Positions 1 through 64,000 of a stretch of 64,000 nt of DNA are shown piece after piece. Origin of the DNA: Trichosporon coremiiforme (Eukaryota > Basidiomycota > Tremellomycetes > Trichosporonales > Trichosporonaceae); NCBI GenBank assembly GCA_039545355.1, contig BCJJ01000003.1, positions 434,001-498,000 of the forward strand. The letters are read 5' to 3'. The position numbers and the translations under genes were made by a program. The notes below the pieces were generated by a model that ran no database searches, had not been told where the DNA came from, and was given only the letters and a program-made list of their open reading frames with translations. Every line of letters begins with the position of its first letter. Within the stretch, counting starts at the first letter, position 1.

Positions 1-1
1 T

Positions 2-1032
2 GCCGAGTCGCTCCCCGGCGTGGAGAAGGGCAAGACGATGATCCTCGGCGCGGACCTCGGCCACCCTCCCTTCGCGCCCGGCAGCACCATCCCCACGGTC
101 GCGTGCAGTATTGCCACGTACAACGCCGAGTGCGACGCGTATTCTGCGCAGATTCGCTTGCAGCTCGGCCGCAGCGAAATCATCCACGACCTCTCGACCA
201 TGGTCGAGGAGCACCTGCACATCTTCTCCAAGAACAACAACGGCGACTACCCCGAGCGCATCCTCGTGTTCCGCGGCGGTATCAGTGAGGGTCAGTACGC
301 CGCCGCGCTGCAGTACGAGCACGACGCCATCGTCTCGGCTTGCCGCCGCATTGAGGTAACGTACCGCCCGCGCATCATGGTTGTCATCTGCGCCAAGCGC
401 CACAACACCCGCTTCTTCGCCAAGGAGCGCATGCACACCGATCGCACCGGCAACCTGCCCGCTGGTCTCTGTGTCGACAAGTCGGTCACTCACCCCTACG
501 CCTTCGACTTCTTCCTGCAGTCCCACGCCGGTCTCGTCGGCACCGCCCGCCCGACCCACTACATTTGCCTCCTCGACGAGCTCGGTCTCACCCCCGATGA
601 CCTGCAGAAGCTCGTCCACGGTCTCTGCTTTTCGTTCGCCCGCTGCACTCGCTCCGTCTCTCTCGTTCCCGTGTGCTACATGGCCGGTAAGTCGAAGCTA
701 ACGTTATGTCACACGCAAGCTAACATTCACAGACCTCGTCTGCCAGAAGGCGCGCCTCATCGTTCAGAGGGCCGACGACAGCTTGACTCCCTCGGAGACG
801 AGCGGTTCTCGCGCCGGTGCGCCCACTGCGACCACGTCGACGAGCACCTTGCTCAAGACTGCACATGGCGACATGGACCACAACCACATCCAGAACATGC
901 TCTTGCGCAACCCCGAGATCGCCGAGGTCGTGAGTGTCCCTAACTGTCACAGTTTACACCCCGACTTCGAGCGAAGCCAGCTACGAAAGACTTATCTTCG
1001 TAGAAGCTGACCTACAGGCCTGGTGGATGTAA
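2..1032 (+). CDS. AGO1: Argonaute protein, C-terminal PIWI part (5' partial)
   Basis: This is the last 298 residues of an Argonaute, the small-RNA-binding effector of RNA interference. Exons are 2-686, 733-929 and 1018-1032; the last exon encodes only AWWM and the stop. The PIWI motif GADLGHPPFAPGS opens the segment, and SHAGLVGTARPTHY and RCTRSVS are typical of the C-terminal half. Of the slicer tetrad, Asp (53-55), Glu (in MVEEHL) and His (557-559) are present. The third position, normally Asp in a R-D-G-x-SEGQ context, is Gly (codon GGC, 275-277), so cleavage activity is doubtful. The N-terminal, PAZ and MID domains lie outside the window. A Dicer gene sits about 20 kb downstream. The family call is very secure; the symbol is generic. 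Confidence 0.95.
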
Positions 1033-1676
1033 GCCCCCACCAGCAAGTCCCAAGTCCCCCGGAATCTAAACCGCATCTCAAAGTTTCAAGCAAGACTCGG
1101 ATCAAGACTCGCCTCATCTATGCCATGCCCACACCTTTCGTTATAGTTTCAGTTTCAAAAGTCGCAGCCGCGGAGCCTGCGCTGCCTCAGTCGTTTTCCG
1201 TAGCTTTCACTGGGTATGCATTTCAGTGTGCAGGCAGTCCGAGGTGCCATGTCAGTGGGATGTGGTGAGTGCGGGGGTGCGAATGAGTCTGAGACACGCG
1301 AAGCCATGAGGACGTTGGGTCTCAGCACAATCGGGGTCGGAGGAAGGCTATGCTAGTTTCGATGTCTCCCACGGTGACTCCAGCGGCAACATTGCGCCCT
1401 CATCCAAGTGACGAGGTACAGGGACGCCACTGCGCGACCACAGCCCTCGATGAACCACGGTCGAGTCAGCGTGCCAGTGTGCAATGCAATGCCATATCCC
1501 GGGCTATCATCTGCATCAAAATCACAAAGCACACGCTCTACGCTACAATCAGCACACCCTATCTCTCCTCCCGACCTCGTCTCCACCCTCACTCCCACCT
1601 ATACCTTCAGCTCTACCTCAGCGGGCCTCGCCTCCGGCTCAGCGCGCCAAGCTGTCAGCCTTCGGCCACCGGTGGC
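1033..1676. other. Intergenic, between two converging 3' ends
   Basis: Downstream flanks of the Argonaute gene (+) and the BAR-domain gene (-). Short ORFs here show no splice-supported or recognisable protein. I see no RNA gene or repeat. Confidence 0.5.
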
Positions 1677-3449
1677 TTAAGCTCCACGCGAAGTACGGTA
1701 CTCGCCCTCGGCAGCAGTAGCCGCCTCCTCAATCGAGCCCTCGATGGCAGAGAGCGTCTCGGCGGCCGTCGAGAAGAAGATGAGCTGCGCCTTGACGAGA
1801 GCGGCGAGATTCTGCAGGGGCTCGGGCTGTGCGTTAGCTAACTCTTCGAGGGCATCAAAGCTGTGTTGTTGTTCCGCCGCACTGCTTATGCCAGTTGGCA
1901 CTGATTCTAGTTTAAAGTGCCTCGCCGCCTTCGACAGCTCGCGCAGCAGCTTGCAGCTTATCGCGCCTGCTCGCTTCGTTCGCAGGCGCTCGCACTCACG
2001 TTCTCCAGCACCGCCTTCATGAGCCCAATGGCCGTCTCGGTGCCCTGGACGAGCTTGTCCTCTGCCTCCTCGACGTGGAGGCGGGCCTGCTCCTGCTTGG
2101 CGGGGGCGGCCGACTTGAGCGCGGCACGGGCGCTGTCCAGCTCAAGACGCGCCGTCTTCACGTTCGCGCGCGCCTTCATCGCCAGCCCGATCGACGTGCT
2201 CAGCGTCGCCTGCCAGGGCGTCACGAAGCGCTCCGCGATCAGAGAGTCCTGCGCCAGGCGCGCGTCGCCGACCTGTTTGTCAGCTCAGATCCAACGTGAG
2301 GCAGCTCGGCGCGGTCGCCTCCATGATGTGCGCCAATAAGTCTTCGCCCTCTGCGGCTGACGAGACGCCCGCTCGCTTCCCTCGCACCCACCTTGTCCAT
2401 CGCAGTCGCGTACGTGGCCAGCGCAGCACCCAGCTTGTCCTCCGCGCCGAGCTCCTGCGCGCCGCTCTTAGCCGCACGCGAAAGGGCGTGCGGGAGCGTC
2501 TTGGGGGCGTGCTCGCGCTGCTTCTCCTCGGGGATGGGGACGGGAAGGGACGTGTTCTTGAGGTTCTTGTTCGCGAACGACGCCCACGCGGCCTGCGCCT
2601 GGTGTCCGAGCTCCGACACGTTCTCGGCAATGTCCGAGGGGTAGTCGTACTGGGGGTCAGCTTCGAACGCCATTGGAAGCTGGCGAGAGGGGGATTGGGC
2701 ACGCTGAGCGTGTGCAGATCCCAATTCAGCCGTCACGCTAGATCGGCCCAGATGTGCTGGACCAAAAGCTGAACTTACAGTCTCGGTCTCGTACACCTTG
2801 GTGATCTTCAGCATCTTCTGGTGCACATCCTTGAGCGCGTCGACGCGCGCCTCGAGCTGTTTGTACTCGATGGGGAGCCTGCTGTCAGCTTTGGGCGAAC
2901 CTTGCCAGCTGGGTGGTGTGAGGGCTTAGCGTCCTTTAGAGATAACGCCGGGCACTTGGTTGTCCCCAAGTACGCGATATGCATTCGCCACTCTGAGCGG
3001 GCGACATGCTGCTGTCGATCGGCGTCGCACAGCATCAAACTCACTCAGTGATAGCCTCAGGACCGACATTGCCGAAGCGCTCGCTATCTGTCAGTAATGT
3101 GCCTTACGACGGAAACAGGGTTGGGTTCAGCGTAGCGGTCGTCGACGCGCATCACGGCGGCGACGTGTAGGTCGCATAGGTACAGTCGCTGTATCACATC
3201 GCCTACGTTGCATGCAACGAGCTCAAGAGCATATCGGTGTGCTCGGAGCTGAGTGGCGCGCGGGTTCTCGAAGTATTCGTCATGTCATGAGCGTACCCTT
3301 CAAGAACGCCATGCGCTATGGGCGAGCTGACTGTGAGTTGAGCAGGGATAGACGTACCGAGTAGCCTGAACGGTGTTGCGGAAGTTCTTGCTGGCGGCGC
3401 TGAGGTCGACCGACGGGAGGGAGGCGGAGAGGGTCTTCCACGACTGCAT
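1677..3449 (-). CDS. BAR-domain protein (GVP36/endophilin-like)
   Basis: A six-exon gene encoding about 300 residues of almost continuous alpha helix. It starts MQSWKTLSASLPSVDLSAAS and joins through RERFGNVGPEAITELPIEY to a long helical region. The layout, an N-terminal amphipathic segment followed by three long charged helices, matches fungal GVP36-type BAR proteins, which bind curved membranes in Golgi and endocytic traffic. The VYETET-YDYPSD junction and the late LVQGTETAIGLMKAVLEN helix fit this family. All introns have clear donors and CTGAC-type branch sites. The last intron holds an 8-bp inverted repeat (1963-1970 with 1982-1989). Another BAR subfamily is possible; the fold is fairly sure, the subfamily less so. 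Confidence 0.8.
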
Positions 3450-4200
3450 TTTGGGCGGTGTGGGTTGGTGAGTGAGATGGGAGGAGGATGGATGTTAACG
3501 AGGGTGCAGCTGTGAGGTGTGCGTGCGGCTGCGGCTCTGGGCAGCGAGCGGGTTCTGATGACGAGCCGTTGTTGTTCCCCGCTGTGCCGCTGTCGCGCTG
3601 TGATAGCGGGTGCTGTTGAGAGAGCGGTGCCAGGGTCGCCACGTGTATGGATGCCTATTCAGGGCGGTCCTCGCGCGTAGGCTTGGAAAGTGGGGTGTCG
3701 ATCGGCGGACCGCCTAAACGCTGAAACTCAAAACATCTCTCGCTCGTGCCGTCATTAACCAGGTGACGTAAATAAGAGGGGAGCAGCGGCGTGCACGGAC
3801 GTGGACCGAAGTCCGCGCCGGGTCATCGTGCCGACGCCCGAGAAGGTTTGCAGGCGTGGGGGCGTGGGGAGATCGGCCGCATGCCTAAGCGGAGGATATG
3901 GAGGAATGGACGAATGGACGTAATGGGGCGGGTAAAACGGGCGATAACAAGCGGCCCATTCTACACAGCCGACAAAAGGCACTGCTAGCGCGATCACCGA
4001 CCGACTCAATCCTTCACTTCCCAGCCCTGGGCTGGCCCTTAGCCTCAGCCGCACACACGACCACCGCCGCCTCCGACTTTCTCCACTCCCTGACTCGGTC
4101 TTTCGACCTTTTCTTGCAATCACACACTCTCTCTTCCCAACTTTCTTGACTCACTCCACACACTCAGCGTAGAAACCGCTGTGCATACCGGGCGCTAGTC
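3450..4200. promoter_or_regulatory. Shared divergent promoter region
   Basis: 750 bp between the start codons of the BAR-domain gene (-) and the PQ-loop gene (+). It must hold both promoters and 5' leaders. The stretch before 4201 is rich in short pyrimidine runs (for example near 4080-4150), common in leaders of this genome. I recognise no specific operator. Confidence 0.5.
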
Positions 4201-5927
4201 ATGAACGCAACACTAGCCACGATGGTACAGGTCGCGGGCGCAGCCGGCACCAACCCGCTCAGCCATGAGGAGCTCTCGGTCATTGTGAGTGCTCCACCAA
4301 CCTCCGGCCTCGCTCCCTCAACATCTCTTCGTTGAAAGCTCTAACCTCTTCTACAGTTCGGTTACCTAAGCATAGCTTGTTGGATCATCGTGTACAGGTT
4401 AGTAGAACTGCGCAGCAGATCGCGATGAGGACGCGGAGGATGGCGCCGGGGCGGCGGACGATGGCGAGGAGGCGGTGGGCGGGAAATCGCCCATAACTCG
4501 CCAACCAAAGCCGCTACGCCTCTCGGACTACCGCAGACGTGTGGAGCGCGCTCTTGGCTACCGTCTGGTACCATTTACAGTGTGCATCTGTCCGCAGTCT
4601 GGCGGGGAAGGCCATTGGTTGCAGTGGGTTGTGGAGCAGGAGCCTGTCCGTTTCTCCTCGGAATTCACGGAAGTGACCAGCACGGCGGTCACTCGTTGTG
4701 CGGACGCTGCCTGGGGTACCTGTCAACGCTTAGCAGCCCGTTGTATCCCAAAGAGCAATGCCTCTTGCTGTCATTGCCGAAGGCTGCCCACCGTCTCCCT
4801 CCTATGCCTCGCATCGCACGCTGCCACACTCCTTGGAACATTAGCTGACATCCACAGTCCCCAAAGTTTGTCCATTGATTCCTGACGTTTTTTCTCGTGC
4901 TCACAGAATGTTCGCTCCAGTTTGGGAAAATTACATGCTTAAATCTGGCGAAGGACTGTCGCTCGGCTTCATCCTGCTCTGGATGGCCGGCGATATTACG
5001 AACCTGGTCGGCGGGCTCATGGCCGGCCTGCTCCCGACGATGATCATCCTGGCGCTGTATGTGAGTAGACTCGTACGACTACGACTGTCGGTGTGCGTCG
5101 CTGTGCAAACAGTCGATCTGCACACGGCAAGAAGCATAAGGAAAGACACAATGTGTCGGGCGAAATGATGATACTCAGAAGTCGCGACAGCCGTGTCCCC
5201 GGCTCAATCTCACGGGTTTGGGCCGGGCGAACGAAGCGTACCCATGGGCTCGACTTCATGCACCACCCTCTGATCGCCCACACTGTCTCCAGCTATCCTG
5301 TAGCTCCGAGCTGACAAACAGTACACGGTGTGCGACCTCGTCCTCCTCTTCCAGATGTACTACTACCGCGCTCTCGCCCGGCGGCGCGAGAAGGCGCTCG
5401 CGGAGCGCCAGCCACTGCTCGAGGTCGAGACGCCGAAGCAGCTTCAGCCCCTCCTTCCCGCATACGTCATGTACCCGCTCATGTTCGCCTTCGTGGCGAT
5501 GTTCGGCATTCTGGCGTGGGTGTACGAGGCTGGTGAGACGCGCAACCCCAAGATTCCGGAGAAAGCCCCCGGCGGAATCGAGCTCGAGTGGCGCTCCCAG
5601 CTCCTGGGCTACATCAGCGCGATCCTGTACTTCGCGTCTCGTGTGCCCCAGATCAGCCACAACTACAAGACGCGCTGCGAGGGCCTCTCACTCGCCATGT
5701 TCTTTTTCTCCATCTCGGGCAACGTGACCTACATCGCGAGCATCCTCTTCAAGTCCCTCGAGTGGAAGTACCTCGTCACGAACGCATCCTGGATTGCCGG
5801 GAGTGTCGTCACCATCTTCCTCGACTTCATCATTCTCGGCCAGTTTGCGTACTTCTCCTGGCAGGACAAGCAGGCCGCGCGCGGGGCCATCTTCATCGAC
5901 GAGGAATTTGACACGGAGAGCGTCTAG
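4201..5927 (+). CDS. PQ-loop repeat protein, vacuolar cationic amino-acid transporter-like (YPQ1 family)
   Basis: Predicted 292-residue, seven-helix membrane protein. Exons are 4201-4284, 4357-4397, an 8-nt microexon 4858-4865, 4921-5060 and 5322-5927. The microexon TCCCCAAA completes the sequence VYSPQIWENY, the first PQ-loop motif; without it the motif is lost. The second PQ motif is in SRVPQISHNYKTRCEGLSL near the C-terminal third. The phrase EGLSLGFILLWMAGD with GDITNL is characteristic of the YPQ/RTC2/STM1 group, which exports basic amino acids across the vacuolar or lysosomal membrane. A second in-frame Met lies at 4222, but 4201 comes first. Family call is strong; substrate is inferred. 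Confidence 0.88.
4858..4865 (+). other. 8-nt microexon encoding the PQ motif
   Basis: Bases TCCCCAAA lie between an acceptor with a perfect local pattern (AGCTGACATCCACAG) and a GTTTGT donor whose intron ends at 4920. The join reads Tyr-Ser-Pro-Gln-Ile-Trp-Glu-Asn, the canonical first PQ-loop motif. Without the microexon the PQ is missing. Confidence 0.8.
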
Positions 5928-6522
5928 AGCACGCTCTTTGCGCGGCCGAGCACGGTCGCTACGCCGGCAGGCGAGCGCGATAGCGCGAGCTTCTGAGGTG
6001 CGAGCCCGGAAGCGTCGCTGTCTCACTCTGCCGCAGATGACTATCTGCCTGGCTGATTGAGTGCTGGCGTACCGATGTCTGGAGCAGCGGGCTGCCCGCT
6101 GCCTAGAGCCTTATAAATAATAGAAACAAGTTATGCCCTGCGCGCCGTCCCCGGATGACGCTACGTTAGACTCCAGAAAGCGCCTGGTTGTGCACTGTAC
6201 CATTACCATTTCATAGTGTATCACCACCGCATGCATTTAGACACGGATACTCTACTGGGAAGCTCAGCGGCGCTAGCCGATGGGTTGCCAATCGTGCCCT
6301 TCCAACTGCGCCCCCCCCCCTTCCCCTCCCCCCCGTACTTCTTGGTGTCCCGCAGTGTCTCATGTTGGAGAGAAGAGCAAGGAAATGACTAGTGCGGCAC
6401 TGTTACTGTGTGGCAATGGGGTAGAATAAGTGATACATATGGCTAGATATCTGTGTGCCGCGGCCAAATAAGAGTCGTGATCGAGACAGCTGGTCGTCAG
6501 CTAACCATCGTGGCCGAAGAGC
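5928..6522. other. Intergenic, converging 3' ends
   Basis: Downstream regions of the PQ-loop gene and the PCI-domain gene. It contains a cytosine-rich run around 6310-6338. No gene recognised. Confidence 0.5.
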
Positions 6523-8445
6523 TCACTCTACGTGATAGCCTGCACCGCTCGCGGCGTGACGGTACATAAGCGCGGGAAACCTCCAAACCCATCCGGTGCA
6601 GCCTTCATGACGAGGAAGCGGTTCGAGAAGGACAGACTGCCGAGGATGAGGCTCTGAGCGTGTTAGCTTCCGCCCCAGAGGCATGTGGCTGCAGGCTGAA
6701 TGTGAGAAATGTGAGAAGGGAAGACTAACCTGATCAACCAGACTGCTCACGACGCAGACTATGTCGGGCATGCCGAGTACGCCGTCCTCGACCTCTCCTG
6801 AGCCGGCGAACGCGGCCCGCGCCGCGGCCAGGAAAACCTGCGTCTCGACGCGGTTCTTCGGCGCCGTCGGGTTGAGCTGGTAGTGGATTGCGAGGCTGGA
6901 TGTCAGCTTTTCAGAGTCGCTCTGGAAGCTGGCGGTGGGATGTCGCAGCTGTAATGGAGGAAGCCGTGCAGCTGTAGATGCCATGCAAGCAGCCTCCGCC
7001 CCTGGGGAAGACCTGTTGGCCAGCTGGATAGCACCAAGAAGCACAGCTGCACGACTCGAGGAAGGAGAGAATATGAGCGTAGTGGGAGACTCACGCTTTC
7101 CGGAACAGATTCCGCCAGACGAGGATCTCGCCGCGCTCGAAAAGGAGCAGCCACAGCGAGCGCGCACGCAGCCATGTCCGGTGCTCGTGGATCAGCTGCC
7201 GCCACGCTGCGACGTTGCCTGTCCTGAAGGCGTGGATGAATGGCACATATGGCAGGTCGTACTGCTGGAGCAGCGCCGGTGTAGGGAGGTAGCCCAGCAG
7301 GAGGTTGACGGGCACGAGGCGGATGAGGATTGCTCTGAGAGTTAGCTAAAGCTCATGTAACACGTAGTAGGAAAAGTGAGAGGGAGTGGTCACAAAGAAG
7401 AGAGAGGAAAACGCACCTTCGCTGTTGCCACGCGTTCTCGGGACACATGGCCCACGCCTTATCGAGCCACCACTTCGCTCCACGCATGTCGAGGAGCACG
7501 ACACCGAGCCGTCCACGCCAGTAATACGTCTCGGCGACGTCTGTCCGCGGAATCATGTACCCTCTTGACTCGAGGCGCGCCTTCTCGCTCGGCTGCAGCG
7601 AGCCGAACGTCTTGCTCAGCTCCGTCGCCTGCGTGTGCAGTTTGCGCTGCTGTCAGCTTCCAGACGACGATTTAAGCTTACCTGGGCATACAGACGCCAG
7701 AGAATGTTGCCGACCGCCCACAGAATGTCGCCGACACCGTCCTGCCCTTGGCATCCCCACTCACCGCCGTCCATGTGCGCGCTGGCTACTTGCATAGTCT
7801 TCTCAATCGCCTGGCGCGTCGCGTCCTTGATACCACGGGGGGACGCGTGGTCTCGAATCGGTTTCGTGGAGGCATTGGCGGCAACGTGCGAGATGCTGAC
7901 GAGTGTCCGGCAGATCGCGAGGATCAGGTGATTCAGAAAGGGGTAGGCGTAGCCCTGCGCGTCGCTTGTTCCATAAAGCTTTTGCAGCTCACTGTTGTTA
8001 GCTTTACTCGATTTCAAAGCCGTAACAGAAAGAGTGTCCTAAAACATCTCTTGATATGGTAGTTTCCAGCCTCAATCCTCTCAAAACACACTCACACATG
8101 CACACTGAGGAAGGCCTTGAACGTCGCGTACGCCTCGTCCGCGTTGTTCACGCCCGCTCCCGTTTTAACATAGGTGAATAGCGCCGAGAGGAAGCGCGCA
8201 AGTCCGTCCTTTCCCTCTCCCGGTACAAGAAGCGGTGCTATCCGGTCCGGAGAGATCTCCCTGTCAGACGTCTGGGGTTAGCTTGGCCTGGCCAAAAGGA
8301 AGCTCACCGAGAGCAGAGCTTCGTATAACGGCGTCCAGAAGGGGTGCGCGTGCGAGAGCGGGATCGCCTGCACAAGGTTCTGATCGAGCCCTTGCGAGAA
8401 CGCCTGGCCGACCAACGTCGACAGCTGGTTTATGAGTGCCGCCAT
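6523..8445 (-). CDS. PCI-domain protein, CSN12/THP1 (TREX-2) family
   Basis: Multi-exon gene for roughly 430-450 residues, starting MAALINQLSTLVGQAFSQGL. The middle shows AETYYWRGRLGVVLLDM, and the C-terminal half carries LIRLVPVNLLLGYLPTP and RGEILVWRNLFRKA, the signature of the CSN12/THP1/PCID2 group. It ends with a winged-helix segment containing GMPDIVCVVSSLVDQ. Members act in TREX-2, linking transcription to mRNA export at nuclear pores, or associate with the COP9 signalosome. Introns keep the local branch and acceptor pattern. Which of the two paralogues (Thp1 or Csn12) this is cannot be settled from sequence alone. Confidence 0.82.
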
Positions 8446-8710
8446 GTCGGGCGTATGGGGTGTGCGAGGAAAACAAAGTGGATGAGATGAGCCCTTGTCA
8501 ACATCTCGGCGTCATAGAGTGGAGGTCGAGCACGTGACCTGCACTCATTACTTTGAGACTCGGGGGGCGCGCAGCATCCTCTGTGTGCATTAGTGCGAGA
8601 CAATAGGCACACTTGCTGCACAACTATCTCCACTGAGTCTGCAGAGAGGCGAGGCGTTGCCGCGAGCGGGAGCACGGTTCATGTGAGACCACGACGAAAA
8701 AGAATTCTTA

Positions 8711-8804
8711 CGACAAGAGTGAGATTCGAACTCACGCGGGAAAACCCAACCGCTATCTAATTCAATAGCAAGCGATCGCCTTAAAACCACTCGGCCATCT
8801 TGGC
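8711..8804 (-). tRNA. tRNA-Ser(GCT) with an 11-nt intron
   Basis: On the minus strand the sequence folds as a class II tRNA. The D-arm starts GGCCGAGTGG, the anticodon stem is ATCGC/GCGGT, the variable arm is GGG-TTTT-CCC and the T-arm is GTGAG-TTCGAAT-CTCAC. The loop reads TTGCTA, then 11 extra bases (8755-8765), then A, giving anticodon GCT with an intron between positions 37 and 38. The acceptor stem GCCAAGA/TCTTGTC has one mismatch, C2 against U71. The discriminator is G, as usual for serine. Confidence 0.93.
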
Positions 8805-9112
8805 CTGTGCTACGAGTTTCTGGGCGGACTATAGCCTTCCTCAACGCTCAGGTCGCGAGATAAGTGCACAGAGACATCCTGAACACCACTGGGGCATTCT
8901 GCTCTACCCAGAGTACATGCAGGCGGGTTGCAATCGAAGGAAAACTATGGTTTCAAGTTTCAGCGCACGCTCGAAGCCGTCGACGATGAAGTGGAGGCTG
9001 CAGTGGAGGTTGTCAGGCACGTGTCCAGACGTCACCTCGCCAAGCGTCCGTCCACCTCAGCGGAACACAGAACAACAACAACAATCACCTCGACTTTTGC
9101 GCCAGTAGCCCG
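8805..9112. promoter_or_regulatory. Promoter region of ALG12 and 5' flank of the tRNA
   Basis: About 300 bp between the 5' end of the minus-strand tRNA and the ALG12 start. No specific site recognised. CA-rich bases (near 9065-9090) precede the ATG. Confidence 0.45.
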
Positions 9113-11022
9113 ATGTTTGCTCTGAAGGCCTGGCAGTATCTCACAGGAACCTCCTGGCTGGGGTTCCTGCTGATCTTCACCGTTTGCGCTATCCATGTTC
9201 ATTTGTCGCCGTACACCAAGGTTGAGGAGAGCTTCAACCTCCATGCCATTCACGATGTCCTCCGCTATGGCATCAGCGGAGCCCGGCATCACCTGGTGAG
9301 TTCAGCTTTTGTGCTGGATTTGGTAGCTAATTTCAGTGGGACCACCGGACGTTCCCGGGTGCGGTGCCGCGCTCGTTCCTGCCGGCCGTCATCACGGCGC
9401 TGATCGCGAAGCCGCTTCTCGCTCTTTACAATGTCGCGGGGATCTTTACGACCTCTGTCGATGTGCAGGTCATGGTGCGCGTCATGCTTGCAGGTGTGTT
9501 CGCCTTTGCGTGCGCTAACCTGGCCTACACGCTGTCGCGAAGGTTTGGCGGCTCGACCGCTGCGTGGTTCACGATCTGGACGCTGGCGCAGTTCCACATC
9601 CCATACTACGCAGGGCGCACGCTGCCCAACTTCATGGCGCTGCCGTGGTTCCTGCTCGGCATCTCGTTTATTCTGTTGCAGGAGGAGTTCTGGGGCGTGC
9701 TCTTCATCACCGTGACGGCTACCGTGCTGCGGCTCGAGGTCGCCGCCTTCGTCGTGCCGACCGCGCTCCAGCTCGTCGTCACGAAGCGCATGACGCTGCG
9801 CAATGCGCTGCTCGCGGGCGCGACTGGCGGGTTCGGTAGCCTGCTGCTTGCCGCGCCGCTCGACTACTGGCTCTGGGCGCCGACGCTGCCTCACGACCAG
9901 CTGCCAGGCTTCACGGCGAAGCATACGCTCTGGCCAGAGTTCAGCGCCATGCTCTACAACATTGTCGACGGTAAGGCGTCCGACTGGGGCGTGATGCCGC
10001 GCCACTTCTACGCCGTCGCGCTCGGTAAGAGCTTGGCTGGCGCGCTCCCACTTGCGCTCTTTGGGCTGCTTTGGGCTGCCGTCCAGAACATCACTGGCAA
10101 GACGCGCGGTGTCATGGGCAACCGCAACCAGGCCCGCGCGGTCTCCGAGGTCGCACAGACTCTGCTCCCCGGCGCTGTCTGCCTCATTGCCGCTCTCAGT
10201 ACTGTCGGGCACAAGGAGTGGCGTTTCATCGTGTACTCGTACCCGGTTATCAACATCATCGCCGCCGCGACGGCCGCCGCACTGTGAGTTGGCAATCTTT
10301 GCAGGAGAACTGACAAGCAGGTGGCACATTCCGCATCGGGCGCTCCGGTTCCTGGCCCGCTTGGGCGTTCTTGGTCTCCTCGCGGGTACTATTGCGCTCA
10401 CGGCCGTCAGCACCTACGTCTCCGTGCACAACTATCCAGGCGGACAGGTGCACACGGAGCTCGAGGCGCTCGGCATCCCGAAGAACTGTGAGTTTGTCCG
10501 TCTTATCAGGCTATCTCGCTTTTCTGGCCGTAACTTTGTATCTCGCCTCTATCATAATCGCGCCCTCACCATCATCGGCGTTGATGACGCCACCGCATCT
10601 CATCCCGTCCGCTAGATTTCAAAAGCGTTGCTCATTGGTCCGTGCTGACCGCAGCCACGATCCACTTCCACAGCGGGGCCCTGCAGACGGGTGCGTCGCT
10701 GTTCACCTTCACGCACGCCAGCTTCCCTCACTCGTCGGTCTTCCCCGACCCCCTTGAGCCGCACTGGATCTACTCCAAGGACGAGGACGTTGCGCTCCTG
10801 GACCCGGAGAATGCATGGGAGGCGGGTATCGACTGCGTCGTGACGCCCGAATTCCAAAAGTTCCTCTCAGCCAAACGGCACGGGCACGAGAAGATGTGGT
10901 CCCTCGTCGGCGGGATCAAGGGCGTCGCTGGCGTTGGCCGCGGAGGCAAGTACGGCGTCGAGGTCAAGTGGCGGCCGGAGTTGGGCGTGCTGAAGCGCGA
11001 GCGGGCCAGCTGCGACCACTGA
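9113..11022 (+). CDS. ALG12: Dolichyl-P-Man:Man7GlcNAc2-PP-dolichol alpha-1,6-mannosyltransferase
   Basis: Exons 9113-9295, 9337-10283, 10321-10487 and 10655-11022 give 554 residues. The protein is a multi-pass ER membrane enzyme that adds the eighth mannose to the lipid-linked N-glycan precursor. Diagnostic segments are [17 protein letters not shown], holding the catalytic acidic residues of the first lumenal loop, then [27 protein letters not shown] and the [13 protein letters not shown] motif of GT22-family mannosyltransferases. The [10 protein letters not shown] form separates ALG12 from ALG9 and GPI mannosyltransferases. The C-terminal lumenal domain after the last helix is complete. Confidence 0.95.
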
Positions 11023-12576
11023 GGGCGTCGCCGGGGTCATTCGGGCTTTGCGACAACTGCCGCCTACGCGCTTAAAAGTAATAAACGACATTCCACGACA
11101 TATTCTTCTTCCCATCCGTCCACAACTTCCACTTTCATTCATCGCACGCGCAATCTGGCAGCGGCGCCGTAGCTGGCCCTACAATGCATACCTACAACAT
11201 AGACGATCGCTGCGAGTCTGAGTGCGAGGCAGCGCTAGCTCACCGCCCCATGGGGCCGCGATACAGCGGTGGGAAGGCTGCACAGACCTGAGATGGCATC
11301 CCGTCGAATGACATGGGGACACCCCACTCGGAGCTTGGCTCGCATTTCCCGACGGCAGTGGCCGGCTGCTCGTTAATGCCTCAGCCCTCAGCGGCGGTGG
11401 AGGCGGGGGCGGTGAGTATCCTGAGTGCTATGGGCCTGCGGAGGCGGCACTGGGTAGTGGGCCCCTTGGCTCGAGAGTTGCTGCGGTGAGTATCCCCCAG
11501 TTGAGAACGAAAAGGGAGTGGAAAAAGGGTCAAGAAGACCAAGCATCGGATAGAGCGAGATACATAAAGAGGAGGGCTGCACAGTGAATATCTCCTTGGC
11601 TGATATGGGCTTGCCGGGCAGAAGTGGGGCAGGAGAGCAGGGAGCAGGGAGCAGTCTCGGTTGAGCCGCAGATTCGCCGACATCGGAGGGCGGGATGTGT
11701 CACCTTATCACCCACCTGCACCAGATTACACATGAGCCTCCTGTTTGGTGCCGGACCTAGGTAGTACCCTTACGCTGAGGTCTGCCCCAGTATCGCAGGC
11801 TCCCATTGCTCATGCCGTGGACGGCACGGAGCGTCGACATCTCTACCGTGTATGCCGTCGCCACGTGCCCTGCCATCTTCTGGAGCGCACGCGACGGCAG
11901 CAAAGACCCAGAGTTTATCACCGCGATCGACACGACCGCTCGGCACCTCGGCCCTGCCGGGGTCCAACGTCATGTGATAAACTATCTGTTGCCCACCTGA
12001 GAGTTGCTGGAGCAGTCGCCGCCTACGGCCCCTCACGGCCCCTCACGGCCCCTCACGGCCAACCGCGTTCCACAGATCTTAGGCTCACCCCAGGTCGGTT
12101 GCGCCTCAGGGTGCGCCGCAGAGTGGCTCAGAGACTACGCCTTGCGGGGTCGCATGGCCCACGTTCCTCGCTGGTAAACTCACCCCAGGACGGCAAGCGC
12201 GCAGGTGCATCACTCACTGAATCATTGAAACGCTCACGCCCCCTCATCCCGCTTTAGAACTGGCGATCTGGAGCGTGTGACATTTCTGCTGGAATCGGCC
12301 TCTAAACCTCGCCTGTGCCGAGCTATCTGTCGCTGACCGTGGGAGGGTTGCCCCTCCCTGCATCGCGAATGTCCTTTATAACGATCCACTCACGCGAGGC
12401 GATCGCCAGCCAGATCCCCCACCCAGATCCCACCTCCCAACCTTGGCCATCGACGGGCCGCCATACTCATCTAGCTACACCCTCACTCCACTGCAGCACT
12501 GCAGACGACCGACATTAGCCCCCACCTCGACGTCCAAGTCCGCCAAACGCATAGCGAAAAGACGACTACGGTCGCC
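11023..12576. other. 1.55-kb intergenic and upstream region of the permease gene
   Basis: Long non-coding stretch between ALG12 and the permease start. It holds three direct copies of a 10-bp unit GGCCCCTCAC at about 12028-12057. Pyrimidine-rich sequence with short CA runs lies just before 12577. Small ORFs on both strands lack splice or homology support. Confidence 0.5.
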
Positions 12577-14536
12577 ATGTCCACCGTCGTCCGAATGGAC
12601 AGCCCGCAGCGGCCCTCCTCGATCATCAGCAGCGAGAAGAAGATCGGCGATGTCGTCACCGTCGAGGCGATCACGACCGAGGTCCAGCTCGAGCGCAACT
12701 TCTCCTTCCTGTCTGCGCTTGGACTTGCGTTCTCTCTACTGAACTCGTGGACTGGTGAGTGATGCACGATCTACCTTATCTGAGTGGCAGGTTGCTGACG
12801 ACACAGCGATGTGAGTGATCGAACGCCGGCTCCACGCGGCGACGGCACATGTCTTCCCAATTCATCAACTAACAACAGGTCGGCGTCGCTGCAGATCATC
12901 CTTGGGTCTGGCGGCCCCGTCGCCATGGTGTGGGGACTTGTCGTCGCGTTCGTCGGCACGATCTCCATGGCCATCTCTCTCGCCGAGATCTGCCACGTGT
13001 ACCCCCTCTCCGGAGGACAATACGACTGGAGCTGTGAGTGTCCATGCATGCAAACTGCACAGCCTTCACCTACTCATGGTCCTTCAATGCGCTCGGCCCC
13101 ATCGCTAGCATCGCGGTGGGCACTGCGTATGGCGTACTCCAGCCATTTGGCGGCGTGCTGCCGTGGTGTCGTGGCGGTGGGCACTTTTTTTTCATCCGAA
13201 CCCAAATCCGGACCTGTGGAGCCAAAGCTGACGGCAGATACATGTGCGCCTGCGTCGATAAAGCGCGGCCTGTCATATTATACGGGCTGGATGACGGCTG
13301 CAGCCTGGACGTCGCTGTTCGCTGCGGCTGGCTCGCTCGGCGTCTCCTATGTGCAGGGGTGCATCTCGCTCTGGCACCCAGACTACGGAGCGCCGCGATG
13401 GCACACCTTCCTTCTCCTAACCGCCTTCGTTGTCGCGGTTGCGGCGCTCAACATATTCGCCGTGCGCCTGCTGCCCATCCTCGACCGCGCGGCGGGCATC
13501 ACGTCCATGATCGGCATTGTCGTCATCATCATCGTGCTGCTTTCATGCCGCGGCGCCAAGACGGGCGACTTCCAGAGCGCCGGCACGGTCTTCGGCCAAT
13601 TCACGAATACGACGGGCTGGCCCGGCGGCTTCGCCTTCATCCTCGGCCTGCTGCAGAGCACGCTCGGCCTGACTGCCTTCGACGCCGTGTCCCACCTTGT
13701 CGAGGAGATGCCTCGGCCGGCGATCAATGCCCCCAAGGTCATGGTCCTCGCCGTCGTCATGGGCGCCATCACGAGCTGGATCTTCATGGTCGTCCTCCTC
13801 TTCACGCTGACGGACTGGGACGAAGTCCTCAACACCGTCTCCGGCCCCCTGCTCACGATCTACAACCAGGCGACGCAGAGCCGGGTCGGATCCCAGATCA
13901 TCGTCATGTTCAACTTGTTCGCCATGTTCGTCTGCATTCAGTGCGTGTGCACTGTCAGCTCCCGCGTCATCCTCGCCTTCGCCCGTGATGGCGGTCTCGG
14001 CCACGCGTCCCGCTTCCTCTCCCCCGTGCATGAGAGGCTCAAGACGCCCGTCTGGTCTGTCGTCTTTGTGTCCGTGTGGGTAGTTATCTTCGGCCTGATC
14101 TGTGAGTTGCCTCATCCCCTCATCCTCAAACTATCCGCGATTCAGTTTCCGCTAACCTCCAGACCTCGGCTCCAGCGTCGCGCTGAACGCCATTCTCTCC
14201 GCGGCCATCCTGTTCATGCAGATCTCATATCTCATCCCGATCCTGCTCGTGTGCGTCCGCGGCGATGCCGCTTTCGCCGGCCACAGCCGCTCCTGGACGC
14301 TGGGCAAGTGGCGCCGGCCGATCAACATTGTCGCCCTCTGCTTCGCGACCGTCACCAACGTGTGCTTCATCTTCCCCCCCGCGCTCCCCGTCACGGGCGA
14401 GTCGATGAACTACGCCATCGTCGTCTTCTTCATCGTCATGGTCATGTGCACCGTCACGTGGTTCGTTCACGGCAAGAGGCATTATGAGGGTCCGAGCGAG
14501 CTCGAGGTGCGTCTTGCTATGGGCAAGAGCGCCTAA
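12577..14536 (+). CDS. APC-superfamily amino-acid/GABA/choline permease
   Basis: Exons 12577-12754, a 4-nt microexon 12807-12810, 12879-13033, 13238-14101 and 14163-14536 give 524 residues with about twelve hydrophobic segments. The microexon CGAT joins its neighbours as WTAMSASLQ, a typical first-helix segment of the fungal GABA/choline permease group (UGA4, HNM1); skipping it shifts the frame. Later motifs are LSGGQYDWS, YTGWMTAAAW, TAFDAVSHLVEEMPRP and SRVILAFARDGGLGHA, all expected. The membrane is probably plasma membrane. The substrate cannot be told. A purine run with GGAGCGCTCC follows the stop. Confidence 0.9.
12807..12810 (+). other. 4-nt microexon in the permease gene
   Basis: Bases CGAT lie between two complete introns, both with GTGAGTGAT donors and CTGAC or CTAAC branch sites. 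Joined, the exons read W-T-A-M-S-A-S-L-Q. Skipping it breaks the frame. Confidence 0.8.
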
Positions 14537-15427
14537 GGAGCGGAGCGGAGCGGAGCGCTCCGCGCGAAGGTTGAAGGTATTGGGAAGGCAGCGAGCGTGA
14601 CGAGCCGAGTACCGGAACGCAGAGAAAGTTGTGATCATTAGCAAGCAGGGAAGCACTGGAGCGAATCGAACGAGGATAGCTGGCGTTGATTTTGGGCACT
14701 ATTCTTATATTTAGCCGGTCAACATCCATCGTAGTAAGAAGTGTAAATGCAACGGTTGTCATTGTAAGCTGCCCCTCTTGCGCACGATGGGTCATCAGTG
14801 TACAGCTGGCGCAGCATGAGCCAGTGTAGCAGCGTAACGTGTCTCAACGTAGGCTCGGTGTGTTCGGAGTGACCATTGTAGGATCATTCCGGTGGACCCG
14901 ATTGCGAGAATGCGTTCAGAATTGCAGCGCAGCACTCATTCGCCCGTGTCCCTGCCCCCTCCTCGCGTCATCGATATAGAGTGCGAACTATACGGAGAAG
15001 GGCGGAGAGGAAGGAGAGGAAGGAGTCGGCGGGGTGGGGAAGGAGAGCAGGGCATCTCTGCTCACGTTCAGCCAGAGTGCGAGGGCGCTCGCGATCGTGA
15101 GGGATTCTAGCCCGCAGCCCGGGTTGATCGGGATCGAGGAGTGCGACGGTTACGACGGGTATGAGGTCAAAAGGGAGCTCAGGAAGAAGAGGTGCTGGGC
15201 TAAGAGTAAGCGTAGTCTTTGGAGTCTGAGGCTGTTCAGGCGCAAGGAAAAGGAGAAGGTCGAGTTTGGCCAGCATCTGGAGGTCGTCGTGTAGTATCAG
15301 CAAGTTCACTTGTAAGCTTAGAATTCATACCCGCCATGCACCGATACCAAAAATGATGCTGCATGCTGTAGTGTCAGAGTCTACTCTTCCCATGTCCAGA
15401 GCGCTGGCTGACGCTCCGGACCGCGCC
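14537..15427. other. Intergenic, converging 3' ends
   Basis: 890 bp between the permease and the reductase-like gene. It begins with four GGAGC-type units at 14540-14560 and includes a purine-rich block at about 14995-15050. The ORFs on both strands look like composition artefacts. Confidence 0.45.
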
Positions 15428-17162
15428 CTAGAACTGGATCTTGTTCAGGATGCCCTGCTGCATCCCCTTCATCAACGCATAGGCGAACCGCGTGTTCGGG
15501 ACGGCGAAGTTCTTCTCCTGCGCCAGCTTCACGACCGCACCAAGCACGACCTCGACCTCGAACGGGCGCCCCTGCTCGATGTCAACTAGCATGCTCCACT
15601 TGTGCGTCTTGGCCGGATTCGGCTTCGAGACAAACTTCTCCCACATGCCCTCCACGATTGACTCGGGTCCGCCCGCGGTCGTTCCCGCCGGCTGCACCGT
15701 CATGCCCTCCCACAGCAGGCCGGTGGAGTAGCCCAGCGCAACGACTTCGGTCATGAAGTCTTTAATCAGCTGTTGCGAGCTCTCATCGACGAGAGCGAAA
15801 CACGGCTGCGGGGTGCGCGTCAAGCCCTGCAGTGTCGCCTGTGTCGCTGTCCAGACATTCTTAGCGTAGCGCATCGATACCACGTCGTCGGTCGTGATCA
15901 CATTCGCGTCGGCCGACTTCATGAGCGATACCCACATGTCGAGAGCGGCTTCGGAACGCCCACATGCAGGGTGGGCTCTAGACGGAGGCGGATAGAGACC
16001 GACACCGAGCTTCTCGACTCCGCGCCAGGTCACGACGTCACCTGAGGGGTTGGTCACGCCCGAGATCCACGCGAGACAGGAGAGCAGGGGAGTAGAGCCG
16101 ATCGCGGCTTTCAGGTCTTCCTCGACGCCGAGACCGTTCTGTTGTCAGCTAAGAATCCAGGACCGACAGCTCAGTATGCGTCACTCGCGGCCCCACTCAC
16201 CTGGATCAGCAGGAACGTCGAGACCTGGCCCGACTTGATCGTCGGGGCGAGCACCTCCGCATTGCTCCGCACATCAGGGAGACACTTCGTGCACAGCACA
16301 CAGAATGTGTAGTGTGTCCCGTCAGCAAGCGCCTCTTCCTGGCTCTTGAACACTGCGATTTGTCAGTTCATTGCTTCAGCGGCGTCAGCCGACGAGCTCT
16401 CTGCGGGGAATAAATGATAGCCGGCGGCATGGATGGCCAGAACCCGCGGCTTTGTTGCGCGTATCTGCAGGCTGCTGCAAGCAAGACTGGCAAAACTTGG
16501 CCATGGGGTAGGAAGGCATGTTCCGCAATGAGCGCGCACGGAGGCTTGGCAAGGGCAAGACAGGCGCCCCGCACAGTTCATGCTGCCGCCCCAGACGCCA
16601 GCTGCGCCACGGTGGGCACCGCCGCCTGATCAAGAGAGCGGGCCGGTCGACCGGCACTTAGTTTACGATCAGTGCGAGAGTGCGATCCACTTTGGACGGT
16701 CAAGCGGCACGCGGGTGGTCTAGTCTCAGAGGGAAACAGAGGCGGCGCACTGGCGTCGAATTGCGGACGCCGAGAGCGCGATCGGCTACTAGTACGCACC
16801 TCGGCTAGGCCGCCAGGCGTCGACGACGCCGAAACGATCGCTGTCGATGCGCACACCGTCCTCCTTGTACAGGCTGTAATTGCTGCGGGCTACGGCGGTG
16901 ACGCGGGCACGGCCAGACTGCGTGTCAGCGTGTGTGTTATGCTCGGCGTGTCGGCGTTCGATCGTGTGAGCCGTCGGGATTGGCTCCGCGATCGGTGCAC
17001 GAGAGAGAGGGGAGGGGGAAGGCAGCGGAAGAGCCGAGTGGGGGGGGCAGAACATACCTTTTCGAGGAGGTAGCCATAGATGGTGCCGATGCTGCCTAGT
17101 CCGATGAGGAGGATGTTGATCTTTGTCGAGTCGGTGCGTGCTGCGGGGTGGGAGATGTCCAT
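15428..17162 (-). CDS. Ketopantoate reductase family protein (PanE/ApbA-like)
   Basis: Multi-exon minus-strand gene. It begins MDISHPAARTDSTKINILLI followed by GLGSIG, the Rossmann NAD(P)H-binding glycine motif. Then come RVTAVARSNYSLYKEDG, a segment with FCVLCTKCLPDV, and LIQNGLGVEEDL, where the Asn-Gly pair is typical. The C-terminal all-helical domain contains KNVWTATQATLQGLTR and LWEGM. The family reduces 2-dehydropantoate to pantoate, but fungi hold many paralogues with unknown substrates. A long intron (about 16.35-16.8 kb) separates the second and third coding parts. The exact exon edges in that area are less certain than the ends. Confidence 0.82.
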
Positions 17163-17444
17163 GGTGTCCGGGCGGTGGTGGATGGATGGTCTGGGTAGGG
17201 TGATGGGTGAGTGGATGCAAGGCTAGGGCCCGGCTAAGAAGCCGATGCTCACATCCGAACGACCTGGTCCCCGCGGCCGCGAATTAGCCCACCCCACTAA
17301 CCCGCACCGCACCCAGTACCCCGGCCGGTAGATGCGTCTCATCCAAGGCAAGGAAGGCCACATTGCGTCGTCTCTCATTTGTGAGCTGCACGCGCGCGAC
17401 TCACTTGCTTCACTCTTCCTTCCACTCCATCCCGCCCATCCGCA

Positions 17445-20260
17445 ATGGTCGACTACCGCCTCCCGCCTCTACGGCCGGGCCTCTCCACCTCCCCCTCGAC
17501 CTACTCCCACTCCCGGCCCTACTCGCACGAGCGAGACCGGGGGTCCACCGCCAGCGGCGACCTCGAGTCCAACCCCGCCGTCAGTCCGACGGCCTCCGTG
17601 TCCACATCGAAGAGCGAGTCCCGTCCCATGTCCGCCGTGCTCGCCGCGCTCGCGAACGAGGACGTAGAGTATACCGGCATCGTCCGTCCCCTCCGCGACG
17701 GCACCTACGACCGGAACGATCGGTACCTTCCCCCGTTTGAGCGGCTGGCGTCTGGCTCGGCAAGACCGTCACGGGACTACGGGCCGTTGACGACGCACGG
17801 ATGGGAGGAGAACTACCGCAGTGTGCAGCCTGAGGTGCGGCGGGGTTCGGGCGAGAGCGAAACCAAGCCGCGACACTTTGAGAGCAGCAATGGCGGATCC
17901 GCAACGGACGCAGGTCCGAGCCGAGATAACGGGAGGAAGAATGGGCACGAGACCAAAGACGCAGCACGGCCCGCCCCCGCATCCCCCGAGGCGACCCAGA
18001 AGAAGAAGAAGCGCAAGGTCAACCCCGCCAAGCCCATGGAGCACATCCCTGAGGGCGCCGAGGTCGAGTACGAGCAGGACGGGGACCCAACGCGCGGCCC
18101 CGTCTTCGTGCATCCGCCCAAGGACGCAGTGCAGGCGTGCGTCCGTTGCCACCGCATCAAGCGCAAGTGCGACGGCGCGCGGCCTCGATGCAGCGCATGC
18201 ACGAAAGCGGATGTGCCGTGTGTGTTCGAGCTGAGTCCAGCGACGTCTACGTGAGTGATGCGGCATAGTAGCTTGCCGATCCCTCTTACGAGCTTCTAGC
18301 TGACCCCAGTTACGTGCACAAGCTAAAGAAGGAGCAAGCGGACCTGCTCTCTGACCTCGAGCTAGCTCAAGCGCGCATAGCACAGCTCGAGAAGGAGCTC
18401 CACGACGGACCAGTGTTCACGACGGCGCCGCCGTCCGCCGATTTCCCGCGCCTGGCACGCGACGCCTTGTCTCTCCGGGAACATGCGCCCGCGGCAAACA
18501 AGACAGTGAACCACATCTCGGATCTGCTCACGCACGAGGCCGCGCTGAAGGCGACGCACGACTATGTCGAGTTCTTCCAGCTCGCTTATCCCATGTTCAG
18601 CAAGGAAGACATTGTGCCGCGCGTGCATGCGCTTTATGGCGAGCACGACAAGCGGGACACGGATCCGGACAAGGACAGGTGGAAGTTCATCGTACTCATG
18701 ATTCTCGCGCTTGGGACGGCGTGCGCGGAGCGTCTCGGCGACGTTGCTCATGCTGCCGGGCGGGGCGTGTTCGAATTCGCGTGCAGGTACAGGTCGAAGG
18801 CGCTGGACAGGGAAGACTTGGTAAGTTTCGAGGATAACGTGGTAAACTGACGGCAGCTCTGCGTACAGGCACTGTTGCTCCTGGAGATGTACGCGATGGT
18901 GGATCCGTCAGCCGTGTCGCTGTGGCAGACGCTCGGCCTGGCCGGTCGGGTCATCGTCGCGATCGGCCTGAACCGGCGCGCGGAAGCCACGACCCCCATC
19001 GAAGTGGCCGAGAAGCGGAGGCGCGTGTTCTATTCTTTCTTCAACCTCGACCGTGTCGTTGCACCCGCGCTCGGCCGCCCCGTCACAATCGAGGACCAGG
19101 ACATCGACATCGACGAGCCGACCGAGCAGCCCGGCGACGTGACGTACCGCCAGCTGCCTCACGTTGTGATCACGAAGCATTTGATCTGCTATCGGCGCCT
19201 GTTGGGCGAGGCTCTCCGAATCGCCTACAGCATAAATGGGGAGCAGAACAAGCTTCCCGAGCCAGAACGCAAACAGCTTATTCTGGACCTGCACGAGAAG
19301 TTCCAGCAGTGGTACGACGCAACGCCGAGCTCGAAGGGCACTATCCCGCGCACGATCAACCACGCGCGCTGGTGGGAGGTTAACCTGAACCAGGCCCTGT
19401 GCATGATCTACCGTCCGTCTCCGCTCTACCCGCAACCGAACAGTTGGACACTGCGCAACCTCTTCGTGGCCAGTTCCTCCTGCGTCGACTTGTACATCGA
19501 GCTCTGGAAACTGAACAAGGTCGCATTCAACCTGGTGCAGATCATTGCGCTCTTTGTCGCGTGCATCTCCCTCCTGTGTTGTCTCTGCGAGTGCGACAGT
19601 CGCATGAGGGCGGCGGCCAATCCAGCAGAGCTCGAGACGATCCTGAACGAGCTTGGGCTCAGCCGCTTCAGGAACGGAGCGCAGGACGTCAAGTGGTTCG
19701 AGGAGATTCGCATCCGCGTCAAACAGTGCCAGGACCTGTTTGATGTGTTTGGGAGGGCTATCCCACTGTCCTCGAAGTATCGGGACATCTTCTCGAGACT
19801 GTCAGAGGGTCTTCTGATGCGCGAGCGGGGCAACTCTCGCGAACTCCAACAGCAACAGGAGCGCGAGCGCGAGCAACGCAAGTCCAACGAAACCCGTGAA
19901 GCTGGACAGCACGAGCGCGAGTCGAACGAGCGTGGTGCCGCCTCTTCCGCCACTGTCTCCACCACCACCACCGACGCCCAACCTAGGACTGAGCCGACCT
20001 CCGTCCTAACAAGCCTCCCGACACCAACAGCAACCCTGGACTCAATGGAAGGCAGCGAGCTGTTCCCCGCGCCCGTCGTACCGGGCGTTGTTTCCGACTT
20101 GCCCCTCCCAGTCCTGCCAGACGAGGAGATGGATCTCGCGGGCGCATGGGACGCGATGGCCGCGTTGTGGGATCCGGCCGAGATGTTTGGGGACCGCATC
20201 GGGGACTGGTTGCCGACAGCTGAGACGGGGCAGGAGTGGTGGACCAACATTGGCCGATGA
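17445..20260 (+). CDS. Zn2Cys6 transcription factor with fungal-specific regulatory domain
   Basis: Exons 17445-18250, 18310-18820 and 18857-20260 encode 906 residues. After about 230 disordered residues and a basic KKKKRK stretch comes the zinc cluster CVRCHRIKRKCDGARPRC plus SACTKADVPC (C-x2-C-x6-C-x6-C-x2-C-x6-C). A coiled coil (YVHKLKKEQADLLSDLELAQ) follows at once and should mediate dimerisation. The middle homology region includes SLWQTLGLAGRVIVAIGLNR and RRRVFYSFFNLDR. The tail is Gln/Glu/Arg-rich and then acidic, a plausible activation region. The target pathway is unknown. It diverges from the reductase-like gene across a 282-bp promoter. Confidence 0.93.
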
Positions 20261-20490
20261 GCCCAAGGCGCAGCCGAGGGCTGGCGGCGCGGACTGGCCG
20301 GCAGTCTGACGCAGGCTACCTGGTTCGCCCCTTCCGGGCAGGCGAGCTAGACCGATGAGCGGCCCCGACGACCAGTAGAGACAGAAGTCGGAGTAGTGCA
20401 GCAGTGTATCTCGTATATGTACATGAATGTATGAGTTCTATGACAGGCACTGGACTCAACTCTCCTCCAAACCTGCGACAATGCTTTGGC

Positions 20491-23400
20491 TTACTCTTGC
20501 GGCGACTGGGACTTGGACTTGCTCTTCTTCCGTCTCTTCGCGGGAGCTTCAGCAGCATCTTCAACAGCTGGACCAGTTGGAGCAGGATCAAGCCCAGCAT
20601 CACGGCCACGCTTTGCAGGGCCAGAGGATACTCGACTGGGGTCAACAACGTGAACTTTGGGCTCAACTTTGGGCTCGAGTCGCGCCTCGCGCTTAGCTTT
20701 GCAGGTGCAAACGCTCCAGTCAAAGGTCACTAATTTCTCGAGGCCGAGCTCGCACGCGATGCGCTGGGCCAGTTGGGGGCTGCGTCCTACCGCGCCGACC
20801 AGAGGGACGCCGTGGATGGTGACTAGCGCGCCATACGTATTCTTCGCGCTCCTTCCTGCCTCCTTACCTCCCTCGGCCCAGGCCGCGCCGCCAGCCCGGC
20901 TCGCCGCGCTCGCGACACTGGGGTCGACCTTTTCCATTCTGACATCGTGACATCCCGCCTTAGCTAGCCGCTCCAGCAACGCACTCTTCGGGTGTGGCTT
21001 CGCGTTCTTGCCCTTCGGGTTCAGGGCGTAGGTGTCGATCCAGGCTCGGGCTGGCTCGAAGAGCGCCTTGCACAGCGCCAGAGACCCGGAATCGTGGTAG
21101 ATCGCGCCGAGACGGGCTTCGAGAATATCGCCCATGAACTGGTATTAGCTACATCATTTAGTTCTAGGAAGCTCATCCTGGGACTCCCTTTCTGGCGTTC
21201 ACAGGCGGGGATGGGTGTAAGAGGGGGTGAGGTCCCACAAGCCCCGCTCTGGGACCTGCAGCCCTCCACTAATACTCACCTTGTACTCCGGCACTTGGAA
21301 CCAGAACTCGTCGACGACACCACCGGCCTCGCGTCTCTTCTTAGCCTTTCCCAATGCCAAACTGACCTGCGCCGTGAACTGGGCCACGCGCTCTTCCTGG
21401 CTCGGGTCGCCGACTGCTACATCGCGGTGCAGTCCAAACGTGGCCGTGTACGCGCCGAGCGCTGCGTTGCTGACGCGGGAATGCTTCATGATCGTTAGCT
21501 GCGCTGGCGTTGCGTCGGGATACGCCGTCCAAAGATGCGTCATTGTGACTGAGGTCAGCTCTACGAGCAGCTTGAAAGCTTACTGTAGTCGATCACCGCG
21601 TCGCCGAGGAACTCGAGCATTTCGAAGTGGCCGCAGGAGCCTGAGCCATTGCGGAGAGACTGGGGTCAGCTTGTGCTGATGGATTGTTGAAGCTGGTGAG
21701 ATGATGCTTACCACAATAACGTCCGCGGTCTTCGGGTCGCGGAAGACGTAGCCCTGTAGCGTCGTGTCCACCGCCGCCGAGCGGCTCACAGGGAAGCGCT
21801 TCATCTTGAGCGGGATGTTTAGCCTGTGCGCAATGTCAAGTGCCGCCTGGAGCTTCGCGTCGTCATCGTCCTCGGTACAGAGGTACGCCGCGCCGAGCAG
21901 CGCCTCGGCGACGTCCGCTATCGTCTTGTCTCCGATCGGGAGCTGGGTGAAGTTACCATTGGCTGTTGGCAGCCTCTCCTCAGTGTTATTGTTATTTCCG
22001 ATGATCGTGGCCCAGCCAGGTGGCACGACGTCGCGGTGCTTCCGCTTCCCGCTCCGGATGAAGGGGACGATACCGCTCTTCAGCGCCGCGAGCTTGAGCG
22101 CTTTGTTCGACACCGAACCGTGTCGTGCCCGCGTCATCGCGCCCTCGCTCTTAGCAAGGTCAAACACGTCGAGCGTCGCAAACAGCTTCAGTAGCGTGTC
22201 ACCCAGAATCTCGAGACGCTCGTAGCTCTCATGTCCCCGCGAGACTGTATCCTGCGCTGTTCGCGCGCCCGGCGGACAGAGAGCTTCCAGCACGAGCTCC
22301 GGCGTCAGCGCGCCGCCCAGCAGCTTCGTCGCCTCGGCCGCGACGAACCGGTCGTTCAGCTGCGCTACCAGATTTGGAAGCAGCGTTGCTGTCCGTAGTA
22401 CACTCGCGGATACACCCGTCTTGTGCAGGTCCTCGGCTGGACGCACGTCCGTCTCCGCCTTCTTCGTGAGCGAGCCCACGACACCGCCCCGCTTCGCACT
22501 GAAGAATTGCGATATCCGGATTTGCGCCTTGCCATCCTCAACTCCTCCGTCTGGCGTCGCCGTGAACTTGCGGTTGAAGTCGCCGAACGCCACGATCGCG
22601 TCTTCGAGTTGCGCCTCGAGCTCAGCGGGGTCGCCCGAGAGCTTCTCATGTTCCTCGGTGCGTTGAACCTCGGCCCAGTCGACATCACTGTCCTTAGCGC
22701 GATGTTTCGGCGTGTAGTCCCTTCGCAGCGGGAGAAGTAGGATTGGCGTGTCCTCGAGCGTGCTCTCGACGCGTTGGTTCGTCATTGCCTGCAGCAGCCT
22801 GCGGGTGTACGCGAATGCCTCGACGCGCCGCTCCGGAAAGAGCTTGAAGGAGCGCGTGTGCTTCAGGTCTAGCCGCGCCGAGATGTCGTACGCGCTGACG
22901 TCGACGGGGACGATCGGCGCCTCGTCCACTGTAAGGAAAACTAACGTGCGGCATTCGGGCACAGAGTCCACACCATCAACCACAAGCTTCACGGCCAAGC
23001 CGTGCAGCTTGCTCTTGTCCCCGGTTGGCTTCCAGTTGTTCGACCACAGCAGGCTCTTGTATCCCTCAGTGCCGACAACGCCGACCTCCTTATGGCCGTC
23101 GAGTTCGGCACGCGCCGCATTGCGCTGGCTCTCGATTGTCTTCTTCATGCTGTTGCTGTCGAGTTGCGCCTGGTGTTGTCAGCTTTCCGAAGGGTAATGG
23201 TAGCTCACCTCCCCCTTCTGCTTGGCGGGGTTCGCAGGTGTCGGGTTCAGTTGGGCATCAAACTCGCCCGCCAAAAGTAGCTGCTCTACGACCGCTAAAG
23301 CGGCGCTCTGTTTTGCCAGCTTCTTCGAGCGAAACGAGCCGTTGCTGCTGCCGCCCTTTACCGGGGAGTTGAACGGCATCGACAGCTCGCACGAGTAGCC

Positions 23401-23508
23401 GTCCGGGGTCTCGGCGAAGTCATAGTGCGCATTGTGTTGGGCAATCACGTTGCGCAGACTGCCGCAGTAGAGGTTGATGAGACCCGTCGCGTTTGAGAGG
23501 CTCGCCAT
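20491..23508 (-). CDS. Dicer-like ribonuclease III without helicase domain
   Basis: Exons 23508-23209, 23169-21712, 21659-21584, 21548-21280 and 21138-20491 encode 916 residues. The N-terminus is a Dicer dimerisation (DUF283) domain, from TGLINLYCGSLRN to SKKLAKQSAALAVVEQLL. RNase IIIa has YERLEILGDTLLKL and KTIADVAEALLGA. RNase IIIb has HFEMLEFLGDAVIDY and GDILEARLGAIYHDSG. The acidic catalytic residues are present in both, so dsRNA cleavage is expected. A C-terminal dsRNA-binding-like segment (GALVTIHGVPLVG) and a basic tail (KRRKKSKSK) follow. No helicase ORF lies upstream and I see no clear PAZ. Compact Dicers are, as I recall, known from Cryptococcus. It diverges from the ALG6-like gene. 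Confidence 0.93.
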
Positions 23509-24776
23509 GGCGGAGAAGTGGAGGTGCTGTTGATGGAGGCGAAGGGCTCACACGCTTGCAGCGAAAGTGCCGCTGATGCTTGGTGCGTGTGAGTCCGCCT
23601 CTATGAGCGCGGTGAGAAGGAGAAAGAGTGAGTGATGGTGAGGTCGCAAGAAAGGAAGGGGTGCATGAGGGAAGGAGAGGTGCGACGAGACCGCGCCGCA
23701 GAAGGGCGTCAGGAGGGAGGTTCCAAAAGTTGACTGGACCAGATATCAACAACAATGACCTCATACACCAGGCGTCTTGTGTCTTCCTCGTGCATTTCTG
23801 TCTTCCTCGCCTCGTGTCTTCATCGCTGTCAGACCCATCGCATTGAATGCAGAACCTCTCCTTATCAATTGGATCAATCGGACACTCTCAACTCATACGC
23901 TCCTCCGACTCATGACACACTACGACATCGATCAGCGTGCTAACGGCTCAGCCTCGGAGCATCGTCGTCACTTGCCCGCCAACAGTCATGTGCACACCGC
24001 CATTCACACACACACTCTCTCGCTCACACACTCACACGTCAGCCCTAGCCAGCATTTGCTGTCGATCTTAATTGACGGATCTTTGAAGAAAGTGCTGTGT
24101 GCAGTCAACGAGGACAACAGTGACAGTTGTCGCCGCAGTATGCCGAACAGGATCAGGCACATCCATCGACTGATTCTTCGGTCACGCGCGACGAAAGAAG
24201 GGGCTACACACTACGATCCCACGTAGCGACGTTGTCACGCGAGACAGTAGTCATTGAGAGCGTCATGAGAATACTAGGAACATAACATCTGGCAGTCCGC
24301 CGGTGAAGCAAGGACTATGGAGCGCAATCGTTTGAGCGTTCCTCCGCGGCGAAATACATCGCTAGCCCAAAAAAGCGAGCGCAGAGACCACAGAATCGAA
24401 GACTTGTCCCAGCAGATACGGCCGCAGACTGTGCTTTTCCTAGCAGTTTGGACAATCTACGCTGTCATCGATGTGAGCTGGAAGTGTCAAGTGCTCGTAA
24501 TGCATGTTCTAATTGGGACTGCCGGCGCGTGCAAGGTTGTTTGATTGTTTGAATACCGAAGGGACTGAATATGTTGTCGGTCGCGGTGGTCGCGGATCGC
24601 GGGTCGCGGCAGACACCCTGCCGCCCTGCATTCATGGTTCCGGCTCACTCACACCCGGATTCCTCGCTAGTCCTTGGCTATGGTCTCTAGCAACTGCCTC
24701 GACACCCGCTCTTGACTCTTGACACTCCTCCAACATCCCCCTTACCCACGACTTTCCTTCGAAAGCCAGCACCAGC
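23509..24776. promoter_or_regulatory. Divergent promoter region between the Dicer and ALG6-like genes
   Basis: 1.27 kb with no supported coding exon on either strand. It contains CA-rich runs (about 23990-24040) and GCGG-rich patches (about 24580-24610). No helicase-like coding sequence is visible here, supporting the short Dicer model. Confidence 0.5.
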
Positions 24777-27510
24777 ATGCCGCGCCGCTCGTACAGAGAG
24801 CACCGCGCGAGGCGCTCCGCCCAGCAGATTCGGTGAGTCCATGATCTCATTCCACCACGACTTGGGCGAGACCGCACCGAGCACCGAGCTTCAGTCGAAT
24901 GTTTGCAGGGAGCAAGAGTAGCCGGATAATGTGACGCGTAGGTCGCGACCGTGCGACCTGCCCAGCACATTATGTGTCGGATTGCGGTCCGCATCCCTTG
25001 CCCGACTGCGACGTGCGTTGCCAGAGAGCATGCATGCGAGGACTGCGTGTCGGGCTGCAACGGCATGAAGTGGTGGATCCGTTTCTGCGTACTTCACCCC
25101 GTGTGCATTTTGCTTTGCGCCCGCCGTGTCCCCCGAGGTCTTAAAGGCACAGCACATAAGGACACACGCTCCAGCGCAATCGCTCTTCCAGCATTCACTT
25201 CATATCGACAAACCAACGGCTAGGTAGTCGCGTCTCCGCCACTGGTCGCGCAGAGCCCAACCTGACACGTTCAACGTCATCACCGCCCCGGTCCCCGACC
25301 TGTCACTGCAGACACTCTGACTGACACATCGCAGTGACGACGATTCGGTAGCCTCATACTCGACGTTAGGAAGCTACACCGCCTACACTGGGTCGGTTGC
25401 CGGAAGCTACGCTGGCTCTGCGGCACCCGGCACTGCTGCAAGCAGCGGATACCGCCCACGGACCAGCTCGACCGCTCGTGAGCTGTCCGAACTCGAACTC
25501 CGGTCCCGCCTGTCGCCTCCGCCGGCGCGAGGTGCCTCGCCTCACGTCCGCAGCCTCTCGCCGAGTCTCGATGGTTCCATCCTCCGCAGCAGGTCACCTG
25601 GCTTAGGAGAAAGCGCACTCTCACCGCGGCTCTCGCCTTCGATCAGCGGTCTATCTTCGGTTTCAGAACTGCCAGGGAAGGAGCAGATCGGCTTTCCCAG
25701 CCGCCCAGAACGCCTCTCCTCCAACTTCAGCCTGGGAAGCAGCTCCGACTCGATGCGGGAACGTGCACCGGCGACTGCTTCGGTGGTGCTCGACGGCAAA
25801 TCGCTACCCGCCGAGCACACAAACGGAACAGCTAACGCCGAGAAGGAGAAGAAGCTCGAGAAGAGGAGAGTGGAGGACGAGAAGCGCCGCAAGCGGGCGC
25901 GTAACGAGGAGAAGTGGAGGAAAGTGAGAGCGCGCGAGGCCGCTCATGATGCCCCAATCCGACGATGGGCCCGCTTCGTCCAGAACCGAGTAGGCACGAA
26001 GGGTGCCGTCCTTCTGGCAGTTCTTGGGTGCTGGGGCATCCGCATTCTGCTGGCGTGGGCCAGTCTCTGTGAGTAACAGCTGCGATCTCCATCAAGCTAA
26101 CACCAGCTTTATCACGACCACTACGATCCACGCTCGCCCGACAGGCCAACGACGCGAAGATGGCCTGCACGCTTGTCCTCCCTCTGCCCCCGTGGGCTCG
26201 ACGTAAGTTAAAATGCGGTGAGCTATCACTAACTTTGCTCAGCTTTCGCTCCCTTGTGTCGCGCCGCATTGCAATACCCGACCCAGGCTTTATCTACTGC
26301 TCATTTGTCCGTCGAGTCTGTGCTTTGGTCAGCCAGTGTAGCCTGGGCCATGTGTGAGGGTTGGCGCGAGGGCCGGACGCTGCGGACACGTGTCGGTGCC
26401 ATTGTATATCTTGTTCTGTCCCCGGCGCTGGTTCTCAGCAGCCTGCTGCTTCAGTGAGTACAATCTGTGAATCGGACGTGAACGCAGCTTATACCTCAGG
26501 GCGCGCACTATCCCTCTCGGAGTCATCGCCTGGGCTCTTCTCGCCGCCAGCTCGGGCTGGGATGCCGCTTGCGCCGCGCTTCTTGTCGTCGCGGTCACGC
26601 TCGATTCGCGCATGTGGGCCTACGTCCCGAGCTTTGTCACGTACGCGGTCGGCAAGTGGATCTGGCTCGGCAAGCGGGGCAAAGGCTACTTCCCTCGTCT
26701 CCTTGTTGCCGTCGGCTTTGCGTGGACTGTCCTTGGCTCGGCGAGCAATGCGCCTCTGCGCGTGCAAATTGGGCACTTTGTGCAGGTACTTGTTTCACTG
26801 CTGACGAAGGACGGACTTGTGGCGCTCAGCGAGAAGCTCCGCGAGATCTTCTCGCTGTATACTCTGTGGATCGTCGCCGCTCTCTCGCCATCGGCGTACC
26901 TGCTCCTGCGGGCGAGTCATGTACTGCGTCCGTCGCCCGGCGAGCCGGCCACGCACGACAGCATCCCTGCCACCGTGCGCCTGCTTCCCATTGCACTGAC
27001 GGCGACCACGGCGGCTGTTGCGATTAGCCTCCCCGCCACCAGCCGTGTGGCCGACACGGCGCTCCCGCTGCTGCCGCTCGCGCTGGCCTCCTCGCTGCGC
27101 GGGGACGATGACGAGTGGGCTGTCGCCGTGCAGACTGCGCAGGTCGCCAACATCGCCATGTGGCCCGCGCTCGCCAAGTTCAGCCTGCTCCCGCTCACGG
27201 TCTGGGCGATCGGGTGGTCGTACGTCGTTGGTGCGAAGCGTGATGCGCCTGATCCGATCCTCCGCATTCACCAGATGGTACGTTACTCTATCCGCAATCC
27301 GCACCTGCACGTATAGCTGACATCCAGATTACGACGTTCCTGACGACGCTGGCGCCGTTCATGCCTCTCTTCGCGCCCTTCGTTCCCGACACAACGATGG
27401 GCTACCTCAAGTACGCACAGGAGGGGTTCATCGTGGCCAGCTTGGGCATGCTGATTCTGTGGGCCAACATCCGTCTGCTGAAGAGCGCATGGGCGATTGG
27501 CGCGCTGTAA
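24777..27510 (+). CDS. Degenerate ALG6/ALG8-like multi-pass membrane protein
   Basis: Exons 24777-24832, 25335-26068, 26107-26202, 26243-26453, 26500-27277 and 27328-27510 give 685 residues. About 240 N-terminal residues are Ser/Arg-rich and then highly charged. A first helix (GAVLLAVLGCWGIRILLAWA) follows, then about ten more. The order of segments resembles ER glucosyltransferases ALG6/ALG8: NDAKMACTLVLPLPPWA, then LQYPTQALSTAH where the family has LDYPPLTAYHS, then MWAYVPSFVTYAVGK, then RVADTALPLLPLALA where the family has VHEKSILLPLLPL. Family-defining residues such as the HFQYN box and the VHEK His/Glu are absent. Function is therefore uncertain; it may be a pseudo-enzyme or a remote relative. 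Confidence 0.55.
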
Positions 27511-27885
27511 CCGTCCTTGTACATAGTTACTACTCCTACTTAGAAAATGAGATGCCAGTTGCGTCTTGTGAGCGAGCCCTATGTCTTGCAGCTGAGACAA
27601 TGCGCTCGCTGTTGCTCTCGCTGCCGTGAGAGTATGAGCAGCGGACCAATGCCCGCATGGCTATAGACGGATAGCCGAAGTCACGTGCCGCATTTGCCAC
27701 CTGGTTCTGGACGTTTCGTCATTGCAGGGTACAGGGTCGACCGGCCGGGGCGTAAGCGTTGCAAGGAAGGAGTTCCGAGATTTTTCGTCCGCCAGGTCAG
27801 TCTGGCCGCCGACTCCGCTCTCGATCACATTTCGCAGTTGTCACCTCTACACACATTCACCACACACCACTCATACACAAGCAAA
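27511..27885. promoter_or_regulatory. Promoter region of the MDJ1 gene
   Basis: 375 bp from the end of the ALG6-like gene to the MDJ1 start. A CACACA-type run (about 27850-27880) lies just upstream of the ATG. No specific site identified. Confidence 0.45.
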
Positions 27886-29699
27886 ATGCCACCGAAACTG
27901 CAAGTGACGGCGCTCTCGCGCGCCCTGGTCCGTGCTCCCTGCGCCCAGCCGGTGCAGCGACGACAGCTGCACTTCTCTACCGCCGCGGGACCCAGCACGA
28001 GCCGACCGCTCTCGCGCCGCCGCTCGGAACCGACTCTGACCCAGAAGAGGGAGTTCCATGCCAGCAATGTGGCGAGCGCCAGCCAGAAGGATCCCTATGA
28101 TGTGCTGGGTGTCGCGAGGGATGCTAAGGCTGCTGATATCAAGAAGGCGTACTATGCGGTGAGTCCTACAACGGGCTGATGGCCCGTCTGCAGCGATGCG
28201 GCGTCTACCAGTCCTTCCTCCCAGGCCCCCATACACTCCCAACCGCTCGGTCGGTAGGAGTGAGCTCCGACTGGCTACTCTGGCTCCTCGCTAGGGGTTC
28301 CTCAGTAGCAACTTTGCGGAATGGAGGGATGGACCGGGGGAGAACGCCGCAGCTATACTACAGTACCCATGCTAACGCCCAGCTCGCGAAGAAGTGGCAC
28401 CCCGACAGCAGCAAGGAAGAGAACGCGGCCGAAAAGTTCCACGAGATCCAATCCGCGTACGACATCCTCTCCGACGACAAGAAGCGCAAAGCATACGACA
28501 TGTACGGTGCGACAGGGGATGAGGGCGACTTTGGTCCTGGTTCCGGCGGGTTTGGCGGATTCCAGGATTTCGGCGGGTTCGGCGGAGGCAGGGGCGGGCA
28601 AGCCAGCGACCTGTTCGAGCAGCTCTTTGGTGGCGCCTTCGGCCGGGGCCAAACTGGCGGATTCCCCGGCGGTGGTCCTTTCGCTGGCGGCGCTGGGTTC
28701 CGGCAGCGTCCCGTTCGCGGAGACGATCTCGAGACGACGGTCAGCATCGACTTTGTCCAGGCCTGCGAAGGTACCGCGAAGCAGGTCACGGTCACGCCTG
28801 TGGTTGAGTGTAAGCCGTGCCATGGCTCGGGTCTCAAGGCGGGGGAGAAGAAGGCGACGTGCACTCAGTGCAGGGGTACAGGTCAGCAGGCGTTCCAGGT
28901 GCAGGGCATGTTCATGGCCAGCACTTGTCCGGCGTGCAATGGCAGCGGCAGCACCATTCCGCGCAGTGCGCGCTGCGAGAGCTGTGACGGCGTCGGGCGC
29001 GTCAAGGAGCGCACGACGATCGACGTCGACATCCCCGCCGGCATCGAGGACGGGATGAAGATCAAAGTCCCCGGGGCGGGCGATGCGCCTCTCTCCTCAA
29101 CCGGGCCCAACGGCGACCTCTTCGTGCGCGTCAACGTCAAGCCCTCCTCCGTCTTCCGTCGCCAAGGGACCAACATCTTCCACGACGCCAAGGTGCCGCT
29201 CACCACGGCGCTGCTGGGCGGCAAAGTGCGCATTCCGACGCTCGAGGGCGACGTCGACGTCAAGATCCGCGAGGGCACGCAGTACGGCCAGGAAGCGGTG
29301 CTGAAGGGTCGCGGCGTCAAGAGCCTCTACGGACGCAAGGGCGAGCGCGGCGACCTCGTGGTTACCTGGAAGGTGCAGATCCCCCGTGGCCTCACGCAGA
29401 AGCAGAAGAAGATTCTGCAGGAGTTCGCAGACGATCTGGACGGCAAGTCGACCTCAGCATCAAATGGTAGTAATGCGACAGGAAGAAACAGCGCTGATAC
29501 GAAGACGAGTAACCGTACCGATCGGGTTTGGGACACCGAGGATGCCCCCAGCGACACGGGAAGCGGCCACGGGCAGGGAGGCGTCGCGGACAAAGTTGCC
29601 GGCGCACTCGGAAGCGCCGTCGGATGGGCCGAGCGCCTCCTCCACCGTAACAAGGAGAACAGCTTTGAGGACCAGGGCAAGAAGGACGGCAAGAAGTAA
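27886..29699 (+). CDS. MDJ1: Mitochondrial DnaJ (type I Hsp40) co-chaperone
   Basis: Exons 27886-28158 and 28383-29699 encode 529 residues. The first about 60 residues are rich in Arg, Ser and Ala with no acidic cluster, as in a mitochondrial presequence. The J domain runs from KDPYDVLGVARDAKAADI through the HPD motif (KKWHPDSSK). A Gly/Phe-rich linker (GGFGGFQDFGGFGGG) follows, then four zinc-finger units CKPCHGSG, CTQCRGTG, CPACNGSG and CESCDGVG, then the client-binding beta domains. It stimulates mitochondrial Hsp70 (Ssc1) in folding imported proteins. The single intron splits the J domain after AYYA. Confidence 0.96.
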
Positions 29700-30008
29700 A
29701 CCTCAAATACGACTACGACTACGGTCTACAAGCGGCTGTCGATCTACGACATCACATTGGAACAACCCGCAACGAACTGGCTTGCGCTGACGCGCTCGTA
29801 GGCTCGGAGCCGGTCTAGAACGCAATCTCTACTCATCCATACTTGGGCGCACCTCTCATAGAGACTGAATCATGCATTGCATTAGAACTACACTAATGGT
29901 TACAGAGGCTGGATGTCAGTCAGTCAGCAGTGGAGCAGGAACTGACTGGATCATTCGAGCTGCTGGAGTGTCAGCTGAAAACTGGCTATCGCAACTGTTG
30001 AACTCACT
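29700..30008. other. Intergenic, converging 3' ends
   Basis: 309 bp between MDJ1 and the second Zn2Cys6 gene. On the minus strand a well-formed branch and acceptor (CTGACACTCCAG, near 29970) sits past that gene's stop, hinting at a 3'-UTR intron. No gene seen. Confidence 0.4.
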
Positions 30009-33000
30009 CTACGTCGGCGGCATTCCCATCATGCCCACGTTGCCCATGAGCTGTGTCGGGTCCCAGTTCCACCAGCTGCCGGACTGTTTATCAGTTACAC
30101 TGCCACGTACGAAACTCACCTGTACATTGCTGTTTGCGTCCTCGCGCGACCCCAGCATGATCGTCGGGTCCCAGAACTGGTGCAACTGGAAGTTAGCGAA
30201 TCTAGTCCTCACGACTCACGAAGAGGTCCGTCGACATGTCCTGGTTCTGCGGCGCAGACTGCAGCATGTGCTGCTGGAGCACTGCGTCGAGCTGCGGTAC
30301 AGGCGCCGTCGGCGGTTGTGCGGGAACGCCCGTTGACGGCGGAGGCGTGTACTTCTTAGCGGCGGTTGCGCGCTGGATTAGCCGCGTGCGCCAGCCCATT
30401 AGCTTGACGTCGATGTCGTCGTCATCATCGTCCTCAGTGCTCTCGCGCGGTGCGGATGAGCCACCCGCGGATCCCTGCTCGGAAGCAGCCAGGGCGCGCT
30501 GCCGCAGGTGCAGGAGCCACTGGTGGTTCTGGATCAGACTCGGGGTCGGATTTAGCTTGATCACGGACGAGTAGAGCTTGATTGCGTGGTCGATCTGCAC
30601 CAGCGCCAGCTGCGAGAGCGGATTCGCGCTGTTCTTGATGATCATCGTGCCGATGCAGATTGCAGCGGTGAAGAGGTGGTACTGACGTCAGCTACATGCG
30701 AGGCCGTATTAGCGTACCCAGAAGAACCAGTGACGGGCTGTCACACGGGGGAAGCACTCGTACAAACCAGCGACAACTTCGATTATCACCTGTGATGTCA
30801 GCTAAGACAGAAACGGCCGTGAGCTCAGTGATACGCACAGTACATCGCTCCACGATGGCGAGGTAGCTCTTGCCGTATATGCTCTTCGTTGGGTCCTTCG
30901 GGTTCTCCTGCAGTGCCTTGATAAAGTAAGGCCGCTTAAGGAAGATGATCGTCTCGCTAACGTTCAGACTCAGCGTGAACTGCTGGAACGTCAGGTGCAG
31001 GTTGTCAAGCTTGATGCTCGGGGAATCCTTGATTGCGGCCTCCGTGTCCTGATACACGCTGGAGAGAGCCTGCAGCGCAGTCCGGCAGCGAAGGTTGAAC
31101 GGGATCTGTCGCTCGAAGGCGCATAGCCGGTCGTACAGCTGTCCGATCTTCGAGTACGGCGTCGAGCTGACGGACATCGCCTGATCGAGTACCGCGCCTG
31201 ATATCCGGCACAGCTCAAACTTGAGCTGACGAAAAACGTTGTCGCTCCACGACGCATCATGAGGTGTCGTCGAAGCGTAGGACGGGAACTCGGTGTCGAT
31301 GTGCTCGGAGCGCAATGAGCTTGGTCGCGAAAAGCAGTTTGACTGGAAGACGTCGATGGTCTGGCACTCCCAAAACACGTGCCGCCGGTCCTGGATGACA
31401 TGATCGGGCAAGTTCCAACGCTCGCCATCAATGTGAAGACCCATGGCAGTAACTAGGCGCATGGCAAGACCCCATAATGGCCATGCGCTGTCTCCGCTTC
31501 GCCCCTTTTCCGTTTCACTGGGGTTAGCTTCACTATCAAGGTACCAGCAGCTCACAGATGGTAGTGAGCCATGATGACGAGAGCCTGCAGCCCGGGAACA
31601 GTGTTCACGCCCATGAAGTCGCCCTTGACGAGACACCACCGCGAAGCTGCAAGGTGGTGTTCGGCGCTGGGATGATGCGGTGGCAACTCGGGGTTATGTA
31701 AGGCTCCCATGGCAAAGATGATGAATAGCAGCGCAAGCTGTTGCAGGTGTACCCGCTGAGCTAGCGGCTCGTCGGAGTACTCGTACACCTTGCTGAAGAT
31801 GGACTGAACGCCTTGCCGAGGGGCAACATCGTGACTGTCGTCAGCTATAGTGCCTCGTAGAGACAGCCGGGTCAAAGACTCACTTCCATGCGTAGTTCTC
31901 GTAGTAGCAGTCCAGGAGATCTTTGGCAACTTCTGGAGAAGGCAGGTGGCTCTTCAGTGTGTCCATCGTAGGCGGTGGTCCCCAGCTAGGAAACGGGAAG
32001 AGCCCGCCGCCCTCATGGAACCGTGTCGGAGACGATGGCTGAGGTGATGTTGAGCGAGGTCTCGCAGAGGACGACAGCTCTTGCTGGGAGGTTAGCCTGG
32101 ATAGAAAATTCGGCCAGCTCACATTCTTCAGCCATTCTGTTCCAGCAGTAGGTCCAAGCCACTTGCTCCGTCCACTCTTGTCGATGACAAGAGTTCCATA
32201 GTTGTCCTGCGGTTCCTGTCGTTGATGAATGGGAGAAGTAGAGTACGGCTGTCGGGTGCGCTGACGTGGTCCGTCTCGCGGAGCCCTCGACGTGCTCGGA
32301 TCCCTCGACGTGCTCCTGGTGCGGCCCCGATCGTCCCAACCCACCCTCCTTTGCTCCCACTCTCGATCGCGTGTGTCTCGGGCGTAGCTCGACTCGCCTA
32401 ATCGGTCTGGTCCCTCACGTTCTCGGCCCGACCAGAATTCTCTGCCGTACTCGCGATCCCTCTCTCGGTCTCGATAACGTCCCCTTTCCCGGTCGGCGTC
32501 TGGTGAGCGACTTCGAGAGAATCCCCGTCGGTATCGTCGCTCTCGGTCGCGATCACGTTCCCGGTCGTAGCTTCGTGACCGTGATCTACTTCGACCAGCA
32601 CGCTCGCCAAAGCGCATCAACATTGTCTCGATCGCAGCCAGCCGCTCCTTCATCTCGTTGATGACGGGTCCAGAGGCTTCATTCTGGTTCTCTTCGCGTC
32701 TGGATGTCAGCTTCGGTCTTAGCCGCCATGCAGCTAATTTACGCGTTGCCTGGGAAGCACAAATTACTCACGCCTTCTTCACCTTGATTGAGTCGGGACA
32801 CAAGTCGGCGCATTCGCGGCGCACACAGTTCGAGCACGGAACTGATGTTAGCTAACCAACTTCATGCCGCAGCTTACCTTGCCGATCGCACTTGAGCTTG
32901 AGTCGATGGCATTCTGCTTGTCAGCTATCCCGTGGAGTAAACCAAGCTGTTACTGACCAGCACAGCTGAGCTGTTTCCGACTTCGTGGCTCCTGGCGCAC

Positions 33001-33036
33001 CTGATACCGGCTCTCGCGGCCGTCGGGAGTGCTCAT
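30009..33036 (-). CDS. Zn2Cys6 transcription factor with fungal-specific regulatory domain
   Basis: About ten exons encode roughly 800 residues. The zinc cluster is assembled from three exons: LSCA, then ECHRLKLKCDRQ, then VPCSNCVRRECADLCP, a classic C6 finger; the introns fall inside it. A helical segment (MKERLAAIETMLMRF) and a long Arg/Ser/Asp/Glu dipeptide-rich region resembling an RS domain come next. The middle homology domain includes FIIFAMGALHNPELPPHHPS, VTAMGLHIDGERW and RRHVFWECQTIDVFQS. The C-terminus ends SWWNWDPTQLMGNVGMMG. I chose Met at 33036 because it is close to the finger; the frame stays open to a Met at 33240. The target genes are unknown. Confidence 0.88.
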
Positions 33037-33595
33037 GGCGTTGTCTTCGTCGTGTCTTCCTCGCCTTCCTCGGGCGCTACGACATCGGCGGCCAGCTTGC
33101 AACTGCGGGCCAAAGTGGAAGAGAGTACGTCCGGGACGATTACCGACTGCTTTGACCGATGGAAAACAGCGGATGGCGCCAGCGAGAGATTTGGGGGTGA
33201 GGAAATGAGAAGGATTGCAACAAGGGCGGCGACGGTTCATCGCGGCCCAAAAGCGCGCGCGTCACGGTTATCGCCGGGCCAACATTTCGGTTCCGTGCCT
33301 GGAACTGACCACCTCGGCTTGCTTCCTGACTTCCTGTCTTGGTCTGTGCCCCACCGTTGCTTGGCATGCACTGAGCTACGCGCATGGAAAGAATTGAGAG
33401 TCTGCTTGAACTATTCTGCTCGGTATCAAACAACGTGTGATGTTGGTTGCATATGAGGCATGTCTTGTCCGTGACGATTAGGAGAACGTGACGTATGATT
33501 GGCCACGAGGAGCCTAGGTGCTTGGTGTGGTGGTTCTTACAACAGTACCTACTTGCTCGTACTACTATCCGACGCCCCGCTCGAAGAGACCCCGC
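33037..33595. promoter_or_regulatory. Upstream region of the Zn2Cys6 gene
   Basis: 560 bp between the Zn2Cys6 start and the end of the next minus-strand reading frame. The first 200 bp could code if translation starts at 33240. Otherwise nothing recognised. Confidence 0.4.
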
Positions 33596-34454
33596 TCAAT
33601 GTTGCCTCACTCGAAGAACTGTTGTCGGCGGAGGCATCGAGTGACAAGGAGCACTTGAAGGGGGATTGAATCTGGCGTCCAGCCCAGGGCGCTCCGCTCG
33701 AGAGCTAGGCCGCGACTCGGCGTCCTGATCCCGCGGGGGCGTGCAGGGATAGTCAGGAGCTGGAGGTGCGCCGCCGACGTGTGCGGGCGCAGGAGGCTCG
33801 GTCCGGTGCGGGGGAACTGCTGCCCGGTATAGCTCGGCGTTGGTAAGGTTCCCGACGGTTGTCTCCTGCGAGGCGGGCGAAGAGACTGTTGTGGCTGAAG
33901 GAAGCGTGGCCAAGACCAACCTCAACGAGCAGAGCTCCTCAGTCAGCGTCTTCACCGCGTCGACTAGACCGCCGCCGAGGTTTACGGTGACGTTCACGTT
34001 GGAGGGTGCAAGCTGAATCCTGTAGATGTCAGAGGGGCATGGCGACCGGTGTTCCCTGGTAACCGAAGTAATGGCTGAGACGGTAGGTTGCGCACACTGC
34101 ATACAGTTGGGGTTGTCGCACAGCTCCCCTGATGCTGTCGGCTGAGAGTTGTGAGGCGAGATGGGATACCTCCGAGGCAGGAGTACCGGGTCTTCAGCGT
34201 AGTGGACGGCGTCGTGGGCTGACGCTACGGCACGGTTGGGCGGCGGCAAGGAGGGATAGGTGACTTCTGGGATGACGACCCCAGACTCGGCTTGCTGAGA
34301 CCGCAGCTGCCGACAGCGCGTACAGTCGCTAGACCCGACCGAGTGGCCACTCGAGCTCTTCCCACTCGACAGCCTCAAAGAGCTGATCGACTCCGCTGTC
34401 GACAGTGGCACATCTCCTCCCCCTGTCTTTTCCGGGACTCGTACTCTCGGCAGT
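33596..34454 (-). CDS. Uncharacterised Pro/Ser-rich protein segment, probable 3' exon of the gene starting at 35025
   Basis: An open frame of about 280 codons with no ATG near its 5' end, so it is probably joined by splicing to the preceding minus-strand exon, which reads one frame away. Two cysteine pairs occur (SSDCTRCRQL and CDNPNCMQCAQ). A possible folded part is PSNVNVTVNLGGGLVDAVKT followed by a helical stretch. The remainder is rich in Pro, Ser and Thr and looks disordered. I do not recognise the family. A candidate junction uses a GT in the GGGGCGGTGTGG region near 34518 and a CAG near 34430. It keeps the frame, but the splice signals are weak. Confidence 0.45.
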
Positions 34455-35025
34455 TCAATCGTTCACCATTGAATCCTCCGCCCTAGACCCAGAGCTCTGA
34501 TTTGCCACACCGCCCCCTACGCCCTCCCCAGCGTTCATGAGAGCAGCCTGACAGGGAAGCGTCCCCTCCCTCCAGAGCTCAGGCAGCGGCTGTCGCTTGT
34601 AGCACGGCGGCAGCCCGATCGAGAACTGCACCTCCCTCAGCCTGAGCTGCTCGTCACTGCCTCCGTTATGCCCTTCTTCAAGGGTGGAGCGGAAGACCTC
34701 CTTCAGCGACGGTCGGGGCAGAGTGGCCGGTGATACGCGGTGCAGGTAGTTGGATGGGATCAGGCTGCCTGCAGAGGCGACGCTGGGGGCAGCATCGGGC
34801 TGGATGCGGCGGAGGATGCGAGGCCGCCTCGGCGTGGCTGGTGATGGCGAGACTGTCGCGGAAATTATCTGGGCTGTGTCGGCTGCGATCAGACTCGATG
34901 TGCGCGCTGGCAGAGTAGCTGGAGAGACTACGGTCAGCGGTGTCGGAGGTAGCAGACTTACATCTGAAGAGCCTTGAGCGGCGCTCGGGGGCGTCGGTCT
35001 TGACCTTGGCTGGCGATGACGGCAT
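34455..35025 (-). CDS. Hypothetical protein, disordered, 178 residues as read
   Basis: Exons 35025-34962 and 34927-34455, separated by a 34-nt intron with GTAAGT donor and CCGCTGACCGTAG acceptor. The protein starts MPSSPAKVKTDAPERRSRLF. It is Ser/Ala/Pro-rich with repeated SPATLP-type phrases, then a more ordered end with LREVQFSIGLPPCYKRQPLP and LWREGTLPCQAALMNAG. It stops with TGA at 34455-34457 unless spliced onward into the open frame that follows. No known domain. The intron is well supported; whether this is a complete gene or the 5' part of a longer one is open. Confidence 0.55.
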
Positions 35026-35372
35026 CTGGTGGTGGGCTGGTGGTGATGGGACAGCTCATCGTGGTCTTATATCACCCCGACAAAGAAGGCGCTCACGTAG
35101 CACAGCCAACAAGCAGTGATGCGTATCATCGACGACACGCGCCGGTCGGCACCATTAGAAGCCCGCCTGAAACCGAGCGCCGAGTGATGGTCCATCACTG
35201 CTGAAACCTATGGTCGAAGCGTCCACAGCCCGATCCAAGGGGCACCGCATTGTCAGTTGCAGGTTAGCTGCCGAGTCGCGATTACAACAGTATGCATAAG
35301 CGCTACACTTAACACTGAGTACTACGGCTCTATCGTGTTTTGGCCAGCCCAGCCAGCCTGCTGCGGTTTGGG
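35026..35372. other. Intergenic region between two hypothetical minus-strand genes
   Basis: 347 bp, expected to contain the promoter of the 35025 gene. Nothing specific seen. Confidence 0.4.
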
Positions 35373-36111
35373 TTACGTGTGATGAACACGCGCCGGTTCG
35401 GGAAACACGGTCCTCAACTTCAACCCGTCCGCAGCAAGGTAGGGCGTCGTCGGCGTCGGCCATGGTGTCTGCGGCAAAGATTCTCTCTCCCACTGATCCG
35501 GCGGTTCGGGACAGTCAAACGTCACATTCAGGTTGCGGCGCGGGCGGCGGAGTTTCCCGTTCGCCGGAGGATCGGATTTGTCGTTATTGTTCCTCTCCCC
35601 TGCCAGCCCTGCTGTCTCGTCTGCGCAGAGCTCTCCGACAGCGCCGAGATCGGCGTCACGTCCGCCCGCCGTCTTCTCAACACGCATCCACCCCTCACCC
35701 AGACATTTCTCACTTTGTAAGCTCTGCGCACGTGCGCGTGTCGGCGTACTCGGAGGAGGGAGTTCGGGCGGCACGGCGCTCTTGCTCCGCACGTGCCGAC
35801 GATGGGGCAGACGGACGCTAGCCGTATGTGCGATCTTGAGCGCCGAGCGACGGAAGATGTCCTTCTTCATCTCCGGCTTGTCAAGCTTGTCCTCCTCCGG
35901 GGCTGGTGTCAGCTTGAGAAATCCCAGCTAGCTCACTCTTCGCGCCCTGCACGGGTTTTGGCTCAGCCTCCGTAGTCGGGCACGGTAAGGGGGGTGGCAC
36001 GGAGGTAGCGGGTGGCGCAGCATCCGAGAACGTCGACCTCCGCCTCAGAGCCCAAATCGGCGGTCCCGCGCCGGGGGTCGGGGTGCGGGCGGTCAGTGCC
36101 GGCGAAACCAT
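35373..36111 (-). CDS. Hypothetical protein, 234 residues
   Basis: Exons 36111-35937 and 35902-35373 with a 34-nt intron (GTGAGC donor, CTGACACCAG end). The N-terminal 60 residues are Pro/Ala-rich. The segment GAKTPEEDKLDKPEMKKDIF across the junction is charged and probably helical, and a later NLNVTFDCPEPPDQWERES may be a short fold. The rest is disordered. I recognise no family. The frame continuity across the intron is the main support for coding. Part of the second exon (35600-35720) could hide another small intron. Confidence 0.55.
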
Positions 36112-36831
36112 AGTCGGTGGCGAGTGGCAAATATTGACTAGACACCATCTGACATGGCGAGGAGTCGTTTTATGATTTCAGAAGGGGTCGCGGGGCTCGA
36201 AGGGGAGTTGTGACGCGGCCAAGGACCGTGCACGGCCCACAGCCACCACTGCTAGGGGACGCGGACGAAGGCCCAGATGCACAGCGAGGCACAGAAGCAT
36301 GTGCCATTGTGCAAACGTGCGAGCTCAGAGTGCGACAGAAACGGCAAGTATGCGCTGTGCATCGAACCGATGAATCGATATGCACTCCACTCGGCGCTGT
36401 GCCCTGCGCACTGCGGAGTGGGCCTGTGGTGATGTGCCACAGAGCCGCGGCGCATCATCGGATCTGTCTGCGGCTTCGTAGCTGCGCCCGAAGCGCAGAG
36501 ATCTGGCGTTTCATGAGTTATAGGCGCTGATACGATCGATGCATTATCTGTGTTAGTGTAAGATAAGCAAGTGGCAAAGTGGCGGGCGTGAGTGGGCAGA
36601 GATTGCGCACGGCTGAAAGGGAAGCGCCTTCGCTGGTGCCTGTTCCTCGACGACGTGAATTTTGGGTCAGCCATCTGAATCTGTTCTCATCTCGAAACCG
36701 GGCTTGGACCCGCCGGGCGACTTTCAATACCGATAAGAGCCCTATATCGTCCATATCGTTTACTCCGTTCACAATTCCGTTCGGGTACGGGGCACTCTTC
36801 TCTCAGAGGCTCAGAGGCTTCACCAGTGTCC
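36112..36831. promoter_or_regulatory. Upstream region of the 36111 gene and 3' flank of the UBA-like gene
   Basis: 720 bp without a supported gene. ORFs on both strands lack splice support. No repeat of note. Confidence 0.4.
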
Positions 36832-37327
36832 CTAGCGGCGCGGCGACAGCCTCTCGTTCCAGATGCGCTGGACTGACTGTCAGCTCGCACATCGGTCACC
36901 AAACAGCTCACAGGCGTCGTCGGGGTCGCCGTACGCAACGATGTAGTGACGGATAGCAGTCGCCTCGGTGCACTTAGTCTCGATGACCAGGGTGCGGACG
37001 TTCTCCCAGTCTGTGCGTCAGCGTCAGCGGGAGCCAGCGAGCGAAGCGAGTTGGCTGGGAGCGTGTGTCAGTGCTGCCGCTCCACTGTCCACGTGCTGCT
37101 CAATGGCGAGAATGCTAGCCCGTGCTGCATCGGGACAGAGGTGCCAGACAGCCAGCCGAGAGTGCAAAGTCACCTCAGGGCACCAGTGAACGCCGGTCGC
37201 CAAAAGTCAAGAGGCGGCAGGGAAGTGATCGACGGTGATCGACAAGTCAAGTTGGACGGTACTCACCGTCAACGTCCATACGAACACCCTGGCGACGGGG
37301 AGGAGCGGGCTTGGTGCTAGTGGCCAT
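36832..37327 (-). CDS. Small UBA-like protein F, 66 residues
   Basis: Three exons; the middle exon is 37010-36912, exactly 99 nt. The protein starts MATSTKPAPPRRQGVRMDVD. The 33-residue module begins DWENVRTLVIETKCTEATAI and ends in DPDDA, followed by FQRIWNERLSPRR. Both introns are phase 1, the first splitting the module's Asp codon (G|AC), the second splitting the Phe codon after the module (T|TC). This is the same structure as the five genes at 52-57 kb. The pattern of hydrophobic positions and the ETKC turn suggest a UBA-like three-helix fold. The gene is too split to show as one ORF. Its first intron contains a GCGAGCGAAGCGAG hairpin. Confidence 0.78.
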
Positions 37328-38227
37328 CGTCGTTGTTGTGGCCGTAGTGGTGGATAAGGTCGAGTTTTAGATGAATGAGGGGTGACGGGGAGAGGTAAGC
37401 GGTGATGGGTGACGGACAGAGGGAGACTGGCGACTCTGACAGCCTTTATACGGAACGGACACGACCGGAGACGTCGTGCTGGAGTCTCCGAGCGGGGAGC
37501 GAGGGGTGCGAAGGTACAGCTTCTGCCGCAAGCAACTTGGCTTGGAGTGCTGCCTCCTGCGGAAAGACAGGTCCAGATGAGTCAAAGCGAGGGAGGTGTG
37601 TGTCATGGCTGGCCAGACGGGGTGAGTGGCGAGGGCTCAGATTCCAACCGTGGTTAGCGGACGGTATGGTGTGTGTCCACCAGCGCTTTCTTTATGGAGA
37701 GCCCCTCTCAGCCAGCAAAAGCGCTCTCCCGGAGATCAAGACGCATTGCAGTCACATTCCCAGCCCTCTTCTATCCCTGGCACACCCTCGGCACCCTCGC
37801 GCTTCAGTAACTTCCCTTGTGTACCCCTCCCCTCCTGGCCACCACACCCTCTCTCCTCACGGCTCAGTTCCGAGTCGGTGTTGCCTGCGCTCTTCGCACT
37901 CTCGCTCTAGTCAGAGGTCAGCGGCTGCACGGCTCCGTCGGGCGCCGCCAGAATCCGAAGAATCTCCAGCGGCGCTGAAGAGCCCGTCCCCATCGGCGCG
38001 CTTGCTCCCGGATAATGTGGTCGCCTGTTCGCCAGCGGTCGTTCACACTCCCCATGTGTCTGCCTGTGCACTCGTCCCTCTACACTCTTGCCTTCACACA
38101 CATTCCACTTCACTCTTCCCGCATCATTCATATCTCTTCACTCCCCTCAGTCATCTGTGCACCTTTCATCCCTTAATCTACCCTTTCCACTTCTCCAGCT
38201 CAGTGCCACAGCGCTTCGCCTGTTACG
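37328..38227. promoter_or_regulatory. Divergent promoter region between UBA-like gene F and the intronless ORF
   Basis: 900 bp. The part before 38228 is pyrimidine-rich with many CA and TC runs (38040-38200), as in 5' leaders here. Open frames on the plus strand up to 38253 have no support as protein. Confidence 0.45.
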
Positions 38228-39766
38228 ATGCCGATTTGGTCGTTCCACAATAACAGTCTACCCGACAAGCGAAAGGCAGTCGGGGCCGAAAGGGCCAATC
38301 TCAAGGCGCCAGCCAGCAAGGACGCCGTGGGCGACGCCAACAGCGGCGCCGACAGCACTAGCAAGGACGCCAGCAGCGACTCTGGTGTCGATGTTGATGC
38401 CGCCACCCTCACGGCCAGCGCTTCCAGCGACGCAGCCAGCAACGCCTCGTCCATCACCAACAGTGACAGCGACACCACACGGGCCGAGTCCGCCGCCGCT
38501 GACCCCGCCGTCGCCACTGACGCGGAGGCGTTAGAAGTTTCGGAGGGCGCCAAGGTCGACCAGGAGTCGTCCAACAGCAGCGTCAAGATCGTCATCGTCA
38601 AGGGAGGTTGGAGGGGCAATCCCATGCGTCGCCAGCCTTCTCTCAAGACCGCCCCGAACGCCTCAGCGAAGAACCCCAAGGATGTCTCCACGAAGGTTCC
38701 CAAGAACGCCTCTGAGCCCTCCAAGACCACAACCAAGGAGGACACCAAGGACACCACCGCTGCCGCCCCCGCCACTGGCATCAATGCCGTCCTTGCCAGT
38801 GACGAGGAGAAGCCCCCCACTCACGGCCGCATGGAGCAAGTCTCCAGCCCAGTGAAGGACAGGGACGCGCTGTGTATCGGGATCGAGATCTATGTGCGGC
38901 CCGTGGATCTGTCCCTGGAGACTATTGCCGAGGACGACGGGGACGACGAAGATGAGGAAGTGGGCAGGCCGCCTTCCCTTTATCCGAGGTCGGCCACTTC
39001 AGGTCAGACTACGCCGGCTGAGCCTGACGAGGGCGAGGATGGCGACGGAGATGAAGACGGCTACGACAGCGACGCCAGCAATACGACGGTCACCTCGCCC
39101 ACTGCGGCCAACTCTAACCCCGCAGCCAAGACTTCGGCGACGCGTGCAGCGGCCCGAGCGGAGACCGGCAAGCCAGCCGTCGAAAGCGAGTGGACGCTCG
39201 TCCTGAACGAAGTGCTGAACCTGTACCTGCCCGCGTCCTGTCCCCCAGACGTGCACGAGGTTTCGTGCTCAACCCCCGAGACGCGGAACACGCTTGTGTA
39301 TACTGTCAGGCTCGAGGGCGGGGACAAGCTCGAGGTCAGGGCAAGGCTGGACTTGCGCTCGATCTGGCCCTCTGGCTCCTCTGCCCCCGCCTCCGGTTCG
39401 TCCGCCTCTTCCGACACTAATGGTACCGATGGCGAGAGCAAGGGAACTAACAAGGATAAGAAGTGCAACGGCAAAGTCGATCGCAAGGGCAATAACAGCG
39501 CCGACTGGAGGATTACAGGCGCCATCAGGCGCCAGGGCATGGCCGCAAACGTCTTCGCCCGGTTCCGTGTCTTTGGCAACGCCCGGATGGAGGTCGCCGG
39601 TGCAGAGGACTTCATCCAGTGTGTCTGTGTGCTCGACGGGAGCACGCACGACGGCGAAGGGTCCGGGGTCGTCTCGGTCCGCGTTCTGCCTGCACAGGTT
39701 ACCGAGAAGAGAAGAGATAAGGAGGGGGAAAAGGGAGTAGGAGAGCACTCACACGCATGCACGTAG
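38228..39766 (+). CDS. Hypothetical intronless protein, 512 residues
   Basis: One uninterrupted reading frame, unusual for this intron-dense genome. It starts MPIWSFHNNSLPDKRKAVGA. Residues 20-200 are Ser/Ala/Asp/Thr-rich and disordered. Two more ordered parts follow: DALCIGIEIYVRPVDLSLET near residue 220, and a C-terminal part with EWTLVLNEVLNLYLPASCPP, then TRNTLVYTVRLEGGDKLEVR and MAANVFARFRVFGNARMEVA. These look beta-rich. Acidic Asp/Glu clusters sit between them. I do not recognise a family. Opposite-strand frames in the same place are shorter and lack any ordered segment, so the plus strand is preferred. Confidence 0.6.
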   Translation: MPIWSFHNNSLPDKRKAVGAERANLKAPASKDAVGDANSGADSTSKDASSDSGVDVDAATLTASASSDAASNASSITNSDSDTTRAESAAADPAVATDAEALEVSEGAKVDQESSNSSVKIVIVKGGWRGNPMRRQPSLKTAPNASAKNPKDVSTKVPKNASEPSKTTTKEDTKDTTAAAPATGINAVLASDEEKPPTHGRMEQVSSPVKDRDALCIGIEIYVRPVDLSLETIAEDDGDDEDEEVGRPPSLYPRSATSGQTTPAEPDEGEDGDGDEDGYDSDASNTTVTSPTAANSNPAAKTSATRAAARAETGKPAVESEWTLVLNEVLNLYLPASCPPDVHEVSCSTPETRNTLVYTVRLEGGDKLEVRARLDLRSIWPSGSSAPASGSSASSDTNGTDGESKGTNKDKKCNGKVDRKGNNSADWRITGAIRRQGMAANVFARFRVFGNARMEVAGAEDFIQCVCVLDGSTHDGEGSGVVSVRVLPAQVTEKRRDKEGEKGVGEHSHACT

Positions 39767-40573
39767 TCGAGAGGGCCAGAAGTAGAGCTCGAAGAAAGGC
39801 GAAGGTGTGGGAAGATGTTACTGTTGTTTGCGGAGAGAAGGAAAGGAAGGTCGATCGCGACGGGGAAGGCGATCGCACCGCCTGCCGCGGATCGAGAATC
39901 GGATAGCCTTACCGATCCTGCCGCACCGTCACCCGTCTAGCACCTAACCCCAGACAGCCAGGGGCAAAGCGTTGCGCCCCCGTAATCCCCTAGCGCGACG
40001 CTACACTTCCTGCTGATGAGACTGAATGCCCGCGGAGGACGGTGTAGCGCGTGTAGCTGCAGCCTTGCACGACAGATGGGGATATGAGGAAACCGTCCAA
40101 GATCCTGGCCCTGGGCCACTAGGAGTCACCCTCATTGCATCTTGCTAGTCATTGTCAGTACGTCAGTCCCTGCTCGGGGTCGATAACTGCAGAGTTGTAG
40201 TAGTGTTCGTGACATTCCTGCTGCATGCCGCTGCATGCCCTCCCACCGCGCATCTACAGTCTAGATCGCCTGATGTCAGCTAGGCGGACAGCAGCACCGA
40301 AGCTTACGCACACTGCACATGTCTACATCGACAATGATGGCTGCCTGTCGTTAGTTTACGCATAGACGCCGCGTAACGCACCCCAGTCCTCGAGTCTCGC
40401 GAGCCGCTGAGACAACAACATGGGCGGCTTGAGCGACAGGACGGCGCCTGTTGTCAGTTGCTTACGCTGACATCCTAACTAACAGTTCCGGCTGGTCTGT
40501 CGTCAGCTCCTGTTCTGCCCTCTAGCTGCACACCCACCCCGTCTCCAACTTCTTCCTCGTGCACACAAGCCAT
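39767..40573. other. Intergenic, with a spliced-looking tail downstream of SDS22
   Basis: 39767-40250 shows nothing recognisable. Between 40270 and 40533 the minus strand has four well-formed introns: 40533-40497, 40483-40448, 40381-40345 and 40307-40270 (37, 36, 37 and 38 nt). They have GT donors and CTGAC/CTAAC branch sites, and separate exons of 13, 66 and 37 nt. They lie beyond the SDS22 stop and could be 3'-UTR introns or a small gene of unknown product starting with the ATG that directly follows that stop. Confidence 0.5.
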
Positions 40574-42090
40574 CTAGGCGCGCTTGACAAACCTGTTTCG
40601 TCAGTTAGCAGACCAGAGTGCTTAACTCACGTAGCGTCAATCTGCTGGACCTGCGGGAGCGCGAGCATGATTTTCCGCCTGTATCCGGCCATGTCATTAC
40701 GCTGACACGGGTTGCCCTCGAGGTACACTGTCTCGAGGTTGGGGAGACCGCCGAGTTCCTCGTGCAGGTTGGCGAGAGACTCGATCTTGTTGTATGAGGC
40801 CCAGAATTCCTCGAGATCCTTCAGGTGCGACACGTTCTCGATGGCCGTGATCTCGTTGTTCCCGATGTCGAGGGTGCGGAGCTTGGTCTGCGCGTTAGCT
40901 GGCCGGAGTTTTGCGAAGCTGTTGCAGTGGAGCGGGGGAAGGCAACGACAGGAAGCGAGCTCGGAAAGAAAAGAAGCAGAGCCTAAACACGACGAAAGGT
41001 GCCCAGGTTTAGGGGAAGAGAACAAGAGGAGTCCCGTAGAAGGCATGGAAGCGATAGAAGCAGTGGAGGGAGGATCGAGGACTCACGTTGTTCTCCAATC
41101 CTTCGATCTTGGCCAGACCGTTGTGCGAAAGGTACAGCTCCTCGAGATTCTTGAGCGCGTCCAGTCCCTCCATCTTCGTGATGCGGTTAGACTGGATCGA
41201 GAGGATCTTGAGGTTCGCGAATGCGTTGAGGTTCTGGGTTGTCAGCTACCATTCGCACAAAGTTGCAGCAGCTATCCCAAAGGCTCCTCTGGGGGTGGGG
41301 AGGCTCATCGGTGGGAGCCTGACTGGGGGCTCGCCAACTCACCTCCAAACGCCTGATCTTGTTCTTGCCCAACCACAGCTCATCGAGCAGCGTGAGCATC
41401 TCAATGTTCTCAATGACACGGATTCGGTTCCCACCGAGCTCTAGAGACGTGATCGTGTCCTTGCACCAGTCCAGGGCACCTGGCTCGATCGCCTTGATCT
41501 TGTTCTGGATCAGGTACAGAACCTTGACCTTTGTGAGGCTCGGGAGGTTGGGGATGCGCCGGATGTTGTTGAAGGAGAAATCGAGTGAGCTGGGGTTAGC
41601 TTCAGTTCCGCGGAAGATGCAGCTAGGTCGGACGGTGAAAGGTAGGAGGGAGGCGGAAAAGGAATGAAGTCGAGGAGAAAGTCAGATAAGAGGACAGTAC
41701 TCACGTCATGCTCGGCATACCCTTCACCTCCTCGTCCTCGACCACCGGCCCGAGCCTGTTATCGTAGAGATCCAGCTCGTCGAGCTTGCCCAGCTTGAGA
41801 CACTCCTTCGGCAGTGGGCTCGACAGTTCGTTCTGTCTGAGACACAGTCGACTGAGTTCCGTAAACCTCGGCAAGTCAAGGGGCGGGAGACTCTCATTCT
41901 TCAAGCGCAAGTGCTGGAGATGCAGTTCCTTCGTGTCGTCGGGAGAGTGGGCGAGGAAGTTGCCGGTCGGCGCCTGCTCGCCAGAGGGCGCGTCCTCGGG
42001 CTCTGACTCCGAGTCGGACAGAGCGTGCACGGGCTCAGTCAGGATTTGCGGCGGGCCGACGCGCGCCGTCTTCTTCTCTTCTTGGGTCAT
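40574..42090 (-). CDS. SDS22: Leucine-rich repeat protein SDS22, regulatory subunit of protein phosphatase 1
   Basis: Five or six exons encode an LRR protein. It begins MTQEEKKTARVGPPQILTEP with an acidic patch, then about eleven 22-residue repeats of SDS22 type, for example LDFSFNNIRRIPNLPSLTKV, LYLIQNKIKAIEPGALDW, LELGGNRIRVIENIEMLTL, LSIQSNRITKMEGLDALKN and LDIGNNEITAIENVSHLKDL. The LRR cap has EGNPCQRNDMAGYRRKIMLA, and the end reads QQIDATFVKRA through a last short exon. SDS22 binds PP1 (Glc7) and controls its biogenesis and nuclear roles in mitosis. The final splice (AC|G) restores the conserved DATFV ending. The stop TAG is followed directly by ATG. Confidence 0.94.
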
Positions 42091-42448
42091 TGTGTCGAGT
42101 TCGATTGGAGTGATGTGCAGGAAGAGAGAACAGCGTTACGGGTGGACCATGAGGAGCGACCGGCAGGAGCGCAGGAACGTGGGGGCGATGACGAACTCGT
42201 GCCTGAATTCTCTCGGTGGCGACTGAGCTGCCTCCACTGTACGATGCACGCTCACCCTCCGTCAACTCTCGCACCCGTGGGTCGTACAATGTATGCATGG
42301 TCTACAGTTCTACTATCAGATACGGGGTGACGCTGGCTTACGCAACGGCGTGATCGTTGTCATGCAGTCGCTCATTGCCCTTGCTAAATTGCTCTACTCG
42401 CGTGACCCTCGCGGCGGCCGGCCCGCTGGCACGCTCCGCTCGGCATGC
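42091..42448. promoter_or_regulatory. Promoter region of SDS22
   Basis: 358 bp between the thymidylate synthase stop and the SDS22 start. No specific site recognised. Confidence 0.4.
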
Positions 42449-43569
<1,121 letters not shown>

Positions 43570-44122
43570 TCTGATTCCTGTTTAGTCTGAGAAATCGAGG
43601 AGAGATAAAGAGGCAAGAAGGACTGAGAAGGGAGGAGGAGATGTAGTAGGGGCAGAAGGCGAAGGTGAATCAACTGTCTGTTGTAGAGGCAGCAAGGCGC
43701 TCGGCGGACTGATTTTGGACGCGTTCGAAGGACGCGTCCGTCACGTGATTCGCAATGTTGACATCGCGCGTCATGGACTGAAGGAACATATTTAGGGGAT
43801 CATACATTAACNGTACAAAAAGGTTTAACAATGGGAGTAGCTTTGTCTGCTGTCTGCCGCTCCGAGTTGCAAGTTCATCAAGATACATGCGCTTGTACTT
43901 TGAGGTCTGATCATGGCCTGCATGGGTACCATATAGTCCGATCTGTCGACTTGGCGGCTGCTGTGCCAGACGGCGGGACTACAGAGTCATGCTGGCCCTG
44001 TCAGTCATCCGTTTGCTCGCTCGGTCGCACGGCTCCCACTCCGCTCATTCCACTCCACGTACACTCCGCTCGCTTCGCTTGCTCGTGTGCGTGTCGATTA
44101 CAGATGCATGCCTACGTTCTAT
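43570..44122. other. Intergenic: thymidylate synthase promoter and CCT8 3' flank
   Basis: 553 bp including one ambiguous base (n) at 43812. A further copy of the CGCTCGCTTCGCTTGCTCG-type sequence occurs near 44067-44085. No gene supported. Confidence 0.45.
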
Positions 44123-46097
44123 CTAGTCCTCGTCCCAGTGGCCCTGCTGCTTGGGCGGGGCAATGCCAGCCTGCTTCGCGACAATGATGGAGTCGACGCG
44201 GAGCACCGAGATAGCAGCCTCAGTGGCGAGCTTGATGGCCCAGTCCTTAGCCGCGTACGCGTCAAGGACAGTTCCCCTCGGGTCGTTCGTGTCAGTGACG
44301 CGGCGGATGGCGGGGGGGTTCTCGGCGTCAATGTCGACGCCGGCGTCGACTTCGTCATTGCTGTGCGCGCCGTAGAGGGCGGCAACCACGTCCTCAGCAG
44401 CCAGGCCGGCGTTCTCAGCCAGCGTACGCGGGACGACCTCCATGCTCTCGCCCCAGCGGCGGATCGCGTGCTGTGCCAGACCGGGCGTCTTGGCGCCGTA
44501 GTCCTGCACGCGGCGCGCGAGCTCGATCTCGCTCGCTCCCCCGCCGGGGACCAGACGGCCATCGCGGAGGAGGATGCGGACATTGTTGACGCCATCGTCG
44601 ATCGAGCGCTCGAGGTCATCGAGGTGGTTCGACGTCGCTCCGCGCAGAACGATCGTCGCCGTCCGCGTCTTCTCGCCCTGCTCCTGCCTGAAAACCGTCA
44701 CGCGGTCGCCACCAATCTCAATCGTCTCAAACACGTCGATGAAGCCCGCCTCCTCCGGTGTCGGGGCTCCGAGGCGCGCGAGAGGAGTAGCGCCGAACAC
44801 GCGGCACAGGCGGCGCAGGTCAAACTTGGACAGGCACTTGACGACCGCAATGCCGAAGCGGTTGAAGTAGTGCAGCGCCAGGTCGCCGACGCCCGAACCA
44901 GCGATCACGAGCTTGACTCCCGAATCGGCAATCTCGGAAATGTATCCCTCCAGCTGTCGCTCCTCGCCGCGCGTAAAGTCAAGCAAGTCGTTCGCGTTCT
45001 TCAGCAGCACAGTACCCTTCGTCTCGGTCTGCGAAATGTCCAGGCCACACGTGTACACGGCCACCTTGGCCTTCTTCGCGCTCTTCACCGTGCCCTCGGG
45101 CTCGCGGCCGAACACCATTCCACGCACGACCCGCGACTTGTCCAGGCTGCCTCCCATGATCTTGACGACACGCACAGAGTCGACGTTGAAGTCGCGGGGG
45201 TTCTTGGGCATAACCGTGAGGGCGGCCTCGGCGACGAGGTTCGACAGGAAGCGCTCAGAGCCGGGCTGCTTGGACGCCAGCGACGGCGCAATGGCGGCGG
45301 CGAGCTGGTCAACGGTGGGAAGAGGCTGGTTCGGCATCGTCGACGTAACAAGTTCTGCTGTCAGCTGAGCCCCTGGGTTGTACAGCTACACTCACTCTCG
45401 AGCTCGTCGCGTCCCTTCTCCAGCGCCATCTCGTATCCCTGGATGACCTCGCTCGGGTGCAGTCCCATCGTGAGCAGGTGCTCCGCACGCTTCAGCAGCT
45501 CTCCGGCAAAGATCAGGACAAGGTTGGTGGCGTCTCCCATCTCCGCCTCCTCAGCCTGAGCGGCCATCACGAGCAGCTTGGCGGCGGGGTGCGCAACCTC
45601 GATCTCGCGGATGATCGTCGCGGCATCGTTGGTGACAAAGAGACGGCCCAGGTGGTTGATAATGAGCTTGTTGCGTCCTGTCGTCAGCTATCTGGAGAAT
45701 CGCGATCCTAGTAGCAGCGCCCGTTAACTCACCATTGGGACCAAAGCTCGTGCGCACGATTTCACTGAGCTCGCCGGCAGCCGCGATATTCCGGAGGACC
45801 GACTCCTCGAGTCCGGACAGGTGCTGCACATTAGCTTCAGGTCCGTACGCCCCATAGCTCATGTTCTCTCGTGTCCGCATGATCCAGGATTGGAGGAACT
45901 TGCCTCTGCGCAATCGATCGATCGACGAAGCTGACGCATATGTGCCATGACTTTCCACGCTCAATCGTTCGCAGCTCGGCGCATAGCTTCGGACATGCAG
46001 TTTTCGAGCACTGCGGCGCTGTATCGGACAGAAAACCTACCTTGTACCCCGGCTTGAAGAGGTCGGGTCCCGTCGCCTTGGGAACCTTGAGGGACAT
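44123..46097 (-). CDS. CCT8: T-complex protein 1 subunit theta (CCT8)
   Basis: Five exons encode about 545 residues. The start MSLKVPKATGPDLFKPGYK joins to HLSGLEESVLRNIAAAGELS, the usual CCT-theta N-terminus. Chaperonin signatures follow: RTSFGPNGRNKLIINHLGRL, VTNDAATIIREIEVAHPAAK and EMGDATNLVLIFAGELLK, plus GGDRVTVFRQEQG and the late ATP-site LVPGGGASEIELARR. The end is APPKQQGHWDED. CCT8 is one of eight subunits of the cytosolic chaperonin that folds actin and tubulin. The large plus-strand ORF over the same area is only its shadow. Confidence 0.97.
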
Positions 46098-46849
46098 TTT
46101 GGTGTGTGTGGAGAGTGAGTGTACTTGGTGTCGTCGTTCGTCGACTTTCAGCTGTGTCAGTGTGCGCAGTGACGCGACTGGAACCATCCATGCACGTGGC
46201 GCGGTGCCACATGCTGGGCAGGCGGGGTTAATTGGGTGTCTCCCACGGTTGCGTTTGTTTACAAGTTGAGCCCCGCACTGCTGTGATAAGAAATGGCGTG
46301 TGAATTGTGCAGTTGTCAGGGTACAGGCAGGATGAGGGCCTTGGACGCGTGTGATCTTGACTTCTAGGACGTCACAACGGAGGAGGACGGCCGCAGTCAG
46401 GCACGGGCTAGCCCATAAGCGCAAGCTCAGGCTCAACTGCAGGGCACACGAGGTAAGTAATCAAAACAACAAAACACGCCCCTGGGTCCCTCGTTGTTCC
46501 GTCGGTCGTCAGTCGACTGTCATGAACCCGCCCAACATTACCACCCCCAACAAGTTCCTGTCCTTGTGATCGACAACCGCTCCAGCATTCTGCATCACAA
46601 CAACTTTCACAAACCATCGACAACCATCTCCGACACACAATAACCCATCTCCATCTCCATCTCCATCTCCCTCACTGTCCCGACCCAAGCAGTGCCATTC
46701 CGCCGCCGTTACTCACCCCGACCCCGTCATCGCTCACTGCTGTCTCTGGCTAGGCCGTCCAGTAAACAAGGGGCTTGGCCCATCCCATCGAATCCTAGCG
46801 TCTGCACAAACCACCCCGTGCACCCCTCCGTGCCGCCTCCCGACTAAGC
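46098..46849. promoter_or_regulatory. Divergent promoter region of CCT8 and the myosin gene
   Basis: 752 bp. It contains a hexamer repeat of CCATCT, about four copies (46647-46672), and a CT/CA-rich leader before 46850. The myosin 5' UTR may contain introns. No defined regulatory site seen. Confidence 0.5.
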
Positions 46850-49800
46850 ATGGACCCGACAAAACTCTTTGGCAAAGTCAACAAGGGTCTCGCAGTTGAT
46901 GCCGCCGCACAGGCCGAGTTCAACGAGAAGAAGTGAGTCCAGTCCAATGCATTGCACATTTCATGGCGCAGATCATGTTTTGCCCTTCCCTCCACTCGAC
47001 GTAAACAACATGCTGACGCAGCCACCTCTACCACCAAACCTCATCTTCAACCGTCCAATACACAAACAAACAAACGTCGACCTCCTCGACGACGACCCAA
47101 TGGCCGACGAAAACAGGCGAGTCTGGATCCCCGATGCAACCGAGGGCTTCCTCGCCGGCTGGGTCAAGTCCGAGCCGTCCGCAGCCGATGTCACAGCGGA
47201 TGCGACGGCAGAGGTAGTCGTGTCGGCCACTGGCGAGATGCGCACAGTGCCGACACACTCCCTCTCGCCCATGAACCCGCCCCAGTTCGACGGCGTCGAG
47301 GACATTGCCGAGCTCACCCACCTGAACGAGGCCAGCGTCGTCAACAATCTGCGATCACGATACGGCGCAGGCAGCATATACGTGAGTGACCTCTTCCGGC
47401 TGCGCTGACCATCAGAGCTACTCTGGGTACGTCGCAAACGTACGAACCTTCTAACCCGCAGTCTCTTCCTCATCTCCCTCAACCCCTACCGACCCCTTCC
47501 GATCTACACCTCCAGCATTGTCTCCCAGTACCGATCAAAGCGGAGAGAAGAGAACCCGCCGCACATCTTCGCCGTCGCCGAGCGTGCTTGGCAGCAGATC
47601 GGCGAGGAGAGGGAAAGCCAGTCGATTCTGATTACGTGAGTTGCACGAGCTAGGAAGTGAACTGACAGTCAGTGGAGAGTCTGGTGCAGGCAAGACGGAG
47701 AACACGAAGAAGGTCATTCAGTACCTCGCCGCGATCGCCAACACGAGTGACCCGTCGAATTCAGGAGCGTCGGCACCGCTCACCGGCTTACCGCGGTCGT
47801 CCAGCTTCAAGGGCAAGGCCTCCGAGGAGCTCTCCGTTGCTCCCAGGGGCGATGCCGAGCTCGGCCTGCTCGAGCGCCAGATCCTGCAGGCGAACCCGAT
47901 CCTCGAGTCGTTCGGTAACGCGCAGACGATGCGCAACAACAACTCGTCCCGATTCGGAAAGTTCGTTCGCATATTCTTCTCACCGTCCGGTGCTATCGCC
48001 GGAGCCAACATCGACTGGTACCTCCTGGAGAAGAGCCGTGTTACGCAGCGTGCTGCGGGCGAGCGCAACTTCCATGTCTTCTACCAGCTCTTGAAGGGAG
48101 CCAAGGAGGCTGGTTTCGCCGACCGACTTCTTCTCTCTGAGGGGCCGGAGAAGTTCGACATCCTGAACAAGACTCGACTCGAGATCGATGGTGTCGATGA
48201 TCTCGCTGAGTGGCGTCTGCTGAAGGAGGCGCTTGAAGTCGTCGGCTTCTCCGAGGAGGAGCAGTTCGAGCTCTTCCGCATCATCGCCATTATCCTGCAC
48301 ATCGGCAACATCGGGCTGACCGCGACCAACGCCGACCAGGCGCTGATGCCGCCAGAGTCCCAGCCTGTCGTCGAGAAGGTCTGCCATCTCCTGGGTATCT
48401 CCGATAAGGAGTTCATGAAGTCTGTTCTGGCTCCCAAGGTTCGTGCCGGTCGCGAGTGGGTCACGTATCCGCGATCCAAGAAGCAGGCCGAAGATGAGCT
48501 CGGCGCGCTCTCAAAGTTCATGTTTGAGCGCACTTTTGGTGGTATGGTCAGCCGCATTAACAAGGCCCTTGACCGTCCCAACGCCAAGTCGTGAGTTTGC
48601 ACAGTGGCTTTGTTAACTGACCCAAGGCTTTCCATTGGTGTCCTTGATATCGCCGGTTTCGAAATCTTCGAGGAGAACAGCTACGAGCAGCTGCTCATCA
48701 ACTTTACCAACGAGAAGCTGCAGCAGTTCTTCAACTTCCACATGTTCACGCTTGAGCAGGAGGAATACACCCGTGAAGGCATCAAGTGGGACTATGTCAA
48801 CTTTGGTCTCGACCTCCAGCCGACTATCGAGCTCATCGAGAGCGCCCAGCAGCCTGTCGGTATCATGTCCATGCTCGACGAGGAGTGCATCATGCCGCGA
48901 GCCACCGACATCACCTTCAACGACAAGGTGCAGTCCCTCTGGGAGCCGCCCAAGGGCAGCACGCAAGGTCCTCACCCCGGTAGCGCCAAGTTCAAGGCGA
49001 CTCGCTTCAGCCGTGGTTTCGTCATCAAGCACTACGCCGGCGACGTCGAGTACGTCACCGAGGGCTGGCTGCAGAAAAACAAGGACCCGATCAACGATGC
49101 GACAGCGCGCCTCGCCTCGCAGTCGACTGTTCCTGCTATCAAGACCATGTTCCACGAGTACGCCGAAGACGCCACGACTGCGACCGCCGGCAAGCGCGTC
49201 AAGCGCGGTGCCTTCCGCACCGTCGGCCAGCGCCACAAGGAACAGCTGAACCAGCTCATGAGCCAGCTCGCCAGCACGCAGCCGCACTTCGTCCGCTGCA
49301 TTGTCCCGAACTCGGAGAAGAAGCCCGGCAAGGTCGAGGTCAACCTTGTGCTCGACCAGCTCCGCTGCAACGGTGTCATTGAAGGCATCCGTATTGCCCG
49401 TCTCGGATATCCGAACCGTTTGTCGTTCGCCGAATTCCGCCAGCGCTACGAAGTCTTAGTCCCCGGTGTCGTCCCGCAGGGCTACATGGACGGCCGTAAA
49501 GCGGCTGGTCTCATCGCCGAGGCTCTCGAGCTCGACCCCGAGTTCTACGCCATCGGTGCCACCAAGATCTTCTTCAAGGCTGGTATTCTCGCCGAGCTCG
49601 AGGAGCGCCGCGACAACCTGCTGACAGACATCTTCCGCCGCTTCCAGTCCGCTGCGCGCATGCACATCTGCCGCCGCCGCATCAACAAGCTCATCAATCG
49701 CGCCCAGGCTGTGCGTGCCATCCAGCGCAACGCCCGCGCCTACATCGCCCTCCGCGACTGGCCGTGGTGGTCGCTGTATGTAAAGGTCCGACCGCTGCTT

Positions 49801-52050
49801 GCTGCCACCAAGGTCGACGACGAGCTTTCCGTTAAGCGCGCGGAGCTCGCCATGATCAAGGAGCGCGCCGAACGCGACGAGGCCGAGAAGAGGCGTCTAG
49901 AGGAGCTCAAGGTCGCTCTCGTCTCCGAGAAGGAGAAGGTCGAGGCGGACCTGCTTGCTGAGCGCGATCTCGCCGCCGAGAAGGACGAGATGCTGAAGCG
50001 CTCCAAGGAGCACGAGGCGCAGCTGCAGGAGCGCGTCGCCGAGCTCGAGGCCGAGCTGGAGAAGGTCGAGACTGCCCGTAGCGAGGTCAGCGCCACCGGC
50101 GAGAAGCAGCGTGATGCTCTCACCAAGCTCCAGCACAAGCACGACCAGCTCGCGCAGCAGATCAGCATGCTCGAGAAGAACGAGCTGTCGTGGCGCAACC
50201 GCGAGGCCGAGCTCCTCCGCACCGCCAAGGACAGGACCGCCGCGCACACCAAGCTCGAGAACGACAAGCTCGCCGTCGAGCGTCAGCTTGAAGACCTCCG
50301 CCGCGACATCGGTACCAAGGACGAGGCGACCCGACGAGCCGCCGACAAGAAGGCGTCCGAGATCTCCGAACTCCAGAAGCTGCTTGCCGAGGAGAAGAAG
50401 AAGGTCGAGATGCACACCACGAAGGCAGAGTCGCTCCAGAAGGACCTGCAGTCGCGCGATGTTGCGTCCAAGGACCTGCAGGAGATGATCAAGGCGCACG
50501 AGGCGACGCTCATGGCCAAGTCGCAAGCGATCGTAGACCTCGAGGGCAAGCACAGCGCGTCCGTCAAAGCGCATGAGGCGACCGAGTCTGCCCGCGCGGC
50601 TCTGCAGACCAAGGCTGAGTCGCTCGCGTCCGAGATTGCTGCGCGCGACCGCCAGATCCAGAAGGACGCCGCGGAGCGCGCGACGCTGGAGAAGTCGCTC
50701 GACGAGCTGCGCAAGGTCATGGACGCCAAGGCGGACGAGGACGTCAAGCGTCGCGAGGTCGAGAAGAGCCGCGAGGCGGAGATGGCGAGCCTGCGCCAGC
50801 AGGTCGCGTCTCTGCACCAGTCGCAGGAGAAGCAGCGCGAGAACTCGATTGCTCTCGCAAACAAGCTTCGCGTCGACATTGACGCTCTCCGGCAGCGCCA
50901 CTCGACGGCCGAGAAGAACCTCGCCGCGTCGAACGACGCGCTCAAGGCTAAGACGTCCGAGGCGAAGAAGCTCGAGGCCGCCGCCGAGGCCGCGCACAAG
51001 GCGAAGCGGGCTATCGAGGCGGACCTGGACCAGCTCAAGGCGCGCCTGCGCGCGACCGAGGGTAACCTGAACGGTGCGAACTCGGAGGTCAAGAAGCTCC
51101 AGGCGCGTCTGAAGGAGAAGGACCAGAAGTTTGCCGACCTCGAGGATGCGCTGTTACCGCTCGAGCACGAGCGGCAAGTACTCCGGAAGCGCCTGGACGA
51201 GACGTCGACGCACCTCGCGAAGGAGATTGCCACCCGCCAAGCGCTTGAGAAGTCTCTGTCCGAGCACCAAGAGGAGATTGCGAATCACCGCAACGAGCTC
51301 ACGCAGTTCGAGCGCGAGCTTGCCCAGGCCGCGGCGGACATCAAGGCGCGCGACGACGAGGTCGCCTTAATGCGGAGCCGGGAGAACAAGACGATCGTGG
51401 AGCACGTGCATGTCCTCGAGAGCGCGAAGAAGATGACGGACCGCCAGCTCGTGGAGCAGGTCAGCGAGAACAAGAAGCTGAACCAGATCCTGAAGAGCAT
51501 GGAGACACACCGCAACCGTCTCCAGGCCGATCTCGAGGACCTGCAGCGCTCCCACGACATGCTCAAGAAGGAGCGGAGCCGGGAGGCGCGTGCCGGCCGT
51601 GCCTCTCTCGGGCCGGCCGACGTCACATCCGCCGTGCTCGAGGAAGAGCGCAAAACGCGCGCAGCGGCCGAGGCAAAGGCAGCGAGCCTCGAGCGCGACC
51701 TGGCCGACATCAAGCGGCGCATGTCTACTGCCCCGCTCAACCCTCTGTCGCCGAAACGTTCCGTTTCCTCGTCTTCTGAGGGCAAGTTGGTCCGGGCACT
51801 CGACGAGATCAGCAGGCTACAGAAGAGCCTGGACGCTGTATCGCACGAGAACAGGCGGCTCGGGTCTGAACTGGCCTCAAGTCGGCAGAAGAACGACCTC
51901 TTGCAGCAGCTGCAGCAGAGCCACGACGCGCTGGGCCGGGACATGTCAGACCAGCTGAAGCGCCTCGACTCCAGCGCTCTGGGCGGACCGAGGCGGAATG
52001 GACACGCAGCGCAGACGAGTATTGGAAGTAAACCCGCCTTCATCCGCTAG
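46850..52050 (+). CDS. MYO1: Class II myosin heavy chain
   Basis: Exons 46850-46932, 47117-47381, an 11-nt microexon 47416-47426, 47462-47635, 47673-48590 and 48627-52050 give 1624 residues. The microexon AGCTACTCTGG completes IYSYSGLFLISLNPY. Motor landmarks are the P-loop GESGAGKTENTKK, switch I NNNSSRFGKF, switch II LDIAGFEIFEENSYEQL and the actin-binding PHFVRCIVPNSEKKPG. After the converter comes one IQ motif (AVRAIQRNARAYI), then about 840 residues of heptad-rich coiled coil with a Ser/Pro break near residue 1510. It is the cytokinetic ring myosin of yeasts. No other tail domain is seen, which fits class II. Confidence 0.96.
47416..47426 (+). other. 11-nt microexon in the myosin gene
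   Basis: Bases AGCTACTCTGG between introns of 34 and 35 nt encode the conserved Y-S-G of the motor's IYSYSGLFL strand. Confidence 0.85.
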
Positions 52051-52175
52051 CAGCGGATGAGCACGGAGGGATAGGAATTGTAGTGGACTCTTGCTTGACA
52101 CAAATATGTATTGTACATGACTGAAGCAGGTTTTGATACGCGCGTAAGCGCCCGCGCTACACGAGGTGTATGGGG

Positions 52176-53316
52176 CTATGGCTCAGGTTCGGTCTTGACC
52201 TGCGGGGTCTTCGGAGCGGGCTGCTTCGGGGCTCGTTTGCGAGTCTTCTTCGCAGGAGCGGCTGGAGTATCGTCCTTAGGAACCCCTGGGGCAGTAATGT
52301 TCTTGGTCGCAGAAGCCTCAGCGGGCTCAGCAGCGATGCGTTTCTTGCGGTTCCTCTTCCGCTTGCCAGGCTCACCCTCCGCGTCCGCTGCGGTCTTGTT
52401 CTTCGGGTCGGCAGCGGGGCAAGCAGGCACAGCGTCCTCATGTGCCCGCTCAGGCGCGGTCGGTGGAAGTGGAGGCTGGGCCCTGTTACGCGGCCTCCGG
52501 GGCCTCTTCACAGCCCGGTTAGTCTCTGCAGCTTTGCCCAGTGATGAAGCCCGGTCATTCGTCTGGGCGCTTGTTGCGGGTCGAGTCTCGGCTGCTGGTC
52601 CAGCCGGAGGCTCATCGGGGTGATACTTAGGGATGGAAGCGGGCTCAGTCTTAACTGCTGCCTTCTTCTGGCGAGGCTTGCGCGGCTTACGGGGCCTGGT
52701 GTCGGAGGGTGCCGGTCTAAGGGCCGGGTGCTTTCCCATTCCCTTCTCTGGCTTTTGCGGCGAGACGGGTTCGGTCTTCACCTCCGCCTCTGCCACCCGT
52801 AGTTCTCTCCCTGTCCCGATGTTCTCGTTGTTCCCGTTCTTCTCGTTGCTCACGATGTTCACGTTGTTCTCGTTGTTCACGTTGTTCATGTTCGGCTTCA
52901 CCCCTGAGTTCACGGCGAACTGATCAGCCGCAGCGACAGCTTCACCAGGCTGAGCTGTAGTAGTCTGCGGAGGTTGCTGAGCCGAGAGCTGTAGCCGTGG
53001 ATGGAGGTGGTGGAGTGGACGCATGAGGTCCTCGATACATGCCGCTGATTGTTGTTAGGACTAGTGAGAGTGGAAGGGACGCACCGAGGAAATGAACGTC
53101 CCTCACGGCGCTGGAGTAAGTGGCCAGTGCCTCGTCCCAAGTACTGTTCGTCAGGGCCATGAGTCTTCCAACGCTGATGTAGTCTGGGTTCAGCACTCAG
53201 CACACTCTCAATACGATCCAAAGGAGAAAAGAGTGAGATCTTGGGGCGTTATCGAACTCACCGATCTCGGTCATTTCACGTCCAGCCGCCGCCGGGGCGG
53301 CTCTGTGTGATGTCAT
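52176..53316 (-). CDS. UBA-like protein A with long basic disordered tail, 340 residues
   Basis: Exons 53316-53262, 53183-53085 (99 nt) and 53044-52176. The short N-terminus MTSHRAAPAAAGREMTEI leads into the 33-residue module, starting DYISVGRLMALTNSTWDEAL. The tail of about 285 residues has an Asn-rich tract (NMNNVNNENNVN) and repeated basic clusters (RKPRKPRQKK, VKRPRRPRNR, GKRKRNRKKR) mixed with VKTEP phrases. That composition suggests a nuclear, perhaps nucleic-acid-binding tail. This member has Ser where the others have a conserved Cys. First intron phase 1 within Asp, second phase 1. It is the first of five tandem genes. The function is unknown. Confidence 0.78.
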
Positions 53317-53791
53317 CTTGGCACCAGCTGGATGTCGATGGCGATGATGAGAATGGTGGCGATGAAAAAGTCGATGAAGGAGAAGAGGACCTAGATACAG
53401 TAGAGGAGAGTGGGATGGGTTCGAGTGCTGCGCAGACGGACAGACGTGTGCACCGTCGCTCCCTCTCCAAAGACGCGGTGCACCGCTTGCCCAGCGCCGA
53501 GAAAGCATATCGCACCATTGCACAGTCTGCACCAACGCACCACCACCATCATCGCATCGCGTCCTCCACATTCACGACGCGGGCACATTCTCACCCCGCG
53601 TACGCGTCAGTCTGATGAGTCCAAGCGTTCACGGTCCAGTGAGTCGTATATGCACGAAGAGTAAGTGAGAGGCGAATGCATCCCCTACCTATTGACTATC
53701 TATTCACAATGCCAGCGCGGGCTCCGTTTTGACCGTCGCTGTTTCGGTTTCGTTTTGCGCCCCTATGGTAAGGCTTCATTTTGATTGACGC
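53317..53791. other. Spacer between UBA-like genes A and B
   Basis: 475 bp. No further 99-nt module exon found on either strand. Serves as promoter of gene A and 3' flank of gene B. Confidence 0.45.
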
Positions 53792-54130
53792 CTATTTGGT
53801 GCCTTCCCCGCGGAAGTGCAAGCGCTGCTCAAGCTCGATCAGAATGTAGTAGACTGTGCTCGTCAGCTATCTCCGCTGTTCGACAGCTCACAAGCTGCGT
53901 CGTACGCCTTCTCGGCGAAGAAGTACGCACGGTGCGCGAGGTCGTAGTGGCACCCGGCTGACTTCATGAGGTGCTTGATCATGTGCTGGTCTGTCGTTAG
54001 GGAAAGAAGCTGGAGTGGGGAATGAGGGCTCAAACTCACCGTGGGGAGTCGGCTGGTCAGGGACCGACTCGGGAGGGTCACGCCAGGGGTTGGACTCGTC
54101 GAGGCGGGGCTTGTCGGTGTCCGCGTACAT
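53792..54130 (-). CDS. Small UBA-like protein B, 83 residues
   Basis: Middle exon 53990-53892 (99 nt). The N-terminus MYADTDKPRLDESNPWRDPP is acidic and Pro-rich. The module starts DQHMIKHLMKSAGCHYDLAH and ends AYDAA, then FYYILIELEQRLHFRGEGTK completes a third helix. Both introns are phase 1 at the family positions (G|AC and T|TC). It stops with TAG at 53792-53794. The module's Ala-Gly-Cys replaces the Thr-x-Cys of relatives. No known name. Coding is supported by the open frame over two introns and by alignment to four neighbours. Confidence 0.78.
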
Positions 54131-54691
54131 GACTAGTTGCTGGAACAGTGAGTGCGTAATGAGGCGAGCTCCTTTTGAGTATGATAGCCTGGGGAGACCA
54201 ACGATGGAGAGCGGGTCAAGAATGGTGGGTTTATATACCTTCCAACCTCGAGATTCTGACTCGTCTCGGACGTCTCGGACGAGTCTGGGCGCCGACACAG
54301 GCGGGACCATCTGGTATCGTGATGGCGTGCTGTATCTGATAGCACCGGCTGCGCCCTCGCATCTGGGAATGCTCCCACAATAGCTCTTCACGTGCTCACC
54401 GGGACAATGGGACGGACTGGAGTGTGTGCCAAGCTGTGTGGGAGGTGTGTGGCGCGTCGCACTCATTTTACTCTATTTTTCGAGCCTTTCGCCCCCACCT
54501 CCACCATTCGGTCCGCTGACTCCGTGACGGCCGTACGTTGCAGCCCTTTACCCTCCGCCTAGCCTTCCACCTATGCACACATCATACACGTGTTGGTTTG
54601 GGCCTTCGTCACTCGGACAATGGGTAAGTCGTGCATGCGGCGGCTGTGGGAGACTACAGAGAGTGGACTCCACGTGGAAAAGGTTGGCGCG
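54131..54691. other. Spacer between UBA-like genes B and C
   Basis: 561 bp, promoter of gene B and 3' flank of gene C. A short duplicated stretch, GTCTCGGAC twice, lies at about 54264-54284. No coding exon found. Confidence 0.45.
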
Positions 54692-55003
54692 TCAGGAGCG
54701 ACGCTGTTGCTGTTGGTTCAGTTCGAACGCAATCTCCATGAGGATGTCCCTTTCAGGCTGGTTCGTGTTGATATAGCGTGCTGCGTGTCAGGGTGTATTC
54801 AGGGGGGTGCCGAGCTGGGGACTCACCGGCCAGCTCCATATTCGCCATACAGGAGCAGTATGCGACGACGGCTTCTTCTTGGGTGCAGTTCGTCTGGAGG
54901 ATGAGAATGCCGACGCAGTGCTGGTCTAACCATTAGGGAGATAGGAACGTCGGATCTTACCGAAGGCGCTCATGTTGCGGTATGCTCTGTAGTCGATAGG
55001 CAT
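54692..55003 (-). CDS. Small UBA-like protein C, 76 residues
   Basis: Middle exon 54925-54827 (99 nt). Exon 1 encodes MPIDYRAYRNMSAF. The module starts DQHCVGILILQTNCTQEEAV and ends NMELA; the third exon begins ARYINTNQPERDILMEIAFE and ends in a Gln-rich QQQQRRS. Introns are phase 1 at the same two positions as the other members. It shares the QTNCT-EEA-V-AY pattern most closely with gene D (ETRCT-EEA-L-AY), suggesting a recent duplication between C and D. The product is unknown. Confidence 0.78.
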
Positions 55004-55322
55004 GTCGCAGAGCTCCCTAGGGGTCGGGCGAGAGCTTGGACGGTGAGTGAATTGGGTTGGTAAAGAGCGAGGTGAAGAGGTGTACATTGGCTGAGGAATG
55101 TCTTCACGTCTGTCCTCAGTGTCCCTACGGCTAAGCTAACACTTGGCGCGAGAGAGTGACCAGCCCACCTCACTGTCAGCAGCTGGAAGTACACTCTCGC
55201 TGGCCTGTGCACACTCCCCAGCCAGAATGCAGAAATCGGCAGTACGAGCTCCCCAACCTGTGCTACACTGATTTTCGGCCAGCTCGTACTCTGTGAAGTA
55301 CAACATGCATTACGTACAGCAA
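55004..55322. other. Spacer between UBA-like genes C and D
   Basis: 319 bp, promoter of gene C and 3' flank of gene D. Nothing else found. Confidence 0.4.
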
Positions 55323-55925
55323 CTACGAAGCCTTGGGGCTCCCGGCGGCGCTCCCTGCGGCGCTCTGAGCGCCCTCAGCCTTCTCCTCCTTCTTGTACGG
55401 CTCAGGATAACCAGATCCAGTTCTGTCAGCAGTGTACTCCACCACCTCGAGCTCTTCATCCAGCAAGTTGGGATTGACAATGTTGCGCTCGGCCTTGGCA
55501 GCGAGAAACTCCTGCGCGAGATTGGCCCTCTCGCGCAACTTCTTCTCCTTGATTTTCTCAAGCTGCCTCTCCGCAGCCTCCTCGTCGGCGCGGCGATTGT
55601 GAATGTACGCGGCTGGATATGAGTGAGGGTTTGAAGGGCGAACCGTACCAGCAGACGTCATGTTGCGGCCGCAGGCGAAGTAGGCGAGCATTGCTTCTTC
55701 CCAAGTGCAGCGCGTCTCGAGCATGAGTACGCCAACAAAGTGGGCGTCTACTGTCAGCGGTAGTCAGAGCGCAGGCGGTCGGCGAGAAGTTTTATCTGAA
55801 AGAACAGGGGAGGGGGGCTTGCTAGCAGCCCTCAAAGTTGTGCATCACTGCCCTAAGTCCGCTCATTACTCACCGACATCATTCATGCGCAAGAAGAAGC
55901 GGAAGTTGAAGTTGTAGTTGGGCAT
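55323..55925 (-). CDS. UBA-like protein D with charged helical tail, 146 residues
   Basis: Middle exon 55747-55649 (99 nt). Exon 1 encodes MPNYNFNFRFFLRMNDV, oddly rich in Asn and Phe. The module begins DAHFVGVLMLETRCTWEEAM and ends NMTSA. Exon 3 continues AAYIHNRRADEEAAERQLEK, a strongly charged helix that runs on for about 40 residues, then an Ala/Gly/Ser-rich end. Introns are phase 1 at the family positions. This is the second longest member. The charged helix might be a coiled coil, so a binding partner is possible, but nothing in the sequence names it. Confidence 0.78.
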
Positions 55926-56564
55926 CGTAAGAGGTGGCCACCTCCGGGTTTGCAATCGGAGCTGTTGAGAAGGGTCTGAAGAGTTTTTGCAACTGCAGTG
56001 AAGACCTGTCCCCACTCCAATGCAAGTCTTGTGTGTCCCTCTCAGTCGTCCTCGACGCTTGTATTGCAGGCTGTCCATCAAGGACGTCGCTCTGGGATGT
56101 GATTATGGAGGGTGAACGGATGCCACATTCGCACCGCTTGTGTGTAGCGAGGCCCAAGCTGCGCAGTTCGCCTACAGCAGCGACCGAAGCTCTGAGCAGA
56201 CTGTTTCGCAACTTGCAGAGGCGTGGTAAACCCATGGGGGAAACGATGAGCCGCCGTTGCTGTCTATTGCGGCGCATTCACGATGCATCCAGGAGTCGAT
56301 CTGGATGAACATCCCGATCCCTAACAGATGCGCATACTCCTCCAACTGAATTGATGGTATTGTCTGTCAGATGAACACTGCAGCTGTTATAGCCCCAACG
56401 ACAACCCAGTATACATTGAGATACTACACTACTGCTACACTTCCTCCTGCTCCTCCCCCACGCCCATCCCCATCCCCGGGCCACTGCCTCTACTAATTTA
56501 CTGTGACTGCGAATCTTGTTCATCAGGGTCAAGAAGTCCCGTTAGGCAGGTGACGACGCATGCG
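55926..56564. other. Spacer between UBA-like genes D and E
   Basis: 639 bp. Searched on both strands for another 99-nt module exon and none found. ORFs here look spurious. Confidence 0.4.
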
Positions 56565-56817
56565 CTACATGCGGGCCTCGATCCAGTCCACTGCTTGTCA
56601 GTTACACCCAGCTGTAGCTCTAACTCACTCGCAACAACCATGTCGCCCTCGGCCCCGAAGTAGGCCTGGTACGCCATCTCCCACGAGCAGCCCGTCTCGT
56701 TGACGAGGTACTGGATGTTGGCGAGGTCTGAGGTGTCAGCGTCTACTTGATGGCCATGGGCAACGTCGATAGGAGTGGGAGGGAGGACTCACCGAGCTCG
56801 TCGACGTCGTTGAGCAT
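56565..56817 (-). CDS. Minimal UBA-like protein E, 49 residues
   Basis: Middle exon 56727-56629 (99 nt). Exon 1 encodes only MLNDVDEL, exon 3 only MDWIEARM before TAG. The module, starting DLANIQYLVNETGCSWEMAY with GAEGDMVVA at the end, is the closest of the six to a textbook UBA: ETGCS turn, then A-x2-AY, then GDM-A and a Trp-Ile in helix 3. Introns are phase 1 at the family positions. The frame stays open upstream to a Met at 57018, so a longer N-terminus is possible, but that part has low-complexity Ser/Leu/Thr content. This is the family's minimal form. Confidence 0.75.
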
Positions 56818-57544
56818 GTAGACGGAAGACACTGTTAGGTTGTTGGTAGAGGTAGAGAAGGTAGAAGCTGAGGTGAGGTGAGATTTGAGAGGAAGCTGAG
56901 GAAGAGAGTAGAGAGGGACTGTTGCTGAGGATGGGGAGGAAAGAGGACGTGGAGACGCTCGTTTCTTATACCCTTCGCGACGAGGAGCGAGCGGGCGTTG
57001 ATGGACAGCGTCGCACACTCGCGCGGAGTGCGTTCAGCACTGGTCACCACCTTCGCTAGAAGGCGAAGGTGGTGCGACATCAGTGCGGCGTGTTCATCAG
57101 CGGCTCGAGAGGACCCGAGCCTGGACCGCGATGATGGACAAAGGCGGGCCGGACGCACACACGTGCACACACAACGCGGTCCGGCATGCGGATATTGCCA
57201 GAACGGGAGAGCCACTGAAAGACGTGAGTCTCTCAATGCCTCACGGCGCTACTGCTGGGCAATCTATGCATTCAGTAGCGTGCTCGCATGGCGGGGAGTG
57301 CCTGCATGACTCTCCTCCGGGAAGCAACCCTCCTCGTAAGCGTTGATGAACAAATATTCGCGGAAATCATCACAATCCGCTGCACTTCTTCCATCAGCTT
57401 GATTTAAAGCCTAACTGTTCCTATCAACTACAGGGACTCTCAGAGCACAATCCTGGACGCGTAGAGGTGCAGAAACCCGGGTTTGCGCGAGCGGGGTTGC
57501 GCTCACCGGCATCCCCGCTCGGACCCGTCAGCAATAACATTTCG
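56818..57544. other. Upstream region of UBA-like gene E and 5' flank of the tRNA
   Basis: 727 bp, holding the promoter of gene E (-). No gene recognised. The ORF extending gene E upstream to 57018 may or may not be translated. Confidence 0.4.
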
Positions 57545-57627
57545 GAGGATGTGGCTCAGCGGTAGAAGCGGCGGATTGCAATTACGCAACCATCCGTAGG
57601 TCCCCGGTTCGATCCCGGGCATTCTCT
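57545..57627 (+). tRNA. tRNA-Cys(GCA) with a 10-nt intron
   Basis: Acceptor stem GAGGATG/CATTCTC with one G-T wobble, D-arm GCTCAGCGGTAG, anticodon stem GCGGA/TCCGT, T-arm CCCGG-TTCGATC-CCGGG. The loop TTGCAA is followed by ten extra bases (57582-57591) and then A, so the anticodon is GCA and the intron lies between positions 37 and 38. A T-run follows at 57631-57635, a likely RNA polymerase III terminator. Confidence 0.92.
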
Positions 57628-57971
57628 CGTTTTTTGGAATCTTTCCGAGCATTCGGACAGTTTTCGGTCGGTTCTTTTTTTCGGTGGGGATTGCGGCCGA
57701 TGCCCCGGGCCTTGAGCGCCGTTTGCTGTTGCCGGCGGCAGCGGCACGGGCTTGGCTAAAACTGACCTCTGGGCGTGTGCCGGCTACGCGGAACATTTCA
57801 GCCACCTCCAGGGAAGAGCGACTCACTCCCTCTGCTCCACGGCGCGGACCCGCGGTACGGCACGGCAGCGGGCGGCGAGGAGTTTGCGACATTAACTTGC
57901 ATCGACTCGGTTGGTCATCGGCGTCCTAAAAGTCGCGTCTGTTGCTTCCTCCACATCACCACGACAACAAC
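57628..57971. promoter_or_regulatory. tRNA terminator region and promoter of the histidine phosphatase gene
   Basis: 344 bp. T-runs at 57631-57635 and 57676-57681 can end RNA polymerase III transcription of the tRNA. The rest is upstream of the phosphatase ATG. No other site recognised. Confidence 0.5.
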
Positions 57972-59494
57972 ATGACGATTCATCAAGTGGACAACCCCCC
58001 TGTGGCCGGCACCGAGTCCGGAGGTCCCAAGACCGCGCCGCCGCTCTACGTTCCCGAGCGCAAGTTCAAGTACGAGGTCGTGCCGGGCTTCTTCCTCCAA
58101 GACAACGGGAACAAGAATGTCGACTTTGAGACGGATATTGTGAGTGAGCTCATGCGTTAGCACGAGCGACAGAGTAGTGGGAAGGTGCCAAAGCTGACGA
58201 TCCAGAGGGACAAGGGCTTCGGCATGCTCGACCAGAGCGCCCAGCGCTGGACCAACTTCCAGCAGCGCATCGAGGAGCTGCAGGCGTCCGCGCCGCCAGG
58301 CGTTCAGTACAAGGCTTTCTTCCTTGGACGACACGGCCAGGGTTGGCACAACTTCTGCAGCGACAAGTACGGCGTCGAGGTGAGTCACCTTCTGTGCCTC
58401 CATTGTTTCATCATCCATCGCGCCCTTCTGTTCTTTCTGCCTTTGTTCTATCGGCCCTTTCAGAAGAAGCACCAGAGGCGCAGCGAATCTCAGAGCTGGT
58501 CGAGGAGTGGACTCAAGCTGACGGCAGAAATGGGAGGCCGAGATGACATTCCTGAACGGCGACGACGAGTTTACCTGGGGCCCTGACCCGGAGCTGACGC
58601 CCCTGGGCCACGAGCAGACCAAGGCCGTCGGTGCCGCTTGGAAGCGCGAGGCGGCCGCTGGCGCCCCAGTTGACAAAATCCGTTTCTTCACTTCGCCACT
58701 GCAGAGGACGTGTCAGACTATGATCAACTCGTGGGGCGACATGCTCGGTCCGCCGGAGACATGGGAGGTGAGTCCGACACCGAGCCGCCGAGCGCAGCGA
58801 GGTTGCCGAGGCGCGAGACGGCGTCTCCTACCCTCATGCGCACGTCGTTCCTTTCTTGTCTCATCTCATCTCCCCTCGACGCGCTGAGCACGGGGTTGGT
58901 GTGATGCGGAGCGATTGTGCGGGTGGCGCCGCCCATCAAGAGAGTTACAGCTGACGCCCAGGACTTCAGGGAGATCTACGGTTCGCACACGTGCGATAAG
59001 CGCTCTCCGGCACGAACAATCCGCAAGCGCTTCCCAATGGTCAAGATCGAGCCCGGGTTCACGGAAGAGGATGAGCTGTGGCTCCCGGACGACCGCGAGA
59101 CGGACGCGCACATGCAGCTCCGGGCTAGGCGGTACATGGACCGAATCTTTGGGGGCGAGGCACCGGAAACCTGTAAGTGAAGGCAGACCCGCAGGGCGTG
59201 CCGGGGCGTGCCGAACGAACGCAGGGCACCATCCTGTATCTTCTCTTGTCAACCGCGCTGCAATGCCGGCGCTGCAATGCCGGTGCCAGACGGCAGAGGG
59301 TGCTTGTGGTGCTCGCGCTCGCACATGAGCAACGCTGACCCGCAGACATCTCTATCACCGGCCACGGCGCCATCTTCCGAAACCTCCTCGTCGTGCTTGG
59401 CCACAAGCCGTGGCCGCTGCAAACGGGCGAGATGATCCCGGTGGTTGTGAAGGCGACGCGACACTCGGACTCGAACGGGTACCTGAAGAACTAG
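57972..59494 (+). CDS. Histidine phosphatase superfamily protein (phosphoglycerate-mutase-like, PMU1 type)
   Basis: Exons 57972-58139, 58206-58379, 58528-58767, 58962-59172 and 59346-59494 encode 313 residues. The catalytic LGRHGQGWHN motif starts the core near residue 100. LTPLGHEQTKAVG and FFTSPLQRTCQTM are the next family boxes, and ITGHGAIFRNLL holds the second catalytic His. The REIYGSHTCDKRS segment and the late MIPVVVKATRHSDS fit the fungal PMU1-like branch rather than glycolytic mutase. The substrate is likely a small phosphate ester; no closer call is possible. All splice joins are in frame with clean branch sites. Confidence 0.92.
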
Positions 59495-60220
59495 GTGGCC
59501 CAGGCTGTCCTGCGCGGAACCTCCATCGCAGGCCATTGTCCATGAGTACATAAGAGTTAGAGCCACGGATGTAACGATCATTGTGACTGACACTGCTCTG
59601 CGTTTGCAACTGATGCGTGAGTAGAGTTCCCAGTTGCTGCGGGTCAAGTAACCGTTCGACTTCTTGCATTGACTACCTTTGCAAAACACATTACCTTCTT
59701 AACCGTTCGACTTCTTGCATCAACTATCTTTGCAATACACATTACCCTCTTCTTAAAACTCACGGCTCGCTATGCTGGCCGCTCGCTCGTGCTTATGTGC
59801 GCTTGGTAACGGGCTGGTCGACGCCCTCGTTGTAGAGGTCGCGGGCCTTCTCGGTGGCGACGCGGGCCTGTGGCTGTCAGTACATTCTTCCATGTGGACG
59901 TCAGGAACTAGGCATGACCGAGATGATAGGGCAATGACCGAGGTGGAGGGCAACGACGCAACACGGGGTGGAAAGGCGCAGGGGACGCAGGGGGGGCGAC
60001 TCCGGGCTCCGGCTCAGGCAAGATTGTTCGCATGTTCATGATCTTCTGTTCACTGTCGTCTCCGCCTGAGATCTGTACCGACTGTTCAAGATAGTGTTGG
60101 GGGAATGGCTGACTGGTCCGTGAAGTCGCCGGGAATAGTTCAAGAAGGGGAATGGGGGAGGCCGGACGTTCAGCAGCTCAGCCGCTCGGCAAGTGACCCA
60201 CCGACCTAACGGCCAGCAGC
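59495..60220. other. Intergenic region with one possible minus-strand exon
   Basis: 726 bp between converging genes. A 75-nt segment at 59867-59793 (minus) follows a good acceptor (TACTGACAGCCACAG) and reads ARVATEKARDLYNEGVDQPV to a stop. It resembles LEA-like helices, but I found no upstream exon in the right phase. A duplicated block, AACCGTTCGACTTCTTGCAT, lies at 59650-59669 and 59701-59720. Confidence 0.4.
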
Positions 60221-61438
60221 TCACTTCCGAAGGCCAGCGACCTTGTCCTCGACCTTGTCTCCGAGCTCGTGGGCCTTAGCACTCGCGTTGTCGATACCCT
60301 GCTTAGAAGCATCGCGGGCGTTCTCAATGCTCTGGTACGCGTTGGCCCTGGCATCGTTCCAGCCCTGCTGGACGTTGGCCCTTGCGGCCTTCCAACCCTT
60401 CTCGGCGTCGGCGCGGGCCTGCTCGGCATTCGCCTTCGCGTTGGCCTTGGCGTTGTTCCACCCAGACTCGGCATTGGCCTTCGCCGCGTTCCAGCCTTTC
60501 TCAGCATCCTGGCGCGCCGAGTCGGCGTTCGCCTTGGCCGTGTCCCAGCCCCGCTGCGCGTCCGCGTGCGCCTGCTGAGCCTTCGACCGCGCCTCTTCCA
60601 CGCCCTCGGCCGCTTGCGCACCGGCCCGACCGGCAGCGTCCTGCATCCGGTCCAGGCCCTGCTGCACCTTGCCCTCGGCCGAACTCACGTCGTCCTTGGC
60701 GACCTGCTTCGCGTCCTTGAACGTGTTCTTGATGTCCTCCTTCATGCGCTGCTGCTGCATCTCCTGCTTGCCTCCGGACTTGTACCAGTAGTACAGGCCC
60801 GCGGCGGCGGCGACACCGCCGCCAATGAGGAGGGGGGTGTCTGTTGTTAGCGAAGTGTGGCGTTTACACCCCGCGCCGATCGTCTGCGCCCCCGATCTGC
60901 GCCCAGTGTGGCTTCCGCTTCGCGATCTGCTGCCACATCGTTCGGATGGGCTGCTAGGAAAGTACAGCATCGGGGACTAGCAGACTGGCTCGGCGGAGTG
61001 CTAGATGCAGCTCCCACTGCTTCGCAGTGCTCGCTCCACGATACTCACTGTCCTTCTTCCCGGGGGGACCATTGGGGGGACCACCGCCGGGAGCGCTGCC
61101 GGGGGCCTTGTTAGGGGGAATGGAACCGCCGGGGGCACCGGGGGCAGCGTAGCCGCGGGAGTTCTGTCTGTCAGCAGGGTACTTGTCACCATCCACGCTG
61201 TCTCCGCCGAGCTCTCCATTGTCTGTCTCTGTCCTCGATCGAGGACAAGAGCAGGCTGGGAGTTCCTCCGCTCTCTTTCGCTTTCGAAACGAGGAAGAGG
61301 ACTCGAATCGCTCCGCCCGACCTGGCGACGGGCGACGCCTCGCTACGCCTCGCTCCGCTCGGCTCCGCTCGTACTCACGCGGATGGCGCGCGGCGCAGCG
61401 CGGCGAACAACAGGGGTGAAAGCGCGGGTGGCGAACAT
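60221..61438 (-). CDS. Mitochondrial LEA-like amphipathic repeat protein
   Basis: Three exons. The first (61438-61379) encodes MFATRAFTPVVRRAAPRAIR, a typical mitochondrial presequence. The second is Gly/Pro-rich (GGSIPPNKAPGSAPGGGPPN). The third starts with a single hydrophobic helix (TPLLIGGGVAAAAGLYYWYK), then about 200 residues of Ala/Lys/Asp/Asn-rich helix. Its Trp residues are spaced 18, 11, 22 and 11 apart (GWDTAKANA, GWNAAKANA, GWNNAKANA, GWKAARANV, GWNDARANA). The 11-residue period is that of LEA group 3 or apolipoprotein-like helices that coat membranes. A role in protecting or shaping mitochondrial membranes is inference. No catalytic motif. Confidence 0.75.
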
Positions 61439-63180
61439 GATTGCTTTGATTGCTCAGTCAGAGGTGGAGAAACAGATGTAAAACAAGTGGTAGGTGCATA
61501 TATACAGCATCATCGGACGGACAAGATGCATCCGCAAGGGGAGGACCCATTACCTCGGTGCTGGGAAGAAGGACCGAGGCGACCTAGAGGATGGCATGGC
61601 CTCGGTCGCTGGGCGTCGATGGTTGGACGGGTGATGACATCACTGATACTATGGTGGGAAGGAAAGGAGGTGAGAACAGGACGGAATGTGCTGGATGCTG
61701 ACATTGCGCGCTCTCCGCGACCGTCACACAGCTCGATCTGGACTGCGACTGGATACAGCGGGTCAATCTCATGCATACAAGACTGACGTACGTATGTCTC
61801 GGTGCATTCGCATGACAGAGTCAGGCAGATCTCCTCGTGCGCCAGCTGCGCTTCGTCTTTGGTCCTCCCACCTGCCCGCTACCAGCTCTCGATCCGGCTC
61901 TATGGAGTCGGCTAGCGTACCTGTTCCTAATTTACAGTCCTGCAGTGGATTCCTGGGTCCTTGGGAAGCAGACGCCAATCTAGAGAGTTGGAAGAAGACA
62001 TGAAACGAAACCGGCAAACACGAGGTTTCATGAAATGCCCTCGGGTCGTGTGGTATCTGATAAACGTTCATTCCCGGCGGCAATAGCGGCGGCCATGGCA
62101 GCTGTTGAGGTGTGAACAGGTGACTGCCCTCTTTGGACCTAAAGCGGGCATATTCTCCATGGCGCTGAATTGAACCCATGTACGGTGAGGTGCGCCGTTA
62201 TCTGCGGCCCTCGCCGTTACCTTTTGGCGGTTTGGCGGCATTGGCGTCGTTGCCACCCGGACGCCAAAATGTGGGAAACGGAGGCGGCGGCCGTTGCGCT
62301 TTGCACCTTGCGTGCTTTGTGCTGGTGTACTGGCGTTTTAGGGTGGGTGCAGCGCGACACACGCTACGCTGTGACAATGAATGCTAAGCGAGTCGTCAGC
62401 TGGTCTTAGCGCCGGAAGGCAGCTTGGGGCAGACAACGGGACGAGACGGTGCGCTCAGTCTCTTTGTCCCCTGCAACATCGTTCTTTCATTCTCTGCACA
62501 TCCTACCCCATCAGCGCCTGTCCATACCCAGCATTCAACAGCATTTAGTAGCATTTAGTAGCATCAGCCTCGACCTCGAGGGCGCAGAGCAACGTCCACC
62601 GAACCCCGCCCAGTTCCGCTCATTGCTCGGTTATTCGCCTCCCGATCACGTGACTCCTGATCGCCCAGCGCCGCCGCACTCGGGAGTCGACTTCCGATCA
62701 TCTCCGAAGATTAACTCGGACTCAAGTGCACCCTGCCCCCAGCGGCCCAGCGTCCACCCGCACCAGAAATCTAACACCCGGTCCGGAGGGCGACGGGCCA
62801 GTACGATCGCGCTGCAGTGAGTACCCGTTGCAAGTTGTCGCGCGACCGGCATCCTCGACATTTGTTGACACTTGCGCGTTGCCCCAGACTTTTATCTTTT
62901 TGGTACCTGAAGCGCCCCTCGCTGTCCTTTGGACCTCGACTTTTTTCGATCATCGATCACTCCATCTTCCACTCTCTCCACCACCAGTGTTCCACAACCC
63001 GACGACACAAGGTCTGACGATCTTGACGGCACGCGCCGACCGCGCTTCGACCTCCTCCCCATCCCCACTTCCCCACTTCCCCCTCGCCCTCTCTCGCCTC
63101 CTCCCCCGCTTTCCAGCTCGACTAGCGTCGAGCTCACCCCGCGTACACGACAGACGTCCAGCGACATCTGACCGCGCATC
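61439..63180. promoter_or_regulatory. 1.74-kb region upstream of the carrier gene and of the LEA-like gene
   Basis: No supported gene on either strand. It includes two copies of AGCATTTAGT near 62540-62560. Pyrimidine-rich leader sequence (62900-63170) precedes the carrier ATG. Its length leaves room for a non-coding RNA that I cannot detect. Confidence 0.45.
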
Positions 63181-64000
63181 ATGGACGCCAAATCGACCCC
63201 CGTCGCGGCCGCCGCCGGCCTGCCTGCGCCCATCACGCCCTCGCACAATCTCCCGCTCGAGCACGAGGAGCCCGAGCTCAGCAAGTGGGAGCGGCTAGCG
63301 GACCGCGTGCGCGAGAACCAGGCCGTGATCAACACGTTCATCGCTGGTGGTTTAGCTGGTGCCGCGTCCCGAACAGTCGTGTCCCCGCTAGAGAGGCTCA
63401 AGATCATTCTCCAGGTCCAGAGCTCTAAACCGGGCGGCGCGGGCGAGGCCTATGACGGGGTTTGGAAGAGTCTGGTCCGCATGTGGAAGGATGAGGGGTT
63501 CAAGGGGTTCATGAAGGGAAATGGGATTAATGTCATTCGAGTGAGTAAAGGTCGTGTGAGCGATGTGGGAGGCGTGGGGAGGGGCAGGGAGCAGGGAGCG
63601 GCACGCAGGGACCCACGAGTGAAGGCGAAGCTGTGACGGATGAGCTGCAACGTGTTTTATGGTCCCGCGCATCGGCGAGAGCAGGAATCTGGCTCGCCCG
63701 GTCGCGATGTCTGGTCGCGATGTCTGGCCGCGATGTCTGGCCGCGATGTCTGAGACAGTGGCCCGAAGATCGCTTCGGTATCTCCGCAGCTGCCGTCTGG
63801 ACTCTTCGAATGCACCGGGATGCGCGCCTCGGCTGTCTCCCCTCCCTCCTCTGTCTCGCGTGACCTCCGCCAACCTAGAGAACTAGCTGACGCCAGATCC
63901 TGCCTTACTCCGCGCTCCAATTCTCCTCTTACGGCATCTTCAAGACGTTCCTTCGCAACTGGAGCGGACAAGAGGAGCTCTCCTCTTTCCTGCGTCTGAC
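63181..64000 (+). CDS. Mitochondrial carrier (SLC25) protein, 3' partial, YPR011C-like
   Basis: Exon 1 is 63181-63540; exon 2 starts at 63897 and runs off the window. The protein has a 50-residue N-terminal extension, then VINTFIAGGLAGAASRTVVS with PLERLKIILQVQ, the carrier signature P-x-E-R-x-K (usual P-x-D/E-x-x-K/R). KGFMKGNGINVIR and ILPYSALQFSSYGIF complete the first repeat. The SRTVVSPLERLKI form matches the YPR011C/SLC25A42-like group (APS/PAPS or CoA carriers) in the inner mitochondrial membrane. The intron holds four 13-bp tandem repeats (63703-63754). Substrate is inferred. Confidence 0.88.
63703..63754. repeat. Four tandem copies of a 13-bp unit inside the carrier intron
   Basis: Unit CGCGATGTCTGGC repeats at 63703, 63716, 63729 and 63742, with changes at the last base of copy 1 and the last two bases of copy 4. 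It is a minisatellite-like run with no spacers. Confidence 0.85.

Follow-up and report, generated by a model that had tools for sequence, protein, structure and literature searches.

Six small genes of Trichosporon coremiiforme, each predicted to encode a single UBA-type domain with a probable link to the UBA of NAC-alpha

UBA domains are mostly parts of larger proteins. A row of small minus-strand genes in the fungus Trichosporon coremiiforme, each built around a middle exon of exactly the same length, raises the questions of whether such a domain can make up nearly the whole of a protein, from where it came, and whether the exon or the entire gene was the unit that multiplied. The window in which we addressed them is the whole stretch of 64,000 nucleotides that was analysed, and positions are counted from its first letter. 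All five genes of the array (A-E) have a middle exon of 99 nt, an intact three-exon frame and GT-AG introns in phase 1 on either side of that exon; the original prediction thus had the five exon coordinates correct to the base, and its phase-1 introns are borne out by the gene models. It counted five genes, whereas a six-frame profile search, followed by reading and a gene model, adds a sixth, F. The features are as follows:

36832..37327, minus strand: gene F, the new sixth member; exons 37327-37267, 37010-36912, 36872-36832; 66 aa
36912..37010, minus strand: 99-nt exon of gene F
52176..53316, minus strand: gene A (gene model); exons 53316-53262, 53183-53085, 53044-52176; 340 aa
53085..53183, minus strand: 99-nt exon of gene A, covering helices 1, 2 and the start of 3
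53792..54130, minus strand: gene B; exons 54130-54040, 53990-53892, 53853-53792; 83 aa; partner B'
53892..53990, minus strand: 99-nt exon of gene B
54692..55003, minus strand: gene C; exons 55003-54961, 54925-54827, 54780-54692; 76 aa
54827..54925, minus strand: 99-nt exon of gene C
55323..55925, minus strand: gene D; exons 55925-55874, 55747-55649, 55612-55323; 146 aa; partner D'
55649..55747, minus strand: 99-nt exon of gene D
56565..56817, minus strand: gene E; exons 56817-56793, 56727-56629, 56590-56565; 49 aa
56629..56727, minus strand: 99-nt exon of gene E

The splicing is that predicted by the gene models, and A-F are almost certainly real genes. The product of gene E barely exceeds the UBA-like domain, and in that of gene A a long basic tail bearing three V-K-T-E-P motifs comes after the UBA-like module. 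A TATA element lies in the 200 nt before B, E and F, and is absent from that upstream interval in A, C and D. A genome-wide search with the consensus of the family finds 12 places only, namely the six genes and their partner places. The six-frame profile scan gave five further rows at E 1.9-6.6; a separate weak match (C12:974102, E 0.87) was dropped, as the module pattern is absent by eye on both its strands. Gene B has a relative in P0003 and gene D in the T. asahii protein P0002, and also in P0001. So far the family has been found in Trichosporon-like fungi alone.

The A-E array recurs on a second contig with the same neighbors on either side, and the two copies are probably the halves of a hybrid genome. 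Four of the five partner copies of A-E are intact, and exon 2 measures 99 nt in five of six partners, including F' (in L079; 82% identity to F across 34 residues); that of C', at 98 nt, is in this assembly out of frame. In A' (on L008) the module is preserved and the tail of gene A is not. The modules are under purifying selection between the genome copies, with a pooled dN/dS of 0.34 for four A-E pairs (Fisher p 3e-7, from rounded pooled counts with F left out) and 0.19 for F/F'; the value of 0.66 for the B module reflects fast evolution.

Across the five modules of A-E, D1, L8, A19 and Y23 are invariant, position 5 is V or I, position 26 is A or C, and C14 occurs in four of five, all as originally proposed. 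The description of the module as identical holds for its length of 99 nt and fails for its sequence, the other modules of the array sharing 24-38% identity with that of E. In a leave-one-gene-out profile test over the six genes, 5000 shuffles were made per gene, and none of the 4363-4832 that were scored matched the score of the gene's own module; the likeness of the modules therefore exceeds chance. The domain comprises about 41 residues and occurs once per protein, amid sequence that is short or divergent, including a variable 8-31 codons upstream of the module (read by eye). An isoleucine encoded in exon 3, I37, is invariant in the nine-module alignment and in both F modules. Hence the flanking exons, at first considered unrelated, are so only in part: the domain runs on into the opening codons of exon 3, and the flanks have otherwise diverged.

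This architecture bears on the way in which the family spread. The 99-nt exon breaks off within helix 3, and the remainder of the domain comes from exon 3, an arrangement that fits whole-gene duplication better than shuffling; spread by duplication, one of two routes that had been suggested, is supported. A DNA self-comparison of the array recovers only exon 2 of D against that of C (71% across 79 nt), so the duplications look old. The other suggested route, shuffling of the exon as a self-contained, movable phase-1 module, could draw on the symmetrical phase-1 borders and the diverged flanks. However, the domain spans the border of exons 2 and 3, with I37 at its end, the intact copies retain both introns together with a start codon 25-94 nt before the end of exon 1, and the exon occurs nowhere else, with no copy inside another gene at the sensitivity of the consensus search. 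We therefore reject exon shuffling as highly improbable.

The symmetry of the 99-nt exon in all the genes would also suit a cassette that is regularly skipped in frame, giving products with and without the domain. The deposited model of T. asahii A1Q2_01356 (P0002), a hypothetical protein closely related to gene D over exons 1 and 3 (E 1.3e-31), indeed joins these two exons without exon 2, and passages of PMC5736589 report some skipped exons in T. asahii RNA-seq. The same source describes these T. asahii drafts as lacking experimentally based gene annotation, so that the skip in A1Q2_01356 is probably a choice of the gene finder. Moreover, P0001, which begins with the same 17 residues, keeps the exon in frame, the module is under purifying selection, and E without it would be reduced to 16 residues, all of which makes a cassette exon very unlikely. 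Our literature search found no paper on the locus tag A1Q2_01356.

To characterize the fold, the nine-module alignment was compared, profile to profile, with domain sets from this genome, using 300 column permutations for each. The UBA set scored 20.5 (permutation maximum 16.0), the NAC/HYPK set 27.3 (maximum 12.0; reversed 5.3) and the two combined 30.7 (maximum 14.9), none of the 300 permutations reaching the score in any of these comparisons. The CUE set, in contrast, scored 11.3, near its permutation null (maximum 13.2; 3/300 reach it), and no module has the M-F-P loop of CUE domains (PF02845). Thus, of the two folds originally suggested, the UBA-like one is supported, by these controlled comparisons and by weak sub-threshold PDB profile matches (best E 0.12) that are mostly to RAD23 chains, and a CUE-type domain is rejected. 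With the flanks added, the top match of the PDB search was a pyocin protein that is not a UBA.

Could the module instead be another small fold of two or three helices, UBA-like merely by its amphipathic periodicity? No Pfam family passes its cut-off, wherever the scan gave one. For UBA (PF00627) only D' is listed among nine members (E 0.088, 13.1 bits against a cut-off of 22.4), UBA_HYPK (PF19026) matches none of the nine at E<=10, and F, F' and the consensus give nothing at E<=1. Matches below cut-off to TraI_2 (E 0.14), DUF5026 (0.22), COX14 (0.32) and Noc2 (0.24), and that of B' to Bac_rhamnosid6H (E 0.0023, better than UBA), were taken as chance. A structure model of exon 2 (pLDDT 84) has helices at 2-12 and 16-33 and leaves out the rest of helix 3, encoded in exon 3. 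Its 33 Foldseek matches at E<=10 include none at E<=0.001 and none labelled UBA, with CdbA, HU, homeodomain and Arc/CopG chains among the weak ones; since helix 3 is cut in the model, we treat this result as uninformative. CUE domains share the general fold of UBA, yet they score near the null while the UBA and NAC sets score above it, so a fold other than UBA is quite improbable. A UBA-type domain in A-F is, by contrast, very likely.

Among UBA-type domains, the module matches best, and without gaps, the one in the NAC-alpha encoded by this genome. Scored as single sequences at p<=0.01, the NAC-alpha UBA matches nine of 11 modules, UBA2 of RAD23 three, HYPK one and CUE none (a CUE sequence is matched at p<0.05 by four of 11); A and A' individually show no match to NAC-alpha (p 0.19 and 0.42). 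The likeness to the C-terminal UBA of NAC-alpha/EGD2 (PF19026) extends over a 30-column gapless alignment, the loop length and an intron in helix 3. In both genome copies, the codon next after A33 of NAC-alpha is split behind its first base by a GT-AG intron that matches module intron 2 in site and phase; module intron 1 has no counterpart in NAC-alpha at its position. The differences are also clear: the scanned A-F proteins have no Pfam match to the NAC domain (5.5e-21 for the genome's NAC-alpha in the same scan) and none to another family that passes its cut-off, the domain stands almost alone, and D1 and Y23 are family features absent from NAC-alpha.

It could be argued that A-F are a UBA-type family with no special tie to NAC-alpha, the intron site and similarity being chance or an old feature of UBA domains. 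The NAC and UBA sets are indeed similar to the modules to a like order, and a single shared site, given about 117 codon-phase positions and two module introns, amounts by our own arithmetic to a coincidence of about 2%. Against this, the sequence and the intron site are independent lines of evidence that agree, and the full-length UBA, HYPK and CUE stretches extracted from this genome have an open frame through the intron-2 site, although an exon-wise search favors domains of just this kind. We thus consider the absence of a special link rather doubtful and an origin of the module from the NAC-alpha UBA probable.

HYPK, a binder of NatA, is a small protein with a UBA like that of NAC-alpha, and in size and type of UBA it resembles A-F. 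A separate pair in this genome (L057, L058), which by sequence we take to be HYPK-like, has an exon that continues without interruption across the intron site shared by the modules and NAC-alpha. A further probable difference is the long central helix that, according to a passage of PMC11372111, precedes the UBA of HYPK.

The alternative, already among the original suggestions, that these proteins are stand-alone adaptors with ubiquitin as their ligand finds encouragement in the similarity to the genome's PF00627 set given above, in the resemblance of D, D' and C to UBA2 of RAD23 (PF00627), which extends in D to an A-Y-F-A-C-like helix 2, and in the prevalence of RAD23 chains, which also give the best profile matches, among the PDB matches. 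The M-G-F/Y loop of UBA domains is a ubiquitin contact. It is visible in most UBA domains of this genome, whereas the module loop reads x-G/R/N/H/K-C/S and is one residue longer than in the UBA set, the ubiquitin-type loop being M-G-F/L-G-F; the missing MGF-type loop makes ubiquitin binding less likely. In addition, most members match NAC-alpha better, and for the NAC UBA itself, according to a passage of PMC4664479, ubiquitin binding had not been demonstrated as of 2015. Ubiquitin adaptors are accordingly unlikely.

The best overall explanation, to which we assign a probability of roughly 0.6, is that the six genes arose by old whole-gene duplications and each encode one three-helix UBA-type domain, a free-standing relative of that in NAC-alpha. 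NAC-alpha is part of a ribosome-bound chaperone, and our best guess at a function is that the A-F proteins would vie with it for its docking partners. Passages of PMC11372111, PMC12830823 and PMC10869706 describe binding of the NAC-alpha/HYPK type of UBA to Naa15, SRP54 and Chp1; the A-F proteins may bind the helical docking sites on Naa15 of NatA and on SRP54, or alternatively partners such as Chp1, and in this way could rival or modulate NAC at the ribosome exit. This function in particular is a tentative guess by analogy with HYPK and is less likely than not. More speculative still is the idea that a NAC-alpha docking domain was copied into microproteins that would occupy sites of NatA, SRP54 and ribosome-associated chaperones and set the factor available to each nascent chain, as an independent, six-gene HYPK-like layer.

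That no described family has this structure, as first suggested, agrees with our literature searches on UBA or tandem duplication in Trichosporon, stand-alone UBA microproteins, and small or orphan genes of Trichosporon, which have none among the matches listed. Such genes are easily missed: the annotation of related hybrid Trichosporon genomes, as a passage of PMC6642101 has it, discarded products below 100 residues, a filter under which B, C, E and F would be lost. In the smallest member, E, a NAC-alpha-type UBA makes up almost the whole protein, unlike the usual setting of UBA domains. If the A-F proteins do act on the docking sites of NAC-alpha, they would offer a natural means of studying the way in which the ribosome exit is shared among NatA, SRP and other factors.

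Reading of the minus strand with three-exon models places the 99-nt middle exons of genes A-E exactly where the original prediction had them (53183-53085, 53990-53892, 54925-54827, 55747-55649 and 56727-56629 of the window). All 10 flanking introns of the models are in phase 1, as had been claimed, with GT-AG borders, and 5/5 genes have an uninterrupted reading frame between ATG and stop codon. The long basic tail of gene A (about 280 residues; window 52176-53044, minus strand) carries three V-K-T-E-P motifs, which we take to be SUMO-site-like.

Genes and loci considered here (window coordinates unless a contig is named)
52176-56817, minus strand: array of genes A (340 residues), B (83), C (76), D (146) and E (49)
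36832-37327, minus strand: gene F, the sixth member, standing by itself some 15 kb away from the array and outside the range of the original prediction
contig C14, 697408-697509: F', partner of F, 82% identical to it over 34 residues and with the same structure
57545-57627, plus strand: tRNA gene (Rfam), adjoining gene E
8711-8804, minus strand: tRNA gene (Rfam)
C2:1300136 (L059) and C4:748532 (L060): NAC-alpha loci, in which UBA helix 3 is interrupted by a phase-1 intron at the codon used by the family

Searched at the DNA level, the genome that contains the window (42,036,993 bases, 134 contigs) has the array again on another contig (C14:676092-679264; six pieces, 68-92% identity). In the 9.9-kb locus taken from this region (L008) the order of the five genes is unchanged; one side holds the end of a myosin gene (88% match over 2.6 kb), a myosin head domain being detected in the window, and the other matches window 56.4-60.1 kb piecewise and has one tRNA-like gene in the same place as that at 57545-57627. 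The partner copies A', B', D' and E' remain intact: each has a middle exon of 99 nt, and the introns are in phase 1, all GT-AG save one GC-AG (second intron of A', L008 6940-6973). C' is broken in this assembly, because its exon 2 is 98 nt long and out of frame (L008 4929-5026) and its profile match is divided between two frames. Gene E starts five codons later than E'; the window has no ATG where the partner begins (56817-56832). A non-coding stretch upstream of B (window 54441-54493) is 92% identical to the second copy over 53 bases, exceeding the remainder of the array. The ordinary UBA genes of this genome are also largely paired on different contigs, and this pairing and the total assembly size are compatible with a hybrid species of the Trichosporonales; two hybrid Trichosporon strains are listed in PMC7026411 at 40.3 and 42.4 Mb.

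Gene F emerged from a six-frame scan of the window and L008 with a profile built on the exon-2 portions of nine intact modules. The scan recovered the known copies, including C', which lies outside the profile, at 2.4e-10, together with one additional place (37017-36883, E-value 0.025) and five more rows at E-values of 1.9-6.6. The module of F has D1, V5, L8, T12, C14, A19, Y23 and A33, and its 99-nt exon lies between phase-1 GT-AG introns; I37 again comes from exon 3, the acceptor of which was picked from neighbouring AGs partly because it yields this agreement. In leave-one-gene-out profile tests each gene scored above all its scored shuffles, the narrowest margin being that of F (15.9 bits, with its best shuffle at 12.0). 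A whole-genome search with a family consensus, derived from 11 of the 12 places matched, gave 12 matches at E-value <=10, corresponding to the six genes plus their six partners. This search shows no other place in the genome comparably close to the consensus, and more diverged members may exist.

The 41-codon modules of partner pairs A, B, D and E give a pooled dN of 0.219 and dS of 0.653 (ratio 0.34; Fisher test on rounded counts, 3e-7); gene C, whose partner is out of frame, was omitted. Singly, dN/dS is 0.18 for A, 0.24 for D, 0.34 for E and 0.66 for B, and 0.19 for F vs F'. A' ends after 121 residues without the long tail of A, and the module is therefore the conserved part of this pair. 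B and C are evolving faster or decaying relative to the other members, and thus not all six genes need be important.

Pfam scans of the family gave no match above the cut-off; the Pfam UBA domain appears for D' alone, below the cut-off (E-value 0.088, helices 2-3). Against PDB sequences the module profile has four matches at E-value <=10 (best 0.12), all RAD23A chains matched over helices 2-3, one being a Vpr-RAD23A fusion. With flanks included there are eight: a pyocin protein first, the 'hypothetical protein' 1wj7 second (gapless over 44 residues), five RAD23A/B and one LATS2. The matched stretches of LATS2, 1wj7 and RAD23 are presumably UBA domains. A fold search with a partial structure model, covering exon 2 only, gave no confident match, and we count it neither for nor against the UBA reading.

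The original prediction had left the module as either UBA- or CUE-like. The modules were compared by hhalign, with 300 column permutations per comparison and F and F' outside the alignments, using domains of this genome hand-picked mostly one per pair, with two below the cut-off (L032 and L076) included: 12/28 PF00627 matches, 4/7 PF19026 matches (two NAC-alpha, two HYPK-like) and 6/16 CUE matches. The modules score 20.5 against the UBA set (permutation maximum 16.0), 27.3 against NAC/HYPK (12.0) and 30.7 against both (14.9), which upholds the UBA likeness; the CUE likeness is not borne out, its score of 11.3 lying below the permutation maximum of 13.2 and being reached by 3/300. Reversed modules score 5-8. 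Without A and A' the values are 23.4 (21.8) for UBA, 27.7 (13.1) for NAC/HYPK, 31.4 (18.0) for both and 10.4 (12.0) for CUE. The NAC-alpha UBA is matched at p<=0.01 by 9/11 single modules, A and A' failing, and one CUE sequence by 0/11 at 0.01 and 4/11 at 0.05.

Alignment with UBA and NAC-alpha places the end of the 99-nt exon in helix 3, the remainder opening exon 3, so that this exon is not a whole domain. Both NAC-alpha genes, with the NAC domain in the first exon (L059 tested, 5.5e-21), read ...GDLINA, a GT-AG intron that splits the next codon behind its first base, IMRIGS and stop; gene E reads ...GDMVVA, an intron matching it in codon and phase, MDWIEARM and stop. By our arithmetic one such coincidence has a chance of about 2% (two sites in the module among about 117 codon-phase positions); the upstream NAC-alpha intron differs by eye in position and phase. 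The exon-1 ends also look alike by eye (D, R-M-N-D-V; A, R-E-M-T-E-I; C, R-N-M-S-A-F; F, R-M-D-V-D). Spread of the 99-nt exon by shuffling, as first proposed, is disfavored by the continuation of the domain into exon 3 and by these similar ends. Duplication of whole genes from an ancestor that already had both introns would, judging from the sequences, account better for both features.

Searches of about 5.8 billion proteins (E-value <=10) matched P0001 among 1250 candidates, P0002 and P0001 among 680, and P0003 among 5. P0003 is a close relative of B' with intron 2 read through. The public model of P0002 (Trichosporon asahii CBS 8904 A1Q2_01356) corresponds to exons 1 and 3 of D, without exactly the 99-nt exon; P0001 shares its first 17 residues and has the 99-nt exon, with intron 1 read through. 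PMC5736589 describes the T. asahii drafts as lacking experimentally based annotation, and the missing exon is therefore probably a gene-finder choice; some instances of exon skipping in T. asahii are reported there too, and skipping is possibly the cause.

The canonical ubiquitin loop is absent from the modules. For the NAC-alpha UBA itself, PMC4664479 describes ubiquitin binding as not demonstrated as of 2015 and, in yeast, negative regulation of NAC chaperone activity. Elsewhere it is reported to dock on Naa15 and SRP54 through one interface (PMC11372111), the HypK and NAC UBA domains to be both required and sufficient for binding NatA with high affinity (PMC12830823), and yeast Chp1 binding to depend on the Egd2 UBA (PMC10869706). 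A free UBA of the NAC-alpha type would act most simply on one of these partners (Naa15/NatA, SRP54 or Chp1), and our guess, from homology, is that the proteins of this family may do so.
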